From Citricoccus sp. K5 (GTDB lineage Bacteria > Actinomycetota > Actinomycetes > Actinomycetales > Micrococcaceae), in contig NZ_LR732817.1 of assembly GCF_902506195.1 (NCBI RefSeq), positions 451,147 through 515,146 of the forward strand: a stretch of 64,000 nt of DNA, given 5' to 3'. Positions within the stretch are counted from its first letter, which is position 1; each line of letters starts with the position of its first letter. The translations under genes and the position numbers were made by a program. The notes beneath the pieces were generated by a model that worked only from the letters and a program-made list of their open reading frames with translations, did no database searches and was not told where the DNA came from. Positions 1 through 64,000 of this stretch are shown piece by piece.

Positions 1-1405
1 CATCCTGCAGACGGGCCCGCAGCTCGGCCACACGCTCGGTGCCGGTGGCGGAGCGCAGGTTCTCGATGTGCTCGACCGTCGGTGCCTCGCCGTTCTCCGG
101 CAGCTCCACGAAATCGGCGGTGGCGGCGTACTCGGCGGCGTAGATGCCGGCACGGCGGCCGAAGACGTTGATGTCCAGCAGCGAGTTGGTGCCGAGGCGG
201 TTGGAGCCGTGCACAGAGACACAAGCGACCTCGCCGGCGGCGTACAGGCCGGGGACCACGGTGTCGTTGTCCTGGAGGACCTCGGCCTTGATGTTGGTCG
301 GGATGCCGCCCATGACGTAGTGGCAGGTCGGGAAGACCGGAACCGGCTCGGTGTAGGGCTCCACCCCGAGGTAGGTGCGGGCGAACTCGGTGATGTCCGG
401 GAGCTTGGCGTCGATGTGCGCCGGCTCCAGGTGCGTCAGGTCGAGCAGGACGTAGTCCTTGTTCGGGCCGCAGCCGCGGCCCTGGCGGACCTCCTCGGCC
501 ATGGACCGGGCCACGATGTCTCGTGGCGCGAGGTCCTTGATGGTCGGGGCGTAGCGCTCCATGAAGCGCTCGCCGTCCGAGTTGCGGAGGATGCCGCCCT
601 CGCCACGCGCCGCCTCGGAGAGCAGAATACCCAGTCCGGCCAGGCCGGTCGGGTGGAACTGGATGAACTCCATGTCCTCCAGCGGCAGGCCGTTGCGGTA
701 GGCGATGGCCATGCCGTCACCGGTCAGGGTGTGGGCATTGGAGGTGGTCTTGAAGACCTTGCCCGCGCCGCCGGTGGCGAAGACCACGGACTTGGCCTGG
801 AAGACGTGCAGTTCGCCGGTGGCCAGTTCGTAGGACACGACGCCGGCCACGCGCTTCTGCGTGAAGGGCGTCCCGTCCGGGCGGGTGCCCGGCTCGTCCA
901 CCATCAGCACGTCCAGAACGTAGAACTCGTTGTAGAACTCGACGTCGTGCTTGACGCAGTTCTGGTAGAGCGTCTGGAGGATCATGTGGCCGGTGCGGTC
1001 GGCCGCATAGCAGGCGCGGCGGACCGGGGCCTTGCCGTGGTCGCGCGTGTGGCCGCCGAAGCGACGCTGGTCGATCCGGCCCTCCGGGGTGCGGTTGAAG
1101 GGCAGGCCCATCTTCTCCAGGTCGAGCACCGCGTCGATGGCCTCCTTGGCCATGACCTCGGCGGCGTCCTGGTCCACCAGGTAGTCGCCGCCCTTGACGG
1201 TGTCAAAGGTGTGCCACTCCCAATTGTCCTCCTCGACATTGGCCAGGGCGGCACACATGCCGCCCTGGGCCGCGCCCGTGTGTGAACGGGTGGGGTAAAG
1301 CTTGGTCAGCACCGCTGTGCGGGCGCGCTGACCGGATTCGATCGCCGCGCGCATGCCGGCGCCGCCGGCACCGACAATCACGACGTCGTACTTGTGTACC
1401 TGCAT
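1..1405 (-). CDS. sdhA: Succinate dehydrogenase flavoprotein subunit (3'-truncated by window edge)
   Basis: Catalytic flavoprotein of respiratory complex II; oxidises succinate to fumarate and passes electrons to SdhB. The ATG at 1405 follows AGAAGGAAC. The protein begins [19 protein letters not shown], a dinucleotide-binding motif, then has SHTGAAQGG with the histidine that covalently holds FAD in this family, FHPTG and HGSNRLG. About 468 codons are present of a usual 590-600, so the C-terminus and probably sdhB lie to the left of the window. It follows sdhD by 66 bases in the same operon. Confidence 0.97.
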
Positions 1406-1471
1406 TCGTTGAGTTCCTTCTGCTCGAGTACTCGAGAAAATTCAGTGGTTCAGTGGGGGTGCGTCAGGGCG

Positions 1472-1957
1472 TCAGAGGGTCTCGCAGAACGCGGGAGTGG
1501 ACTCCAGCAGCATTCCGTCGGCGCCGACGAGGCACGGTTCGAAGGTGAAGATCACCAGGGTGCCGAGCACGATGATGACGGTGGTCGCCGCATAGAGGAC
1601 CATCTTCAGCCAGAACCGCACGCCGTCACGCTCGGCGTAGTCGTTGATGATGGTCCGGACGCCGTTGGTGCCGTGCAGCATGGCCAGCCACAGCAGGGCC
1701 AGGTCCCAGAACTGCCAGAACGGATCGGCCCACTTGCCGGCGACGAAGCCGAAGTCCAGGCCGTTGATGCCGTCCCCGACCATGAGGTTGGAGAAGAGGT
1801 GGACGAAGATCAGCACGACCAGGACCACGCCGGACAGGCGCATGAACAACCAGGCGAGCATCTCGAAGTTGCCGCTCTTGGTCTTGTCCCGGGTGTACTT
1901 CGGGTCGATACGCCCCGTGCGGGGGGCTGCGATCGTGGATTCAACGGTGGCGCTCAT
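1472..1957 (-). CDS. sdhD: Succinate dehydrogenase membrane anchor subunit SdhD
   Basis: 161-residue membrane anchor of complex II that, with SdhC, binds quinone and haem b and holds SdhA/SdhB to the membrane. Three hydrophobic helices are visible, roughly residues 33-60, 80-105 and 118-140. Histidines in VHLFSN and LHGTNG lie where haem or quinone ligands sit in the family. Its ATG is three bases after the sdhC stop, so translation is probably coupled. Identity rests on position and helix pattern, since anchor subunits are poorly conserved. Confidence 0.92.
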   Translation of the reverse strand: MSATVESTIAAPRTGRIDPKYTRDKTKSGNFEMLAWLFMRLSGVVLVVLIFVHLFSNLMVGDGINGLDFGFVAGKWADPFWQFWDLALLWLAMLHGTNGVRTIINDYAERDGVRFWLKMVLYAATTVIIVLGTLVIFTFEPCLVGADGMLLESTPAFCETL

Positions 1958-1960
1958 GGC

Positions 1961-2368
1961 TCAGTGACCTCCGAGGGCAAGCATCAGGTGGCGGATGGCG
2001 AACGCGCCAACGGTGACGACGGAAAGGACCACCACGGCCCACAGCATCTTCTTGTGGTGCTTGGTCCCGCCCTTCCAGAAGTCCACGAGGATGATCCGCA
2101 GGCCGTTGAAGGCGTGGTAGACGATGGCGGCCACGAGGCCGACCTCTCCGACAGCCATCAGCGGGTTCTTGTAGGTGCCGAGTACCGCGTTGTACGCCTC
2201 CGGCGAGACCCTCACCAGCGAGGTGTCCAGCACGTGGACCAGCAGGAAGAAGAAGATGGCGACGCCGGTGATCCGGTGGATGACCCACGACCACTGACCT
2301 TCGTTGCCGCGATAGAGGGTCCCACGGCCGGACTTCGCCGGGGCCTGCGCTGATGTCGCAGTAGACAC
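1961..2368 (-). CDS. sdhC: Succinate dehydrogenase cytochrome b556 subunit SdhC
   Basis: 135-residue cytochrome b subunit of complex II. I chose the GTG at 2368 because a strong GGGAGGT sits 7 bases upstream; the frame stays open further upstream but that extension looks like non-coding DNA. The N-terminus is hydrophilic, followed by SWVIHRITGV, the conserved S-x-x-H-R-x-T-G motif of this family, then three membrane helices with VYHAFNGLR in the second. First gene of the sdhC-sdhD-sdhA operon. Confidence 0.93.
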   Translation of the reverse strand: MSTATSAQAPAKSGRGTLYRGNEGQWSWVIHRITGVAIFFFLLVHVLDTSLVRVSPEAYNAVLGTYKNPLMAVGEVGLVAAIVYHAFNGLRIILVDFWKGGTKHHKKMLWAVVVLSVVTVGAFAIRHLMLALGGH

Positions 2369-2510
2369 TGTTATACCTCCCAGGGATTGCAAGGGCGCCT
2401 GTGCCACGTCCGATGGGCACAAAGGGAACGCCGGTGCGAGTGCATTCCTCCACGACAGACTAGTCCTTCTTGACGTTATGTTCCCTATTGTTGACCCGCA
2501 TGGTTCCTGT

Positions 2511-2526
2511 TGTGGCACGGGTCACG
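2511..2526. promoter_or_regulatory. Possible CRP/GlxR-like site between sdhC and manC
   Basis: The 16-mer reads TGTGG-N6-TCACG, eight of ten positions matching the actinobacterial CRP/GlxR consensus TGTGA-N6-TCACA. It lies about 145 bases from the sdhC start and 52 from the manC start. GlxR regulation of sdhCAB is known in Corynebacterium. One half-site is imperfect, so this is a weak call. Confidence 0.3.
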
Positions 2527-2577
2527 TGAGAGAGGCGGACCCGTGCCGCGGCACGGTGGTCGCCTATGCTGTCCGGT

Positions 2578-3735
2578 GTGACGACTGACCCTGAACTGGA
2601 TGGCCTCGCCGCCGTGGACCTCTCTGACACCCCGGGACTCGACCGCTTCTATGGAGTGATTCCTGCCGGTGGTGTGGGGACGCGGCTGTGGCCGCTGTCG
2701 CGGGCTGCCGCGCCGAAGTTCCTGCATGACCTGACCGGCTCGGGGCAGACCCTGATCCGGGCCACCTACGATCGCCTGGCCGCGCTGGCCGGGGACCGGG
2801 TGATGGTGGTCACCGGGGAAGCCCACGAGGGCGCCGTGCGGGAGCAGTTGCCGGACCTGGCCTCTGAGGACACCGTGCTCGAGCCGGAGCCGAAGGACTC
2901 GGCGGCGGCCATCGGCCTGGCCGCGGCCATCCTGTTCGAGCGGGATCCTGAGACCATCATGGGCTCCTTTGCCGCCGACCAGGTGATCGGTCCGGTGGAG
3001 GAGTTCCAGGAGGCCGTGGCAGAGGCTGTGGCCACGGCGGTCACCGGCAAGATCGTGACCATCGGGATCAAGCCGACGCACCCTGCCACCGGGTTCGGCT
3101 ACATCCGGCAGGGCGAGGCCCTGGCCGTGAAGGGTGCCCCCCATGCCAAGTCAGTGGCCGCGTTCGTGGAGAAGCCGGCCGAGGCGGTGGCCCAGGAGTA
3201 CGTCGCCTCGGGGGAGTATCTGTGGAACGCGGGGATGTTCGTGGCCCCGGTGTCGTTGATGCTGCACCATCTGGCGGTCAATGAGCCGGAGCTGCATGCC
3301 GGCGTCGTGGAGATCGCCAAGGCGTGGGGCACGGACGCGCAGGCTGAGACCATGGCCCGGGTCTGGCCGGGGCTGAAGAAGACCGCGGTGGACTATGCGG
3401 TGGCTGAGCCCGCTGCCGCGGCGGGAGACGTGGCTGTGATCCCGGGTGGGTTCACCTGGGACGATGTGGGCGATTTCGCGGCGATCGCCCGCCTGAACCC
3501 GGCCAAGCGGGCCTCCGGCATCACCGTGATCGGTGAGACGCCGCGGGTGTACTCGTCCAAGGCCTCCGGCGTGGTGGTCACGGACACGGCGCGGGTGATC
3601 GCGTTGATCGGTGTCGAGGACATCGTGGTCGTGGACACCCCGGATGCCCTGCTGGTCACGACCACGGAGCACGCCCAGTCCGTGAAGCAGGCCGTCGAGT
3701 CCCTCAAGGCCCACGGCGACGACGACGTCCTCTGA
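2578..3735 (+). CDS. manC: Mannose-1-phosphate guanylyltransferase
   Basis: Makes GDP-mannose from mannose-1-phosphate and GTP, for mannosylated lipids and wall glycans; it pairs functionally with manA at 52.8-54.1 kb. Signatures are GGVGTRLWPLSR near the N-terminus (nucleotide binding), GYIRQG, FVEKP and FTWDDVGDF in order. The GTG at 2578 is chosen over an in-frame ATG at 2566 because that ATG lies inside the -10 element TATGCT (2565-2570), which ends 7 bases before the GTG, the spacing of a leaderless mRNA. Length, 385 residues, is usual for the single-domain form without an isomerase domain. Confidence 0.93.
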   Translation: MTTDPELDGLAAVDLSDTPGLDRFYGVIPAGGVGTRLWPLSRAAAPKFLHDLTGSGQTLIRATYDRLAALAGDRVMVVTGEAHEGAVREQLPDLASEDTVLEPEPKDSAAAIGLAAAILFERDPETIMGSFAADQVIGPVEEFQEAVAEAVATAVTGKIVTIGIKPTHPATGFGYIRQGEALAVKGAPHAKSVAAFVEKPAEAVAQEYVASGEYLWNAGMFVAPVSLMLHHLAVNEPELHAGVVEIAKAWGTDAQAETMARVWPGLKKTAVDYAVAEPAAAAGDVAVIPGGFTWDDVGDFAAIARLNPAKRASGITVIGETPRVYSSKASGVVVTDTARVIALIGVEDIVVVDTPDALLVTTTEHAQSVKQAVESLKAHGDDDVL

Positions 3736-3764
3736 GTCAGAGGAGCCCCGGTAGCATCACTGGG

Positions 3765-5039
3765 ATGAACGACAGCCAGGCTTCCACCGGCGCCCGTCCC
3801 GTCCTCGACGATCCCGGACTGCCGTGGGTGACCCCCCTGGTCCAGCGTCTCGAGCCCTCGATCGTGGAATTCCGCCGGGACATCCACGCGTATCCGGAAC
3901 TGTCCTATGACGAGCACCGGACCACGGAACGGATCCTGCAGACCCTGACCGAGGCCGGGCTCTCCCCGGTCAAGCTCGAGGACACCGGCGCCTACGTGGA
4001 CATCGGCGAGGGGCCGATCGTGCTGGGCCTGCGTGCGGACATCGACGCCCTTCCCCTCTCGGAGCTGACCGGGCTGGACTACGCCTCCCGGCACCAGGGC
4101 GTCGCACATGCGTGCGGACATGACGTCCACACGTCCGTCATGGTCGGCACCGCGCTCGCCCTGCACCGGGTGGTCACGCGCACGGCCGGTGAACTCGGCC
4201 AGCCGGAGCTCGACGCCCTCGGGGGACCCGAGGGCCTGACCGGCCGCATCCGCATCATCTTCCAACCCGCCGAGGAACGGTTGCCCGGTGGCTCCCTGTC
4301 CGTGATCCGGCAGGGCACCCTGGAGGGGATCCCGCGGATTCTGGCGGCACACTGCGAGCCCCGGTTCGACGTCGGCACGATCGGCACGCGGATCGGCGCC
4401 ATCACCTCGGCGGCCGACACCATCAAAATCAGCCTGTCCGGCCGCGGTGGACACACCTCCCGGCCGCACCTGACGGAGGACCTCGTCTACGCGTTGTCCA
4501 CGATCGCCGTCCAGGTCCCGGCGGTGCTGAACCGACGGATCGACGTCCGCTCGGCCGTCTCGGTGGTGTGGGGCCAGATCAATGCCGGGGCGGCGCCCAA
4601 CGCCATCCCCGGGTCCGGTTACCTCGCCGGCACCATGCGCTGCCTGGACGCCGAGGTGTGGGAATCGGCCGGCGACCTGCTGGACGACGTGGTCCAGCAG
4701 ATCGCCCATCCGTTCGGGGTGAAGGTCCACCTCGAGCACATCCGCGGGGTGCCGCCGGTGGTCAACACGGAGGCCGAGACGGATCTCATCGAGGACGCGG
4801 CCCGCTATGAGCTCGGGTCCCGGGCCATCCAGCTGACCCCGCAGTCCATGGGCGGGGAGGACTTCGCCTGGATGACCCAGCTGGTCCCCGGGGCCATGCT
4901 GCGCTTGGGGACACGGACCCCGGGCGGTCCGGTCTATGACCTGCACATGGGCGACTTCGCACCGGACGAGCGCGCCATCGGCGTCGGCATGCGCATCTTC
5001 ACGGCGGCGGCACTACGGGTCCTGTCCGGCGTTCAGTAG
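3765..5039 (+). CDS. M20 family amidohydrolase
   Basis: 424-residue M20 peptidase-family amidohydrolase, cytoplasmic and metal dependent. Visible signatures are LRADIDALPL, ACGHDVHTSVM and PAEERLPGG, which carry metal ligands and the catalytic glutamate in hippurate hydrolase and N-acyl amino acid deacylase relatives; a dimerisation domain insert follows at about residues 215-330. Substrate cannot be told from sequence. A TAGCAT -10 element at 3752-3757 lies 7 bases before the ATG, so it is probably a leaderless single gene. It starts 29 bases after manC with no obvious functional link. Confidence 0.9.
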   Translation: MNDSQASTGARPVLDDPGLPWVTPLVQRLEPSIVEFRRDIHAYPELSYDEHRTTERILQTLTEAGLSPVKLEDTGAYVDIGEGPIVLGLRADIDALPLSELTGLDYASRHQGVAHACGHDVHTSVMVGTALALHRVVTRTAGELGQPELDALGGPEGLTGRIRIIFQPAEERLPGGSLSVIRQGTLEGIPRILAAHCEPRFDVGTIGTRIGAITSAADTIKISLSGRGGHTSRPHLTEDLVYALSTIAVQVPAVLNRRIDVRSAVSVVWGQINAGAAPNAIPGSGYLAGTMRCLDAEVWESAGDLLDDVVQQIAHPFGVKVHLEHIRGVPPVVNTEAETDLIEDAARYELGSRAIQLTPQSMGGEDFAWMTQLVPGAMLRLGTRTPGGPVYDLHMGDFAPDERAIGVGMRIFTAAALRVLSGVQ

Positions 5040-5099
5040 GGCCCAACGGCGCGGGCGGTGGAGACGTTGCAGAAACGTAGCGCACTTCTGAAGCGGTTC

Positions 5100-5130
5100 T
5101 TGCCAACTTTGGGTAAACTCCCGGGTAACT
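5100..5130 (+). promoter_or_regulatory. Candidate promoter region for the BMP transporter gene
   Basis: The 218-base gap before the lipoprotein gene holds TTGCCA at 5100-5105 and two similar TA-rich boxes, TAAACT at 5114-5119 and GTAACT at 5125-5130. No pair has both ideal sequence and ideal spacing (TTGCCA to GTAACT is 19 bases), so the exact promoter is uncertain. The rest of the gap shows no gene. Confidence 0.3.
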
Positions 5131-5257
5131 GTCCGTCTGAAGGGCGCGGACATCCGTGGAACGGATCGAACTCGACCCGTCCGGACCTGGGCCGAGATCA
5201 CCGGCTCGCGGCCGGATCCCCACGTTCCAGCCCCCACCCTCGCACCTAAGGATCACC

Positions 5258-6382
5258 ATGGGCATTGCCTCCCCCCTGTCTCGTAAGGCACTCCTGCCGG
5301 TCGCCATGCTCGGCATGTCCGGCCTGTTGCTGGCCGGCTGCGGCGCCGCTCCGGAAGAGGACGGCGCCACCGCCGGCTCGGATGCGCCGGCCGTCGGCAC
5401 CGACAACTCCGACTACACCGGTTGCATCGTCTCCGACCAGGGCGGCTTCGATGACCGCTCCTTCAACCAGTCCTCCCACGACGGCCTGATGGCCGCCGAG
5501 GAGGAGTTCGGCATCTCCACCAACGAGGCCGAGTCCACGTCCCCGTCCGACTTCACCCCGAACATCACGTCGATGCTGCAGGCCGACTGCGACATGATCA
5601 TCGGCGTCGGGTTCCTGCTCGGCGACACGATGAAGCCGATCGCCAACGACAACCCCGAGACCCACTTCATGGGCGTGGACGTCACCGATCCCGAGTTCCC
5701 GGACAACGTCAAGCGCCTGATCTATGACACGGCGCAGGGCTCCTTCCTGGCCGGCTACCTCGCCGCCGGAACGTCCGAGACCGGCAAGGTCGCCACCTAC
5801 GGCGGCGCGGAGATCCCGACCGTGACCATCTTCATGGACGGCTTCGCCGCCGGCGTCGAGTACTACAACGAGCAGAAGGACGCCGAGGTCGAGGTGCTGG
5901 GCTGGAACCGCGAGGCCAAGACCGGTTCCTTCACCGGCGACTTCGAGAACCAGGCCGCCGGCAAGACCAACACCACCAACTTCATCAACGAGGGCGCGGA
6001 CATCATCATGCCCGTGGCCGGGCCGGTGGGCCTGGGCACCCTCGACGCCGTGACCGAGGCGAATGCCGGCGGCAAGGAGGCCAAGGTCATCTGGGTCGAC
6101 TCCGACGGCTACGAGACCACCGAGCAGGGCGAGGTCATCCTCACCTCCGTGGTGAAGCTGATGGGCCAGGCCGTGCAGGACGTCATCGAGGCCGACCTGG
6201 CGGACGAGTTCGACGGTGAGCCCTACGTGGGCACGCTGGAGAACGGCGGCGTGGCCCTGGCCCCGTTCCATGACTTTGACGCCGAGGTCTCCGATGAGAT
6301 GAAGACCGAGCTCGAGGAGATCAAGGCCGGCATCATCGACGGCTCCATCGAGGTCAACTCGGACTACTCGCCCGAGGTCTGA
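5258..6382 (+). CDS. BMP family ABC transporter substrate-binding lipoprotein
   Basis: 374-residue lipoprotein that captures substrate outside the membrane for the ABC importer encoded next. The ATG at 5258 has AAGGA 8 bases upstream. A short signal peptide ends in the lipobox LLAGC with the acylated cysteine near residue 28. The mature part has the BMP/PnrA features GGFDDRSFNQ, DMIIGVGF and VDSDGYETT. Characterised relatives (NupN of Bacillus, BmpA of Lactococcus, PnrA of Treponema) bind nucleosides. The downstream nucleoside salvage enzymes support that substrate; this is inference. Confidence 0.93.
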   Translation: MGIASPLSRKALLPVAMLGMSGLLLAGCGAAPEEDGATAGSDAPAVGTDNSDYTGCIVSDQGGFDDRSFNQSSHDGLMAAEEEFGISTNEAESTSPSDFTPNITSMLQADCDMIIGVGFLLGDTMKPIANDNPETHFMGVDVTDPEFPDNVKRLIYDTAQGSFLAGYLAAGTSETGKVATYGGAEIPTVTIFMDGFAAGVEYYNEQKDAEVEVLGWNREAKTGSFTGDFENQAAGKTNTTNFINEGADIIMPVAGPVGLGTLDAVTEANAGGKEAKVIWVDSDGYETTEQGEVILTSVVKLMGQAVQDVIEADLADEFDGEPYVGTLENGGVALAPFHDFDAEVSDEMKTELEEIKAGIIDGSIEVNSDYSPEV

Positions 6383-6400
6383 TCACCACGGTGGCCCATG

Positions 6401-6430
6401 CGGTGGGGCGGCCTGCGGGCCGCCCCACCG
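6401..6430 (+). terminator. Intrinsic hairpin between lipoprotein and ATPase genes
   Basis: A perfect 13-base-pair inverted repeat, arms 6401-6413 (CGGTGGGGCGGCC) and 6418-6430, encloses a TGCG tetraloop. It starts 18 bases after the lipoprotein stop. No T-run follows, so it may be a partial terminator or a 3'-end stabiliser that keeps binding protein more abundant than the membrane parts. Confidence 0.7.
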
Positions 6431-6568
6431 TCATGTCCGCCGGGAATACCCTGAGATGAAGACCCTGAGATGATGTCCTCTTCAGATCCCGTTGGGACCG
6501 AGCATCATGGATGGAACGACAACGACCCGAAGCAATGGCCTGTCCCGGGCCAGAATGGCTGGAGCACG

Positions 6569-8116
6569 GTGAAACTCGAATTACGCGGCATCACCAAGAA
6601 ATTCGGGGCCTTCACGGCCAATGACTCGATCGACCTGACGGTGGAGTCCGGCCAGGTCCACTCCCTGCTGGGGGAGAACGGCGCGGGCAAGTCCACCCTG
6701 ATGAACGTCCTGTTCGGCCTCTACGAGCCGACCGCCGGCGAGATCCTGGTGGACGGCACACCCGTGCGGTTCAGCGGTCCCGGTGAGGCCATGCGGGCCG
6801 GCATCGGCATGGTGCACCAGCACTTCATGCTGATCCCCGTCTTCACGGTGGCGGAGAACGTGGCGCTGGGCGATGAGCACACGCGTGCCGCGGGCATCCT
6901 GGACCTCGAGTCCACCCGCCGGAAGATCCGCGAGATCTCCGATGAGTATGGCTTCCACGTGGACCCGGACGCCCGCATCGAGGACCTTCCGGTGGGCGTC
7001 CAGCAGCGCGTGGAGATCATCAAGGCGCTCGTGCGCGACGCCCGCGTGCTGATCCTGGACGAGCCCACCGCCGTCCTCACCCCCCAGGAGACCGACGAGC
7101 TGCTGGACATCATCCGCCGGCTCCGGGACAACGGCACAGCCGTGGTGTTCATCTCCCACAAGCTGCGCGAGGTCAAGGCGATCTCCACCGTGATCAGCGT
7201 GCTGCGCCGCGGCAGGATGGTCGGCACCGCGGACCCGGACGCGGACCAGTCCGAACTGGCCGCCCTCATGGTGGGCCGCGCCGTGGGGCTGAACACCACG
7301 AAGTCCGCCCCGCAGCTGGGTGAGGAGACCTTCACGGTGTCCGACCTGACCGTACTGAGCCCGGAGGGCGTCCGGCTGGTGGACCGCGTCTCCTTCGGTA
7401 TCCGCCAGGGCGAGATCCTGGCCGTGGCCGGTGTGCAGGGCAACGGGCAGACCGAGCTCACCGAGGCCATCATGGGCCTGCAGAAGGCCCAGGGGTCCAT
7501 CCGCCTGGACGGCGAGGAGATCCTCGGCCGCACCACCCGGCAGGTCATCCGGGCCGGCGTCGGGTATGTGCCGGAGGACCGCTCCACCGACGGTCTGGTG
7601 GGGTCCTTCTCCGTGGCCGAGAACCTCGTCCTGAACCGCTTCGACAGGGCCCCCGTCGGCAACCGCTTCCAGCTGAGCCCGGCGGCCATCCGGTCCCTGG
7701 CGGAGCAGCGCGTCACCGAATTCGATGTCCGCACCCAGGGTGTGGACCTGCCCGTCGGCACCCTGTCCGGAGGCAACCAGCAGAAGGTCGTCATGGCCCG
7801 GGAACTGGTGGACGGCCTCAAGCTCTTCATCGCCTCCCAGCCCACCCGCGGGGTCGACGTCGGCTCCATCGAGTTCCTGCACGACCGCATCATCCGCGAA
7901 CGGGACTCGGGCACCCCGGTGATGATCGTCTCCACCGAGCTCGATGAGGTCCTCGACCTGGCCGACCGCATCGCCGTGATGTACCACGGTCGGATCATCG
8001 GGATCGTGCCGGGGGACACCTCGCGTGACGACCTGGGCCTCATGATGGCCGGCATCACCCCGGGTGCCGAACCGGACACCACCCCGGACACCACCCCGAA
8101 GGGAGCAACGGCATGA
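6569..8116 (+). CDS. Nucleoside-type ABC transporter ATP-binding protein
   Basis: Energises the BMP-type importer; 515 residues with two tandem ATPase domains like the sugar/nucleoside class. Domain 1 has GENGAGKS (Walker A), PVGVQQRVEIIKAL (signature) and LILDEPTAVL (Walker B). Domain 2 has the degenerate Walker A GVQGNGQTEL, signature LSGGNQQK and IASQPTRGVD, the usual weak second site. GTG 6569 gives the family N-terminus VKLELRGITKKFG and has GGAG 4 bases upstream; an in-frame ATG at 6470 would add 33 low-similarity residues and cannot be excluded, as TACCCT at 6447-6452 could drive it. The stop overlaps the next start. Confidence 0.93.
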   Translation: MKLELRGITKKFGAFTANDSIDLTVESGQVHSLLGENGAGKSTLMNVLFGLYEPTAGEILVDGTPVRFSGPGEAMRAGIGMVHQHFMLIPVFTVAENVALGDEHTRAAGILDLESTRRKIREISDEYGFHVDPDARIEDLPVGVQQRVEIIKALVRDARVLILDEPTAVLTPQETDELLDIIRRLRDNGTAVVFISHKLREVKAISTVISVLRRGRMVGTADPDADQSELAALMVGRAVGLNTTKSAPQLGEETFTVSDLTVLSPEGVRLVDRVSFGIRQGEILAVAGVQGNGQTELTEAIMGLQKAQGSIRLDGEEILGRTTRQVIRAGVGYVPEDRSTDGLVGSFSVAENLVLNRFDRAPVGNRFQLSPAAIRSLAEQRVTEFDVRTQGVDLPVGTLSGGNQQKVVMARELVDGLKLFIASQPTRGVDVGSIEFLHDRIIRERDSGTPVMIVSTELDEVLDLADRIAVMYHGRIIGIVPGDTSRDDLGLMMAGITPGAEPDTTPDTTPKGATA

Positions 8117-9570
8117 ACGCCGTGACCAGCGAGAGCACCCCGGCGTCCACGCCCGGCCCCCAGGCCGGAGGAGCCGGAGGAGCCGGAGGATCGGGCCGGA
8201 AGGGCGGTGTCCCGAACGGATTCTCGTTCCGGGACGTCCTGTCCGGCAACGGCACCGTCACCGTCCTGGCGATCATCCTGTCCCTGGTCATCAGCGCTCT
8301 GCTGATCATCCTGACGGACGAGGACGTCCTCGAGGCTGCCGGATACTTCTTCAGCCGCCCCGTGGACACCCTGGCCGCCGGCTGGTCGGCCGTGGCCTCC
8401 GCCTACGCCGCCCTGTTCCGCGGCGCGATCTTCAACTACCGCGGGGACACCTTCAGCGAGGGCATCTACCCGCTGATGGAATCGCTGACCGTGGCCACGC
8501 CGCTGATCATCATCTCGCTCGGCATCGCCATCTCGTTCCGCTCCGGACTGTTCAACATCGGCGGCCAGGGCCAGATGATCTTCGGAGCCATGTTCGCCAC
8601 CTGGTTCGGCGTCCACCTGCAGCTTCCCGCGGGCCTGCACCTGCTGCTGGTCCTGATCATGGGCATCCTCGGCGGCGCCCTGTGGGGCGCCGTGGTCGGC
8701 TTCCTGAAGGCGCTCACCGGTGCCCACGAGGTCATCCTGACCATCATGCTCAACTACGTGGCCATCCATCTCGTCACGTATTTCCTGTACACCCCCGTCC
8801 TCCAGCGGGAGGGCTCCACCAACCCGGTCTCCGACTTCCTGCCGTCGACGGCGGTCTTCCCGCTCCTGTTCGGTGACAGCTTCCGCCTGAACTGGGGCTT
8901 CGTCGTGGCCCTCGTGGCCACCGTGTTCGCCTGGTGGCTCATGAAGCGCTCATCCGTCGGCTTCCAGCTGCGTGCCGTGGGTGCCAATCCCGACGCCGCC
9001 CGGACCGCGGGTGTGTCCGTGAAGCGCATGTACGTGGTCGCCATGGCGATCTCCGGCGGCCTGGCCGGCCTGGCCGGCATGAGCCAGGTGTCCGGCACCG
9101 AGAAGATGCTCAACACGGACGTCGCCGGGTCCTTCGGCTTCGACGCCATCACCGTGGCCCTGCTCGGCCGCTCCAACCCGTGGGGCGTGTTCGCGGCAGG
9201 TCTGCTGTTCGGCGCGCTGCGTGCCGGTGGCGTGACGATGCAGACCGAGACCGGGGTGCCGATCGACATCGTGCTCATCATCCAGTCTCTGATCGTGCTG
9301 TTCATCGCCGCACCGCCGCTGGTGCGGATGATCTTCCGCCTGCCGGCACCCGGTGCCCTGCAGGCCCGCACCACAGCGGATCCGGTCACCCAGCCGGCCC
9401 TGGCCGGCGCCGTCGCGGCGACCACCGCGTCCGCCGACGGCCACACCGCCCCGGCCGCCTCCGCCACCATCGGCGATGCCGTGGGAGTGGCGGCCGGAGA
9501 CGCAGGATCCACAGACCCGGCCGATGCAGATGCCAGTACCACCACCCCGGCGGAAGGCGACCAGCGATGA
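8113..9570 (+). CDS. BMP-type ABC transporter permease 1
   Basis: 485-residue inner-membrane permease of the nucleoside importer (BPD_transp_2 class, like NupP/YufP). It has a Gly-rich hydrophilic N-terminus (about 45 residues), 8-9 hydrophobic segments, and the conserved stretches FNIGGQGQMIFGA and GANPDAARTAG in a cytoplasmic loop that contacts the ATPase. The last 65 residues are an Ala/Thr-rich tail not expected in the family. Start and stop share ATGA overlaps with the genes on both sides, showing tight translational coupling. Confidence 0.93.
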   Translation: MNAVTSESTPASTPGPQAGGAGGAGGSGRKGGVPNGFSFRDVLSGNGTVTVLAIILSLVISALLIILTDEDVLEAAGYFFSRPVDTLAAGWSAVASAYAALFRGAIFNYRGDTFSEGIYPLMESLTVATPLIIISLGIAISFRSGLFNIGGQGQMIFGAMFATWFGVHLQLPAGLHLLLVLIMGILGGALWGAVVGFLKALTGAHEVILTIMLNYVAIHLVTYFLYTPVLQREGSTNPVSDFLPSTAVFPLLFGDSFRLNWGFVVALVATVFAWWLMKRSSVGFQLRAVGANPDAARTAGVSVKRMYVVAMAISGGLAGLAGMSQVSGTEKMLNTDVAGSFGFDAITVALLGRSNPWGVFAAGLLFGALRAGGVTMQTETGVPIDIVLIIQSLIVLFIAAPPLVRMIFRLPAPGALQARTTADPVTQPALAGAVAATTASADGHTAPAASATIGDAVGVAAGDAGSTDPADADASTTTPAEGDQR

Positions 9571-10886
9571 GCACCACCGCGACCGTTCCCAACGGCCCTG
9601 CCGGCCCCGCTCCAGCCGCCTCGACGACGGAGAGGCCGACCACGGACATCGTCCGGCACTGGACCACGCCGATCGCGCTCGCGGTACTGGCGGCGGTCTC
9701 CCTGGCCGTCTTCGCCCTGACCGCCTCGGGCAAGTCGGCCACGTTCCGCATCTCCACCGATGCCGATGCCATCCACATCCCGGACATCGTGGTCCCCACC
9801 ATTGCCGCCGGCTGGACGATCACCCTCCTGCTGGCCGCCCTCGCCGTATGGGGTTTCCTGCAGGTACGCCGCTCCGGCACGGTCAGCGGCTGGGTCTCCG
9901 CCGTCTTCGCGGCCCTGTTCGTGGCGGGATTCCTGGTGTGGGTGGTCGGCGCGGCCAACACCACCACGGTGTTCCTGACCGGTCTCATCGCCGGCTCCGT
10001 GACCCTGGCGATCCCGCTGATCTTCGGTTCCATGGCCGGTGTGCTCTCCGAACGGGCCGGCGTCGTGAACATCGCCATCGAGGGCCAGCTGCTGGCGGGC
10101 GCCTTCACGGCAGCCGTCACCGGCTCGGTGACCGGTTCGGTCTGGGCGGGCCTCGTGGCCGCCGTGGTGGCCGGTGTGCTGGTGTCCGTGCTGCTGGCGG
10201 TGTTCGCCATCCGCTACCTGGTCAACCAGATCATCGTCGGCGTGGTGCTCAACGTCCTGGTGGCCGGCCTGACCAGCTTCCTGTTCAGCACCGTGCTGTC
10301 CTCGAACTCCTCCGCGCTGAACTCCCCGCCGCACTTCCCGAGCATCAGGATCCCGATCCTGGCGGACATCCCGATCATCGGCCCCATCCTCTTCGACCAG
10401 ACCATCCTGGGCTACGGCATGTACTTGATCGTCGTCGCCCTGTACATCGGCCTGTTCCACACCAAGTGGGGCCTGCGCGTGCGGGCCGTCGGCGAGCACC
10501 CCAAGGCCGCGGACACCGTGGGCATCAACGTGATCCGCACCCGGTACATCAACGTGCTGCTCGGTGGTGCCGTGGCCGGTATGGGCGGCGCCTTCTTTAC
10601 CCTCGTGTCCTCCTCCTCCTTCTCGAAGGAGATGACCGCCGGCCAGGGGTTCATCGCCCTCGCCGCCGTGATCTTCGGCCGCTGGAACCCGATCGGGGCC
10701 TTCTTCGCCGCGCTTCTGTTCGGGTTCACCACCAACATGCAGTACGTTCTGGCCATCCTGGGCACACCGGTCCCCAGCCAGTTCATGGCGATGCTGCCCT
10801 ATCTCGTCACCGTCCTGGTGGTGGCCGGCCTGGTCGGCAGGTCCCGGGGCCCGGCCGCCGCCGGGTCCCCCTATGTGAAGGAATAG
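9567..10886 (+). CDS. BMP-type ABC transporter permease 2
   Basis: 439-residue second permease (like NupQ/YufQ). The ATG at 9567 overlaps the stop of permease 1 by four bases. After about 27 hydrophilic residues come 9-10 membrane segments, with NIAIEGQLLAGA and GEHPKAADTVGINV matching the family loop that docks the ATP-binding protein. Extra hydrophobic segments before residue 130 make it longer than the Bacillus relatives. It probably forms a heterodimeric channel with permease 1. Confidence 0.93.
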   Translation: MSTTATVPNGPAGPAPAASTTERPTTDIVRHWTTPIALAVLAAVSLAVFALTASGKSATFRISTDADAIHIPDIVVPTIAAGWTITLLLAALAVWGFLQVRRSGTVSGWVSAVFAALFVAGFLVWVVGAANTTTVFLTGLIAGSVTLAIPLIFGSMAGVLSERAGVVNIAIEGQLLAGAFTAAVTGSVTGSVWAGLVAAVVAGVLVSVLLAVFAIRYLVNQIIVGVVLNVLVAGLTSFLFSTVLSSNSSALNSPPHFPSIRIPILADIPIIGPILFDQTILGYGMYLIVVALYIGLFHTKWGLRVRAVGEHPKAADTVGINVIRTRYINVLLGGAVAGMGGAFFTLVSSSSFSKEMTAGQGFIALAAVIFGRWNPIGAFFAALLFGFTTNMQYVLAILGTPVPSQFMAMLPYLVTVLVVAGLVGRSRGPAAAGSPYVKE

Positions 10887-10930
10887 CCGGGAACAGCCTG
10901 GATCATCCAAGGAAGAGTGAAGGAGTGAGT

Positions 10931-11464
10931 GTGGAACACCACGACCACGGATCCAGCGGCGCGTTCAGCGACCCGTTCGAGGACGACATCCCGCTGACGG
11001 CATCCCTGCCGCGCATCACCGGCACCGGATCGGGCATCGACTGGCAGCGTCTGGAGTCCACCGCCCGTGCTGCGATGACCCGCGCCTACGTGCCGTACTC
11101 CCGATTCCCCGTGGGTGCAGCCGCCCTGGTGGAGGACGGCCGCGTGGTGGCCGGCTGCAACATCGAGAACGCCTCCCTGGGCCTCACGCTCTGCGCCGAG
11201 TGCTCTCTGGTGTCCAACCTGCAGATGAGCGGGGGCGGCAGGATCGTGGCGTTCTACTGCGTCGACGGCAACGGTGAGGTCCTCATGCCGTGCGGCCGCT
11301 GCCGCCAGCTGCTCTACGAATTCCACGCCCCCGGCATGCGCCTCATGGGCCCGGACGGAGAATTGACCATGGACGAGGTCCTGCCCCACGCCTTCGGCCC
11401 GGCCGACATGACGCACCTCAGTGGCGGTACGGCCACGACCGACAACCCGGGAGAAAACCGATGA
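10931..11464 (+). CDS. cdd: Cytidine deaminase
   Basis: Zinc enzyme turning cytidine and deoxycytidine into uridine and deoxyuridine for salvage. The motif CAECSLVSN (Cys-Ala-Glu, one zinc ligand and the catalytic Glu) and PCGRCRQLLYE (two zinc cysteines) are complete. I chose GTG 10931, five bases after AAGGAG; GTG 10925 in the same frame is possible. At 177 residues it has an acidic 35-residue N-terminal extension compared with the usual 130-residue homotetrameric type. It lies 44 bases after the permease and overlaps deoA by ATGA. Confidence 0.94.
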   Translation: MEHHDHGSSGAFSDPFEDDIPLTASLPRITGTGSGIDWQRLESTARAAMTRAYVPYSRFPVGAAALVEDGRVVAGCNIENASLGLTLCAECSLVSNLQMSGGGRIVAFYCVDGNGEVLMPCGRCRQLLYEFHAPGMRLMGPDGELTMDEVLPHAFGPADMTHLSGGTATTDNPGENR

Positions 11465-12843
11465 CCCCGCAGCCCACCTCTACTTCTGCCTCTACCTCTA
11501 TCTCCGCATCCCCGGATGGCCACCGCGCCGAGCCGTTCGACGCGATCGAGGTGATCCGGGCCAAGCGGGATCGCCAGCGGCTCTCCGAGGGGCAGATCGA
11601 CTGGGTCGTGGATGCCTACACCCGCGGTGTCGTGGCGGACGAGCAGATGTCCGCGCTGGCCATGGCCATCCTGCTCAACGGCATGGACCGGCCGGAGATC
11701 GCCCGCTGGACGAAAGCGATGATCGCCTCGGGCGAGCGGATGGACTTCTCACAGCTGCGCGGGCCCGACGGCGGCGTCAAGCCGACCGCGGACAAGCACA
11801 GCACCGGTGGCGTGGGAGACAAGATCACCCTTCCGCTGGCACCGCTCGTCGCGGTGTACGGCGTGGCCGTTCCCCAGTTGTCCGGCCGCGGCCTCGGCCA
11901 CACCGGCGGCACCCTGGACAAGCTTGAGGCCATCCCCGGCTGGCAGGCCAACCTGTCCAACGAGGCCATGATGGACCAGCTCTCCTCCGTGGGTGCCGTC
12001 ATCTGTGCCGCCGGTTCGGGGCTGGCCCCGGCGGACAAGAAGCTCTACGCGCTGCGGGATGTCACCGGCACCGTGGAGGCGATCCCGCTGATCGCCTCCT
12101 CGATCATGTCCAAGAAGATCGCCGAGGGCACGGGCACCCTCGTGCTCGACGTCAAGTGCGGCTCCGGCGCCTTCATGAAGACCGAGTCCGACGCCCTCGA
12201 ACTCGCCCGGACCATGGTGGACCTCGGCCGGGACGCCGGCGTGAACACCTCCGCCCTGTTGACGGACATGGACACCCCGCTCGGTCTGACTGCCGGCAAC
12301 GCCATCGAGGTCGCCGAATCGGTGGAGGTCCTCGCCGGCGGGGGACCAGCCGACGTCGTGGAACTGACCGTGGAGCTGGCCCGCCGCATGCTGGCCGGTG
12401 CCGGGATCACCGGGGTGGACCCGGCCGAGGCCCTGGCCGACGGGCGGGCCATGGACGTGTGGCGCCGGATGATCAGCGCCCAGGGCGGGGACGCCGACGC
12501 CCCGATGGCGACGGCACGGGAATCCCACGTGGTCACGGCCGGCGAGTCCGGCGTGCTGACCCGCCTGGACGCCATGGCCGTGGGCCTGGCCGCCTGGCGT
12601 CTCGGCGCCGGCCGGGCTCGCAAGGAGGACCCGGTTCAGGACGCGGCCGGGGTGCGCCTGCACGCCAAGCCCGGAGACGCCGTGCAGGCCGGACAGCCCC
12701 TGCTCACCCTGCTGACGGACACCCCCGAGCAGTTCGACCGTGCCCTGTCCGCGCTGGAGGGCAGCTATTCCATCGCCCCGGCGGGATCGGCGGAGGCTGA
12801 ATCGTTCGTGCCGCGCCCGCTCATCATCGACCGGATCGACTGA
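11461..12843 (+). CDS. deoA: Thymidine phosphorylase
   Basis: Splits thymidine or deoxyuridine with phosphate to base and deoxyribose-1-phosphate. The 460-residue protein has KHSTGGVGDK (phosphate binding), the family signature SGRGLGHTGGTLDKLE, and MSKKIAEG (substrate lysine region). A Ser/Thr-rich N-terminal stretch of about 18 residues precedes the conserved domain. Its ATGA start overlaps cdd, so deamination and phosphorolysis are produced together downstream of the importer. It could be a general pyrimidine nucleoside phosphorylase; the two families are close. Confidence 0.94.
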   Translation: MTPQPTSTSASTSISASPDGHRAEPFDAIEVIRAKRDRQRLSEGQIDWVVDAYTRGVVADEQMSALAMAILLNGMDRPEIARWTKAMIASGERMDFSQLRGPDGGVKPTADKHSTGGVGDKITLPLAPLVAVYGVAVPQLSGRGLGHTGGTLDKLEAIPGWQANLSNEAMMDQLSSVGAVICAAGSGLAPADKKLYALRDVTGTVEAIPLIASSIMSKKIAEGTGTLVLDVKCGSGAFMKTESDALELARTMVDLGRDAGVNTSALLTDMDTPLGLTAGNAIEVAESVEVLAGGGPADVVELTVELARRMLAGAGITGVDPAEALADGRAMDVWRRMISAQGGDADAPMATARESHVVTAGESGVLTRLDAMAVGLAAWRLGAGRARKEDPVQDAAGVRLHAKPGDAVQAGQPLLTLLTDTPEQFDRALSALEGSYSIAPAGSAEAESFVPRPLIIDRID

Positions 12844-13019
12844 CGGCCCCGGTTCTGCTGCCTCGCCGTGATCCCCATGGCAGGACCCGGCCCAGACTGG
12901 AGCCGGTCCCGGACAGACCTGAAGACGACCCGGAAGAAGATCCTGAGCAGACCCTGAGAGGGCCCGGAACCGCCGAGAAAAGTGCGGTCCGGGGCCTTCC
13001 GTTCGCCTAGGCTGAACGG

Positions 13020-13685
13020 GTGCTCCAGATGATCGAAGACGTGGTCCTCCATGCCGCCGGGCAGTGGTGGATCCTGCTCGCGGTCTACCTGCTGTGCACG
13101 ATCGACGGCTTCTTCCCCGTGGTGCCCTCGGAGTCCGTGCTGGTGGCGCTGGCCTCCATCTCCGGCACCCAGGACACCGTCTCCCTGTGGTGGGTCTGGC
13201 TGATCGGTGCCCTCGGGGCGATCACCGGGGACCAGATCGCCTATGCCCTCGGCCGGGGGATCGGCATCACCCGGTTCCGCTGGATGCGCAGCCGCAGCGT
13301 GGTCCGGGCCGTCGCCACCGCCCGCACCGCCCTGGACGGACACGGCGCGCTGGTGATCTGCACGGCCCGGTATATCCCGGGCGGACGGGTGGCGGTGAAC
13401 TACACCGCCGGGGCCACCGGGTACCCGCGGCTGAGGTTCACCCTGCTGGACATCTTCGCCGCGTTCCTCTGGTCGGCCTACTCGATCGGGATCGCCCGGG
13501 CCACCGCGGGCTGGCTGGACAACACGTTGCTGCAGATCATCGTGGCGCTGGTGGCAGCGGCCGCCGTCGGCTGGGTGGTGGACCTCATCCTGAAGAGGAT
13601 CCTGCTCCGGCTGGCGGAACGGAAGCGGGCGGCCGGCGGGGGACTGCGGTCCGAGACCGCTACCGTAGACTCGCCACGTGACTGA
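13020..13685 (+). CDS. DedA family membrane protein
   Basis: 221-residue integral membrane protein of the DedA/VTT family, members of which flip or transport phospholipids and support membrane homeostasis. Features are FFPVVPSESVLVALA near the N-terminus, GDQIAYALGR, the conserved RYIPGGRVAVNYTAG loop and three later membrane helices. The GTG at 13020 lies 6 bases after TAGGCT (13008-13013), which fits a leaderless mRNA. It is inserted between deoA and add and overlaps add by 8 bases; a role in nucleoside metabolism is not implied. Confidence 0.9.
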   Translation: MLQMIEDVVLHAAGQWWILLAVYLLCTIDGFFPVVPSESVLVALASISGTQDTVSLWWVWLIGALGAITGDQIAYALGRGIGITRFRWMRSRSVVRAVATARTALDGHGALVICTARYIPGGRVAVNYTAGATGYPRLRFTLLDIFAAFLWSAYSIGIARATAGWLDNTLLQIIVALVAAAAVGWVVDLILKRILLRLAERKRAAGGGLRSETATVDSPRD

Positions 13686-14903
13686 CGCGATCGAATTCTC
13701 CGCCCCCTCGCCCCTTGACGTCGATCTGGCAGCGTTGCCCAAGATCAGCCTCCACGACCACCTCGATGGGGGCCTGCGACCGGCCACCATCCTCGACCTG
13801 GCCGGCCGGATCGGCCACGAACTGCCCGCCGACAGTGCCGACGCGCTGGCGGAGTGGTTCGCCGAGTCCGCGAACTCCGGCACCCTCGAGCGCTACCTCG
13901 AGACCTTCGACCACACGATCGCCGTCATGCAGACGACCGAGGGGCTGCAGCGGGTGGCCCGCGAGTTCGTGGAGGACCTCGTGGAGGACGGCATCGTCTA
14001 TGCCGAGGTCCGCTGGGCCCCCGAACAGCACACCGCCGGCGGGCTGACCCTGGACCAGGCTGTCGAGGCGGTCCAGGCCGGACTCGACGAGGGCGTGGAG
14101 AACGCCGAGGCCGTGGGAACCCCGATCCGCATCGGCCAGCTCATCACGGCCATGCGTCAGAACGACCGCTCGCAGGAGATCGCTGAGCTGGCCGTGCGCC
14201 ACCGCGGCACCGGTGGCGCCGGTGGCTCCGTTGCAGTGGGCTTCGACATCGCCGGACCGGAGACCGGATTCCCGCCCTCGCGCTTCACCGAGGCCTTCAC
14301 CTGGTTGGCCGGCCAGCATTTCCCGGCCACCGTCCACGCCGGCGAGTCGGACGGCCTCGAGTCCATCAACGACGCCCTCGTCAACGGCCGCGCCCTGCGC
14401 CTCGGCCACGGCGTGCGGATCGCCGACGACATCACGGTGGAGTTCAACGCCGTGGACGAGAACGGTGAGCAGGTCGGCGAGGACAACGCCCTCGTGGACC
14501 TCGGTGCCACTGCCGCCTGGGTCCGTGACCGCGGCATCGCGCTGGAGATCTGCCCGTCCTCGAACCTGCAGACCGGCGCCGTGGCGGCCTACGGCGGCAC
14601 GGTCTCCACCCACCCGATCGACATGCTGGCCCAGCTGGGCTTCCGCGTGACCATCAATCCGGACAACCGGCTGATGAGCGGGGTCTCCCTCACCGACGAG
14701 CTGTACCTGATCGCGGAGGTCTTCAGCTACTCGCTGGAGGAGCTGCTGGACTTCCAGCTCAACGCCGCCGAGGCCGCCTTCCTGCCCCTCGAGGACCGCG
14801 AGGCCCTGGCCGAACTGCTCGTCGAGGCCTGGGGAGAGGTCATCTCCAGCGGCGGCACCGGAGACGGCCCGGTGCGCCTGGAGGCCCTCGACGACGACGA
14901 CGC

Positions 14904-14907
<4 letters not shown>
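13678..14907 (+). CDS. add: Adenosine deaminase
   Basis: Deaminates adenosine and deoxyadenosine to inosine forms. Metal and catalytic motifs are present in order: SLHDHLDGG, TVHAGESDG, RLGHGVR and INPDNRLMSG. The last has Asp-Asn where many enzymes have Asp-Asp, as is common in actinobacterial members. The GTG at 13678 lies inside the dedA 3' end, 6 bases after TAGACT (13666-13671), so it has its own leaderless promoter. It shares a GTGA overlap with mazG. It completes the purine side of the salvage block. Confidence 0.94.
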
Positions 14908-17037
<2,130 letters not shown>

Positions 17038-17046
17038 CCGGCTGCC

Positions 17047-17086
17047 CCGCAACCCCGTTCCGGGGTCTCCGGGGTCGGGGTTGCGG
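17047..17086 (+). terminator. Hairpin after enolase
   Basis: A perfect 11-base-pair repeat, CCGCAACCCCG at 17047-17057 and CGGGGTTGCGG at 17076-17086, lies 10 bases past the eno stop. The loop itself can form a smaller hairpin. There is no T-run, so partial termination or mRNA protection are both possible. Confidence 0.65.
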
Positions 17087-17231
17087 TGGTTAACGGTGAA
17101 AGCCCGGCAAACGCCCGGGAACCCGCTCGGCGCGCTGTCCCAACGCCGGGCGGATCAGCCGTTATCGTCAGAGGGACCGGGGAGATGGCCCGGTCTCACA
17201 AGTCTTGTTCAGGATGGGCACGGAGGTACTG

Positions 17232-18140
17232 GTGGCAACTCGTCGTCCGCGCGTCCCCAAAACCTCCCAGCGTCAACTGGCCGAGGTGGGGGCCGGCGCC
17301 GCCCGGCGCACGGGCACCGCAGGGCCCGGCTCGACGCCGCACCTGGTGGGCGGCCACTCCGCCAAGGTCATCCCCCTCGACGCGGCACCGTCACGCCAGT
17401 CCGCCGAATCCGCCGAATCCATCGAGTCTGCCGCATCCCCTGAGTCGGTGGACCCGGCATCCGCCGGCGGGCAGTCCATCCGCGGGTGGTCGGCCGACCG
17501 GGCGCAGGGCGGCTCTCCGGCATCTGCCGACGCGGAGGCCTCGGACGGACCCGGAGCCGTCCTGGACGATGCGACAGACTCGGAGGACACCTCGGCCGGT
17601 CCGTCATCGGAACCGACTCCCGGGCAGCGCCGTGCCGACGAACGCCGCAACCTGTTGCGCCGGTCCGTGCCCCGTGCCCGGGCGCGGAGCTCCGCCAGAA
17701 CTCCTTCGGCAGCGACGTCGACGCCGGGCCCGGCCCTGGTCCCGGTCGAACCCGTTCCGGCCCGCAACCTCACCGGCCGCTCCGTGGCCTTCCTGGTGGT
17801 GCTCTTCGTGGCCGCGGTGCTCCTGGCGCCGACCCTGCGGGTGTTCCTGGACCAGCAGGCCGAGCTCCGCGCCGTCCAGGAGGAGATCGCCGCCGAGCAG
17901 CAGCTGCAGCAGGACCTCACGAGCGAGATCGCCCGTTGGGAGGACCCGGCCTACATCCAGCAGCAGGCGCGCGAGCGCTTCAACCTCGTCATGCCCGGTG
18001 AGCAGACCTACATGGTCATCGGCGGCGATGAGGCCGTGGAGGACCCGGTGCCACCGCCGGCCAGTCCGAGTGAGGTCAACCAGGACATGCCATGGGCGGA
18101 TGCCCTGCTGGACTCCGTGGTGCGTGCCGGTACCGACTAG
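17232..18140 (+). CDS. FtsB/DivIC-like septum formation initiator protein
   Basis: 302-residue bitopic division protein matching the gene after eno in actinobacteria (Rv1024 in M. tuberculosis). GTG 17232 is set by GGAGGT four bases upstream. Residues 1-185 are a disordered, Ser/Ala/Glu-rich cytoplasmic region with repeated SAES-type blocks; one membrane helix follows (about 187-208), then a coiled coil with QQAELRAVQEEI and the DivIC-type ending ARWEDPAYIQQQARERFN. It likely links FtsL/FtsQ-like partners at the septum. The very long N-terminal tail is typical of actinobacterial members. Confidence 0.9.
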   Translation: MATRRPRVPKTSQRQLAEVGAGAARRTGTAGPGSTPHLVGGHSAKVIPLDAAPSRQSAESAESIESAASPESVDPASAGGQSIRGWSADRAQGGSPASADAEASDGPGAVLDDATDSEDTSAGPSSEPTPGQRRADERRNLLRRSVPRARARSSARTPSAATSTPGPALVPVEPVPARNLTGRSVAFLVVLFVAAVLLAPTLRVFLDQQAELRAVQEEIAAEQQLQQDLTSEIARWEDPAYIQQQARERFNLVMPGEQTYMVIGGDEAVEDPVPPPASPSEVNQDMPWADALLDSVVRAGTD

Positions 18141-18193
18141 GCTGGAGCACTTGTCACCGGCACCAACGCACCGACTGAGGCAAGATCATCACC

Positions 18194-19915
18194 ATGACGC
18201 AGAACCTGGACCGCACCCCCACGCAGCAGGACCTGGACACCATCAGCCTGCAACTGAACCGCCCGGCCCGTGACGTGGTCGAGATCGGGGCCCGGTGCGT
18301 GTGCGGCAATCCGCTGGTGGCCACCACCGCTCCACGGCTGTCCAACGGCATCCCCTTCCCCACCACGTTCTACCTGACCCACCCCGTGTTGACGGCCGCC
18401 GTCTCCCGGCTGGAGGCGTCCGGTGTGATGGCCGAGATGTCCGAACGGCTGCAGCAGGATGACGAGCTGTCCGCCCGCTACCGGAGCGCGCACGAGGCCT
18501 ACCTGGCCGAGCGTGACCGGGTGGGACGGGTGGCCGGCACGGACGGGGTCCCGGAGATCTCGGGCATCTCCGCCGGCGGCATGCCCGAACGGGTCAAGTG
18601 CCTGCACGTCCTGGTGGGCCACTCGCTGGCCGCGGGGCCCGGCGTGAACCCTCTCGGGGACGAGGCGCTCGGACGCATGCGGGATGACTGGACCGCCGAG
18701 ACCTGCTGGTGTGCCGGCGCCTGGGACCCAGGGGCACCCGTGCCGAGCAAGGACCTCAGCCGCCACGTGAAGCGGCTCGCGGGGGAGCAGAACCCCGTGC
18801 AGGGTGCGGCGTCACGCCGGCCGGGCCGGACCGTCGCGGCGATCGACTGCGGAACCAACTCCATCCGACTGCTCGTGGCACGCGTCGAATCTCCGACGGA
18901 TCAGCCGACAGATCAGCCCGGCACCGGCGGCGCGGCTGTTCCCCGGCTCGTGGACCTGCACCGCGAGATGCGCGTGGTCCGGCTGGGCGAAGGAGTGGAC
19001 GCCACCGGCCGGTTGTCCGAGGCCGCCATGCAGCGCACCTTCGCCGCCACGGAGGACTACGCCGCGATCATCCGCGACCTCGGGGCCACCTCCGTCCGGT
19101 TCGTCGCCACCTCCGCCAGCCGTGACGCCGCCAACGCCGCCGACTTCACCGCTGGGATCCGCGAACGTCTGGGCGTGGAACCCGAGATCATCACGGGGGA
19201 CGAGGAGGCGGCCCTGTCCTTCGCCGGCGCGGCCTCCGTCCTGGCCCCTGGCGCCCTTGGTACCGCCGAGCGACCTCAGGCGAGCCAGGCCAGCCAGACC
19301 AGCCAGACCTCCCCGGCCGGTCGAACCAGCCATGCGGCCGCCGGACCGGTGCTGGTGGTGGACCTGGGTGGCGGATCCACCGAGTTCGTCCTCGGAACGC
19401 TGGCAGGCCCCGGAGGTGCGGGGCCGCAGGTCACCCACGCCCTCAGCGTCAGGATGGGATGCGTCCGATTCACCGAGCGCCATCTGCGGACCGATCCACC
19501 GACCGATGCCGAGATCCAAGGAGCGGTGCAGGACATCGAGGCCGTCCTGGACGAGGTGGAGGTGAGCATCCCGCTGGGGGAGGTGGCCGCCGTCGTCGGT
19601 GTGGCTGGGACCGTGACCACCGTGACCGCCGCCGCGCTGGGCCTGACCGCCTACGATCCCGGGGTCATCCACGCCACGGAGCTGGATGTGGACGTCATCG
19701 GCGACACCGCCGGGCGACTGTTGGCCGCGACCCGGGACGAGCGTGCCGCCCTGCCCTACATGCACCCGGGCCGCGTCGACGTGATCGGGGCAGGCGCCCT
19801 CATCTGGTCCATGATCCTGCGCAGGGTGGCGCACGCCGGCCATGGATCGGTCACCACGGCCATCACGTCCGAGCACGACATCCTGGACGGGATCGCCCTG
19901 TCCCAGACGGCATGA
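18194..19915 (+). CDS. DUF501 domain fused to Ppx/GppA-type exopolyphosphatase
   Basis: One uninterrupted 573-residue frame contains two proteins normally encoded separately (Rv1025 and Rv1026 in M. tuberculosis). Residues 1-about 170 are DUF501, with cysteines in GARCVCGNP and ETCWCAGAWD and the stretch VKCLHVLVGHSLA. Residues 213-573 are a Ppx/GppA phosphatase of the actin-like fold: AAIDCGTNSIRLLVA, FVATSASRDAAN, VVDLGGGSTEFVLG and GVAGTVTTV; it would cleave polyphosphate or pppGpp. A Gln/Ser-repeat loop (around residues 363-385) interrupts the phosphatase. GTG 18797 has GGGGGAG nine bases upstream and could start a free phosphatase. Confidence 0.9.
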   Translation: MTQNLDRTPTQQDLDTISLQLNRPARDVVEIGARCVCGNPLVATTAPRLSNGIPFPTTFYLTHPVLTAAVSRLEASGVMAEMSERLQQDDELSARYRSAHEAYLAERDRVGRVAGTDGVPEISGISAGGMPERVKCLHVLVGHSLAAGPGVNPLGDEALGRMRDDWTAETCWCAGAWDPGAPVPSKDLSRHVKRLAGEQNPVQGAASRRPGRTVAAIDCGTNSIRLLVARVESPTDQPTDQPGTGGAAVPRLVDLHREMRVVRLGEGVDATGRLSEAAMQRTFAATEDYAAIIRDLGATSVRFVATSASRDAANAADFTAGIRERLGVEPEIITGDEEAALSFAGAASVLAPGALGTAERPQASQASQTSQTSPAGRTSHAAAGPVLVVDLGGGSTEFVLGTLAGPGGAGPQVTHALSVRMGCVRFTERHLRTDPPTDAEIQGAVQDIEAVLDEVEVSIPLGEVAAVVGVAGTVTTVTAAALGLTAYDPGVIHATELDVDVIGDTAGRLLAATRDERAALPYMHPGRVDVIGAGALIWSMILRRVAHAGHGSVTTAITSEHDILDGIALSQTA

Positions 19916-21468
19916 GCGGCCGTCGGTCAGGACGGCGGGGGAGAGCCCCACGCCTCCCCCGCCTGACCGCTGTGCCCCTGGCCACCGTGCTGACCGTCCC
20001 GGTGCTCACCGCGGCCCTCGTCGCCGGACCCGTGCTGCTGCCGCCTCCGGCCGGAAGCTGGACCGAGTCCGGCGAGTCCGAATCTTTCGGTGCGTCCGGT
20101 GCGACCGGTGTGGCGAGCTGGTCCGCCCTGCCCGCCGCCTCCGCAGATGAATGGCGGGACCGGCAGTACTGGCTGGACGAGTACGGGTTCCGTGACGCGT
20201 GGGGGACCAGCCAGGGCGAAGGCGTCACGGTCGCGGTGATCGACACCGGCATCGACGCGGACCATCCAGACCTGAGCGGCCAGGTGGTCGGTGGCATCGA
20301 TGTCTCCGGTGCGGGCAACGAATCCGGCACCGAACTCGTTGGGGAGATGGCCGAACACGGCACCCTGGTGGCCTCGGTCCTGGCCGGCCGCGGGAACAAC
20401 GAGGCTGCGTTGCGCCGGGCCGAGGAGGAACGCCGCTCCGCGAAGGCCACACCGACGCCCTCGACCCTGCCCTCCGGTGAGACCGCACCCAGCCCGAGCC
20501 CGTCGGCCACCTCCGGCACGCCGACTCCGGACGAGGCCACCGGCGCCTGGCCGGACGGGATCGTGGGGGTCGCTCCCCGGGCAGAACTGCTGTCCATCTC
20601 CGTCCACCTCGGTGCCAGCAACGCCGGCGGTCCGTCCCCGGAGGACCAGATCGCGGAGGCCGTCACCTGGGCCGTGGACAACGGAGCCGACGTCATCAAC
20701 ATGTCCCTCGGCTCCACCCGCCAGGACTGGCCGGAGAGCTGGGACCGGGCCTTCCTGCACGCCGAGGAGAACGATGTGGTGGTGGTGGCTGCCGCTGGGA
20801 ACCGCGCCTCCGGAACCCTGACCGCAGGAGCCCCGGCGACCATCCCCGGTGTGCTGACCGTGGCGGGCCTCAACCCGGATGGGACGGCGAGCTGGGACTC
20901 CTCCACGGAGGGAATCTCCATCGGGGTGGCCGCTCCGGCCGACCCACTGGTCGGCGCCGTGCCGGGTGGTGACCGGAAGGACTGGGCGGGCACCTCGGGA
21001 GCCGCCCCGCTCGTGGCGGGCCTGGCCGCCCTGATCCGGTCTGAGTACCCGGAGATGCCCGCCCACCAGGTCATCCACCGCATCCTGGCCACGGCCGAGG
21101 ACGCCGGGGTCCCCGGTGAGGACCCGGTCTACGGTCACGGCATCATCGACGCCGCCGCGGCCGTGACGGCGGACGTCGGCGCCGTGGACCGCAATCCCAT
21201 GGACACCATCGCCGACTGGATCCGCGTACACCGTCGCGCCGAGTCCTCCGGTGCCCCGACGCCGACCGCGACCCCGAGCGGGGAGCCGGCCGAGCCGACG
21301 TCGACCCCGGACCCGCTGTCCACGGAGATGCCGCAGGCGACCGCCCCGGCCGACCCTGCCCCGGGACTCCAGCCGGCGCTCGTGATCGGCACGGCTCTCG
21401 TGGTCGCCGGGCTGGCAGCCACTGCCGTGACGCTGTATCTGCGCCAGCGCAGATCATCCGAGCGTTGA
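19912..21468 (+). CDS. S8 subtilisin-type serine protease, membrane anchored
   Basis: 518-residue secreted subtilase. A signal sequence (about residues 17-45) is followed by a catalytic domain with Asp in VIDTGIDADHPD, His in EHGTLVASVLAG and Ser in GTSGAAPLVAGLAAL, then a Pro/Thr-rich stalk and a C-terminal membrane helix (about 486-508) ending in a short basic tail. A Pro/Ser/Thr-rich insertion of about 45 residues lies between the His and the middle of the domain, recalling mycosin loops, but no ESX genes are near. The start overlaps the DUF501-Ppx stop (ATGA), so the two are co-translated. The substrate is unknown. Confidence 0.92.
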   Translation: MSGRRSGRRGRAPRLPRLTAVPLATVLTVPVLTAALVAGPVLLPPPAGSWTESGESESFGASGATGVASWSALPAASADEWRDRQYWLDEYGFRDAWGTSQGEGVTVAVIDTGIDADHPDLSGQVVGGIDVSGAGNESGTELVGEMAEHGTLVASVLAGRGNNEAALRRAEEERRSAKATPTPSTLPSGETAPSPSPSATSGTPTPDEATGAWPDGIVGVAPRAELLSISVHLGASNAGGPSPEDQIAEAVTWAVDNGADVINMSLGSTRQDWPESWDRAFLHAEENDVVVVAAAGNRASGTLTAGAPATIPGVLTVAGLNPDGTASWDSSTEGISIGVAAPADPLVGAVPGGDRKDWAGTSGAAPLVAGLAALIRSEYPEMPAHQVIHRILATAEDAGVPGEDPVYGHGIIDAAAAVTADVGAVDRNPMDTIADWIRVHRRAESSGAPTPTATPSGEPAEPTSTPDPLSTEMPQATAPADPAPGLQPALVIGTALVVAGLAATAVTLYLRQRRSSER

Positions 21469-21533
21469 GCCACGTCAGCCGCTCACTCCAGTTCATACCG
21501 GTACGCCCGTCTGCGAGCGATACTTTGTGACTT

Positions 21534-21549
21534 TGTGAAAAATTTCACG
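21534..21549. promoter_or_regulatory. CRP/GlxR-type operator upstream of ndh
   Basis: TGTGA-N6-TCACG matches the CRP/GlxR consensus TGTGA-N6-TCACA at nine of ten positions and sits in a wider 22-base near-palindrome (21531-21552). Its centre lies about 40 bases before the presumed leaderless start at 21581, the class II activator position overlapping the -35 region. A TAGGCT -10 element is at 21568-21573. Confidence 0.7.
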
Positions 21550-21580
21550 AAGTGCGGTGAGCGGGGCTAGGCTGGGTGTC

Positions 21581-23002
21581 ATGGCAATCACTCCGCAGCT
21601 GTCCCCGAAGCCCCGTGTCCTCATCGTCGGCGGCGGTTACGCCGGCCTGTACGTCGCCAAGAACCTGGAGAAGAAGGTCAAGGAGCGTGGCGGTGTCGTC
21701 ACCCTCGTGGACCCGAACCCGTACATGACCTACCAGCCGTTCCTCCCGGAGGTCGTCGGCGGGAACATCGAGCCCCGGCACATCGTGGTGGACCACCGCA
21801 CCCACCTGAAGAACTCCGAGATCGTCCAGGGCAAGGTCATCAAGGTCGAGCACGCCCGCAAGACCGCCACCATCCAGACGCAGGACGGCTCCGAATTCGA
21901 GATCCCGTACCAGGACGTCGTCATGACCGCCGGCGCCACCACCCGCGTGTTCCCGATCCCGGGCCTGGGTGAGGCCGGCATCGGCATGAAGACCGTGCAG
22001 GAGGCCGTCCAGCTGCGGAACCAGATCCTGGACCGCCTCGAGATCGCCTCCACCATGACCGACGCCGCGGCCCGCAGCCGCGCCCTGACCTTCGCCGTCG
22101 TCGGCGGCGGCTTCAACGGCGTCGAGACCATCTCGGAGATGGAGGACCTGATCCGGTCCGTCATCAAGAAGAACCCGCGCCTGGCCCAGTCCGATGCGCG
22201 CATCGTCCTGATCGAGGCCATGGGCAAGATCATGCCGGAGGTCGGTGAGGACCAGGCCGTCGAGGTCGTCGAGCACCTGAAGTCCCGCGGCATCGAGGTC
22301 CTGCTCAACACCTCGCTGGCCGGTGCCGAGGGCGGCGTCCTCAAGCTCATCAACATGCAGGACAAGTCCGACGCCGGCTCCTTCGAGACCGACACCCTCG
22401 TCTGGACCGCCGGAGTGGCCGCCAACGCCGTGGCCAAGCAGACCGATTTCCCGGTCGAACAGCGTGGCCGGATCGAGGTCACCCCGACCCTGCAGATCTC
22501 CGACGGTGACGGCGGGGTCCTCGAGGGCGCCTGGGGCGCCGGTGACGTGTGCGCCGTGCCGGACCTGACCGGCGACGGCCCCGGAGGCCACTGCGTTCCC
22601 AACGCCCAGCACGCGGTGCGCCAGGCCAAGCGCCTCGCCGCCAACCTGCTGGCCGTGCGCTTCGGTGAGGGTGCCGTGGAGGAATACGTCCACAAGTCCC
22701 TCGGTGCCGTGGCCGGCCTCGGCTTCGGCAAGGGCGTCGGCAATCCGATGGGCCTCAAGCTCAGCGGCGTGCCGGCGTGGCTGGCCCACCGCGGCTACCA
22801 CGGCCTGGCCATGCCCACGTATGAGCGCAAGGCCCGCGTGGTCTCCGACTGGCTTCTGTCCGTGGTCTTCGGCCGGGACACCACACCGATCGAGGGCCTC
22901 GAGAACCCGCACAACCCCTTCCTCGAGGCAGCTGGCGGCGAGCTCAAGCCGGGCCGCTTCGACAACCCGAAGGTGCTGGAGTCCGCGAAGTCCTCGAAGT
23001 AG
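21581..23002 (+). CDS. ndh: Type II NADH dehydrogenase (NDH-2)
   Basis: Single-subunit, non-proton-pumping NADH:menaquinone oxidoreductase bound to the inner membrane face. The 473-residue protein has FAD site VLIVGGGYAGL near the N-terminus, NAD site AVVGGGFNGVE near residue 170, YQPFLPEVVGG, WTAGVAAN and WGAGDVCAVPD. The C-terminal region should form the amphipathic membrane anchor. ATG 21581 follows TAGGCT by 7 bases, so the mRNA is probably leaderless. A CRP-like site upstream suggests control by cAMP-type signalling. Confidence 0.95.
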   Translation: MAITPQLSPKPRVLIVGGGYAGLYVAKNLEKKVKERGGVVTLVDPNPYMTYQPFLPEVVGGNIEPRHIVVDHRTHLKNSEIVQGKVIKVEHARKTATIQTQDGSEFEIPYQDVVMTAGATTRVFPIPGLGEAGIGMKTVQEAVQLRNQILDRLEIASTMTDAAARSRALTFAVVGGGFNGVETISEMEDLIRSVIKKNPRLAQSDARIVLIEAMGKIMPEVGEDQAVEVVEHLKSRGIEVLLNTSLAGAEGGVLKLINMQDKSDAGSFETDTLVWTAGVAANAVAKQTDFPVEQRGRIEVTPTLQISDGDGGVLEGAWGAGDVCAVPDLTGDGPGGHCVPNAQHAVRQAKRLAANLLAVRFGEGAVEEYVHKSLGAVAGLGFGKGVGNPMGLKLSGVPAWLAHRGYHGLAMPTYERKARVVSDWLLSVVFGRDTTPIEGLENPHNPFLEAAGGELKPGRFDNPKVLESAKSSK

Positions 23003-23027
23003 GTCTCGCAGTACGCCTCGGCTCCAT

Positions 23028-23061
23028 GGCGGCCCGGTACCCTTGACGGTTCCGGGCCGCC
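23028..23061 (+). terminator. Hairpin after ndh
   Basis: Perfect 10-base-pair arms GGCGGCCCGG (23028-23037) and CCGGGCCGCC (23052-23061), loop 14 bases. The loop contains TACCCT at 23038-23043, which could serve as -10 of the tRNA gene that starts 29 bases further on. Confidence 0.65.
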
Positions 23062-23071
23062 GTCGAATCCA

Positions 23072-23145
23072 GCCCCCATAGCCCAATTGGCAGAGGCAGG
23101 AGACTTAAAATCTCTGTGTTGTGGGTTCGAGTCCCACTGGGGGCA
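23072..23145 (+). tRNA. tRNA-Leu (anticodon UAA)
   Basis: 74 bases with a perfect 7-bp acceptor stem (GCCCCCA/TGGGGGC), a short D stem with GG in the loop, an anticodon stem GGAGA/TCTCT (one G-U pair) around CTTAAAA, giving anticodon TAA, and T arm GTGGG-TTCGAGT-CCCAC. Discriminator base is A; the CCA end is not encoded. The variable region is only five bases (GTGTT), whereas bacterial tRNA-Leu normally has a long class II arm. The anticodon still points to leucine UUA/UUG codons. Confidence 0.88.
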
Positions 23146-23353
23146 CTGTCCGGACGTCTGCCCGGCCCCGGCACGGTTGTTCGCCCCCACTGGCCGTTAA
23201 GCCGTCAGCGGAGGGAAGGGGCCGCCGTCCGTTGTCAGGTTGCTTTTCAGGTTCGGCAGATAGACTGTCAGCAGTCCCCATGACGTCCATGCCGCGCCAC
23301 CCGGCCGGAGAGCACGACCGTGGACCGCACGCGACCAGCAGAGGAGATGGCCA

Positions 23354-24259
23354 GTGGCCAACCCCGTCTTCAACAGCAAGAACTTCCAGGAACAGATGCA
23401 CTCCGGTGATGGCCGGGGTGGCGCTGCCACGCAGCAGGCGCCGGGCTGGTACCAGGGTGGTTCCCGGGGCCAGGCTCCGCAGGGCCAGACTCAGCAGCCG
23501 CAGTTCGGCCAGCGGGCGCCGCAGGGCCAGCCGAGCCAGCAGTACACCCCGGAGCAGCTGGAGCAGATGTACGCCCAGCCTGCCGCGGGTCCGGCTGACA
23601 CGGGCCGGATGAGCTACAACGACGTCATCGCCAAGACCGTCATCACCCTGCTGCTCGTCGTGGCCGGTGCCGCCGTCGGTTGGAACATGCCGGCCCTCAT
23701 GCTGCCCGGTGCGATCGTCGGCCTGGTCCTGGGACTCGTCAACGCCTTCAAGCGCGAGCCCTCGCCCGTGCTCATCCTGATCTACGCCGCCGCGCAGGGA
23801 CTGTTCCTCGGTGGCATCTCCGGCGTCTTCGAACAGATGTGGCCGGGCATCGCGGTCCAGGCCGTGCTGGCCACGCTCTGCGTGTTCGCCGTGACCCTCG
23901 CGCTCTTCGCCTCCGGCAAGTGGCGCGTCTCGAAGAAGTCCGTGAAGATCTTCATGGTCGCGATGATCGGCTACGCGCTGTTCTCCGTGGTCAACCTCTT
24001 CCTGATGCTCTTCGGTGTCACGGACGCCATGTTCGGCCTCCGCGGCGAGTTCCCGCTGCTGGGTCTGGGCATCGGCCTCCTCGCCGTGTTCCTGGCCGCG
24101 TTCTCGCTGATCATGGACTTCACCGCCATCACGCAGGGCGTCAAGGCCGGGGCCCCGCAGAAGTACTCCTGGTCCGCCGCCTTCGGCCTCACCGTGACCC
24201 TGGTGTGGCTCTACGTCGAGATCCTGCGCATCCTGGCGATCCTGCGCGGCAACGACTGA
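23354..24259 (+). CDS. Bax inhibitor-1/YccA family membrane protein
   Basis: 301-residue integral membrane protein of the actinobacterial Bax-inhibitor-1 type (YccA-like). The first 90 residues are hydrophilic and Gln/Gly-rich with repeated QAPQGQ-like units; seven hydrophobic helices follow from residue 93, with FKREPSPVLILIYAAAQGLFLG and SLIMDFTAI typical of the family. Family members are proposed calcium or ion leak channels; a role here is inferred only. GTG 23354 has AGGAG nine bases before it. TAGACT at 23261-23266 is a candidate -10, giving a leader of about 80 bases. Confidence 0.88.
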   Translation: MANPVFNSKNFQEQMHSGDGRGGAATQQAPGWYQGGSRGQAPQGQTQQPQFGQRAPQGQPSQQYTPEQLEQMYAQPAAGPADTGRMSYNDVIAKTVITLLLVVAGAAVGWNMPALMLPGAIVGLVLGLVNAFKREPSPVLILIYAAAQGLFLGGISGVFEQMWPGIAVQAVLATLCVFAVTLALFASGKWRVSKKSVKIFMVAMIGYALFSVVNLFLMLFGVTDAMFGLRGEFPLLGLGIGLLAVFLAAFSLIMDFTAITQGVKAGAPQKYSWSAAFGLTVTLVWLYVEILRILAILRGND

Positions 24260-24283
24260 CCACGCACTGAACCGTCCACAGCC

Positions 24284-24331
24284 ATCGGCTGGCTCCGTCC
24301 GGGAGGAACAATCCGGATGGTGCCAGCCGAT
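24284..24331 (+). terminator. Long hairpin after the Bax-inhibitor-type gene
   Basis: Outer arms ATCGGCTGGC (24284-24293) and GCCAGCCGAT (24322-24331) pair perfectly; after one T-T mismatch, an inner 8-bp stem CCGTCCGG/CCGGATGG (one G-U) closes a 10-base loop. It is the longest stem in the window. The downstream sequence TTCTGGGTTA is only slightly T-rich. Confidence 0.75.
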
Positions 24332-24348
24332 TCTGGGTTAATGGAGCC

Positions 24349-25383
24349 ATGAACGAGTCCGAGAACCGTCCCGCCGTCCAGACCGCCGATGAGCCTGCCG
24401 GGCTGCAGTTCGGGGGCCCTGCCGCGACGGGCACCCAGTATGTGCTGCGCCACGGCGGGGCCGAGGCCACCATCACCTCGCTGGCCGGTGCCCTGCGCCG
24501 TTATGAGGTGGACGGAACGGCGTTGGTGGAGACCTACGGCGCGGACGAGATTCCGCCCTCGGCCTGTGGCATCCAGTTGTCCCCGTGGCCCAACCGCGTG
24601 CGGGACGGGCGCTGGACGCTGGACGGCGTCACCCAGCAGCTCGACCTCACGGAACCGTCCCGTTCCAACGCCAGTCACGGACTGCTGCGCAACACCGCCT
24701 TCGTCCCGGCCGAGCAGACGGGCCGCCGGGTGGTCCTGCGCGGCGAGATCCACCCCCAGCACGGCTACCCGTTCCGTCTCACCCACCAGGTCACCTACGC
24801 CCTGGACGACGACGGCGCCCTCGCCGTCCACCAGCAGGTCACCAACCATTCAGGCCGGCCGGCCCCGGTCGCCTTCGGCGCCCACCCCTTCCTGCGGATC
24901 GGAGACGTTCCCAGCGAGCAGCTGGTGCTGACGCTGCGGGCGGCCACCCGGGTGCTGACCGATGATCGGCTCATTCCCACCGGGACGGCCCCGGTCCACG
25001 AAACGGCCGAGGACTTCCGTGAGGGCCGGCAGGTGGGCACCGGCCTGCTCGACGCGGCGTTCACCGATCTGGAGCCGGGCGACGACGGCCGCCATCACCA
25101 CACACTGTCTGCTCCGGATGGGCGTAGCGTGGAGCTCTGGACGGACCCGGCCTTCGGCTATGTCCACATCTTCTTCACGGACCGATTCCCCGGCCGTCAC
25201 CGTGCCGTGGCGATGGAGCCGATGACGGCTCCGGCCAACGCCCTGAACAGCGGCGACGGACTGGTATGGATCGATCCGGGGAAGCACCTGGAGGCCGCCT
25301 GGGGTATCTCGCACCACGGTTCACTGAACCGTTCCTCTCACCTTTCACACGACCGACCACACCCTGAGGAGGAAATCCGTTGA
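24349..25383 (+). CDS. Aldose 1-epimerase family protein
   Basis: 344-residue galactose mutarotase-like enzyme, interconverting sugar anomers in the cytoplasm. NASHGLLRN and GAHPFLRIGD contain histidines placed as the catalytic pair of the family, and FADRFPGRHRAVAMEP-like FTDRFPGRHRAVAMEPM lies near the C-terminus with the catalytic glutamate. ATG 24349 follows GGAG closely and TTAATG (24338-24343) could be its -10. TTGA overlap with the next gene shows coupling, although the two products have no obvious shared role. Confidence 0.9.
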   Translation: MNESENRPAVQTADEPAGLQFGGPAATGTQYVLRHGGAEATITSLAGALRRYEVDGTALVETYGADEIPPSACGIQLSPWPNRVRDGRWTLDGVTQQLDLTEPSRSNASHGLLRNTAFVPAEQTGRRVVLRGEIHPQHGYPFRLTHQVTYALDDDGALAVHQQVTNHSGRPAPVAFGAHPFLRIGDVPSEQLVLTLRAATRVLTDDRLIPTGTAPVHETAEDFREGRQVGTGLLDAAFTDLEPGDDGRHHHTLSAPDGRSVELWTDPAFGYVHIFFTDRFPGRHRAVAMEPMTAPANALNSGDGLVWIDPGKHLEAAWGISHHGSLNRSSHLSHDRPHPEEEIR

Positions 25384-27050
25384 GCACTCGACCAGAGTCT
25401 GGGGCCCCGGACGCTCCGGTTCCCGGGCTGCCCGAAGTCCCGGGCCCCCAGCCTGAAGCCCGGGTGCCGGACCCCCTCCTGACCGCGCCCGACCAGGCCA
25501 ACCGGGTGGCGGCCGACGTCCCCTACGGGCTGACGGTGGCCGCCGCCTGGTCCTGGCGGGTGCTGCTCGTGCTGGCGATGGCCGGGGCCGGCATCTGGCT
25601 GCTGAGCCATGTCTCCCTCCTGGTCATCCCCCTGATCGTGGCGGCCCTGTTGTCCACCCTCCTCGCGCCGATCCACAAGCGGTTCGTGGGGTGGGGCCTC
25701 CCACGGGGACTGTCCGTGACCGGCGTCATCCTCGGATTCATCGTCGTCGTCCTGGGCCTGCTCACCCTCGTCGGCCAGCAGCTCGCCGTGGGATTCACGG
25801 ACATGCGGGATCAGATCGTGGTGGGCGTCCAAGGCATCGTCGTCTGGCTGGAGTCCTTCGGCGTCACGACGGACCAGTGGAACGACATCCTCTCGGACCT
25901 CGGCGAGGCGGTTCGAGCCAACAGCCAGACCATCCTCTCGGGTGCCCTGGGCTTCGGTTCCACCGCCGGCAACCTCGCCGCCGGCACGGTGCTGGCCGTC
26001 TTCGCGCTGATCTTCTTCCTCTATGACGGCCGGAGGATCTGGCGGTTCTGCCTGAACTTCGTCCCCGCCCGCCATCGCATCGCCATCGACGGCGCCGGAG
26101 ATGTCGGCTGGACCTCCCTCGGCAGTTACGTCCGGGTCCAGATCTTCGTGGCGTTCGTGGATGCCCTGGGCATCGGACTGGGGGCCTTGATCCTCGGCGT
26201 GCCGCTGGCCCTGCCCCTCGGTGTGCTGGTGTTCTTCGGCTCGTTCATCCCCCTCGTGGGTGCGTTCCTGACCGGCGCGGTGGCCGTGTTGCTGGCGCTC
26301 GTGGCCAACGGCTGGGTGAATGCCCTGATCATGCTTGGCGTGGTCCTCCTGGTCCAGCAGATCGAAGGCAACGTCCTGCAGCCGTTGGTCATGGGGCGTG
26401 CAGTCAGCCTGCACCCGTTGGCCGTGTTCCTGGCCGTGGCCGGGGGCACCGCGGTGATGGGCCTGGTCGGCGCGATCTTCGCCGTGCCGTTGATGGCCTT
26501 CCTGAACTCCACCATCAAGTACCTCCACGCCAAGCCGTGGCTCGAGAACGAACCCGAACCCGCGGCGGCCTCGGACTACCGCGATACCCGACTCAAGGAC
26601 CGGGCCGCCGGTCTGGAGGGGCCCTGGGGCCGGGCCTATGTGACCATCGACGGCGTGGTCCGCCGGGCCACGAGTGGTGCTGGCGGATCCAGCAGATCCG
26701 GTGACGGCGGAGCATCCGGCAGCGCTGGTGGCACCGCTCCCAGTGCTGCCGAGAGTGCGCTGTCAGCCAGGCGGCGACGTCAGGCCCGCCGCCAACTCAA
26801 GCGGTCACAGTCCCGCTCGCGTTTCCTGCCTGGCCGTTTCCGCAAGGATCGCGATGGGAGTGCTGACACCGACTCATATGTTGACCCTGATGCCCGTCCC
26901 GACGCCGGCCCAGAGGCCGATACTGGTGCCCCAGTCGACCCCGGAACCGGCACCTCGGGCAATCTTCGCGGCAGAGGGTCCGCGGGGGAGGACAATACGG
27001 GGATGGACCACTCCGGCCGCCGGCCGGACCGAAACGGAGGACCACAGTGA
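25380..27050 (+). CDS. AI-2E family transporter
   Basis: 556-residue membrane protein of the AI-2E/PerM/UPF0118 family. TTG 25380 is chosen because GAGGAGG sits seven bases upstream and the stop of the epimerase overlaps it. About eight membrane helices lie between residues 55 and 380; the GSFIPLVGAFLTGAVAVLLAL and QQIEGNVLQPLVMGRAVSLHP stretches are family hallmarks. The last 160 residues are a hydrophilic tail, basic at first (RRRRQARRQLKR-type) then Asp/Gly-rich, not part of the family core. Substrate unknown; some relatives are Na+/H+ antiporters or export signals. Confidence 0.9.
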   Translation: MSTRPESGAPDAPVPGLPEVPGPQPEARVPDPLLTAPDQANRVAADVPYGLTVAAAWSWRVLLVLAMAGAGIWLLSHVSLLVIPLIVAALLSTLLAPIHKRFVGWGLPRGLSVTGVILGFIVVVLGLLTLVGQQLAVGFTDMRDQIVVGVQGIVVWLESFGVTTDQWNDILSDLGEAVRANSQTILSGALGFGSTAGNLAAGTVLAVFALIFFLYDGRRIWRFCLNFVPARHRIAIDGAGDVGWTSLGSYVRVQIFVAFVDALGIGLGALILGVPLALPLGVLVFFGSFIPLVGAFLTGAVAVLLALVANGWVNALIMLGVVLLVQQIEGNVLQPLVMGRAVSLHPLAVFLAVAGGTAVMGLVGAIFAVPLMAFLNSTIKYLHAKPWLENEPEPAAASDYRDTRLKDRAAGLEGPWGRAYVTIDGVVRRATSGAGGSSRSGDGGASGSAGGTAPSAAESALSARRRRQARRQLKRSQSRSRFLPGRFRKDRDGSADTDSYVDPDARPDAGPEADTGAPVDPGTGTSGNLRGRGSAGEDNTGMDHSGRRPDRNGGPQ

Positions 27051-28351
27051 CGACCACCCCCCAGAGCAGTGCAGAGGCCGCGACGGGTACGGCTGCCGAC
27101 CGCGCCGAATTCCCGGGACTTCCCGTCACCCTGGCGGACATCGAGGAGGCCCGACGACTGTTGGACGGGGTCATCGTCCCCACGCCGCTGGACCACTCCA
27201 GGGCCCTGGGCCGGCTCACGGACTCCGTGGTTCACCTCAAGTGCGAGAATCTGCAGCGTGCCGGCTCCTTCAAGGTGCGCGGCGCCTACGTCCGGATGGC
27301 CAAGCTCTCCGAGGACGAGCGCGCTCGCGGGGTCGTGGCGGCGTCCGCTGGCAACCATGCCCAGGGGGTGGCCTTGGCAGCATCCAAGCTGGGGATCAAG
27401 GCGACCATCTTCATGCCCCGCGGCGTTGCGTTGCCGAAGTTGCAGGCCACGAAGGATCACGGCGCCGAGGTGATGCTGCACGGCAACAACGTAGATGAGG
27501 CCCTGTCCGAGGCGCAGCGCTATGCGGACGAGTCCGGCTCGGTTTTCATCCATCCCTTCGACAATGCCGACGTGGTGGCCGGTCAGGGCACGATCGGCCT
27601 GGAGATCCTCGAGCAGGATCCGGAGGTGGACACACTGGTGATGGGCATCGGTGGCGGCGGCCTGCTCGCCGGCGTGGCCGTGGCCGTCAAGGAGATGGCC
27701 CGCCGTCAGGGCCGGCACATCAACATCATCGGCGTCCAGGCGGAGAACGCCGCAGCCTACCCGCCGTCGCTGGCCGCAGACGCCGTGGTGCCGCTCTCCC
27801 ACGTCTCGACCATCGCCGACGGCATCGCCGTGGGCAAGCCCGGCCAGATTCCCTTCCAGATCATCAAGGAACTCGTGGACGGAGTCGTCACCGTATCCGA
27901 GGACGCGATCGCCAATGCGCTGGTGTTCTTGCTGGAGCGGTCCAAGATGGTGGTCGAGCCCGCCGGCGTGGTGGGCGTGGCCGCGTTGTTGGAGGGCAAG
28001 CTGGCAGAACTCGGGATCGAGTCCAAGCACACCGTGGCCGTACTCTCCGGTGGCAACGTGGACCCGATGCTGATGCTCAAGGTCATCCAGTCCGGCCTGG
28101 CCGCGGGTGGTCGCTACCTGACCGTCAAGATCTCCCTGCGAGACCGTCCCGGCGAGCTGTCCAACATCTCCCGGATTATCTCCGAGACCGAGGCCAACGT
28201 CACCCGGGTGGACCACAGCCGCATCGGCGGCTCGCTCAGCATGGGGGACGTGACCATAACGATCGACATGGAGACTCGCGGACCCGAGCACTCCGAGCAG
28301 GTCCTGGGCCGATTGCGCTCCTCCGGCTACCAGCCGGTCGTGCAGCACTAG
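27047..28351 (+). CDS. ilvA: Threonine dehydratase (threonine ammonia-lyase)
   Basis: PLP enzyme turning threonine into 2-oxobutyrate and ammonia, first step to isoleucine. The PLP lysine lies in RAGSFKVRGAY, the phosphate-binding loop in GGGGLLAGV, and SAGNHAQGVALAA matches the fold-type II signature. A C-terminal ACT-type regulatory domain (from about residue 345, YLTVKISLRDRPGELSNI) suggests allosteric control. At 434 residues it resembles the shorter form with one ACT unit. GTGA overlap with the transporter gene indicates coupling. Confidence 0.94.
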   Translation: MTTTPQSSAEAATGTAADRAEFPGLPVTLADIEEARRLLDGVIVPTPLDHSRALGRLTDSVVHLKCENLQRAGSFKVRGAYVRMAKLSEDERARGVVAASAGNHAQGVALAASKLGIKATIFMPRGVALPKLQATKDHGAEVMLHGNNVDEALSEAQRYADESGSVFIHPFDNADVVAGQGTIGLEILEQDPEVDTLVMGIGGGGLLAGVAVAVKEMARRQGRHINIIGVQAENAAAYPPSLAADAVVPLSHVSTIADGIAVGKPGQIPFQIIKELVDGVVTVSEDAIANALVFLLERSKMVVEPAGVVGVAALLEGKLAELGIESKHTVAVLSGGNVDPMLMLKVIQSGLAAGGRYLTVKISLRDRPGELSNISRIISETEANVTRVDHSRIGGSLSMGDVTITIDMETRGPEHSEQVLGRLRSSGYQPVVQH

Positions 28352-28399
28352 CAGGGTTCCTCTGAACGGCTCACGCATCCCGATCCTGAGGCGCCACAT

Positions 28400-30430
28400 C
28401 TAAGCCGCCAGACCAGGACGCCAATAGAAGTTGCGGCGGGGCCGCCGTTCGGGGTCGAGGTACTGGGCCGGGATGAACCACGGGATGCCCTGGCGGACGG
28501 AGATCTCCCAGGCTCCGGCGTGAACGGCGTGGTGGTGGTGTGAGCACAGCAGTGCTCCGTTCTCCACCGACGTCGGACCGCCGTCCTCCCAATGGTGGAT
28601 GTGGTGGGCTTCGCACCACGGTGCCGGAATCGAGCAACCGGGTGCCGTGCAACCACCGTCCCGGGCGGTGACGGCGCGCCTGAGCTGAGGCGTGAACAAC
28701 CGTTTGGATCGCCCCACGTCCAGGACCTCGCCGCTGCCGCCCAGGACAACCGGGATCAGATCGGCCTCGCACGCAAGCTGTCGGATCGTCTGTGGATTGA
28801 CGTCTCCCACGTAGGACGTGGTCGAGATCGTCCGATCATGGCGTCCCGGCGGACCCGGCGGACCCGGCGGACCCGGCGGACCCGGCGGACCCGGCGGACC
28901 CGGCGGACCCGGCGGACCCGGCGGACCAGATGGGCCGGGTGGACCGGGTGGATCAAGGACTCCGGATGATCCGCTCGAGCCGCTTCGTGGAGTCCGTTCG
29001 TCGAAGTGCACGTCATCCGCAGCGCCGAATCGGGCGAACAGGGTTTCGTAGTCGATGACCGCCATGATCTGGGGCCGGGCCCGGCTCCTGAGTCCAGGCC
29101 GGGCGTTGCCCGTCGGGTTCGTGTTCCCGGTACTGCGGCCGTCCGCGTCCATGCCCGTCTCAGGGCCGAGTCCGACCAGGGCCAGCGCGCCGGTCAAAGC
29201 ACTGACGAGCCCGTCGAGTTCTCGTTGAGCGCGGCTGCGTCCGTCGAGGGCGTCAATCACGGACCGTTCAGTTGCACAGCCTGCATCACCGGTGCCCGTG
29301 CCCGTGCCGGTGTCGGTGTCGGTGCTGGTGCTGGTGCCGGTGCGATCTTGGTTTCGATTCTTCGGGTCCGTGTTGCAGTCAGAGCGAGTCGTCCGGGGGC
29401 TGGAGGCAGCGGAGACCACCGTCTTGAGAACTTCATGCTGGGCGTCGCTGGCCAGCAGTGTCCACTGATGCAGCCCCTTGCCCGGTCCGCGGTAGAACAG
29501 CCCTTGCATGGCCTTGAGCTGGGCGTCGGTCGGTTCGGAACCGTCTGGATTGACCACGGCTTCGAAACGCTGCCGCCAGTGCGCGCAGACCTTTCTCAGC
29601 GTATCCGGATCCAGATCCCGGGCCTGGGCGACGAGCAGCCGTTCACCGTCCGCGATAAGGCCGTCCACCGTTCCGGGAGCCGTGTCTGCCAGGACGGCCT
29701 CGCGGTGCGCGGAGGCGATCGTTCCCACGATCATGTCCACCGCGGCTTCGCCCAGCTCGGCTTTCTGCACCGCCTCGGACAGGACCGGCATATCGGCAGG
29801 TATCACCGTGGTTCGGTCGAGTGTCAGCGACGCCATGGTGTGAGCAGCCCGGGCCAGCAGGGCCTTCGCCTCGCGACGGTCGATCCGCAAGAGATCGCGC
29901 AAGTATTCGGCGCCGTTCCTGAAGGCACACTTTCCGGGCGGGATGCCCAACACTTCCTCTCGAAGTTGGTGTGCCTCGAAAATCCGGTCAGTGTGCCCGG
30001 CCAGGGCGGTCCGCGCGGAGTCGACGGCGCGGGCCAGCGCCTCCACGCCCACATGCAACTCCGGCAGGGACCCGGCCACGTTCTCGCTGGAGGGGGAGTC
30101 CGCATACTCTTGATTGCCCGATTCACGGTCGACGACCGACACGTCCTCGGAGCCTGAAGCTCTGACGATGTGTATGTCCCCGCCATGCGCCCCGGCTCTG
30201 CCGGAATCGTCCGATTCCCCGAAACCGTCAACCTCAGGGTTGGGACGGTCCGCATGGGCGTAGAGGCCCCAGGCAGCGCTACGGTCTTCTGCCGGGTCCT
30301 GCCGGAGGCGGGGCAATCGGTCCGCCAGCCTTGGGTCAGCCAATCGAGAGGAGAGTTCGGCGGCCAAGGCGTGGGATTGCGCCAATAGCTCGGGGAGGGG
30401 CAGCTCAGCCAGCTCATCACTGTCTGCCAT
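28400..30430 (-). CDS. DUF222/HNH endonuclease-domain protein with collagen-like tract
   Basis: 676-residue protein of the actinobacterial DUF222-HNH family, usually present in many copies per genome; function unproven. The DUF222 region spans roughly residues 110-330 and 400-440. The C-terminal HNH nuclease (about 593-636) shows [21 protein letters not shown] and [11 protein letters not shown], with complete zinc and catalytic residues. Two low-complexity inserts separate them: a Thr/Gly/Asp repeat near residue 370 and eleven Gly-Pro-X triplets at about 494-530. ATG 30430 has GGGAGG four bases upstream. It converges with ilvA, leaving 48 bases between stops. Confidence 0.88.
28846..28952 (-). 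repeat. 9-bp tandem repeat encoding Gly-Pro-Pro triplets
   Basis: Nine nearly exact copies of the unit GGCGGACCC (28846-28927) followed by degenerate copies to about 28952. On the minus strand it encodes (Gly-Pro-Pro)n inside the HNH gene. As the period is a multiple of three, slippage would change length without shifting frame. Confidence 0.9.
29291..29343 (-). repeat. Six-base-period repeat inside the HNH gene
   Basis: GGTGCC/GGTGTC/GGTGCT units repeat with a six-base period and encode alternating Thr-Gly, Thr-Asp and Thr-Ser dipeptides on the minus strand. This is a low-complexity linker of the DUF222-HNH protein. Confidence 0.75.
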
Positions 30431-30650
30431 GGACCCTCCCGTCCTGTGCCCTTGAACCGTTGTCCACCAGCCATGATGGAGTAGTACTGGTATTCGAACA
30501 TGACGGGCGGACGAGTTAAGCGCTGAGGGCTCCAGATGTGGTCGGCACGCCTCAAGCTGGGCGGTGTGGAGGGCAGTGTGGAGGACGAGGCGGACCGAGA
30601 GTTGCGTACGCGGTTGCTCAGGAAAGCGGCGGGGACTGGGGGTGACGACC

Positions 30651-30738
30651 GAATGAGGGCTGGGGTCAGTACTAGGGCGAGAACTGAGGTCAGTACTGAA
30701 TGAGGGCTGAGGTCAGTACTGAATGAGGACCGAGGCAG
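30651..30738. repeat. 23-24 bp tandem repeat, about 3.7 copies, in a 331-base gene-free stretch
   Basis: Units at 30651-30673, 30674-30697, 30698-30720 and a partial one at 30721-30738 share the ending GAGGTCAGTACT. Each full copy contains AGTACT palindromes. The stretch between the HNH start (30430) and the GPP34 stop (30762) holds no gene; this repeat and the HNH 5' leader are all I see there. No spacers are present, so it is not a CRISPR array. Confidence 0.8.
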
Positions 30739-30761
30739 GCTGGGCCCGGGTCTGTGGATTC

Positions 30762-31406
30762 TCAGCCAGCGTTGGTAGCGACCGTGGCCATGGTGGACGC
30801 GGTGAAGGGGTCCACACGGCGCTTGACGGCCTCCACGGCAGGAATGTCGTGGGCGATCTCCTCAATGCGCCGGGACAGCTCGCGCCGGTCCATCTGGCCT
30901 CGGGCCGGGCCCAAGAGACCGTCGGCCACGTTGAGGGCCTTGAGAAGGCCGAGTTCCGTCGCCTCGGCGAGGGTGGCCGTGCGGTCGCCGGCGAGCACCT
31001 GACCCAACCGCTCACGCAGGGCGATCTCCGGGGCGGGGCTGGTGGTCATGAAGTGAGGCCCACCGAGGAAGCGGGACTCCTCGGTGACGATTCCCTGCCT
31101 GGCCAGGCTCCGGCCCACGGCCGTATCCGGGTCGAGCTGGGAACGGCCCACCAGGGTGGAGATCTTCTGCCCCGACATGGAGTCCAGGGCCGGCAGGACA
31201 GCATCCAGCGGGGCGTGGCCGGTCATCCCAGCCCGCACCACCGTGACCTGCGGGTCCTTGCCCTCCTGAGCGATCTCGATCGTCCCGAGCTCGGAGAGGT
31301 CGGCCAGAGCAGCCGCCGCGAGGCCATAGCGGCGGTATCCCCGCGCTCGGCCGGCCGTGCCGTAGTCCTTGTTCAGCAGGAGGAACATCTCTTCGACGAT
31401 GAGCAT
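30762..31406 (-). CDS. GPP34/GOLPH3-like phosphoprotein family
   Basis: 214-residue bacterial member of the GPP34 (Golgi phosphoprotein 3/Vps74-like) family, helical proteins that in eukaryotes bind PI4P; bacterial function is unknown, with a membrane-lipid link suspected. Family features are the N-terminal MLIVEEMFLLL, AAALADLSELG and the late helix ATLAEATELGLLKALNVADGL. ATG 31406 follows TAGGTT (31418-31413) by six bases, so a leaderless single-gene transcript is likely. Confidence 0.85.
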   Translation of the reverse strand: MLIVEEMFLLLNKDYGTAGRARGYRRYGLAAAALADLSELGTIEIAQEGKDPQVTVVRAGMTGHAPLDAVLPALDSMSGQKISTLVGRSQLDPDTAVGRSLARQGIVTEESRFLGGPHFMTTSPAPEIALRERLGQVLAGDRTATLAEATELGLLKALNVADGLLGPARGQMDRRELSRRIEEIAHDIPAVEAVKRRVDPFTASTMATVATNAG

Positions 31407-31488
31407 GCCACCAACCTAACAAGGTACCGGGCTGCCCGTCGCGTCCCGCTGGCCGCCGCCTCACCCGCCAGCAGTCTCACCCACGAGA

Positions 31489-31522
31489 ACGGCGGCGCAC
31501 CGGGGAACCGGTGCGCCGCCGT
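31489..31522 (-). terminator. Strong hairpin downstream of greA
   Basis: Perfect 15-bp arms 31489-31503 and 31508-31522 close a GGAA tetraloop. It lies 75 bases after the greA stop, between greA and the GPP34 promoter, and could block read-through. There is no T-run on either side. Confidence 0.7.
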
Positions 31523-31596
31523 CGGGAAAGCGGTGTGCAGGGAACAAGCCCTGCCGGGCGGAGCAGGCTGTCAGCGACAGGTCCGCCCCGTGAGGA

Positions 31597-32088
31597 TCAC
31601 GGCTTGTACGGCTTGGCGGAGATGATCTCCACCGCGATGTCCTTGCCGTTCGGGGCGGCATAGGTCAGCTTGTCGCCGACCTTGGAGCCCTGGATGGCGG
31701 CGCCCAGCGGGGAGCGCTCGGAGTAGACGGTGATGGAGTCCTTGTCATCGGCGATCTCGCGGTTGCCGAAGAGGAAGGCCTCCAGGTCGCCGGCGATCTT
31801 GGCCTCCACGACCATGCCGGGCTCCACCACGCCGTTGTCCTCCGGGGAGGCGCCCACCTGGGCGGTCTCGAGTAGTCGCTTGAGCTCGATGATGCGGCCC
31901 TCGTTCTTGGACTGCTCCTCGCGAGCGGCGTGGTAGCCGCCGTTCTCCTTGAGGTCACCCTCTTCGCGCGCCTGCTCGATGCGGTCGATGATCTCCTGAC
32001 GGCCGGGTCCGGAGATCTGATCCAGTTCCAGCTTCAGGCGGTCGTAGGCCTCCTGGGTCAGCCAGGGAGCGCTATCGGTGTTGCTCAT
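31597..32088 (-). CDS. greA: Transcription elongation factor GreA
   Basis: 163-residue factor that enters the RNA polymerase secondary channel and stimulates cleavage of backtracked RNA. The N-terminal coiled coil carries EQAREEGDLKENGGYHAARE with the acidic tip residues, and the C-terminal globular domain ends with SPLGAAIQGSKVGD. Length matches the usual 158-164. Order greA-DUF4307-mca-small membrane protein is the same as Rv1080c-Rv1083 in M. tuberculosis. Confidence 0.96.
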   Translation of the reverse strand: MSNTDSAPWLTQEAYDRLKLELDQISGPGRQEIIDRIEQAREEGDLKENGGYHAAREEQSKNEGRIIELKRLLETAQVGASPEDNGVVEPGMVVEAKIAGDLEAFLFGNREIADDKDSITVYSERSPLGAAIQGSKVGDKLTYAAPNGKDIAVEIISAKPYKP

Positions 32089-32210
32089 GGACGCGTGTCT
32101 CCTTCGAATTGCTCGTCAGCGGCCATCCGGTACGCCACTGAGGGATTGCCGGTGCTGCCGCACACATGATGCTGAGCCGCCGATTGCGGCCCGGGGGGCG
32201 ATCATGCAAG

Positions 32211-32266
32211 AACCCCGCCGGCGGAGCCACCCGGTGTTCCACGGGAAGCCCCAGACAGGCGGGGTT
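32211..32266 (-). terminator. Intrinsic terminator after the DUF4307 gene
   Basis: Outer 9-bp arms AACCCCGCC (32211-32219) and GGCGGGGTT (32258-32266) enclose a 38-base region able to pair further. Read on the minus strand it ends GGCGGGGTTCTTGC, a stem followed by a short T-rich stretch. It lies 67 bases past the DUF4307 stop and upstream of greA. Confidence 0.65.
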
Positions 32267-32332
32267 GAAACGTACTACTTCTGATTCTAACGGATGTGCT
32301 TCAGATACGTCATATTCAAGGTGATGTGCGTC

Positions 32333-32800
32333 TCATGAGTCCTCTGGGTGCCAGCATGCGTTCACGCCGCCATTGACGCCGAGCGCATCGGTGCGCAGGT
32401 CGACGTCGTAGTACGTCGGGGTGCCCGCTGGCCTGGAGTCCTCGGACGCCGGCTCCGGACCGATGGTGACGGTGCGCCAGCCGACCACGGCCTTCTCCTC
32501 CGAGAGCACCTGGATTGCGCACTGGACCGTGTCCTCAGGGTCCTTGGTGAGCTGGAACCGCACCGAGGCCTGCGTGGGGGACTCGATCGTGAAACCGACG
32601 TCCTTCCAACCCAGCGTCTGGGCGTTGGCTGAGGCGGTGAACCAGACGGTGACCCCCACGGCCAGGACGAGGGCCGCGGCGGCGATCCATTTTCCCCAGC
32701 GCTGAGCGAACGAGGGGCGGATTCGTTGGGGGCGCCCATACCGGTTCGCTAGGCTGTCCATCGGAGCAGGCTCCGCCGAGGCCTGGGGTGTAGAAGTCAT
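32333..32800 (-). CDS. DUF4307 membrane protein
   Basis: 155-residue protein with about 37 cytoplasmic residues, one membrane helix (WIAAAALVLAVGVTVWF) and an extracytoplasmic beta-rich domain, as in Rv1081c. I chose ATG 32800 because GGAG lies just upstream and TACCAT eight bases beyond; the frame continues open past it without family-like sequence. It is divergent from mca, with which it is conserved in actinobacteria. Function is unknown. Confidence 0.85.
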   Translation of the reverse strand: MTSTPQASAEPAPMDSLANRYGRPQRIRPSFAQRWGKWIAAAALVLAVGVTVWFTASANAQTLGWKDVGFTIESPTQASVRFQLTKDPEDTVQCAIQVLSEEKAVVGWRTVTIGPEPASEDSRPAGTPTYYDVDLRTDALGVNGGVNACWHPEDS

Positions 32801-32936
32801 ATCACTCCATGGTATCCCGGCGCGTGACCGTCCACCGCAGTTCATTCCCTGGACCGACCGGTCCCCGAATAAGCCGTCCCGAACCCCCGCACACACCGGC
32901 GGGTGACCTCCGGGGCCGGAAAGCAGCCGAGGCCAC

Positions 32937-34028
32937 GTGAGCAGTACGAACCCGACCAACCTGGACGACCTGGAGCACCGGGACGGCATCGCTGCGCCGG
33001 AATTCGGGGTGTCCGTGGGGCAGACGTCGTACGGCTCCGTCGAGCCCGAGGTGCACCATGCCGTCCCTGAGGCCGGGGGAGTGCCGGCGTCCCAGGGACT
33101 GCGGCTGATGGCCGTCCACGCCCACCCGGATGACGAATCCTCGAAGGGCGCCGCCATGATGGCTGCCTACGAGGCCGCCGGGGCCGAAGTCATGGTCGTG
33201 ACCTGTACCGGAGGTGAGCGGGGAGACCTGCTCAACCCGGGCTACGGGGACACGGTGCGTCTGGACCGGGACATCACCGGCGTGCGGCGGACCGAGATGC
33301 AGGAGGCAGGGGCTGCTCTCGGCATCGAGCATCGGTGGCTCGGATTCATGGACTCCGGACTGCCCGAGGGTGATCCGATGCCCCCGTTGCCCTTCGGCAG
33401 CTTCGGTACCCTCCCCCTGGAGCAGGCGGCGGCCCCGTTGGTCAGGGTCATCCGTGAGTTCCGTCCGCACGTGCTGATCAGCTACGACGAGATCGGTGGC
33501 TACCCGCACCCGGACCACATCAAATCCCACGAGGTCACGGTGGAGGCCTACCGAGCCGCCGGGGACCCGGAGCGGTATCCCGGCACGGGCGAGGCCTGGA
33601 CCCCGTCCAAGCTCTACTACGACCGTGCCTTCAACCCGGACAAGTACCGGGCCCTGCACGAGGCCTACCTGGAGGCGGGCGAGGAGTCTCCGTACACGGA
33701 GCGGCTGGAGTGGTTCCGCAAGCTCCTGGAAGAGCAGGAGCGGGCGGAGGCCCAGGCGGCCGAGCAGGACGTGCCGTCCGCCACCGCCCCGGCCCGATTC
33801 CGGCTGACGCGCCACCAGGTCACCACCCAGATCCACGTGGCCGACTACTTCGAGCAGCGGGACAACGCCCTGCGTGCCCACCGCACCCAGATCGATCCGC
33901 AAGGGCAGTTCTTTGCCACGCCGAATGCCCTGCTGCGGCGGACCTGGCCGTGGGAGGACTACGTGCTGATCGATTCGCGCGTGGAGACCACGCTGCCGGA
34001 GACGGACCTCTTCACCGGACTGCGCTGA
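32937..34028 (+). CDS. mca: Mycothiol S-conjugate amidase
   Basis: Zinc amidase that cleaves mycothiol S-conjugates so toxins leave as mercapturic acids. The 363-residue protein has the metal motif AVHAHPDDESSKG, GERGD, and the second ligand pair YPHPDHIKSHE of the MshB/Mca fold. GTG 32937 precedes about 50 poorly conserved residues; GAGG is four bases upstream. Mca rather than MshB is favoured by length and by the greA/DUF4307 context (Rv1082). It implies the organism makes mycothiol. Confidence 0.93.
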   Translation: MSSTNPTNLDDLEHRDGIAAPEFGVSVGQTSYGSVEPEVHHAVPEAGGVPASQGLRLMAVHAHPDDESSKGAAMMAAYEAAGAEVMVVTCTGGERGDLLNPGYGDTVRLDRDITGVRRTEMQEAGAALGIEHRWLGFMDSGLPEGDPMPPLPFGSFGTLPLEQAAAPLVRVIREFRPHVLISYDEIGGYPHPDHIKSHEVTVEAYRAAGDPERYPGTGEAWTPSKLYYDRAFNPDKYRALHEAYLEAGEESPYTERLEWFRKLLEEQERAEAQAAEQDVPSATAPARFRLTRHQVTTQIHVADYFEQRDNALRAHRTQIDPQGQFFATPNALLRRTWPWEDYVLIDSRVETTLPETDLFTGLR

Positions 34029-34146
34029 CCCGACGCCGGCCGGTATCGGCTGGGTGTCAGCCGCGTGCTGGCCGCACGGTTGCCGTAGGTCGGCCGCTCG
34101 CCTCCGCGGGCTGGCCCGTCGCGTGGGGACGGTAGACTGGGTGACC

Positions 34147-34587
34147 GTGATCGCCTTCCTTCCCCTTGCCGTATCCCCTTCTGCCGCCCCCGCGTCCAGC
34201 AGTGGTGGCGAGGCCTCGGAACAGCCGCTGCCCGGGGTGCAGGAACCGACGCTGCGTCCCGGACTTGACCAGACCGAGGTCACGCCCGGCATTGAGGGAT
34301 TCCTGTTCACGGCGCTGATGGTGGCCATGGCCATCGTGGTCATCCGCCTCATGGTCCGGTCGGTCCGGCGGGTACAGTACCGGTCCTCGCAGGCCGAGGA
34401 CATGCTCGTCGAGCGCTACCAGGGGCACCTGCCAGAAGATGTGCGCCATCCCCACGACGAGGTGGACGCGGACTCGCGAGCCGCCTCCGACGTCGATCTC
34501 CAGCGGGCCCGGCTCCAGAAGAAGTACCCGGGCTACCTTGACAGCCCCGCACCGGAGCCGAAGGGCCCGGACTCCGGCCGCGACTGA
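34147..34587 (+). CDS. Small single-pass membrane protein (Rv1083-like position)
   Basis: About 146 residues: a short secretory or hydrophobic N-terminus, a Ser/Pro/Glu-rich stretch, one clear membrane helix (GFLFTALMVAMAIVVIRLMV) and an acidic cytoplasmic tail ending in LQKKYPGYLD. TAGACT at 34133-34138 lies eight bases before GTG 34147, so leaderless; GTG 34141 is an alternative. It follows mca as Rv1083 does in M. tuberculosis. No function known. Confidence 0.75.
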   Translation: MIAFLPLAVSPSAAPASSSGGEASEQPLPGVQEPTLRPGLDQTEVTPGIEGFLFTALMVAMAIVVIRLMVRSVRRVQYRSSQAEDMLVERYQGHLPEDVRHPHDEVDADSRAASDVDLQRARLQKKYPGYLDSPAPEPKGPDSGRD

Positions 34588-34627
34588 TCTCGGACTCAAT
34601 CGGGCCGAAATCGGGCTGGGTCGTCGA

Positions 34628-35293
34628 TCAGACGCCGGCCCCGGCGCAGGCCGCGGTCAGCAGTCCGCGCAACTGCACCGCCGAATGGCTGCCGTTGAAG
34701 ATCTCCGTGCCGGGCTGGAAGACACGACCGGCGGCGAGCGGGCCGGCGTCGACGGCATCGAAGCCGATCCGGTCGATGAAGGCGCCCACCAGGGCACGCG
34801 ATGACTCATGATCGCTGGCGACGGCCAGGGCACGGCGGTCCGCGGCGCCGGGGGCTCGATGATCGGCCTCCAGGTCGTGGTAGCCGATGTGGTTCAGCGA
34901 CTTGACCAGGAGGGCGCCGTGCAGGTGGTCCTGGATGATCTCACTGGTGGAGCGGGCGTCCCGCTCGAAATGCGGCTGCTCGCCGTCCGTGGGGGCCCAG
35001 TAATTCATGACGTCGACGACGGTCCGGCCGGCAAAGTGCGCAGGGTCCAGATCTCGGTACCTCCGCAACGGGATCGCGATGACGGTCAGGTCCGTCTCCG
35101 CCAGCTCCGCCGCATCGACGGCGACGGCGCCCGGCGTGACGATCTCGGCCAGCAGGGAGATCTCCCCGGCGGGTTTGGCGGTGGCGATGCGAACCTCGTA
35201 GCCCGATTCGACTGCCCGGCGGGCCACTGCTGCCCCGACTCGGCCTGCGCCGAGGATGCCGATGCTGCCGGGGGTGACTGCCGTGGTCGTCAT
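34628..35293 (-). CDS. NAD(P)-binding oxidoreductase (NADP/F420 reductase-like)
   Basis: 221-residue Rossmann protein starting with GSIGILGAGRVGAAVARR, the nucleotide motif, followed by features of the F420-dependent NADP reductase/pyrroline-5-carboxylate reductase family (NAD_binding_10/F420_oxidored): VVDVMNYWAP and SLNHIGYHDLE. ATG 35293 has AAAGGAA upstream. No F420 gene is nearby, so cofactor use is open. It interrupts the mca-hemolysin III neighbourhood known in mycobacteria. Confidence 0.8.
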   Translation of the reverse strand: MTTTAVTPGSIGILGAGRVGAAVARRAVESGYEVRIATAKPAGEISLLAEIVTPGAVAVDAAELAETDLTVIAIPLRRYRDLDPAHFAGRTVVDVMNYWAPTDGEQPHFERDARSTSEIIQDHLHGALLVKSLNHIGYHDLEADHRAPGAADRRALAVASDHESSRALVGAFIDRIGFDAVDAGPLAAGRVFQPGTEIFNGSHSAVQLRGLLTAACAGAGV

Positions 35294-35434
35294 GGATTCC
35301 TTTGCCGTGGGTGCGTCACATGCGGTGGCTCACGACCGTGCCGGAGCGCGGCGCGCGAGACCGATGGTTCTCGAGTCAGAGTTCACTGAAGGAAACACAA
35401 GCGAGTGGCATGGGTATTCCTGCCGTGGCTGAGG

Positions 35435-36265
35435 TCACCCCCGCAACCGGTCGGTGTCCGCCTCGTCCGTGAACCGGCCGTCCGAACCGCTCGCTCTTAC
35501 CCGGTGCACGTCCAGGCGCCGCTGCAAAGTGGACCGCCAGCTCTCCGGCACCCCGGGAGAGTCCAGGATCCGCTCGATGGCCTGGATGTCACCCTTGTCC
35601 ACGTTCATCACGCGGGACAGCTCGGCCAGGTCCACCGCGCCGGGGGTGCGCTCGGCCAGCCTCATCACCTGCCCGGCCTGCAGGGTCCCCGGTGTCAGCA
35701 CCCGGAGGTACCATCCGGTGCGGCCGGTGGACTGGACGCGGCGGGCCAGATCGGGGATGCCCCACCGGGAGGACAGTTTCCAGCAGGGACGCCGTGACTG
35801 CGTCACCTGCAGCCGGACTCCCTCCACCTCCCAGACGTCCTCCAAGCAGACCTCGGACTCCGTCAGGCCGTCCACGGTGAGGTTCTCGAAGAGGGCGCCC
35901 TCCGGCAGGTCGAGCCCCTCTGCCTGCCAAGCGGCGTAGTGGGCCCGTCCGTAGCACAGCAGGGCCTTCTCGGGGCCGCCGTGGTGGACCACATCGCCCT
36001 GCCCGTCGCCCGCCAGACCGGTGAGTCCGAGGTCCACCGGTCCCTCCACCGGTTCCTTGAAGGAGCCCGTGGGAACCTCCTCGTCCCGCCACCGCACCGT
36101 GCGGACGTGGCCCACCCGCACGGCGGTGATCGTTCCGCTGGGGGCAGAGGCTCCCGTGCCCGTGGGGGTGCTGGACGTGGCCGTGGGGGTGCTGGACGTG
36201 GCGGGGATGCTGGAGATGCTGGAGTGCCGGGGAGAGCGGGGTCCGGTGGGCATGCCCCCATCCAA
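35435..36265 (-). CDS. MOSC domain-containing protein (YiiM-like)
   Basis: 276-residue (or 272 from an in-frame ATG at 36253) MOSC-domain protein of the YiiM group. The core starts near residue 44 with VGHVRTVRW and has GDGQGDVVHHGGPEKALLCY and the metal-sulfur-carrier-type cysteine in SRRPCWKLSSRWG. A C-terminal three-alpha-helix domain, LSRVMNVDKGDIQAIERIL, is typical of YiiM, which reduces N-hydroxylated compounds with molybdenum cofactor. The N-terminal 43 residues are a Ser/Thr/Pro linker built from a duplicated 21-base unit. Confidence 0.88.
   Translation of the reverse strand: MDGGMPTGPRSPRHSSISSIPATSSTPTATSSTPTGTGASAPSGTITAVRVGHVRTVRWRDEEVPTGSFKEPVEGPVDLGLTGLAGDGQGDVVHHGGPEKALLCYGRAHYAAWQAEGLDLPEGALFENLTVDGLTESEVCLEDVWEVEGVRLQVTQSRRPCWKLSSRWGIPDLARRVQSTGRTGWYLRVLTPGTLQAGQVMRLAERTPGAVDLAELSRVMNVDKGDIQAIERILDSPGVPESWRSTLQRRLDVHRVRASGSDGRFTDEADTDRLRG
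36160..36201 (-). repeat. Perfect 21-bp tandem duplication in the MOSC gene 5' end
   Basis: The 21 bases at 36160-36180 are repeated exactly at 36181-36201. They encode TSSTPT(A/G) twice in the linker before the MOSC domain. Confidence 0.85.
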
Positions 36266-36343
36266 CCACCACCGTCCGTCTCGCGGTGGAACTGACCGCT
36301 GGCTGGTGGATGGCGGGCGCCTGCGCGTCGGGCGCGGAGGACG

Positions 36344-37090
36344 TCACACCTGCAGGACCGCCAGCACGATCGCGATGTAGTGACAGACGAAGCCGCCGAT
36401 GGTGAAGGCGTGGAACAGTTCGTGGAAGCCGAACCACTCGCGGTGGAAGTTGGGTTTCTTCAGCGCATAGAACACGGCGCCGATGATGTAGCACGCGCCG
36501 CCCACGCAGACCAGGACGGCGGCAGCGGCCTGGGCCGCGAAGAAGTCGCCGATGTACAGCAGGGCCGCCAGTCCCAGCAGGATGTAGACCGGGGTGTAGA
36601 GCCAGCGCGGAGCCGAGGTCCAGAAGACGCGGAAGGCGACGCCGGCCAGCGCGCCGATCCAGACGCCGGCCAGCAGGAGCGTGGCCTTGTCCTCCGGCAG
36701 GAGGGCCACGGCCAGGGGCGTGTAGGTGCCGGCGATGACCAGCATGATGTTGGTGTGGTCGATGCGCTTCAGCACGAGGGCGACCTGCGGTGACCACTGC
36801 ACGAGGTGGTAGACGGCCGAGACGGAGAACAGCAGGAGGCCGGTCAGCGCGTAGATCGCGCTGGCCCACTTCAGGCCCGCTGTGGGGGCCAGGGCCACCA
36901 GGACGATCCCGGCGACCAGGGTGAGCGGCGCCATGACGGCGTGGCTCATGCCTCGGAGCCGGGGCTTGAATTCGGGATGCTCGGGATCCATGATTCGGTC
37001 CAGTCGCCACGTCCGTGAGGGTCTGGCGTCATGCTGGGGCGCGGCAGCCGCGCCGCCTGCGGACTGTTTGCCCGAGGGGGAATGGACCAT
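36344..37090 (-). CDS. trhA: Hemolysin III family (PAQR) membrane protein
   Basis: 248-residue seven-helix membrane protein of the HlyIII/PAQR family (Rv1085c position). Conserved metal-site features are visible: SAVYHLVQW, IDHTNIMLVIAGTYTP and FHELFHAFTIGGFVCHY, carrying Ser/Asp/His ligands. Bacterial members are thought to influence membrane fluidity or act as hydrolases; haemolysis is doubtful. ATG 37090 follows TAGTCT (37103-37098) by seven bases, so leaderless. It diverges from the prenyl transferase gene. Confidence 0.9.
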   Translation of the reverse strand: MVHSPSGKQSAGGAAAAPQHDARPSRTWRLDRIMDPEHPEFKPRLRGMSHAVMAPLTLVAGIVLVALAPTAGLKWASAIYALTGLLLFSVSAVYHLVQWSPQVALVLKRIDHTNIMLVIAGTYTPLAVALLPEDKATLLLAGVWIGALAGVAFRVFWTSAPRWLYTPVYILLGLAALLYIGDFFAAQAAAAVLVCVGGACYIIGAVFYALKKPNFHREWFGFHELFHAFTIGGFVCHYIAIVLAVLQV

Positions 37091-37282
37091 GGCTCCCAGA
37101 CTACTCCCGGAAACAGTGGATTACCCGTGGGTAGACCTGTTCGGCCACCGGGCGGGGCGGGCCACTGGTGCGCCGCCAGGCTGGCAGTTCGCTACCGTAG
37201 GAACGGACGAACCACCCGCACCACGACGTTTCAGGTGCCGCTCGGATCTGCGGCACGTCCATCGGCCAGACAGGGGACGACC

Positions 37283-38056
37283 ATGAACCTCCCGAACGTC
37301 CTCTACAGCTTCTATGAGCGCCGCCTGGCCTCCAGCCTCGACCGCGAGAAGCTGCCCCGGCACATCGGGGTGGTGCTGGACGGCAATCGGCGCTGGGCCA
37401 AGGCCTCGGGGGCGACGACGGCGGACGGTCACCAGGCCGGCGCTGAGAAGATCCACGAGTTCCTCGGCTGGTGTGACGAGTTCGGTATCAAGGTCGTCAC
37501 CCTGTACATGCTGTCCACGGACAACATGGGCCGCCCTCCGGAGGAACTGTCCCAGCTGGTGGGGATCATCGGCAACACCCTGAAGCGCCTCGGGGACGGG
37601 CTGGCCAACGGTCACCGGGTACGGGTCCAGGCCGTCGGCGCCCCGGACCTGCTGCCGGCCGGGTTGGCCGAGACCCTGACCGACCTCCAGGCGCGGACCG
37701 CCGATGCCGAGGGCGTCCACGTGAACGTGGCCGTGGGCTACGGAGGGCGCCGGGAGATCGTGGATGCCGTCAAGGAGCTCCTGCTGGAGGCGGACGCAGC
37801 GGGCCACTCCGCTGCCGCCGTTGCCGGTGAGCTCAGCGACGAGCAGATCTCCGGCCGCCTCTACACGCGTGGACAACCGGACCCCGACCTGGTGATCCGC
37901 ACCTCCGGGGAGCAGCGGTTGTCCGGGTTCCTGATGTGGCAGTCCGCCTACTCCGAGTTCTACTTCTGCGAGGCCCTCTGGCCTGACTTCCGCCGCGTGG
38001 ACTTCGTCCGCGCCCTCCGGGACTTCGCCTCCCGCCAGCGCCGCTTCGGCTCCTGA
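37283..38056 (+). CDS. uppS: cis-prenyl transferase (short-chain Z-isoprenyl diphosphate synthase type)
   Basis: 257-residue cis-prenyltransferase condensing isopentenyl diphosphate onto allylic diphosphates. VVLDGNRRWAK is the catalytic Asp/substrate motif, followed by RTSGEQRLSGFLMWQ and FDFYF-like YSEFYFCEALWPDF. Position after hemolysin III matches Rv1086, which makes Z,E-farnesyl diphosphate as primer for decaprenyl phosphate, so this may be the short-chain enzyme rather than the main undecaprenyl/decaprenyl synthase. ATG 37283 has AGGGGA eight bases upstream. TACCGT at 37192-37197 could be a -10. Confidence 0.9.
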   Translation: MNLPNVLYSFYERRLASSLDREKLPRHIGVVLDGNRRWAKASGATTADGHQAGAEKIHEFLGWCDEFGIKVVTLYMLSTDNMGRPPEELSQLVGIIGNTLKRLGDGLANGHRVRVQAVGAPDLLPAGLAETLTDLQARTADAEGVHVNVAVGYGGRREIVDAVKELLLEADAAGHSAAAVAGELSDEQISGRLYTRGQPDPDLVIRTSGEQRLSGFLMWQSAYSEFYFCEALWPDFRRVDFVRALRDFASRQRRFGS

Positions 38057-38173
38057 CGCACGACGCCGGCCCCGGCAGTGGAGGCCGTCGCCCCAGGAAC
38101 GTTCGGGAAGTCCTCGGGAAATGCTGACCGGCCGGAAACTTGCTGGTCACCTCGGCAGGGTGGGGTGGAACCT

Positions 38174-38941
38174 ATGCTGCCTTGGATCTCCCGTTACGCC
38201 CTGTTGCTCTCCGGACCACGACGCACCCCACTGTTCGATCGCCATCTGGCCTTCCTCTTGGTGGTGATCGCCGGAGCCCTCAATTCGGTGGGCTTCGTGG
38301 TGGTGGGCCTCTACACCTCGCACATGACCGGTGTGACCGCTTCGGCGGCTGACAATATCGTCACCGCGAACTGGGGCATGGTCGGCGCCGGTGTGCTGAG
38401 CATCGTGTTCTTCGTGCTCGGAGCCATGAGCTGCACCGTGCTCTTCACGTGGGGCCGGCGTCGGCGTCTGTCCAGCCGCTATGCGAACGTCCTGACCCTC
38501 GAGGGGCTGCTGATCCTGCTCATGGGGTTGTTCGCCGGCACGGTGGACGGTCCCGGCTACGAGGAGGTGCTGGTGGCGCCGTTGTGTTTCACCATGGGAC
38601 TGCAGAACGCGCTCATCACCAAGATCCGCGACTTTCCCGTCCGCACCACCCATGTCACCGGCATGGTCACCGATATCGCCGTGGAGCTCGGGCGGCTGGT
38701 CTACCGCAACGGTGACCAGGTCGGCGTCATGGCTGACAAGGAGAAACTGGGCGTGCTCAGTACCCTCGTCGGACTCTTCTTCGTGGGCGGAGTCGTCGGA
38801 ACCCTCGGGTACTGGTGGCTCGGGCTCAACGTCCTCATGGTCGGCGCCTGCCTCATCCTGTTGGCGTCGCTTCCGCCGGTCCTCCGCGACGCGCTGGGCC
38901 GTGGGACCCGATTCACCCAGCGGGTCCGGGTCTCGACGTGA
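38174..38941 (+). CDS. DUF1275 (YoaK family) membrane protein
   Basis: 255-residue membrane protein, about six helices, of the YoaK/DUF1275 family; function unknown. GALNSVGFVVVGLYTSHMTGVTA and MGLQNALITKI are the two family hallmarks. I chose ATG 38174, which has GGTGG upstream and precedes LPWISRYALLL; an in-frame start at 38078 would add an unlikely polar stretch. Single gene downstream of uppS by about 115 bases. Confidence 0.85.
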   Translation: MLPWISRYALLLSGPRRTPLFDRHLAFLLVVIAGALNSVGFVVVGLYTSHMTGVTASAADNIVTANWGMVGAGVLSIVFFVLGAMSCTVLFTWGRRRRLSSRYANVLTLEGLLILLMGLFAGTVDGPGYEEVLVAPLCFTMGLQNALITKIRDFPVRTTHVTGMVTDIAVELGRLVYRNGDQVGVMADKEKLGVLSTLVGLFFVGGVVGTLGYWWLGLNVLMVGACLILLASLPPVLRDALGRGTRFTQRVRVST

Positions 38942-39255
38942 ATCGGTAGGCGTGGCTCGCGCGGGCCGATCCGGCGCTCGCTGCAACGGTCTCTCTCGGT
39001 TCATGCAGAGTTAATCCGCCACCCGGGATTCCTGACGACATTTCCGCGGCCGGAGGCCTACGGTGGTGGTATCAGTCACCGGCGGGAGCGAACGGGCCAC
39101 CTGGTTCCGCATCCGCATCCCGTGGATTGATCGGAAAGGCCAGGCCGTATGCCGTCACTCCAGACAGCACGCAGCGGGGGCCGTTCCGGCCCCGGGCCGG
39201 ACCGTCCCACCCCGCCCTCGATCATCGGGGCGTGCGCCCCGGTCTGGAGTCCACC
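38942..39255. other. 314-base gene-free stretch before the PIN-PhoH gene
   Basis: No convincing ORF, RNA or repeat seen. TACGGT at 39059-39064 could be a -10 for the downstream gene, leaving a leader of nearly 190 bases, but no matching -35 is evident. The downstream frame stays open back to 39127 without conserved sequence. Confidence 0.4.
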
Positions 39256-40617
39256 GTGGAGAATCTGATCGCCGCCCCGGCCACCGTCACCCCGGCCACC
39301 ACGCAGCCTGCCGAGCGGATGAGCGTGGGTGAGAAGTCCTACGTGCTGGACACGTCCGTGCTGTTGTCCGATCCCCGGGCGGTCCTGCGCTTCGCCGAAC
39401 ACGAGGTCATCCTGCCGATCGTGGTCATCTCCGAGCTGGAGAAGAAGAGGGACGACCCGGACCTGGGGTATTACGCCCGAAAGGCACTGCGACTGCTGGA
39501 CGAACTGCGGATCGAGCACGGCACCCTGAATACCCCGATCCCTCTCGGCACGGAGGGCGGCTCTCTGCGGGTGGAACTCAACCACATCTCCGTGGACGTG
39601 CTGCCGCACGGTTTCCGGAGCGCGGACAACGATTCCCGGATCCTCGCCGTCGCCAAGAACTTCGCGGACGAGGGCCGGGACGTCACGGTGGTGTCCAAGG
39701 ACCTGCCGATGCGCGTGAAGGCCTCCGCCATGGGCCTGCAGGCCGATGAGTACCGCAATGAGCTGGTGAAGGACTCCGGCTGGTCCGGCACGGCGGAGGT
39801 CATGGCCACGGAGCAGGAGATCAGTGCCCTGTATGACAACGAGCCGGTGGCCCTGTCGGAGACCGACGGTCTGCCCGTCAACACCGGCCTGGTGATCACC
39901 TCCCCGCGGGGCTCTGCGCTGGGGCGCGTGGACCGGCATGGCAACACCCAGGTGGTGCGCGGGGATCGGGACGTCTTCGGCCTGCACGGGCGGTCCGCTG
40001 AGCAGCGGCTGGCCATCGATATGTTGCTGGACCCCTCCGTCGGGATCGTCTCGCTCGGCGGACGGGCCGGCACCGGCAAGTCCGCCCTGGCCCTGTGCGC
40101 CGGGCTGGAGGCCGTGATGGAACGCCGGGAGCATCGCAAGGTCGTGGTGTTCCGCCCGCTGTACGCCGTCGGTGGCCAGGAACTCGGCTACCTGCCCGGC
40201 TCCGAGAACGAGAAGATGAATCCCTGGGGTCAGGCCGTGTATGACACCCTCGGCGCGCTGGTCTCCACGGAGGTCCTGGATGAGGTGGTGGACCGCGGCA
40301 TGCTCGAGGTCATGCCGCTGACCCATATCCGCGGCCGTTCCCTGCACGATTCCTGGGTGATCGTGGACGAGGCCCAGTCCCTGGAGAAGAACGTCCTGCT
40401 GACGGTGATGAGCCGTATGGGACAGAACTCCAAGATCATCCTCACCCACGACGTCGCCCAGCGGGACAACCTCCGGGTGGGCCGTCATGACGGGATCGCC
40501 GCCGTGGTCGAGACCCTGAAGGGCCAACCGCTGTTCGGCCATGTCACGCTGAACCGCTCGGAGCGCTCGCCGATCGCCGCGCTCGTGACGGAGTTGCTGG
40601 AGGACGCCAGCATCTGA
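39256..40617 (+). CDS. PIN-PhoH protein (PhoH2-like RNase/ATPase)
   Basis: 453-residue fusion of a PIN RNase domain and a PhoH ATPase, as in M. tuberculosis PhoH2 (Rv1095), a sequence-specific RNA helicase and ribonuclease. [25 protein letters not shown] and [12 protein letters not shown] hold the acidic metal ligands. Pho[14 protein letters not shown] (Walker A) near residue 275 and [11 protein letters not shown] (Walker B). GTG 39256 has GGAG six bases upstream; GTG 39231 in the same frame is possible. Confidence 0.93.
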
Positions 40618-40686
40618 GGCGGGTGGCGTCCGGGTCGAAGCCGGGTAGAGCGCCAGTCGACGGCAACTGAAGAAGAGTTAAAGAAA

Positions 40687-40718
40687 CAGGGGCCGCTGCA
40701 CGTGTGCAGCGGCCCCTG
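40687..40718 (-). terminator. Intrinsic terminator with T-tract on the minus strand
   Basis: 15-bp arms 40687-40701 and 40704-40718 pair perfectly, and on the minus strand are followed by TTTCTTTAACTC. On the plus strand no T-run follows. It would end the candidate small RNA or long transcripts from the rhomboid gene, and may also slow the plus-strand phoH2-like mRNA. The rest of 40618-41012 shows no gene. Confidence 0.85.
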
Positions 40719-40874
40719 AGGGTGAATCCGTCCGGGTCCCCGCGGAGGGGGGATGAGGGGACCGGGGATGATCCACCGCAGCCATGGCCCCTTGAAACGG
40801 GATGGAGGCCATGGAGTTTAGAGCGCTTCCACGACGGTTCACGAGTGATGAGTCGGTGTCGCACGGATGGAAGC
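40687..40874 (-). ncRNA. Candidate structured small RNA between phoH2-like gene and rhomboid gene
   Basis: On the minus strand TATGCT (40886-40881) would start transcription at about 40874. The predicted RNA begins with one arm of an 8-bp stem (40868-40875 with 40824-40831), then has a stem CCATGGCC/GGCCATGG (40807-40814 with 40782-40789), a 9-bp stem with one bulge (40757-40765 with 40732-40741) whose loop shows six consecutive C, and ends in a 15-bp terminator followed by TTTCTTTAA. No ORF fits. The length, about 188 bases, stem at the exact predicted 5' end and terminator support an independent RNA; no good -35 is seen, so it is tentative. Confidence 0.5.
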
Positions 40875-41012
40875 GATTCCAGCATACCGACGTTTGACCC
40901 GGTTTCCTACCACTTTCGTGAAAATCACACCATCGACTTCTGGCCAGTCTTGACCGGGACTATCGGGCAGTCTTCTGGCCGCCCTCCGCTGGCGTCCGGG
41001 TAATTGCACCAG

Positions 41013-41660
41013 CTATGGCACCAGCGCATCGTTGCGGCGCTCGCGCAGGTCACGGCGCGCCTGCCGGGTGTCGGCGAATGCCACCACCACACCGGCAGCA
41101 GCGCCAGCGAGGTGCCCCTGCCAGGAGACGCGCGGGTTGATCGGCAGGAAACCCCAGACGATCCCTCCGTAGAGCAGTACCACCACCACGGCGGCCGCGA
41201 TCGCCGTGAACCGCCGGGACAGGATCCCGTAGGTCACCAGGAAGGCCGCATAGCCGTAGACGATGACGGACGCGCCGATGTGGTTGGTCCCCATGCCGCC
41301 GATCAACCATGTGCCGACACCGCCAACGAGCCAGATGCCGGCCGTGATCAGCCACCACTTGCGGGTCAGCCAGGCGATCATGGCCCCCATCACCAGGAAG
41401 GGCAGGGTGTTGGAGAGCAGGTGGCCGAATCCGGAGTGCAGCAGCGGTGCGAACAGGATGCCGGGCAGTCCTGCCGGGTCGAGTGGCTGGATCCCGAACT
41501 GGTTGAGCCGGCCGCCGAGGAACAGGTCGATGATCTCCAGTACCCACATGACCACCACGAGTCCGAGCACGGGCAGGGCGCGCTGGATCCACAGGGGGTA
41601 GGACCGCAGCTGGTCGATGACGTGGCGGCGTGACGAGGGGCGTTTCACGGGTTCGGACAT
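41013..41660 (-). CDS. Rhomboid family intramembrane serine protease
   Basis: 215-residue six-helix protease that cuts transmembrane substrates. Catalytic serine is in HIGASVIVYG (G-x-S) and catalytic histidine in SWQGHLAGAAAG; GFGHLLSNTLPF carries the conserved HxxxN of helix 2, so it should be active. ATG 41660 follows TAGGCT (41672-41667) by six bases, favouring this start over GTG 41666. Divergent from the prepilin peptidase gene with 58 bases between starts. Substrate unknown. Confidence 0.93.
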   Translation of the reverse strand: MSEPVKRPSSRRHVIDQLRSYPLWIQRALPVLGLVVVMWVLEIIDLFLGGRLNQFGIQPLDPAGLPGILFAPLLHSGFGHLLSNTLPFLVMGAMIAWLTRKWWLITAGIWLVGGVGTWLIGGMGTNHIGASVIVYGYAAFLVTYGILSRRFTAIAAAVVVVLLYGGIVWGFLPINPRVSWQGHLAGAAAGVVVAFADTRQARRDLRERRNDALVP

Positions 41661-41718
41661 GTCCACAGCCTAGTGAGCCGAACCCCAGGGTGGGCGTATG
41701 TCGTTCTAGTCTGGGAGG

Positions 41719-42225
41719 ATGCCGACGATCCTGGCCGAGGCGGCCCATGACGGGAACTGGCTGCTGCTGGCAGCCGTCCTGGCGTCCTTGGCCGTCTTCA
41801 GCGTGTGCGCGGTCGTCCTGACCGGCACTGATCTGCGCGAACACCGCCTGCCCAATCGGTGGACTGGGGCCTTGGCCGCCGGGGGCGCCGTCACGCTCGG
41901 GCTGGCCTGCCTCGTGGACGACGCCGGCTGGTCGCGTTTCTGGTCCATGCTCGGCGGAGGCGTGGGGTACCTGGGGCTGATCCTGCTCCTGCACCTGATC
42001 AGCCGCACCGGCATGGGCCTGGGGGACGTCAAGCTGGCCGGCGGCCTCGGGCTCTATGCCGGGTGGCTCGGCTGGGACCATCTCTTCGGGGCCATCGTCC
42101 TGGGCTTCGTGGCCGGGGGAGTGGTGGCCCTGGTCCTGGTGCTGGCCCGGCGGGCCACGGGCTCCACGCATCTGCCCTTCGGCCCGGCGATGTTGCTGGG
42201 CACGGCCGTGGCCCTGCTCTTCTGA
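41719..42225 (+). CDS. A24 prepilin peptidase
   Basis: 168-residue membrane aspartyl protease that trims pre-pilin leader peptides. TGTDLREHRLPN and GMGLGDVKLAGGLG contain the two catalytic aspartates; the second is in the typical G-x-GD context. The N-terminal methylase domain of PilD is absent, as in TadV-like short forms. ATG 41719 follows TAGTCT (41707-41712) by six bases, leaderless. No pilus genes lie in the window, so partners are elsewhere. Confidence 0.92.
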   Translation: MPTILAEAAHDGNWLLLAAVLASLAVFSVCAVVLTGTDLREHRLPNRWTGALAAGGAVTLGLACLVDDAGWSRFWSMLGGGVGYLGLILLLHLISRTGMGLGDVKLAGGLGLYAGWLGWDHLFGAIVLGFVAGGVVALVLVLARRATGSTHLPFGPAMLLGTAVALLF

Positions 42226-42258
42226 CCGCTCGGCCTCAACGCCCGTCCTCAACGCGCT

Positions 42259-42294
42259 GTGGGGGCAAAGACGAGTAGTCGTCTTTGCCCCCAC
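42259..42294. terminator. Bidirectional terminator between prepilin peptidase and fumarase
   Basis: A perfect 16-bp inverted repeat, arms 42259-42274 and 42279-42294 with loop GTAG, sits between two convergent genes. The arms contain AAAGACGA/TCGTCTTT, giving a T-rich 3' arm in both directions. It is 33 bases after one stop and 89 bases after the other. Confidence 0.85.
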
Positions 42295-42383
42295 GCTGGC
42301 TGCACCAGGAGGCCGACGTCAGGGCGCCGGCGGCAGTGGCCAGGGAGCCCCGGGCGCAAGGACCGGAGCCCTCCGGTCCAGGG

Positions 42384-43820
42384 TCAGGCGGGGTGCGTCA
42401 TGGACATGGTGTCCAGGGCCGCGTCCAGCTGCTCCTCGGTGACCTCGCCGCGCTCCACGTAGCCGAGATCGATGACGGCCTCGCGGACGGTCATCTTCTG
42501 GGCCACGGAGTGCTTGGCGATCTTGGCGGCGGCCTCGTAGCCGATGACCTTGTTCAACGGGGTCACGATCGAGGGGGAGGCACCGGCGAGGAACGAGCAG
42601 CGCTCCACGTTGGCCTCGATGCCGTCGATCATCTTGTCCGCCATGACGCGAGCGGTGTTGGCCAGCAGTCGGATGGACTCGAGCAGGTTCGCGGCCATCA
42701 CCGGGATGCCCACGTTCAGCTCGAAGGCACCGTTGGTGGAGGACAGCGAGATGGTGGTGTCGTTGCCGATGACCTGGGCGGAGACCATGATGGCGGCCTC
42801 GCAGATCACGGGGTTGACCTTGCCCGGCATGATCGAGGAACCCGGCTGCAGGTCCGGGATGGCGATCTCACCGAGGCCGGTGTTCGGACCGGAACCCATC
42901 CAGCGCAGGTCGTTGTTGATCTTCATGAACGAGTACGCGATGTTGCGCAGCTGACCGGAGGCCTCCACGAGACCGTCGCGGTTGGCCTGGGCTTCGAAGT
43001 GGTTGCGGGCCTCGGTCAGCGGCAGGCCGGTCTCCGCGGCGAGCAGCTCGATGACGCGGGCGGAGAAGCCCTTCGGGGTGTTGATGCCCGTGCCCACGGC
43101 GGTGCCGCCCAGGGGGACCTCGGCCACGCGCGGCAGCGAGGCGTCGATGCGCTCGATGCCATAGCGGACCTGTGCCGCATAGCCGCCGAACTCCTGGCCC
43201 AGGGTCACCGGGGTGGCGTCCATGAGGTGGGTGCGGCCGGACTTGACGACGTTCTCGAAGGCCTTGGCCTTCTTCTCCAGGGACACGGCCAGGTGGTCCA
43301 GGGCCGGCTTCAGATCATTGATCAGGGCTCCGGTCACGGCGACGTGCACGGAGGTCGGGAACACATCGTTGGAGGACTGTGAGGCATTGACATGGTCGTT
43401 CGGGTGGACCTCGGCCTCCGAGCCGGCGGCCTTCAGGGACTGGGTGGCCAGGTTGGCAAGGACCTCGTTGGTGTTCATGTTCGAGGACGTGCCGGAACCG
43501 GTCTGGAACACGTCGATCGGGTACTGGTCGTCATGCTGGCCGGAGATGACCTCGTCCGCGGCGGCCACGATCGCGTCGCGACGCTCCTCGTCGATCACGC
43601 CGAGCTCGGCATTGGCCTGGGCCGCGGCCTTCTTGACCTGGGCCAAGGCGTGGACGTGGGCCGGCTCCAGGGTCTTGCCGGAGATCGGGAAGTTCTCCAC
43701 GGCACGCTGGGTCTGGGCGCGGTACAGGGCGTCAACCGGGACCTTGACCTCACCCATGGTGTCGTGCTCGATGCGGAACTGCTGTTCGGAAGATTGCTGC
43801 GAAGAAGTCAGATCGGTCAT
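42384..43820 (-). CDS. fumC: Class II fumarase
   Basis: TCA-cycle enzyme, reversible hydration of fumarate to malate. The 478-residue protein has the superfamily signature [11 protein letters not shown], and [11 protein letters not shown]-like [16 protein letters not shown] and [20 protein letters not shown] 43820 has TAAAGT (43834-43829) eight bases upstream. In M. tuberculosis fum (Rv1098c) is next to glpX and Rv1100; here those are 8 kb away, separated by two inserts. Confidence 0.97.
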
Positions 43821-43831
43821 GGTTCCCCACT

Positions 43832-44512
43832 TTAGACCGTCGCGTGCTCGGTCAATCGCCCATCACGCAGGGTGACCGCCCGGTCTGCCACCGCCACGAA
43901 CTCCAGATCATGCGTGACCACCACCGTCGCGGTGCCCCGGTCCCTCGTCAGGGTGGCCAGCAACTCCATGACCTCAGCGGAGCGGTGCTGGTCCAGGGCC
44001 GAGGTCGGCTCATCGACCAACAGCACCGAGGGCTGGCCCATGAGAGCCCGGGCGATGTTCACCCGCTGCCGCTGGCCGCCGGAGAGCTGGTGGGGCCGCC
44101 GTCGGGCTGCCTCGGACATCCCGACGGCGGCCAGAGACTCCAGGGCCGCGTCCCGGACCGCACGGGGCCGGTGGCCACGGAGCACCCCGACCAGCTGCAG
44201 TTGCTCGACGGCCGTCAGCGAAGGCATCAACTGGGGCTGCTGGAAGATCAGGCCGATCTCGTTGAGCCGCATCCGGGCCCGCTCGGCTTGGCTGGCCCCG
44301 GTGATCTCGGTCGAGCCGATGTGGACGGTGCCGGAGGTGGGGGAGACCAGCGCTCCGGCCACGGCCAGGAGGGAGGACTTGCCGGAGCCGGAGGGGCCCA
44401 CGAGGGCGAGCATCTGGCCGGCCGGGACGGTGAGGTCCACGGAGTCGAGCGCGTTGAGGGTGCCGTTCTCGCCATCGGGGTAGGTCAGGGTGACGTTGGA
44501 CAGGTGCAGCAT
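43832..44512 (-). CDS. ABC transporter ATP-binding protein (LolD/MacB-type)
   Basis: 226-residue ATPase for the FtsX-type permease encoded just upstream. [12 protein letters not shown] (Walker A), [15 protein letters not shown] (signature) and [12 protein letters not shown] (Walker B) are intact, with FQQPQLMP as Q-loop. ATG 44512 follows AAGGAACC. Pairs of this class export lipids, peptides or act mechanically at the envelope rather than import. It ends 12 bases before fumC starts on the same strand. Confidence 0.93.
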
Positions 44513-44558
44513 GGGAGGTTCCTTCGAAGTGGGGCTTGGGTGGGGGTCTCGGCAGTGC

Positions 44559-45698
44559 TCAGCTGCCGCCGAGGGCGACGAGTGGGTCCACCCGGCACGT
44601 GCGCCAGACGGCCGCCACCGAGGCCACCATCCCGAGCGCCACGGTGACCAGCACCGGGATGGCGACGGCGGCCGCATCCACCTGGACCGGGACCGCGCCG
44701 GAGGCCAGCGAGATCCCGCCCAGGCCCACGGCGCCGCCGAGGGCGGCTCCGGCCAGCAGCACGATCCCGGCTTGGGTGAGAGCGTCCTTGACGACCCATC
44801 CGGTGGTGGCGCCCAACGCCTTGAGCACGGCGATGTCCCGGGTGCGATGGAGGGTGAACACGGCCATGAAGGCGGCGATCACCAGGGCGGAGATGCCGTA
44901 GAGGAACGCCTGCATCATGACGAGCGATCCGTTCTCCGAGGAGTAGGCGGGCAGGGCGCCCAGGGCCCCGTCCACATCCGTGGCGGCAGTGATGGTCTCG
45001 GCGGCCGCGGCCGGCGGGTGGCCGGCATCGGGATCGGTTCCGGCGACCAGCACCGAGGCGGTCCCCTCGGGAGCATGAGTGAGGCTGGCCCACGTCTCCA
45101 GGGGCAGGTAGAGCACCGGGGTGTGGGAGTACCAGCTGTCCTCGATGGTCTGGGCGATGGGCACGGCCTGTCCGTTGATGGACACCTCGTCCCCGGCGGA
45201 GACACCGAGCTGCTCGGCGGCGGTCCTGCTGATCAGGGCCCCGTCCTCGAGGGAGCCGCCGGCGTCCGCTGCGGCGCCCGGGGACCCTGGGACCAGGCGG
45301 GAGCCGGGTTCCAGCCCCATCAGGGTCACGGCGGTCACGGCACTGCCGGAATCGGCGCGGGCCTGGCCCACGCCCACCGGCTCGGCCCACTCGACCTGGG
45401 TGTCCTGGCGCCAGCCCGCGAGCTGGTCGGTGGTGACGGAGGAGGCCGTGAAGTCCGTCTCCACGTCATCCAGGGCCGAGGCATGGGCGGCACCGAAGGC
45501 CACCGTGACCTCGGCGGAATCGGTGGCGGCGTCATCCCACGCCGAGACGGCGGAGATGTTCTGGTGGGCCAGCCCGTTGGTCAGCGCGGTGAGGAAGACC
45601 AGCAACAGGCTGATCAGTCCCACCACGGCCCCCATCAGGGTGAAGCGGCCGGCGGAGAAGCGGACGTCCCTCAGGGACAGGAACGTTGGAGAGGACAC
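44559..45698 (-). CDS. FtsX-like ABC transporter permease
   Basis: 379-residue permease with one N-terminal helix (about 20-40), a large extracytoplasmic domain of some 200 residues, and three C-terminal helices including the FtsX domain with HRTRDIAVLKALGATTGWVVKDAL. GTG 45698 has GGAG eight bases upstream; earlier in-frame codons give no conserved sequence. It diverges from a histidine kinase gene, so the two-component pair probably controls this exporter. Confidence 0.9.
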   Translation of the reverse strand: MSSPTFLSLRDVRFSAGRFTLMGAVVGLISLLLVFLTALTNGLAHQNISAVSAWDDAATDSAEVTVAFGAAHASALDDVETDFTASSVTTDQLAGWRQDTQVEWAEPVGVGQARADSGSAVTAVTLMGLEPGSRLVPGSPGAAADAGGSLEDGALISRTAAEQLGVSAGDEVSINGQAVPIAQTIEDSWYSHTPVLYLPLETWASLTHAPEGTASVLVAGTDPDAGHPPAAAAETITAATDVDGALGALPAYSSENGSLVMMQAFLYGISALVIAAFMAVFTLHRTRDIAVLKALGATTGWVVKDALTQAGIVLLAGAALGGAVGLGGISLASGAVPVQVDAAAVAIPVLVTVALGMVASVAAVWRTCRVDPLVALGGS

Positions 45699-45804
45699 GG
45701 GAAGGGCTCCTTGGAGTGGAACGGTGGGTGGATGGCCGGTGCGGCTGATATCCAGCCTTCCGTCCCGGGCGGCAGCGCACATCGACCACCCGGCCACTGA
45801 TGGG

Positions 45805-45820
45805 TCAACCCTTCGGTTGA
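45805..45820. promoter_or_regulatory. Inverted repeat between exporter and two-component genes
   Basis: TCAACC-CTTC-GGTTGA, two perfect 6-base half-sites, sits midway between the divergent permease (start 45698) and kinase (start 45865) genes. A TACCCT -10 for the kinase is at 45853-45858. The spacing suits binding by the NarL-type regulator encoded here; binding itself is inferred. Confidence 0.45.
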
Positions 45821-45864
45821 TTCGGGGCCATCCGCCGCCGCCCGGACCGGGCTACCCTGCACCC

Positions 45865-47286
45865 ATGGGTTCCGAGCGCATGACACCACCGGCCAGGACA
45901 CTCGTCCGTCCCCTGCCGAGCCCCTCGGACGACACCCGCATCCCGGCACTGCTCGGAGCCATGCGCGTCATCCTGCACGTCACCGTGGCGGGACTGCTGG
46001 CCATCGGCCTGATCCGGTCACTGATTCCCGCCATCCGCTCGGGAGAGCACGGCCTGGTGTCGCAGATCGTCTCCCTCGCCGCGGTGTTCGCGCTCATCTA
46101 CCTCGCCGGGACCGTGGTGGAGAAGCGGCGCAGTGACCGCAGCTCACTCAGCGACAGTTCACTCGGCGTCCGCAGTTCTCCTGGAGACCGCAGCGGTCCG
46201 GCCGCGGGGCGCCCCGGCGCGCAGACCGGGGGACAGACTGCACTGCGGTCGGAGGGACAGATCGTCGTGCGGGCACAGCTGGCCTGGCTGATCGCCGTCA
46301 CCCTCACCTGGCTGGGCCTGATGGCGGTGCACGTGGACTTCGCCTGGCTCGCGTTCCCGCTGTTCTTCCTGCACTTGCACGTAGTGGGGTCACGGTCCGT
46401 GCCGGTCGCGATCACCTTGGTGGTCCTGCTGACGGTGACGGTGTTCCTGGGGTTCTGGTGGCATGAGGGCAGGCTCGGCATCGGAGCCGTGGTGGGGCCC
46501 GTCATCGGGGCAGTGGTGGCCGTGGCCATGTCCGCCGCCTACTCGCTGTTCTATGCCGAGGCCCGCACCCAACGGCGCATCGCGGCCGAGCTGCAGGCCA
46601 CCCGCGACCACCTGGCCCGTTCCGAACGCCATGCCGGAGCCATGCGTGAGCGGGAACGGTGGGCCCAGGACCTGCATGACACCTTGGCGCAGGGCCTGGC
46701 TTCCGTGGTGCTGCTGTCCCGCGCCGCCCAGGAGCAGCATCCCGCCGAACCCCTGGACGGGCAACTGCAGCAGATCGAACGCTCCGCCGTGGAGAACCTG
46801 GCCCAGGCCCGTGCCCTCGTGGAGCAACGCGGTCCCGGCGCGGGCCTGACCGCCGAACTGGTGGCCGCCTGCCGGACCACCCAGGACACGGCGCGGTCAG
46901 CGGGCTCGGACCTTGCGGTCGAGTTCCATGGGTCCGACGCCGGCCCGGACGGCGAGGCCGGCGATCCGCCCATGGGTGCCGAGGCGGCGACCATCGTGCT
47001 GCGGGTGGCCCAGTCCGCGTTGGCCAATGTGCTGCAGCATGCGCGGGCGAGCCGCTGTGTGGTCACCTTCGCGGTGCACCGGGACGAGGTGACCCTGGAC
47101 GTGTTCGACGACGGCGCGGGCCGCGGCGATCGGCCCGAGGGCTTCGGGATCACCACCATGCGGCAGCGGGCGAGCACGGCCGCGGGCACCTTGACGGTCG
47201 AGGATGCCTTTGCGCCCCGCAACGGGGACGGGTCCACCGGAACGGTGGTGGCCCTCAGCGTGCCGCGGTGGGGAGGACAGGCATGA
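45865..47286 (+). CDS. NarL-family sensor histidine kinase
   Basis: 473-residue membrane kinase. Five or so helices lie between residues 30 and 235, split by a Ser/Arg-rich loop; the HisKA_3 dimerisation domain has the phospho-accepting His in WAQDLHDTLAQGL, and an HATPase domain follows with VLQHARASRC and DVFDDGAGRG plus EGFGITTMRQRA. ATG 45865 lies six bases after TACCCT, leaderless. It overlaps the regulator gene by ATGA. Likely senses an envelope signal, as no sensor domain is outside the membrane. Confidence 0.93.
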   Translation: MGSERMTPPARTLVRPLPSPSDDTRIPALLGAMRVILHVTVAGLLAIGLIRSLIPAIRSGEHGLVSQIVSLAAVFALIYLAGTVVEKRRSDRSSLSDSSLGVRSSPGDRSGPAAGRPGAQTGGQTALRSEGQIVVRAQLAWLIAVTLTWLGLMAVHVDFAWLAFPLFFLHLHVVGSRSVPVAITLVVLLTVTVFLGFWWHEGRLGIGAVVGPVIGAVVAVAMSAAYSLFYAEARTQRRIAAELQATRDHLARSERHAGAMRERERWAQDLHDTLAQGLASVVLLSRAAQEQHPAEPLDGQLQQIERSAVENLAQARALVEQRGPGAGLTAELVAACRTTQDTARSAGSDLAVEFHGSDAGPDGEAGDPPMGAEAATIVLRVAQSALANVLQHARASRCVVTFAVHRDEVTLDVFDDGAGRGDRPEGFGITTMRQRASTAAGTLTVEDAFAPRNGDGSTGTVVALSVPRWGGQA

Positions 47287-47969
47287 CAGGAATGGCGGGC
47301 GTGACAGGCCAGAGAAGGCAGCAGGACGAACCGATCCGCATCCTGCTCGTGGACGACCACCCGGTGGTGCGGGCCGGATTGCGCGCCGTGCTGGAATCCG
47401 CGGACCAGCTGGAGGTGGTGGCGGAGGCGTCCACGGCCGCCGAGGCGCTCGCCGCCGTGGACCGGTTGATCTCCCACGATGACGGTCCGGACGTGGTGGT
47501 GATGGACATCGAGCTGGGGGACGGGCCCACCGGGATCGAGGCCACCGAGAGCCTGGGGCGAAGCCACCCGGAGCTTCCCGTGCTGATCGTCTCCACCTAC
47601 GGCGCGGTCTCCGATGTCCAGGCCGCGCTGGCCGCCGGGGCGCTGGGCTACCTGCTGAAGGATGCCTCTCCCGATCAGCTGCGCGACGCCGTGGTGAAGG
47701 CCGCCGCGGGGACCTGGATCCTCCCCGCGGACCTGGCCCGGCGTGCCCTGGGCAGCGGGGGCGGGCAGGAGCCGGCGCTGAGCCCGCGGGAGATCGACAT
47801 CCTCGAACAGCTGGCGCTCGGCCGGACCAACCAGCAGATCGCGGCGGGGCTGTTCATCTCCCAGGCCACCGTCAAGACTCACCTGAACCACATCTTCGGC
47901 AAGCTCGGGGTGGGCAATCGCACCGAGGCGGTCACGGCGGCCAGGGCCCGGCGCCTCATCCGCGGTTGA
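47283..47969 (+). CDS. NarL/LuxR-family response regulator
   Basis: 228-residue regulator: receiver domain with RILLVDDHPVVRAGL, phospho-acceptor Asp in VVMDIELGDG and conserved Lys in GYLLKDASPDQL, then a LuxR-type helix-turn-helix LSPREIDILEQLALGRTNQQIA ending VKTHLNHIFGKLGV. ATG 47283 overlaps the kinase stop and has GGGGAGGA upstream. Partner of the preceding kinase. Confidence 0.94.
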   Translation: MTGMAGVTGQRRQQDEPIRILLVDDHPVVRAGLRAVLESADQLEVVAEASTAAEALAAVDRLISHDDGPDVVVMDIELGDGPTGIEATESLGRSHPELPVLIVSTYGAVSDVQAALAAGALGYLLKDASPDQLRDAVVKAAAGTWILPADLARRALGSGGGQEPALSPREIDILEQLALGRTNQQIAAGLFISQATVKTHLNHIFGKLGVGNRTEAVTAARARRLIRG

Positions 47970-48012
47970 GGCACCGAGACCTGACGGAGGCTGTTCTGGC
48001 CGCAGCCAGTGA

Positions 48013-49056
48013 TCAGGCTTGGGCCAGTAGACGCTGGACGCGAGGTTTGACTTCGGTGGCCAGGAGGGTGAGGGACTCCAGGAAGTGCTCGTGGGGCAGG
48101 CCGCCGATGTCCATCTGAAGGAAGTGGCGCATGTGGCCCATGTACCCGTGCAGGTGGACGATGCGTTCTGCGACGTCGTCCGGGTCGCCGACGTAATACG
48201 CCCCGGGGGCTTCGGCCTGGGCGAGGTAGGCGTTCCTGTCCGGTTCCGGCCACCCGCGCAGCCGGCCCATCTCGACATTGAGGTTGTACCACCCCGGATA
48301 CATCCGTTCCAGGGCTTCCTTCTTCGTCGGGGCGACCAGCCCGAGAGCGGCCACGGAGACCTTGGTGTCCCCTGGCGCGTGGCCGGACTGTGCGGCCGAA
48401 CGGCGGTACAGCTCGGCCAGGGGAGCGAACCTCTGGGGCGCGCCACCGATGATGCCGTAGGAGACTGGCAGGCCCAGTTGCCCGGCGCGGGCGGAGGAGC
48501 CGGCGTTGCCGCCGGTGGCGAGCCAGATCGGCAGCTTCCCGTTCACGGGGCGGGGCACGACGGCCAGGTTGGGGATGGCCGGGCGCCGCTTGCCCTGCCA
48601 CGTCACCTCGTCGGAGCTGCTGTCATTGATGGTCATGAGCAGGTCCAATTTGTTGGCGTAGAGCTCGTCGTAGTCGGCCAAGTCGTGACCGAACAGTGGG
48701 AAGGTCTCCACGGAGGAGCCGCGGCCGGCGGTGATCTCGATCCGGCCGCCGCCGGAGATGGCGTCGGCGGTGGTGAACTGCTGGAAGATCCGGACCGGGT
48801 CGTCGGTGGAGATGATGCTGGCGGCGCTGCCGAGGATGATCCGGTCCGTGGCCGCGGCCGCCGCGGCGATCACCGCCCCGGGGGAGGAGGCGGGCATGGA
48901 CACGGTGTGGTGCTCGCCCACCCCGAAGTAGTCCAGGCCGACCGCATCGGCGTGGACGATGGCCGCGTGGAGGTTGCTGATGGCCTCTGCGGTGGCCCGG
49001 TGGCAGCCGTCGGGGTTCAAAGGGGTGTCGCCGAAGCTGTAGGCGCCGATTTCCAT
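48013..49056 (-). CDS. Luciferase-like FMN-dependent monooxygenase (LLM class)
   Basis: 347-residue flavin-dependent monooxygenase of the bacterial luciferase-like fold. DYFGVGEHHTVSMP near residue 45, ILGSAASIISTDDPVRIFQQF, EITAGRGSS and PIWLATGGN are family features in order. GAGG lies nine bases before ATG 49056. It follows a truncated paralogue by 21 bases and is probably co-transcribed with it under the divergent MarR regulator. Substrate unknown. It converges with the response regulator gene. Confidence 0.92.
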   Translation of the reverse strand: MEIGAYSFGDTPLNPDGCHRATAEAISNLHAAIVHADAVGLDYFGVGEHHTVSMPASSPGAVIAAAAAATDRIILGSAASIISTDDPVRIFQQFTTADAISGGGRIEITAGRGSSVETFPLFGHDLADYDELYANKLDLLMTINDSSSDEVTWQGKRRPAIPNLAVVPRPVNGKLPIWLATGGNAGSSARAGQLGLPVSYGIIGGAPQRFAPLAELYRRSAAQSGHAPGDTKVSVAALGLVAPTKKEALERMYPGWYNLNVEMGRLRGWPEPDRNAYLAQAEAPGAYYVGDPDDVAERIVHLHGYMGHMRHFLQMDIGGLPHEHFLESLTLLATEVKPRVQRLLAQA

Positions 49057-49077
49057 GGGTGGTGTTCCTCGCTGTTG

Positions 49078-49512
49078 TCAGAAGTGGTGGTCAGAGGGCG
49101 TAAGGGGTGATCCGCTCAGCGATGAGCGGAGGCGAGCGCGGACACCGAACAGAGGGTAGGACTCCTTGGAGGACCCGCGGCCTGCGGTGATCTCGGCCCG
49201 GCCGTTCGACAGGGCGTCCACGGTGGCGAACTGCTGGAACACCCGGACCGGGTCGTCGGTGGAGAGCACGGTAACTGAACTGCCCAGGCGGATCTGCTGC
49301 GTCACCGTGGCCGCCCCGGCCAGCACGACGGCCGCAGCCGAGGCCGGCATCTCTCGGGTGTGGTGCTCACCGACCCCGAAGTAGTCCAGGCCCACCTCGT
49401 CCGCGATCCGGATCGCCTCGACCAGATTCCGCATGGCCTCCGCAGTCGACCCCAACCGCCCCGTCGCCGGGTCTTTCTCTACGTCGCCAAAGCTGTAGAC
49501 GCCTAGCTCCAT
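49078..49512 (-). pseudogene. Truncated luciferase-like monooxygenase (N-terminal fragment)
   Basis: 144 residues that align with the first 122 residues of the next gene: MELGVYSFGD, DYFGVGEHHTREMP, STDDPVRVFQQF and EITAGRGSSKESYPLFG. After PLFG the homology ends abruptly and about 22 unrelated residues run to the stop. The missing two thirds of the barrel means it cannot work as an oxidoreductase. A perfect 8-bp hairpin with GCGA loop (49111-49130) lies right at the break, perhaps a scar. It keeps the regulated promoter position. Confidence 0.85.
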
Positions 49513-49540
49513 GACCAACTTTCCCGTCGCCAAAGTATGT

Positions 49541-49565
49541 TGCTCAACAGATCGTATGTTGAGCA
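49541..49565. promoter_or_regulatory. MarR-type operator between divergent genes
   Basis: TGCTCAACA-N7-TGTTGAGCA is a perfect 9-bp inverted repeat, with GTATGTTG occurring twice, 19 bases apart (49535 and 49554). It lies 29 bases before the monooxygenase fragment start and 41 before the MarR start, covering the likely -35 regions of both. Confidence 0.7.
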
Positions 49566-49606
49566 GAACATCTGTGCAACCTCGTGCTTTGGAGTACGAT
49601 GGTGTT

Positions 49607-50113
49607 ATGGCTGCAGGTAACAGGACCGTCGACACGACTACGATCAGCGCGCCGCCCGGAGACCTGGGCTGGCACCTGGGGATGGTGCTGCGCGGCTACC
49701 AGTCCCGCTTCGAAGAGGCGGTGGAGGGAATGCCGGGAGGGATCCGGGGCTTCCAGATCCTCTCTGCGGTAATCCACCGCGACCCCGCGAACCAGCAGGC
49801 CCTCGGCGCACACCTCGGCATTGACCGCACCGTGCTGACCTACTTGCTCGATGGCCTGGAACAGGATGGGGTCGTAGAGCGAGTCCCGGCCCCCTCCGAC
49901 CGCCGGGCCCGCAAGGTCGTGCCCACCGACCATGGACGCGAACTGCTCACCCGGTACGAACAACGCGTCGGTGCAGCTGAATCGACCCTGCTGGCAGGGC
50001 TCACGCCCGAAGAGGCGAAGATCCTCGTCAGCCTCGTCGGCCGCCTGGCCATGGACGTCCACCGAGCCCAGCCCGGATCCAATCCCTGCGAGGCCATGGA
50101 CCACCTGCCGTGA
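49607..50113 (+). CDS. MarR family transcriptional regulator
   Basis: 168-residue winged-helix repressor. The recognition helix region is QQALGAHLGIDRTVLTYLLDGLEQDG and the wing VERVPAPSDRRARKVVPTDHG. ATG 49607 lies six bases after TACGAT (49595-49600), leaderless. It diverges from the monooxygenase genes, so it most likely represses them and itself through the inverted repeat between, with an aromatic or quinone-like ligand as inducer; ligand is a guess from the family. Confidence 0.93.
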   Translation: MAAGNRTVDTTTISAPPGDLGWHLGMVLRGYQSRFEEAVEGMPGGIRGFQILSAVIHRDPANQQALGAHLGIDRTVLTYLLDGLEQDGVVERVPAPSDRRARKVVPTDHGRELLTRYEQRVGAAESTLLAGLTPEEAKILVSLVGRLAMDVHRAQPGSNPCEAMDHLP

Positions 50114-50148
50114 CTCCTGGAGTCACTCCCGATCCTGCTCCAGGACTC
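50110..50148. terminator. Overlapping inverted repeats between marR and carbonic anhydrase genes
   Basis: GTGACTCC-T-GGAGTCAC at 50110-50126 is a perfect palindrome that includes the marR stop, and GACTCCTGGAG (50112-50122) can alternatively pair with CTCCAGGACTC (50138-50148) with one mismatch. It fills the short gap between convergent genes and probably ends both transcripts. Confidence 0.5.
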
Positions 50149-50150
50149 GG

Positions 50151-50822
50151 TCAGCCGACCTCGTCCGGATCCAGGTCCCCGATGATCTTGACCGGATTGG
50201 CGGTGCCGTTGTCCAGGGAGTAGGTGACGCCGATGATGGCGGTCCGGCCCTCGTTCACGGCCTTCGCCACGGACATCGAGGACTCCATCAGGCGGGAGCT
50301 GATCTGACGCACGTTCTCCGCCACCGTGCCGTTGACGTCCTTGACCCCGGCACGCCGGGCGGAGATCACGGAGGGGATGATGCGTTCCACGAGGGAGCGG
50401 ATGAACCCGGGGGGCATCTCCCCGGAGACGTAGGACTCGACGGCGGCGGTCACCGCACCGCAGCTGTCATGGCCGAGGACGACGATCAGCGGGATGTCGA
50501 GGACGTCCACGGAGTACTCGAGGGAGCCGAGGACGGCGTCGTCGATCACCTGGCCGGCCGTGCGGACCACGAAGACGTCGCCCAGCCCCACGTCGAAGAT
50601 GATCTCCGCCGCGAGCCGGGAGTCCGAGCAACCGAAGATCACGGCCACCGGATGCTGCTCCTGCGTCAGGGAGGCACGGCGCGCGGCATCCTGGTTGGGG
50701 TGGTTGGAGGCATCCATCACGAAGCGTTCGTTGCCGGCGCGCAGCAAGTCCCACACAGCGGAGGGTGTCAGGGGTGAGGAGGACGGAGAGGTGGCGGTCT
50801 TCAGGTCGGCACTGTCAGTCAT
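50151..50822 (-). CDS. Beta-class carbonic anhydrase
   Basis: 223-residue zinc enzyme interconverting carbon dioxide and bicarbonate. IFGCSDSR holds the first zinc Cys and the catalytic Asp-Arg dyad, GHDSCGAV the zinc His and second Cys. An AGGAAG site lies eight bases before ATG 50822. Single gene on this strand, next to DUF4245. Confidence 0.94.
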   Translation of the reverse strand: MTDSADLKTATSPSSSPLTPSAVWDLLRAGNERFVMDASNHPNQDAARRASLTQEQHPVAVIFGCSDSRLAAEIIFDVGLGDVFVVRTAGQVIDDAVLGSLEYSVDVLDIPLIVVLGHDSCGAVTAAVESYVSGEMPPGFIRSLVERIIPSVISARRAGVKDVNGTVAENVRQISSRLMESSMSVAKAVNEGRTAIIGVTYSLDNGTANPVKIIGDLDPDEVG

Positions 50823-50852
50823 CGGCTCTGCTTCCTAATGGTTGAACTGCTG

Positions 50853-51479
50853 TCAGTTGTCCTCGGCGGAATCGTGGATGGCGTCCTGGATGGCGGCCGC
50901 CAGGGTGTCCAGCGCGGCCAGATCACCGGAGCCGCTGATGAGGATGGTGGTCCCGTCCAGCTCTGTCACCATATGCCGGTCACCGTCGGCCGGCTCGTAC
51001 AAGTCCCACGTGGTCCCGTCCACGGAGCGCGTCCCGGTCAGGGGTGCGTTGTCCATCTGCTGGGAAAGCCAGGTCGGATTGGCCTGGACGGTCTGCTTGA
51101 ATCCGGCGAAGTCATCCTCGGCGGTGACGTACCCGGCCTCCCAGAACTCCACCTGGTCCACGCCGGCGCCGTTCCACCGGGCAAAGTTGGCGTTCCAGTC
51201 CGCGGGGACGCGCGGGGCGACGGCGGAGAAGCCGGCGGTGGCCGAGGCCTGCTCGGCGGTGGCCGTCACGTCCACGGTGCGCTCGTAGGTCTCCTCCGTG
51301 CTGCTGGGATTCATCAGCACCACCAGCAGGGCGATGGCCAGGGTGGCCAGCACAGAGATCACCATGGCCCGTGCGGACTGTCCGGCCCGCTTGGCCTGCT
51401 TCTGCGTCAGACGTGGCTTGGGGGCCGGGGTGGAGGCCGAGCTGGCGGCCGGATCGGCCTCGGGCTGAGGGGAAGTCAC
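50853..51479 (-). CDS. DUF4245 domain protein (Rv1100-like)
   Basis: 208-residue protein with a 38-residue cytoplasmic part, one membrane helix ([18 protein letters not shown]) and an extracytoplasmic DUF4245 domain having [14 protein letters not shown] and [11 protein letters not shown] 51479 diverges from glpX with 71 bases between. Neighbour of glpX also in M. tuberculosis (Rv1099c/Rv1100). Function unknown. Confidence 0.87.
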
Positions 51480-51507
51480 CGGTCCATTCTGCCATCAGCC
51501 GGGACAC

Positions 51508-51513
51508 TAGGAT
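51508..51513 (+). promoter_or_regulatory. Presumed glpX -10 element
   Basis: TAGGAT 38 bases before the glpX start would give a leader near 31 bases with GGAG in it. No clear -35. It fits the TANNNT pattern of other genes here. Confidence 0.4.
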
Positions 51514-51550
51514 GGATTCCGAGACGTTCCCCCACAGACGGAGTATTTCG

Positions 51551-52657
51551 GTGACCACTGACCAGCCCGAGAACAATGGCGTTCGGACCGACAAGGCACA
51601 GTCGCGCACCGCGGAGCCGCATCACACTGATCGCAGCATCCTCAGCCCGAGCCTGGCCGTGTCCGGGACCAAGCCGGACCGCAACCTGGCCATGGAGTTG
51701 GTCCGGGTGACCGAGGCCGCCGCCATCGCCGCCGGCCACTGGGTGGGCTATGGAGACAAGAACACCGCCGATGGTGCCGCCGTGGACGCGATGCGCGCCT
51801 TCATGGACACCGTGGCGATGAACGGTGTGGTGGTCATCGGCGAGGGCGAGAAGGACGAGGCGCCCATGCTCTACAACGGCGAGAACGTCGGTGACGGCAC
51901 CGGCCCCGAGGTGGATGTCGCCGTGGACCCGATCGACGGCACCCGCCTGACCGCCATGGGCTACCCCAACGCCCTGTCCGTGTTCGCCGTCGCCGAGCGC
52001 GGTGCCATGTTCGACCCCTCGGCGGTGTTCTACATGGACAAGCTCGTCGTGGGACCGGAGGCAGCCGACTTCGTCGACCTCCGCCTGCCCATCAAGCAGA
52101 ACATCCACCTGGTCGCCAAGGCACTGGGCAAGCCCATCAGCCAGCTGAACGTGTGCGTGCTGGACCGTCCGCGTCACGAGAAGCTGGTCGCCGAGATCCG
52201 CGCCGCCGGTGCCCGCGTGAAGTTCATCATGGACGGTGACGTGGCCGGCGGCATCGCCGCAGCCCGCCATGACACCGATGTGGACATGCTGCTCGGGATC
52301 GGTGGCACGCCCGAGGGCATCATCACCGCCTGCGCCATCAAGGCCATCGGCGGTGTGATCCAGGGCCGTCTGGCCCCGGTCGACGACGCCGAGCGCCAGC
52401 GGGCCATCGACGCCGGCCATGACCTGGACGCGGTCCTCACCACCGATGACCTGGTCAAGACCGACAACGCCTACTTTGCCGCCACCGGCATCACCGACGG
52501 TGACCTGCTGCGCGGCGTGCGTTACTACAACGACCGCGTGACCACGCAGTCCATGGTCATGCGTTCCAAGTCCGGCACCGTGCGCGTGATCGAGGCCGAG
52601 CACCAGGCGCGCAAGTGGGAGCCCTGGATCGGCCCGGACGCCCTGCCGGTGCGCTGA
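51551..52657 (+). CDS. glpX: Class II fructose-1,6-bisphosphatase
   Basis: 368-residue gluconeogenic enzyme, the only FBPase type in many actinobacteria. [17 protein letters not shown] and [14 protein letters not shown] contain the metal-binding and catalytic acids, and [16 protein letters not shown] follows. GTG 51551 has GGAG nine bases upstream. About 40 N-terminal residues precede the conserved core at [14 protein letters not shown]. Confidence 0.96.
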
Positions 52658-52677
52658 GCCGTCACCGCACCCTCACC

Positions 52678-52747
52678 ACTGGCGGTCGAAATCGCACCAT
52701 CTTTCTGGCGGGTAACCGACCGGCACGGGGCGAAATCGACCGCCAGT
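52678..52747. terminator. Inverted repeat between glpX and manA
   Basis: Twelve-base arms ACTGGCGGTCGA (52678-52689) and TCGACCGCCAGT (52736-52747) pair perfectly across 46 bases between convergent genes. Each arm is joined to a CGAAATCG motif, present in both in the same direction (52687-52694 and 52731-52738). The looks are of a terminator or a small intergenic repeat element. Confidence 0.5.
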
Positions 52748-52756
52748 TCCCTGTTG

Positions 52757-54109
52757 TCAGGGGAGGGTGACGGAGAAGAGGGTGGCCGGCTCCTCGCCGG
52801 CGCCATGAACGATCGCGGTGGCATCGGCCGCCGTCAGGAACACGGACTCCCCGGGGGCCAGCACGGCCGCCTCGGCTCCGGTCTCGACCCGGGCCCGCCC
52901 GGCGGTGCACACCGCCAGGACCGGCCCGCGCGCGGTCAGGGTGGTGCCGTCGGCGGCGGGTAGATCCATCCGTTCGACCTGGAACTCCTCGAACGGCGGA
53001 CGGAACACCAGGTGGCCGTCCCCTACGGAGACGGGGGCGCAGTACGGCACCGGCACGGACTCGAAGGCGACGACCCGGCGCAGCTCGGGGACGTCCACAT
53101 GCTTGGGCGTGAGCCCGCCCCGCAGCACGTTGTCCGAGGCGGCCATGACCTCCACACCCAGGCCGTAGAGGTAGGCGTGCACATTGCCGGCCGGCAGGTG
53201 GATCGCCTGGCCCGGGGCCAGGTCCACGCGGTTGAGCAGGATCGAGACCAGCAGACCCGGATCGGCCGGATAGTGCTCGGCGATCCCCACCGCCGTGGAC
53301 AGGTTCAGATCCTCGTCCAGTGCCCGCGGAGCCTTCTTCAGAGCGGCGACGACGGCCGTCACCCACGTGCCCGAAGACCAGGTCCCGGCGGGGTCGAGCA
53401 GGTCCGCGAAGACGCGCTCGAGCGCCGAGCTGCCGCCACCGTCGACGTCATCGCCCTCGGATTCCTCTCCGCCGTGCAGGAGGAGGTCGGCGTAGCCGGC
53501 CAGCGTCTGGGCCACGGACGCACCCGATGCTGACGCACCGGGCCTCTCAGACGCCCCGGGTGCGGAGTCTGCGGGACCGGCCAGGCCGGCGTCGTGGTCC
53601 TCCATGTTCTCGCCCAGCACCTGGGCCAGCCGGGAGAATGAGGTGCCGGCATCCTGTGCCGAGCGGAAACCGCACAGGGCGGCGAACGGGGTCAGGGCCA
53701 CGAGCATCTCGGGCTTGTGGTTGTCATCCCGGTAGTTGCGGTGGGGCGCCGAGGCCGGGACGTCCGTGGCCTCCTCGGCGGCGAACCCGGCGCGGGCCTG
53801 TTCGAGAGCCGGATGGGCCTGGATCGACAGGGGGCGCCCCGCGGCCAGCAGCTTCACGAGGAAGGGCAGGCCGCCGTAGCGCGCGGCCTCGCCCAGCAAC
53901 GCCTCCGGATCAGAGGCCAACAGCTCGTCGAGGGGCACCGGCGCGGACTCGGGGTCGCTCGCCGGGACCGCTCCAGCGGGAGCGCTGGGGTGTGCGCCCA
54001 TCCACATCTCCGCCTCCGGCCGGCCGGTGGGAGTCCGGCCCTGGAGCTCGGCCAGCAGGGTGGCGGAACCCCACGCATAGTCACGGATGGGCGTTCGCAG
54101 CAGGTACAT
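52757..54109 (-). CDS. manA: Mannose-6-phosphate isomerase, class I
   Basis: 450-residue zinc isomerase linking fructose-6-phosphate to mannose-6-phosphate, feeding GDP-mannose made by manC at the left of the window. LSIQAHPAL and DDNHKPEMLVALT give zinc ligands; LPAGNVHAYLYGLGVEVMAASDN and RGGLTPKHVDV complete the active site. A roughly 40-residue acidic, Gly/Ser-rich insertion lies near residues 185-235. ATG 54109 follows TAGGCT (54122-54117) by seven bases, leaderless. Confidence 0.95.
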   Translation of the reverse strand: MYLLRTPIRDYAWGSATLLAELQGRTPTGRPEAEMWMGAHPSAPAGAVPASDPESAPVPLDELLASDPEALLGEAARYGGLPFLVKLLAAGRPLSIQAHPALEQARAGFAAEEATDVPASAPHRNYRDDNHKPEMLVALTPFAALCGFRSAQDAGTSFSRLAQVLGENMEDHDAGLAGPADSAPGASERPGASASGASVAQTLAGYADLLLHGGEESEGDDVDGGGSSALERVFADLLDPAGTWSSGTWVTAVVAALKKAPRALDEDLNLSTAVGIAEHYPADPGLLVSILLNRVDLAPGQAIHLPAGNVHAYLYGLGVEVMAASDNVLRGGLTPKHVDVPELRRVVAFESVPVPYCAPVSVGDGHLVFRPPFEEFQVERMDLPAADGTTLTARGPVLAVCTAGRARVETGAEAAVLAPGESVFLTAADATAIVHGAGEEPATLFSVTLP

Positions 54110-54229
54110 GTTCCCCAGCCTATCGACCCGCCTGGGACATCCGTGCACGGAGGCATGCTGCCGGCAGGGACTCGAGTCACCCGACCGGGGGACCGGTCCC
54201 TGCGTTCTTGCTGGCCGCCCAGCGGCTGG

Positions 54230-55864
54230 CTAGCCTGCCGCGCAGAGGTGGTTGGTGGAGGCGGCGTCCTCCAGCAGACCGGTCTGGCCCGTGTCCTCGA
54301 GGTGCTGCAGATACTCCTGCGTGATCTCGGATCCGTCCGGCTGGGTCGGTGGTGCCGGCCAGTCAGCGGGGTCGTCGCTGGTGCCGGCCTCCTGGGATGC
54401 CGAGGCCACCAGGGAGGCGGTGGCGTTCACGAACAGCAGCGGGGCCGGGGACGTGCCGGCGGCGTTCGGGGTGCCGTCCTCGGCGAGCATGCCGTCCACC
54501 CGGGTGTGGATCTCGTCGAAGTCCGGGTAGGTGGTGAACCGGCCGTCCTCGCCCTCGAAGTCCGGGGGACCGATGGTCAGCCGCCCCATGCCCTGGGACT
54601 GCCCCTTCGTGGCCAGGGAGACGAACGTGCCCAGCTGCTGCCCCGGCAGGTCGGTCTCCACGATCTGCTCGCCGGCGTTCAGGATGCCCTGGAACCGGGT
54701 CACCAGGGTCTGCGGATTGAACTGGGCCAGCATGGCGGACTGGATGCACTGCTGGCGGCGGATGCGGGAGTAGTCCGTGGAGAAGTGGCGGGAGCGGGCG
54801 AAGGCCAGGGCCTCCTCGCCGTTGAAGTCATAGGTTCCGGGGCCCCACCAGGCGTTGCCCCATTCCCCGTCTGGGCGGGGGCCGCGGTAGGTCGTCCAGC
54901 CGCCGGACGTGACCGTCACTCCGCCCATGGAGTCGATGAGCTGGGAGAACCCGCCCATGTCCACCATCGCGTAGGACTGGATCTCCAGCCCGAGGATGCC
55001 GCCCGCGGCGTCCATCATGGCCTCCGCGCCGGGGTCCTCCGCGCCGGGATAGAGGTCCTGGTGGTTCTCCATGACGTCCACGTAAAGGGCGTTGATGATG
55101 CACTCGTCGCCGCAGCTGAAGCCCTCCGGGTAGGCGCCCCAGAGCGGGGAGTCCTCGGAGAAGGGGGCGTTCTGGAAGTTGCGGGGGATCGAGAACAGGA
55201 TCGTGCTGCCGGTCTCGGCATTCACGGAGGCCACATGGATGGAGTCCGGCCGCAGCCCGACCCGGCCCTCACCGGCGTCGCCACCCATGAGCAGGAAGTT
55301 GTAGCGGCCGGCCACCGGCTCGATGGCGGGACCGGGCGCGAAGATCTCGTTCAGGGCGTTGCGCCCGGCGTTCACGGCGAAGGAGCCGTACCCGAGTACG
55401 CCGGACGTGGCCACCAGCAGCAGCACCGTGGAGAAGGCCAGCAGCGGCTTCATCCCGGGGGCCACCAGTCTGAGCCGCAACAGCCGGAAGGTGTCGATCC
55501 AGAGCACCACCCACCCGATGGCCAGGGCTGCCAGGATCACGACTGCAGCCAGTTGGACCCACGTGTTGGCGAAGGCCTGGACCAGCAGGTCGCGGTTGAC
55601 CACCAGCAGCACGAGCGCGACGACGACCAGGAACCAGACCGTCAGGGTCACCCGCAGAGCGGCGCGGCCGAGGGCACGATTCCCGGCGACCACCTGGGCA
55701 CCGCCGGGGACGAAGAGGGTGAGCAGCAGCAGGATCCAGGCCCGCTTGGTGCGTTGGGGGGCCGCGGCACTCTGCGGGTCACGGACCGGGTCAGGCCCTC
55801 CTGCGCCCGCGCCCTGCGGGCCGTGCAGGAGGGACGGGTTTCTCTGGGGAACCTGGCCTGCCAT
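54230..55864 (-). CDS. LytR-CpsA-Psr (LCP) family protein
   Basis: 544-residue wall-glycan ligase that moves lipid-linked polymers to peptidoglycan. Four helices lie in residues 40-175, more than the single one of typical LCP proteins; the LCP domain (about 185-420) has LLMGGDAGEGRVGLRPDS, FSIPRNF, and ALAFARSRHFSTDYSRIRRQQ with the conserved arginines for pyrophosphate. The C-terminus is Thr/Ala-rich. ATG 55864 overlaps the purE stop, so it is the third gene of purK-purE-LCP. It may attach mannose-containing polymer, considering manA next door; inference. Confidence 0.92.
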   Translation of the reverse strand: MAGQVPQRNPSLLHGPQGAGAGGPDPVRDPQSAAAPQRTKRAWILLLLTLFVPGGAQVVAGNRALGRAALRVTLTVWFLVVVALVLLVVNRDLLVQAFANTWVQLAAVVILAALAIGWVVLWIDTFRLLRLRLVAPGMKPLLAFSTVLLLVATSGVLGYGSFAVNAGRNALNEIFAPGPAIEPVAGRYNFLLMGGDAGEGRVGLRPDSIHVASVNAETGSTILFSIPRNFQNAPFSEDSPLWGAYPEGFSCGDECIINALYVDVMENHQDLYPGAEDPGAEAMMDAAGGILGLEIQSYAMVDMGGFSQLIDSMGGVTVTSGGWTTYRGPRPDGEWGNAWWGPGTYDFNGEEALAFARSRHFSTDYSRIRRQQCIQSAMLAQFNPQTLVTRFQGILNAGEQIVETDLPGQQLGTFVSLATKGQSQGMGRLTIGPPDFEGEDGRFTTYPDFDEIHTRVDGMLAEDGTPNAAGTSPAPLLFVNATASLVASASQEAGTSDDPADWPAPPTQPDGSEITQEYLQHLEDTGQTGLLEDAASTNHLCAAG

Positions 55865-56436
55865 CACGGGCGGAATCCGGGCCGGCCGGCCAGCGACTCC
55901 TGCAACCGTTCTCCTTTGGCGCTGGCCGTGTTCCGCAGCTCGGCGGCGAACTCCATCAGCTTCTCGCGCAGTTCCGCCGCCTCCGGGTCGGTTCCCGCGG
56001 CGAGGATCCGCACGGCCAGCAGCCCGGCATTACGGGCACCGCCGATGGACACGGTGGCCACTGGGACGCCGGCGGGCATCTGCACGATGGACAGCAGGGA
56101 GTCCATGCCGTCGAGGGTCTTCAGCGGCACAGGTACGCCGATCACCGGCAGGGGAGTGGTGGAGGCGATCATGCCCGGCAGGTGCGCGGCGCCGCCGGCA
56201 CCGGCGATGATCACCCGGATCCCGCGTTCGTGCGCCTCGGTGCCGAACGCCACCATCTCGTGCGGCATGCGGTGGGCGGAAACGACGCCGGCCTCGTAGG
56301 GAATCCCGAATTCCTCCAGGGCCGCTGCGGCGGCCTCCATGACGGGCCAGTCGGAGTCAGAGCCCATGATCACGGCCACCCTGGCGGGGGCCACACCGCC
56401 CTGGGCGGTGGTCGCGGATGCTTCGCTGGGGGTCAT
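55864..56436 (-). CDS. purE: N5-carboxyaminoimidazole ribonucleotide mutase
   Basis: 190-residue class I PurE, rearranging N5-CAIR to CAIR in purine synthesis. [24 protein letters not shown] and [12 protein letters not shown] are the nucleotide-binding motifs. ATG 56436 overlaps the purK stop and has GGAG six bases upstream. The C-terminal residues after [12 protein letters not shown] are a short extra tail. Confidence 0.96.
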
Positions 56437-57626
56437 GACTGCTCCTGCTGTTCGGCGGCCCACGATCCGGCCTGCGATCCCTCGCTGATGATCGCGGCTG
56501 CTCCCTCGGCGGCTGTCCGGGCGGAGGCCAGGTCCTCGGGGGTGGCCGCGGTGACATTGACGTGACCGATCTTGCGGCCGGGGCGCACGGACTTGCCGTA
56601 GGCGTGGATCTTGGCCTCGGGGAAGGTGGCCATGGCGGTGGGGAAGGCCGCGTAGAGATCCTCGTTGGCTCCGCCGAGGTAGTTCTTCATCACGGTGTAG
56701 GAACCGAGGGTCGCGGTGGACCCCAGCGGCAGGTCGAGCACCGCGCGGACGTGCTGCTCGAACTGGCCGGTGACGGCGCCGTCCATGGACCAGTGGCCCG
56801 AGTTGTGCGGGCGCATGGCCAGTTCGTTGATCATGAAGCCGGGGCCGACGCCGGGCGTCTCGAACAGTTCCACGGCGAGCATGCCGGTCACGCCGAGCCC
56901 CTCGGCGAGGGCCACGGCGGCCGCCTCGGCCGCGTGAGCGGTGCGGTCATCCAGGCCCGGTGCGGGGGCGGTGACCACGTCACACACCCCCTCCGTCTGG
57001 ATCGATTCGACCACCGGGTAGGAGGCGGTGGCCCCCGAGGGGTTGCGGGCCACCTGGGCGGAGAGCTCCCGGGAGAAGTCCACCATCTCCTCGGCCAGCA
57101 GGGCCTCGAATCCCAGCTCGAACCAGTCGCCGCAGGATTCGGCGGCCTCTGGCGAACGCAGGACCCGCACGCCCTTGCCGTCGTAGCCGCCGCGCGGGGT
57201 CTTGAGGACCACGGGCCAGCCGGTCCGGTCGCCGAAGTCGAGCAGGTCAGCCACGGAGGCCACGGCGGCCCACGCCGGGTTCGGCAGTCCGAGGCGGTCA
57301 CAGGCCTGGCGCATGAGCAACTTGTCCTGGGCGTACTGCAGGGCATCCGGCCCGGGCTGCAGGTTCACGCCGGCCTCCTCCAGTGCCCGCAGGTGCTCTG
57401 GGGGCACGTGCTCATGGTCGAACGTCACCACGTCCACCTCGGCCGCGAAAGCCTTCAGCGCCTCGAGGTCCCGGTAGTCGCCCACCGTGGAGGGGGCCGC
57501 CGTGGTGGCCGAGACGTCCGGGCCCTCGGCCAGGACTCTCAGCCGCACGCCCAGGGCCGTTGCTGCCGGGGCCATCATGCGCGCCAATTGGCCGCCGCCC
57601 ACTACTCCGATCACAGGAAAACTCAC
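56433..57626 (-). CDS. purK: N5-carboxyaminoimidazole ribonucleotide synthase
   Basis: 397-residue ATP-grasp enzyme making N5-CAIR from AIR, bicarbonate and [17 protein letters not shown] at the N-terminus, [13 protein letters not shown] (ATP-grasp loop) and [15 protein letters not shown] near residue 270 are diagnostic. GTG 57626 follows TACCCT (57638-57633) by six bases, a leaderless start for the purK-purE-LCP operon. Confidence 0.96.
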
Positions 57627-57783
57627 GGACCTAGGGTAACCAGCGGATCAGCCCCAGCCCGACAGAACCGCCCGGCGGTCTCCAGTTGTCAGGAAACGGA
57701 GAGAAATCCGGTCTAGGGTATGCAAAGACATTTTCCGGTTCTCGGCCCGTCTTCTGCACGCAACAAGGAGTCCACCCACCCCC

Positions 57784-58422
57784 ATGATCAGCAACCTGTG
57801 GCAACGTCTCGTGGCCCTGGTCGCCATGCTCTGGCGCGAGGTCGCCAAGTTCGGGGCGGTCGGGGCGGCCGCCTTCGTGGTGGACTCGGCGATCTTCCTG
57901 TGGCTCATGCACGGCCCGATGGAGGGCAGCAACGTCAAGTCCAAGATCGTGGCCAGCGTGGTCGCCACGATCTTCTCCTATGTGGCCAACCGCCTCTGGA
58001 CCTTCCGCCACCGCCGGCAGAACAACCTCATGCGCGAGTTCGTGTTGTTCGCCGTGATGAACGTCATCGGCATGGGCATCCAGGCCGGTTGCGTGTTCGT
58101 GGCGCAGTACTGGTTGGGCGTCACCTCGACCGCCGGCATCTTCATCGCCGGAAGCGTGGTCGGTCTGGTCCTGGGCACCATTTTCCGCTTCTTCGCCTAC
58201 CGGTTCTGGGTGTTCACCGAGGAACTGGACGCGGACCCCAGGTTCAAGGACGACCGCGAACGGCTCACCGGTGAACTGCCGGTCATCCGCACCGCCGACA
58301 CCCCGCGCCGGCACCGCGGGGGGGCTGCATCATCAGACTCCGGGACGGCGGCGCCACCCTCCCGCACAGCGCTGCAGGGTCCTTCCGCACCGTCGGCACG
58401 CACGCCCGCCGAACCTCGATAA
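57784..58422 (+). CDS. GtrA family membrane protein
   Basis: 212-residue protein with four helices (about residues 20-150) of the GtrA family, thought to flip polyprenyl-linked sugars for glycosyltransferases; VGAAAFVVDSAIFLWL, ANRLWTFRHRRQNNL and FFAYRFWVF are family features. A 60-residue basic/Pro-rich tail follows. A divergent promoter region separates it from purK; TAGGGT at 57713-57718 is a possible -10. It ends 4 bases from the opposite gene's stop. Confidence 0.9.
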   Translation: MISNLWQRLVALVAMLWREVAKFGAVGAAAFVVDSAIFLWLMHGPMEGSNVKSKIVASVVATIFSYVANRLWTFRHRRQNNLMREFVLFAVMNVIGMGIQAGCVFVAQYWLGVTSTAGIFIAGSVVGLVLGTIFRFFAYRFWVFTEELDADPRFKDDRERLTGELPVIRTADTPRRHRGGAASSDSGTAAPPSRTALQGPSAPSARTPAEPR

Positions 58423-58426
58423 CCAC

Positions 58427-59260
58427 TCACCGGGACGGCGGGACGGGGGAGCCCACCCGCTCGGCCTCCACGAGCCGGGTCGAGGCCGCGCTGAGGTCCG
58501 TGTCCCGTTCCGGCACCAGCACCACCGGAAGTCCCCGGTCCCAGGTCCCGACGACGGCGCGTGCCGTCTCGCGGTCCAGCCGCCCGCCTGCGGCTGCCAC
58601 CACCAGACCGCGCTCGCGGTGGGACCACCGCGGGAGGGCCAGGCCGGCGTCGTCCTCGTGGCCTGTGGCAGCCAGATCCCCCCAGGCCTCGATGAGCGCC
58701 GGCAGGCTGGTCCCCGGCAGGGGCAGGTGACACTGGTCCGCCTGCATCTGCACCTCGGAGGCATAGTCGAGGGCGTGTGACGGCACCTCCGCGTCCGATG
58801 AATCCCGTGATTCCGGGTGCTCCGTGCCCATGAGTGTTCCCTGGGACACCGCCCAGAGTTCGGCGGGATGCTCCGACCAGGTGCCCGGAGTGCCGGAAAT
58901 CACCAGGTCCACCGAGCCGGACTCGTCCGGGGTGACGGAGATACCAGGGGCAAACTGCACCTCGACCCTTGCTCGTGCGGCACCGAGCATCAGGGCCAGT
59001 GACTTCCAACCCAAGGGCAAGTCCAGGAGGACCGTGGACCCGGGGCCGTGCCCCTCGACATCCAGCAGATTCGCGGTCTTGGCAGCCCAGTTGGCCAGGA
59101 CCCGGCCGGAGAGTTCGACGCGGTCGCCCTCGGCGGCGTGGTCCACCACGGCCGGACGGGGAGAGGCCGCGATCGCCTCGAACCAGGTCAGACGCCGGCC
59201 GGACGGACCGTTTGCGCCTCCCGCTGTTCCAGCGGGTAGATTCGTTCCGAGATTGACCAA
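58427..59260 (-). CDS. TIGR03089 family protein
   Basis: 277-residue actinobacterial protein resembling the N-terminal part of AMP-binding (acyl-CoA synthetase-like) enzymes without their catalytic motifs. LSGRVLANWAAKTANLL and GPGSTVLLDLPLGWKSLALMLGA are recognisable. TTG 59260 is chosen for AAAGGAC five bases upstream; the earlier ATG at 59293 would add MGVLCHGERTP without support. In relatives it stands near LCP, whiB and glycosyltransferase genes, as here. Function unknown. Confidence 0.8.
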   Translation of the reverse strand: MVNLGTNLPAGTAGGANGPSGRRLTWFEAIAASPRPAVVDHAAEGDRVELSGRVLANWAAKTANLLDVEGHGPGSTVLLDLPLGWKSLALMLGAARARVEVQFAPGISVTPDESGSVDLVISGTPGTWSEHPAELWAVSQGTLMGTEHPESRDSSDAEVPSHALDYASEVQMQADQCHLPLPGTSLPALIEAWGDLAATGHEDDAGLALPRWSHRERGLVVAAAGGRLDRETARAVVGTWDRGLPVVLVPERDTDLSAASTRLVEAERVGSPVPPSR

Positions 59261-59365
59261 GGGTGTCCTTTCGCCGTGACACAACACGCCCACTTCCGAG
59301 CATCGGCGCAGCGGCGTGTCGGTAGGTTTGGGGCTGTTCCCCGCCTTACATTGTGCCGCCTCCGC

Positions 59366-59395
59366 TTGACTAATAGAGAGTTACACCGGTGTAAT
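59366..59395 (+). promoter_or_regulatory. whiB promoter with embedded palindrome
   Basis: TTGACT (59366-59371) and TGTAAT (59390-59395) are 18 bases apart, the best sigma-70-type promoter in the window. The perfect 14-base palindrome TTACACCGGTGTAA (59381-59394) covers the spacer and -10, as a repressor site would. Transcription would start near 59402, leaving a leader of about 205 bases before whiB; no other gene is in that leader. Confidence 0.65.
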
Positions 59396-59608
59396 TCACT
59401 GTGGAACGGTCATGGTGACCACGGCGCTTCCCACCGCCCACCACTGGTTCCCCGCTGCCGTCGGTACGGACGGATTCGGTCCGGGCGTGCCCGGCGCCGC
59501 GGGGAACGTGGTCGGAAGGCGTGTCAGGAGCCCTGCCCGATCCGCAGACACCGGAACCTCCGGTGACGGGATGATCAGCGTGAGAACGTGAGAACGGGGA
59601 GGAATCAC

Positions 59609-60235
59609 ATGGAGAACGCCCAGCGCCTCGACGAGATCCACGAGTCCGATGCCAACCAGACCGGACTGTCCGGCCAGCCCTTGACCGATGGCCCACACCC
59701 GGGCCGCAGCGTACCCGCCGACTGGTTCCTGGACCCGGCTGATCCGGACGCAGCCCGCCGTCTTGAGGTCGGCACCTCCCTGGGATCCCTCGAAGACCAG
59801 GCCACCGCCTTCCTGGCGGACCATGCCGTAGACGACGCCGAAGCCGAATCCCCGACGGCTTCCGACGGCGTCGCCACCGTCACCGCCCTGCACCCCGGCA
59901 CGATTGCCCCCTTGGAGACTCCCGGCGAGGTGCCGGGCGCGGGCTCCGCCAGCACCGCCCAGCCCTCCGTGTGGCTGGGACTGCCCGGACTGGCCGATCC
60001 CCTCGACGTGGACGGCGAGCTGGCCTGGCAGGTCGACGCCCTGTGCGCCCAGACGGACCCCGAGGCCTTCTTCCCCGAGAAGGGCGGGTCCACCCGCGAC
60101 GCCAAGAAGGTCTGCTCCGCCTGCACCGTTCGCAGTGAATGCCTCGAGTATGCCCTCGGCAACGACGAGCGTTTTGGCATCTGGGGCGGGCTGTCCGAGC
60201 GTGAGCGGCGCCGCCTGCGGAAACGGTCAGTCTGA
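59609..60235 (+). CDS. whiB: WhiB family iron-sulfur transcriptional regulator
   Basis: 208-residue protein whose C-terminal 75 residues are a full WhiB domain: four cluster cysteines at 146, 169, 172 and 178 (LCAQTD, CSACTV, SEC), the G-I-W-G-G turn, and a basic tail RERRRLRKR for DNA contact. It resembles WhiB2/WhmD, which controls septation and bind sigma-A. The N-terminal 125 residues are an acidic, Asp/Ala-rich extension not needed for the domain. ATG 59609 has GGGGAGGA six bases upstream. Confidence 0.93.
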   Translation: MENAQRLDEIHESDANQTGLSGQPLTDGPHPGRSVPADWFLDPADPDAARRLEVGTSLGSLEDQATAFLADHAVDDAEAESPTASDGVATVTALHPGTIAPLETPGEVPGAGSASTAQPSVWLGLPGLADPLDVDGELAWQVDALCAQTDPEAFFPEKGGSTRDAKKVCSACTVRSECLEYALGNDERFGIWGGLSERERRRLRKRSV

Positions 60236-60306
60236 TTTCAGCACCGGCCACCCTGCCTGCGTCCGCCGTCACCGGCGGCCCCGCGGCCCAGCACGTCACC
60301 GCCGTC

Positions 60307-63300
60307 GTGGTCGTCGACCGGCGGCCCGACCTGACCGCAGACGCCGTCCAGGCGTTGCTCGACCAGGACCGGTGCCCGGACCGCATCGTCGCAGTCTTCG
60401 CGGGAGGAGCCGGTGCCAGTACTGAAACCGTCACTGGCCCTGACGCCGAGACCGAAGCGCAGTCAGGGGCTACGGAGGCTGACCCCCACACCGCTGACAC
60501 CGAGGCTGCTGGCACCGCCGGAGGACTCCGGCAGCACCTCGCCGACCTCGTGGACGACGCCGGGCTCGCCTTCGCTACGTTCGACGGTGCTGCCGAGCTG
60601 GCCGCCACGGATGGCACGGGCTGGCTGTGGTGGATCCACGACGATTCGCGTCCCGCCCCGGACGCGCTCCAGCGTTTGATGACGGTCGTGGAGACCTCGC
60701 CCTCCGTGACGATCGCCGGCTGCAAGCAGGTCGAGCTGGGCCGTCCCCGGCACCTGCTGGACGTGGGCCTGACCGTCACCGCCGCCGCCGAGCCCATCAG
60801 CCTCGTCGAGCCCGGCGAACTGGATCAGGGCCAGTACAACGCCCGCACGGACACTTTCGCCGTGTCACTCCCCGGCATGCTCATCCGCCAGGATGTGTGG
60901 ACCGGGCTGGGCGGGTTCGACCCGTCCGGGCCGACCACGGCCGACGCAGTGGATCTGTGCTGGCGCAACCGGCTGGCCGGGCATCGCGTGGTCGTGGTCC
61001 CCGAGGCGGTCATCGGCCACGGCGGCCGCGATGAGGGCCTGGACGCCGGTACCTCGGCACTCCGCGAGGCCGCCCTGTGGCTGCGTCTCAAGCACGCCCG
61101 GCCGTGGGCGGTGCCCCTGCTGTGGATCTGGGGCCTGGTCACTGGGCTGGGAGGATTCGCCGCCTCGCTGCTGGCCAAGGAACCCGGCCGCGGCGCCTCC
61201 CACCTGGCCGGCACCATGCGGACCCTCGTGCGGATCCTGCCCCTGGCCGCTGCCCGCCGCCAAGCCCGCAGGACCCGGCGGGCGTCCCGGTCGATCGTGG
61301 CCCCGCTCAAGGCCTCCCGCGCCGAGGTGCGCACCTACCGGCGCAGTGTGCTGGACCTGGAATCGCCGGAGGAAATCATCGGTGACGGCACCGGATCCAC
61401 GATGATCTCCAGCGAGGCGACCGGCGGTCACGACGATTTCGCGGCCCTGGCCACCCCTGCACGCAACTGGGTGGGCACCGGCCTGGTGCTGGCCCTGCTG
61501 CTGCTCGGCGGGCTCTCCCTGGTGGGCCTGCGCGACCTGCTGGCCGCCCCCGCCCTGACCGGCGGTTCGCTGTTGCCGCTGTCCGCCTCGGCCGCCGAAC
61601 TCTGGCACCACGCCACCGGCAGCTGGGCGCCCGCCGGAGTCGGCGCCCCCGTGCAACCCGGCCCCTTCGGGCTGGCGTTGACGGTCCTCGGTGTCACCGG
61701 CCAGGGATCTCTGGCACTGGTGTGGCTGACCATCCTGGCCATGCCCCTGGCGGCCATCGGCGCCTGGATGGCCGCCGGGGCCGTGGCCCGCAGCCGTGGC
61801 GTGCGCCTGTTGGCGGCCCTGCTCTGGGGGTTGTCCCCGGCCCTGCTGACCGCCGCCGGCGAGGGCCGTCCGGGAGCCCTCCTGGTACACCTCGGCCTGC
61901 CCTGGCTGGCCCTGGCCGTCATCCGCGCCACCGGATCGGCCGCTCTGCGGCGACCTGACCCGGAAGGCGTGACCGAGGACACCCTGGGCGCCCTGCAGCG
62001 TCCGGGCCACCGTGGGGTGATCTCCTGGACGGCCTCGGGCTGGACCGCCCTGCTCCTCGCCGCACTGGGGACCGCTGCACCCCTGCTGCTGCCGTTCCTG
62101 GTGGTGGGCGTGCTGGGCCTCGCCGTGCTGATGGGCCAGCGCGGGCGTGCCCTGTGGTGGACGCCCCTGCCGGGCCTGGCCCTGTTCCTGCCCACCGTCC
62201 TGACACATTGGACGGACCTGCGCGCGGTCCTCGGTGATCCAGGGGTGCCGCAGGCCTACGATCCGGCCCCGCTGTGGCAGCAGATCCTCGGCTTCCCGGA
62301 GGCCTTCGCCGCGGACTCCGGCCTGCTGGCCCTGCCGTGGCTGGACACGGCAGGGCCGGGCGGGGCCGGGTACCCCTGGGCCCTGGTCGCTGCGCTCGTC
62401 ATCGGCCTTCCCGTCCTGGCAGCCGCCGTTGTGGGCGCCTTCATGACCGGGCGGATCGGCACGCAGGCCCGCATCGGCCTGGGGGCCACGGTGCTGGGAC
62501 TGGCCGGCGCCGCCGTCGCGCCCCTGATTGCCACTTCGGTGGACGCCAACGGTGACCTGGTCACCGTGTTCACCGGCCCCTTCACCTCCACCGCGTTGCT
62601 GGGCGTGCTGATCGCCGCCGTGGCCGGCTTCAACGGCGTCCTCGGCCCGCGCCGGGTCCCCGGCGCGTCACGTCTGGGTCTGCGCGCCGGCATCGGCCCC
62701 GCGCGGCGGACCGCCGTGGTGGTGCTGGCGGTCCTGGCCAGCTGTTCCGTGGCCCTGACCGCGACGCTCTGGGCGGTCCCGCGCACTGTCCCCGGCTCGA
62801 CCCTGGACCCCGCCGCCGGCGAAGCCCTGGCCTCCCGCACCGCGGACGGCGAGGCAGAGGCGGTGCTGTCCACGCTGGGCACCGGCAGCGTCATCGAGTC
62901 CAGCCCCGCCCGGCTCCTCCCGGCCACCGCTGCCGACCAAGGCGCCAGTGCGCTGGCGACCCGGACCGTGGTCCTGGAACGCCGTGCCGACGAACTGCAG
63001 GTCAGCCTTGCCAGTGGTGCCGGCCCCGCACTGGACCGGCTCAGCGCCGGGTGGACCGCACGCTCCCTGACCGGCCCCTTGTCCAGCCCGACGGCGGCCG
63101 CCCCGGACCGTGCCGACGAACAGTTGCGCAGCCTGGGCGCTCAGCTGGTCTCCGGTGCCAACGCGGACCCGCGGCCCGCCCTCGAGGACTTCGGAGCCGC
63201 CTTCGTGGTGCTGCGGGATCGGGATGGGGGAGAGCTCGGCACTGCCGCCTCCATCGACGCCGTCCCGGGCCTCGCTCCGGTTGGCCTGACCGACTCGGGC

Positions 63301-63867
63301 TGGTTGTGGCGCGTGCTTCCCGAGGAGACCGGCGGCATCCCCGTGGCCGGAACGCATGACCTCGAGGACCGGATGGGCTTCTCGACGGCCCGCGCCCGGA
63401 TCGTCGACGGCGCCGGCGAGACCACCCATTTGGTGTCCCGGCCCGGCACCACCGTGGAAACGCCCATTCCGGCCGCCGAGGACGCGGCGGAGGGCGGAGA
63501 CCGCCGGTTGGTCCTGGCCGAACGGGCCGACGCCGGCTGGCACGCCACGCTCGATGGTGAGCCGCTCGGCGCCCACACCGATGACGGCACCGGCTGGGCC
63601 CAAGCCTTTGAACTGCCCGCTGACGGTGGTCAGCTCCGGGTCTGGCACTCCTCCCCGGCTGCGGCCTGGGCCTGGTGGATTCCCGGACTCCTGCTCGTAC
63701 TCGCCGCCCTGCTGGCCATCCCCTCGCCCACCCGGCGCACGGACGGCCGGCCGCGGGCTGGCGACGCCGGCTTCGGTGACGGAGCCGGTGTCGGCACCGG
63801 TGAGCGCACGGTTGAAGACACCGTTGACGACACGGTTGATGACAATGCGCGGACGGAGCAACGATGA
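60307..63867 (+). CDS. Large membrane glycosyltransferase (GT2-type domain + multi-helix region)
   Basis: 1,186 residues: an N-terminal GT2-like domain (to about 260) with WIHDDSRPAPDAL, the metal Asp-Asp, and WRNRLAGHRVVVVPEAVIGHGG; a basic connector; about ten helices (390-860); and a Ser/Ala-rich extracytoplasmic C-terminal domain ending with one helix. It is the large glycosyltransferase that in Micrococcales follows whiB. GTG 60307 would cut the first beta strand (HVTAVVVV), and no ATG, GTG or TTG exists upstream in frame to the TGA at 60202, so the true start may be CTG 60232 or ATT 60235 overlapping the whiB stop. Confidence 0.85.
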   Translation: MVVDRRPDLTADAVQALLDQDRCPDRIVAVFAGGAGASTETVTGPDAETEAQSGATEADPHTADTEAAGTAGGLRQHLADLVDDAGLAFATFDGAAELAATDGTGWLWWIHDDSRPAPDALQRLMTVVETSPSVTIAGCKQVELGRPRHLLDVGLTVTAAAEPISLVEPGELDQGQYNARTDTFAVSLPGMLIRQDVWTGLGGFDPSGPTTADAVDLCWRNRLAGHRVVVVPEAVIGHGGRDEGLDAGTSALREAALWLRLKHARPWAVPLLWIWGLVTGLGGFAASLLAKEPGRGASHLAGTMRTLVRILPLAAARRQARRTRRASRSIVAPLKASRAEVRTYRRSVLDLESPEEIIGDGTGSTMISSEATGGHDDFAALATPARNWVGTGLVLALLLLGGLSLVGLRDLLAAPALTGGSLLPLSASAAELWHHATGSWAPAGVGAPVQPGPFGLALTVLGVTGQGSLALVWLTILAMPLAAIGAWMAAGAVARSRGVRLLAALLWGLSPALLTAAGEGRPGALLVHLGLPWLALAVIRATGSAALRRPDPEGVTEDTLGALQRPGHRGVISWTASGWTALLLAALGTAAPLLLPFLVVGVLGLAVLMGQRGRALWWTPLPGLALFLPTVLTHWTDLRAVLGDPGVPQAYDPAPLWQQILGFPEAFAADSGLLALPWLDTAGPGGAGYPWALVAALVIGLPVLAAAVVGAFMTGRIGTQARIGLGATVLGLAGAAVAPLIATSVDANGDLVTVFTGPFTSTALLGVLIAAVAGFNGVLGPRRVPGASRLGLRAGIGPARRTAVVVLAVLASCSVALTATLWAVPRTVPGSTLDPAAGEALASRTADGEAEAVLSTLGTGSVIESSPARLLPATAADQGASALATRTVVLERRADELQVSLASGAGPALDRLSAGWTARSLTGPLSSPTAAAPDRADEQLRSLGAQLVSGANADPRPALEDFGAAFVVLRDRDGGELGTAASIDAVPGLAPVGLTDSGWLWRVLPEETGGIPVAGTHDLEDRMGFSTARARIVDGAGETTHLVSRPGTTVETPIPAAEDAAEGGDRRLVLAERADAGWHATLDGEPLGAHTDDGTGWAQAFELPADGGQLRVWHSSPAAAWAWWIPGLLLVLAALLAIPSPTRRTDGRPRAGDAGFGDGAGVGTGERTVEDTVDDTVDDNARTEQR

Positions 63868-64000
63868 GCGGCCAAGACCACGATCAGCACCCCGACGCCT
63901 CCAGCCCCCCGGACGAGTCCGGTACACCGAGCCAGGACTCGCTGCAGGACCCACCCGCCTCGCGGGGGCAGCTCAAGGGCCAGCGGGCCGCAGCCGCCCG
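63864..64000 (+). CDS. Hypothetical protein, start only (possibly DUF5719-type)
   Basis: The ATG at 63864 overlaps the glycosyltransferase stop (ATGA). The 45 visible residues are hydrophilic, MSGQDHDQHPDASSPP and onward, and give no family. In related genomes a DUF5719 protein follows this glycosyltransferase; that is expectation from context only. Confidence 0.6.
   Translation, partial: MSGQDHDQHPDASSPPDESGTPSQDSLQDPPASRGQLKGQRAAAA

Follow-up and report, generated by a model that had tools for sequence, protein, structure and literature searches.

The window analyzed here is the whole stretch of 64,000 nucleotides of Citricoccus DNA. Within it, a PhoH2-like gene on the plus strand (39217-40617, PIN_4 and PhoH domains, ORF start provisional) and a rhomboid protease gene on the minus strand (41013-41666) are separated by a gap of 395 bases (40618-41012), as an earlier note on this DNA had described. 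The closest named record to the PhoH2 protein of the window comes from Citricoccus zhacaiensis (97% identity). The minus strand of the gap contains a candidate RNA (40874-40680) that is predicted to fold into four hairpins. Its fold energy is -93 kcal/mol, whereas 200 dinucleotide-shuffled versions reach -66.8 ± 4.3 kcal/mol and none folds equally well (z = -6.15).

Ahead of the predicted 5' end are a -35-like hexamer, TAGGAA (40909-40904), and, after a spacing of 17 nt, the -10 hexamer TATGCT (40886-40881), which was already pointed out in the earlier note and is invariant in all eight Citricoccus genomes. Hairpin 1 (40874-40825) begins exactly at the predicted 5' end, again as claimed, 40874 being its first paired base. 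The two further stems that had been noticed correspond to hairpins 2 and 3. Hairpin 2 (40814-40782), found by fold and alignment, has the almost invariant stem CCAUGGCC/GGCCAUGG and displays loop B, AUCCCGUUU (40803-40795), which is the same in all 19 sequences described below. Hairpin 3 (40777-40721) has a two-tier stem with an internal loop and displays loop A, AUCCCCCCUCC (40754-40744), with the previously reported CCCCCC at 40752-40747. The RNA ends in an intrinsic terminator (40718-40680), supported by a terminator scan and by the fold. The terminator and its T-tract, TTTCTTT, agree with the earlier description, but its stem (40718-40687) has 14 pairs by both methods and not 15. The mean unpaired probability is 0.91 in loop B and 1.00 in loop A, compared with 0.38 overall, and the four-hairpin structure reappears in single-sequence folds (six relatives; 19 projections). 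The invariant loop B, together with the hairpin pairs at other loci reported below, goes beyond what had been noticed before.

DNA matches to the candidate were found in all eight Citricoccus genomes; for one of them (G006) the BLAST match spans query positions 85-221 only. We built a covariance model from the eight Citricoccus sequences and ran it on 245 genomes of the family. The model retrieved 11 further strong matches, all in one genus (E from 4e-14 to 3e-19), so that 19 of 245 genomes have a match at E ≤ 1e-13. In the remaining 226, nothing fell below E 3e-4, so that none has a comparable match. We assign the second genus to Micrococcus because the catalase of one of its genomes (G139) is identical across residues 3-504 to PDB 1gwe, the catalase of Micrococcus lysodeikticus. 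The model search of this genus places the RNA in 11 out of 11 genomes; in G139 its core is at C1:563842-563975.

Across 396 genomes of the order, only the window genome and one Micrococcus genome scored above 37.3 bits. Seventeen genomes had a match at E ≤ 0.01, two of these being the known RNA and the 15 others reaching 37.3 bits at most. The alignments of nine distinct places among these weak matches were inspected, and six rest mainly on the GC-rich terminator stem; the remaining ones were set aside on score alone. One weak match in another family of the order (31.7 bits; G517, L139:1501-1617) includes a hairpin, GGCCCCCAUCCCCUAUUCGUGGGGCC, that resembles hairpin 2, and it may be due to chance. 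We also considered and rejected phoH-linked homologues in other genera. Of 80 phoH loci, four group with Citricoccus, and the other 76 (L019-L094) gave 53 matches at E ≤ 5, the best with 27.1 bits, compared with 74-169 bits for the 19 members.

The RNA is better conserved than its surroundings. Mean column identity in the Citricoccus alignment is 0.92, 0.90 and 0.93 for hairpin 2, hairpin 3 and the terminator and 0.78 for hairpin 1, compared with 0.67 in the upstream and 0.53 in the downstream flank. Loop A is exactly AUCCCCCCUCC in 15 of the 19 sequences, with seven C in three others and five C in one. Judging from these alignments, the two C-rich loops are the most conserved part of the RNA, while most of the surrounding stems vary.

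We counted covariation on an alignment (A6) of 19 rows, 18 of them distinct, that was fitted to the model structure. In A6, 96.3% of the cells are paired and 11 pairs have changed on both sides. Double-change cells number 50, compared with 19.0 in shuffles, and the covariation score is 0.199, compared with 0.106; neither value was reached in any of 500 shuffles. When the partners were shifted by 1-3 columns as a control, the score was at most 0.053. The count of further pair types was no higher than in shuffles (295 of 500), and most double changes trace to a single split, that between Citricoccus and Micrococcus. Hairpin 3 and the terminator covary, and hairpin 2 is free of double changes because its stem hardly varies. 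The covariance search proposed in the earlier note returned matches across Citricoccus and Micrococcus, and their alignment covaries above shuffles.

A sigma-70 scan of both strands of 40200-41300 found no promoter-like sites, because the -35 hexamer (TAGGAA) is poor in the window strain. Taken alone, the promoter of this strain is weak (seven of 12 matches, attained by 40% of shuffles). The -35 hexamer reads TAGGCA or TAGTCA in six of the eight Citricoccus genomes and TTGTCA in one, and the -10 hexamer chosen by our script fits TANNNT in 10 of the 11 Micrococcus genomes. Summed over the 19 sequences, the best promoter matches amount to 142, compared with a mean of 115 and a maximum of 126 in 60 shuffles; many single promoters are no better than shuffles, and in a few the script's pick is, by eye, not the most plausible one. 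The stretch around the -35 hexamer (AAGTGGTAG, 40915-40907, minus strand) is the same in seven of the eight Citricoccus genomes and could be a regulator site. In each of the 19 sequences the 5' segment is predicted to form some hairpin, at most 3 nt from the script's start in 17, and the hairpin 1 sequences of Citricoccus and Micrococcus are unrelated.

The neighboring genes differ between the two genera. In all eight Citricoccus genomes the RNA is preceded by the rhomboid gene on its own strand, and only in this genus is that gene directly upstream of the RNA. By tblastn, the nearest recognized upstream gene at all 11 Micrococcus loci is a divergent leader peptidase (the match in G202 covers only 51 residues before the contig ends), and the three upstream proteins tested match Pfam Peptidase_A24. 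Because the upstream gene is divergent, transcription of the RNA in Micrococcus would need a promoter of its own, and read-through from the rhomboid gene cannot make it there. On the downstream side, phoH is convergent, with its stop at most 240 nt from the end of the model match in 17 of 19 genomes; the phoH match of G153 lies some 1 kb off, and G202 showed no phoH in the roughly 1.5 kb that follow, which hold a distant rhomboid instead. Overall, the rhomboid gene is an inconstant neighbor and PhoH2 adjoins the RNA in most genomes.

The two loops also occur together elsewhere. Weak second matches of the model in four Citricoccus genomes represent a hairpin pair at another locus, where the C6 loop sits on a different stem and the 3' hairpin has the loop ACCCCGUUCUUG. 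In the Micrococcus genome G153, two of the three places with loop A turn out to be further pairs: loop A sits on new stems there, and the 3' hairpin loop includes UCCCGUU. G086 and G167 provide two further loci with GAUCCCGUUUCA as 3' hairpin loops. In all, the motif search yielded eight further hairpin pairs at five other loci, in which loops A and B are on unrelated stems and the 3' hairpin loop contains UCCC or CCCC. G153 also contains a long inverted repeat (G153:C1:681278-681323, L212) with CCATCCCGTTTCCGTCGGTATGA in its arms, where the loop-B sequence is present but lies in the stem.

The search pattern required loop A and then loop B after 20-50 bases (A-N20-50-B). It gave 12 matches in 11 of the 245 family genomes, eight of them in the 19 genomes of both genera (one in the reversed control) and four in the other 226 genomes (four in the control). 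A looser A-B pattern gave seven matches in the 19 genomes, compared with none in its control. The stem under loop B is at least 12 bp in all eight pairs, and 1-8 bp in the 84 other matches tested (four from the family and 80 viral). In a simple test, five of the eight pairs have a loop-A stem of 8-11 bp and the other three one of 4-6 bp. When 60 bases are folded in isolation, each of the eight hairpins holds loop A unpaired on a stem, although over a longer stretch the copy in G086 folds differently. The 3' hairpins at these loci have a terminator-like position with a weak T-tract (two to five T in the next 10 bases). At the phoH locus loop B comes first, followed by loop A and the terminator; elsewhere the order is A-B. 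Neither pattern finds an A-B pair in the window genome. In viral contigs, all 80 tested of 95 stretches matching the A-B pattern and all 22 matches to the looser pattern have loop-B stems of at most 8 bp, and the B-A pattern has no matches. Searched by BLAST, the G167 copy has two short matches among phages, both at chance level, and one G153 copy has none among plasmids. We infer that the hairpin pairs at these loci are RNAs as well; they may descend from the RNA of the phoH locus or may have converged on its loops.

The second Citricoccus locus looks chromosomal and has, by eye, lipoprotein-like and lyase-like genes. The four Micrococcus copies adjoin genes for integrases, ParA-like proteins or phage-terminase-like proteins. 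Two related regions of G153 (G153:C1:270600-279100 and 308600-316800; L334, L335, L365, L366) both encode a tyrosine integrase along with a ParA-like ATPase, for which the CbiA match is just above the cut-off in one region and below it in the other (23.0 bits, cut-off 25.4 bits). One of the two also encodes a transglycosylase/M23 protein as well as a mutator transposase. Each region has a two-loop hairpin pair of its own, different from the other's but in a similar relative place. In G167 (G167:C1:376500-385000, L364), a Terminase_7-type protein, a Prim-Pol/AAA protein and an integrase fall within about 8 kb. The terminase-like protein matches Pfam Terminase_7 (small subunit), and its best PHROG match is 'minor tail protein', with terminase small subunit second. 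This compact region, which has the hairpin pair at the end with the terminase-like gene, resembles a phage satellite. The protein near the G086 copy, close to a contig end, matches a PHROG terminase small subunit (6.6e-18), with Pfam Terminase_4 below the cut-off. The Micrococcus hairpin pairs are likely to lie inside mobile elements. More tentatively, and with somewhat less than even confidence, we suggest that integrative or satellite-like elements of Micrococcus encode small RNAs imitating the chromosomal two-loop RNA and so plug into, or override, the RNA network of the host. The conserved functional unit would then be the loop pair, with the stems serving as exchangeable scaffolds. If so, the loop pair beside mobile-element genes would represent element-borne mimicry of a host small RNA.

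For the RNA of the phoH locus, we consider it on balance probable that it is an independently transcribed, trans-acting small RNA whose two loops pair with G-rich sites in mRNAs and that it belongs to a wider two-loop set. The transcript would be about 190 nt long (148-189 nt are predicted across relatives), with one hairpin at the 5' end, two that display the loops and a terminator of its own. Its working parts would be the unpaired, conserved loops A (AUCCCCCCUCC) and B (AUCCCGUUU), which would pair with G-rich sites of target mRNAs, most plausibly ribosome-binding sites, and so lower translation of the targets. The RNA would be the chromosomal, usually phoH-linked member of a set whose members at other loci present this loop pair on unrelated stems, in some cases next to mobile-element genes. 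Recognition through the loops is suggested by the fact that these unpaired, C-rich loops are fixed while most stems drift. We prefer pairing as the mode of action because it is parsimonious and because B11 and LhrC act likewise. In the published account of B11, two unstructured loops with strings of C pair with ribosome-binding sites and repress (PMC10470900), and for LhrC, one mRNA is described as bound through a UCCC loop and the terminator loop (PMC4132741). Our preference is based on the loops and on the RNA of the phoH locus, and does not depend on the 3' hairpins elsewhere being terminators.

Limited searches for targets gave no signal. A perfect complement of loop A occurs in the window genome only opposite the RNA itself. 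Across six genomes the exact complement occurs at 10 places, eight of them opposite the RNAs and two elsewhere in no such hairpin. At the ribosome-binding-site position before RTG, GGAGGGGG is not enriched in the window genome (71 matches, 67 in the reversed control); over five genomes it has 292 matches, compared with 334 in the control, the count being below control in the other four. GAAACGGGAT occurs at 11 places in five genomes, five of which are the RNA itself; the other six have, by eye, no loop-B hairpin of the same type. Complement sites in five element or paralogue regions included nothing convincing by eye. From two Citricoccus genomes we hand-picked 20 candidates each (ATG matches among the matches listed for GGAGGGGG), which gave 10 and eight plausible ORFs and no orthologous pair. 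If the RNA does act through its loops, it would offer a tractable case in M. luteus of how a C-rich loop can locate particular mRNAs when the genome is rich in GC.

The main rival to loop pairing is a protein-binding or protein-titrating RNA, in which an RNA-binding protein would recognize the AUCCC that opens both loops, leaving the stems free to differ. The near-invariance of stem 2, at odds with the variation of the other stems, is not predicted by loop pairing alone and speaks for this rival, as do the target searches without signal. Loop A, however, continues into a CCUCC stretch that resembles the anti-Shine-Dalgarno sequence of the 16S tail, and the two loops diverge after AUCCC. The repeated loop motifs also recall Csr/Rsm RNAs, an analogy that has been drawn for LhrC (PMC4132741). 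We regard a protein-binding role as unlikely but as deserving real weight.

The other explanations carry far less. If it were not a gene of its own, the element would belong to the rhomboid transcript as its 3' UTR and terminator, or would serve as a terminator where two genes converge. The upstream rhomboid gene on the same strand in Citricoccus, the intrinsic terminator and the negative strict promoter scan would fit, but the divergent gene upstream at all 11 Micrococcus loci, the promoter-like elements above shuffles for the 19 sequences together and the conservation of unpaired loops, which terminators do not need, make this very unlikely. Only slightly less improbable is a diverged member of the 6C RNA family (RF01066). 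The actinobacterial host and the C6 loop point that way, and RF01066 is over its cut-off in none of the eight Citricoccus genomes, but it has no match at E ≤ 5 in 39500-42000, none at its gathering threshold (47 bits) in the window and none at E ≤ 1 in the window genome. Loop B, moreover, has three C and not six, and eight stretches around RF01066 matches (five over the cut-off; 1.8-3.1 kb each) contain neither phoH nor rhomboid genes. Scarcely credible, finally, is an mRNA for a small protein. A 44-codon ORF (MASIPFQGAM...) does start in the window strain at the AUG within CCAUGG of hairpin 2, but this AUG sits in a stem, the alignment contains indels of one and two bases, and among relatives the frame varies from 11 to at least 70 codons with different sequences. 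Coding potential was rejected, as this ORF is conserved neither in frame nor in length.

The locus combines several marks of a small RNA gene: a conserved, covarying structure, an intrinsic terminator and no conserved ORF. The proposal of the earlier note, a structured small RNA with a C-rich loop, is borne out by the covariation, by the presence in 19 genomes of two genera and by the divergent upstream gene in Micrococcus. Neither of the findings that it had named as speaking against such an RNA, a lack of conservation or mere read-through from the rhomboid gene, is what the 19 genomes and that divergent gene indicate. Judging from the compared genomes, the locus seems to be a genuine small RNA gene, apparently not described before, that is common to Citricoccus and Micrococcus.

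No known family had been recognized at this locus before, and the Rfam scan that had been suggested leaves it free of any family near its threshold. In Rfam 15 scans of the window, the locus and eight loci of relatives, the sole match at gathering threshold is a tRNA gene at 23072-23145 of the window; all others were far below threshold (microRNA families, ncS035 and Six3os1_1). RF01066 is over its cut-off in five of 39 relatives searched (L095-L099), Citricoccus being absent among these. In open-licence literature on small RNAs of Micrococcus, Arthrobacter and Citricoccus and on RNAs with C-rich loops, the RNA is absent among the matches listed.

Known RNAs resemble it in part. 6C RNA consists of two hairpins with about six C in each loop. 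We reject identity with it, as RF01066 is unmatched and the loops here are C6 and AUCCCGUUU; an extra 5' hairpin, a separate terminator and further loci with the same loop pair set our RNA apart as well. The likeness to 6C/B11 (RF01066) is that of an actinobacterial small RNA with C-rich loops, as B11 is described (PMC10470900). Ms1, a 6S-like RNA, is likewise a conserved intergenic small RNA of actinobacteria, but it is described as a structural relative of 6S RNA with linkage to a HAD-hydrolase gene (PMC9130861), whereas ours is phoH-linked and made of separate hairpins. Its neighbors are PhoH2, rhomboid and Peptidase_A24 genes and not a HAD-hydrolase, and identity with Ms1 is rejected by this synteny. 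The scr5583 RNA of Streptomyces and its homologues share a C-rich terminal loop and differ, by their description, in having one such loop (PMC3765725). LhrC1-5 of Listeria monocytogenes are multicopy, with UCCC in a loop and in the terminator loop as described (PMC4132741), and UCCC is in two loops here as well. The LhrC copies are, however, described as virtually identical (PMC4132741), whereas the copies here have nothing but the loops in common, on unrelated stems, and no homology was seen; at the phoH locus, loop B also lies outside the terminator loop. By analogy, the RNA most likely acts like 6C/B11 or LhrC and belongs under neither. What is apparently new is a small RNA with C-rich loops whose two-loop signature is common to hairpin pairs on unrelated scaffolds.
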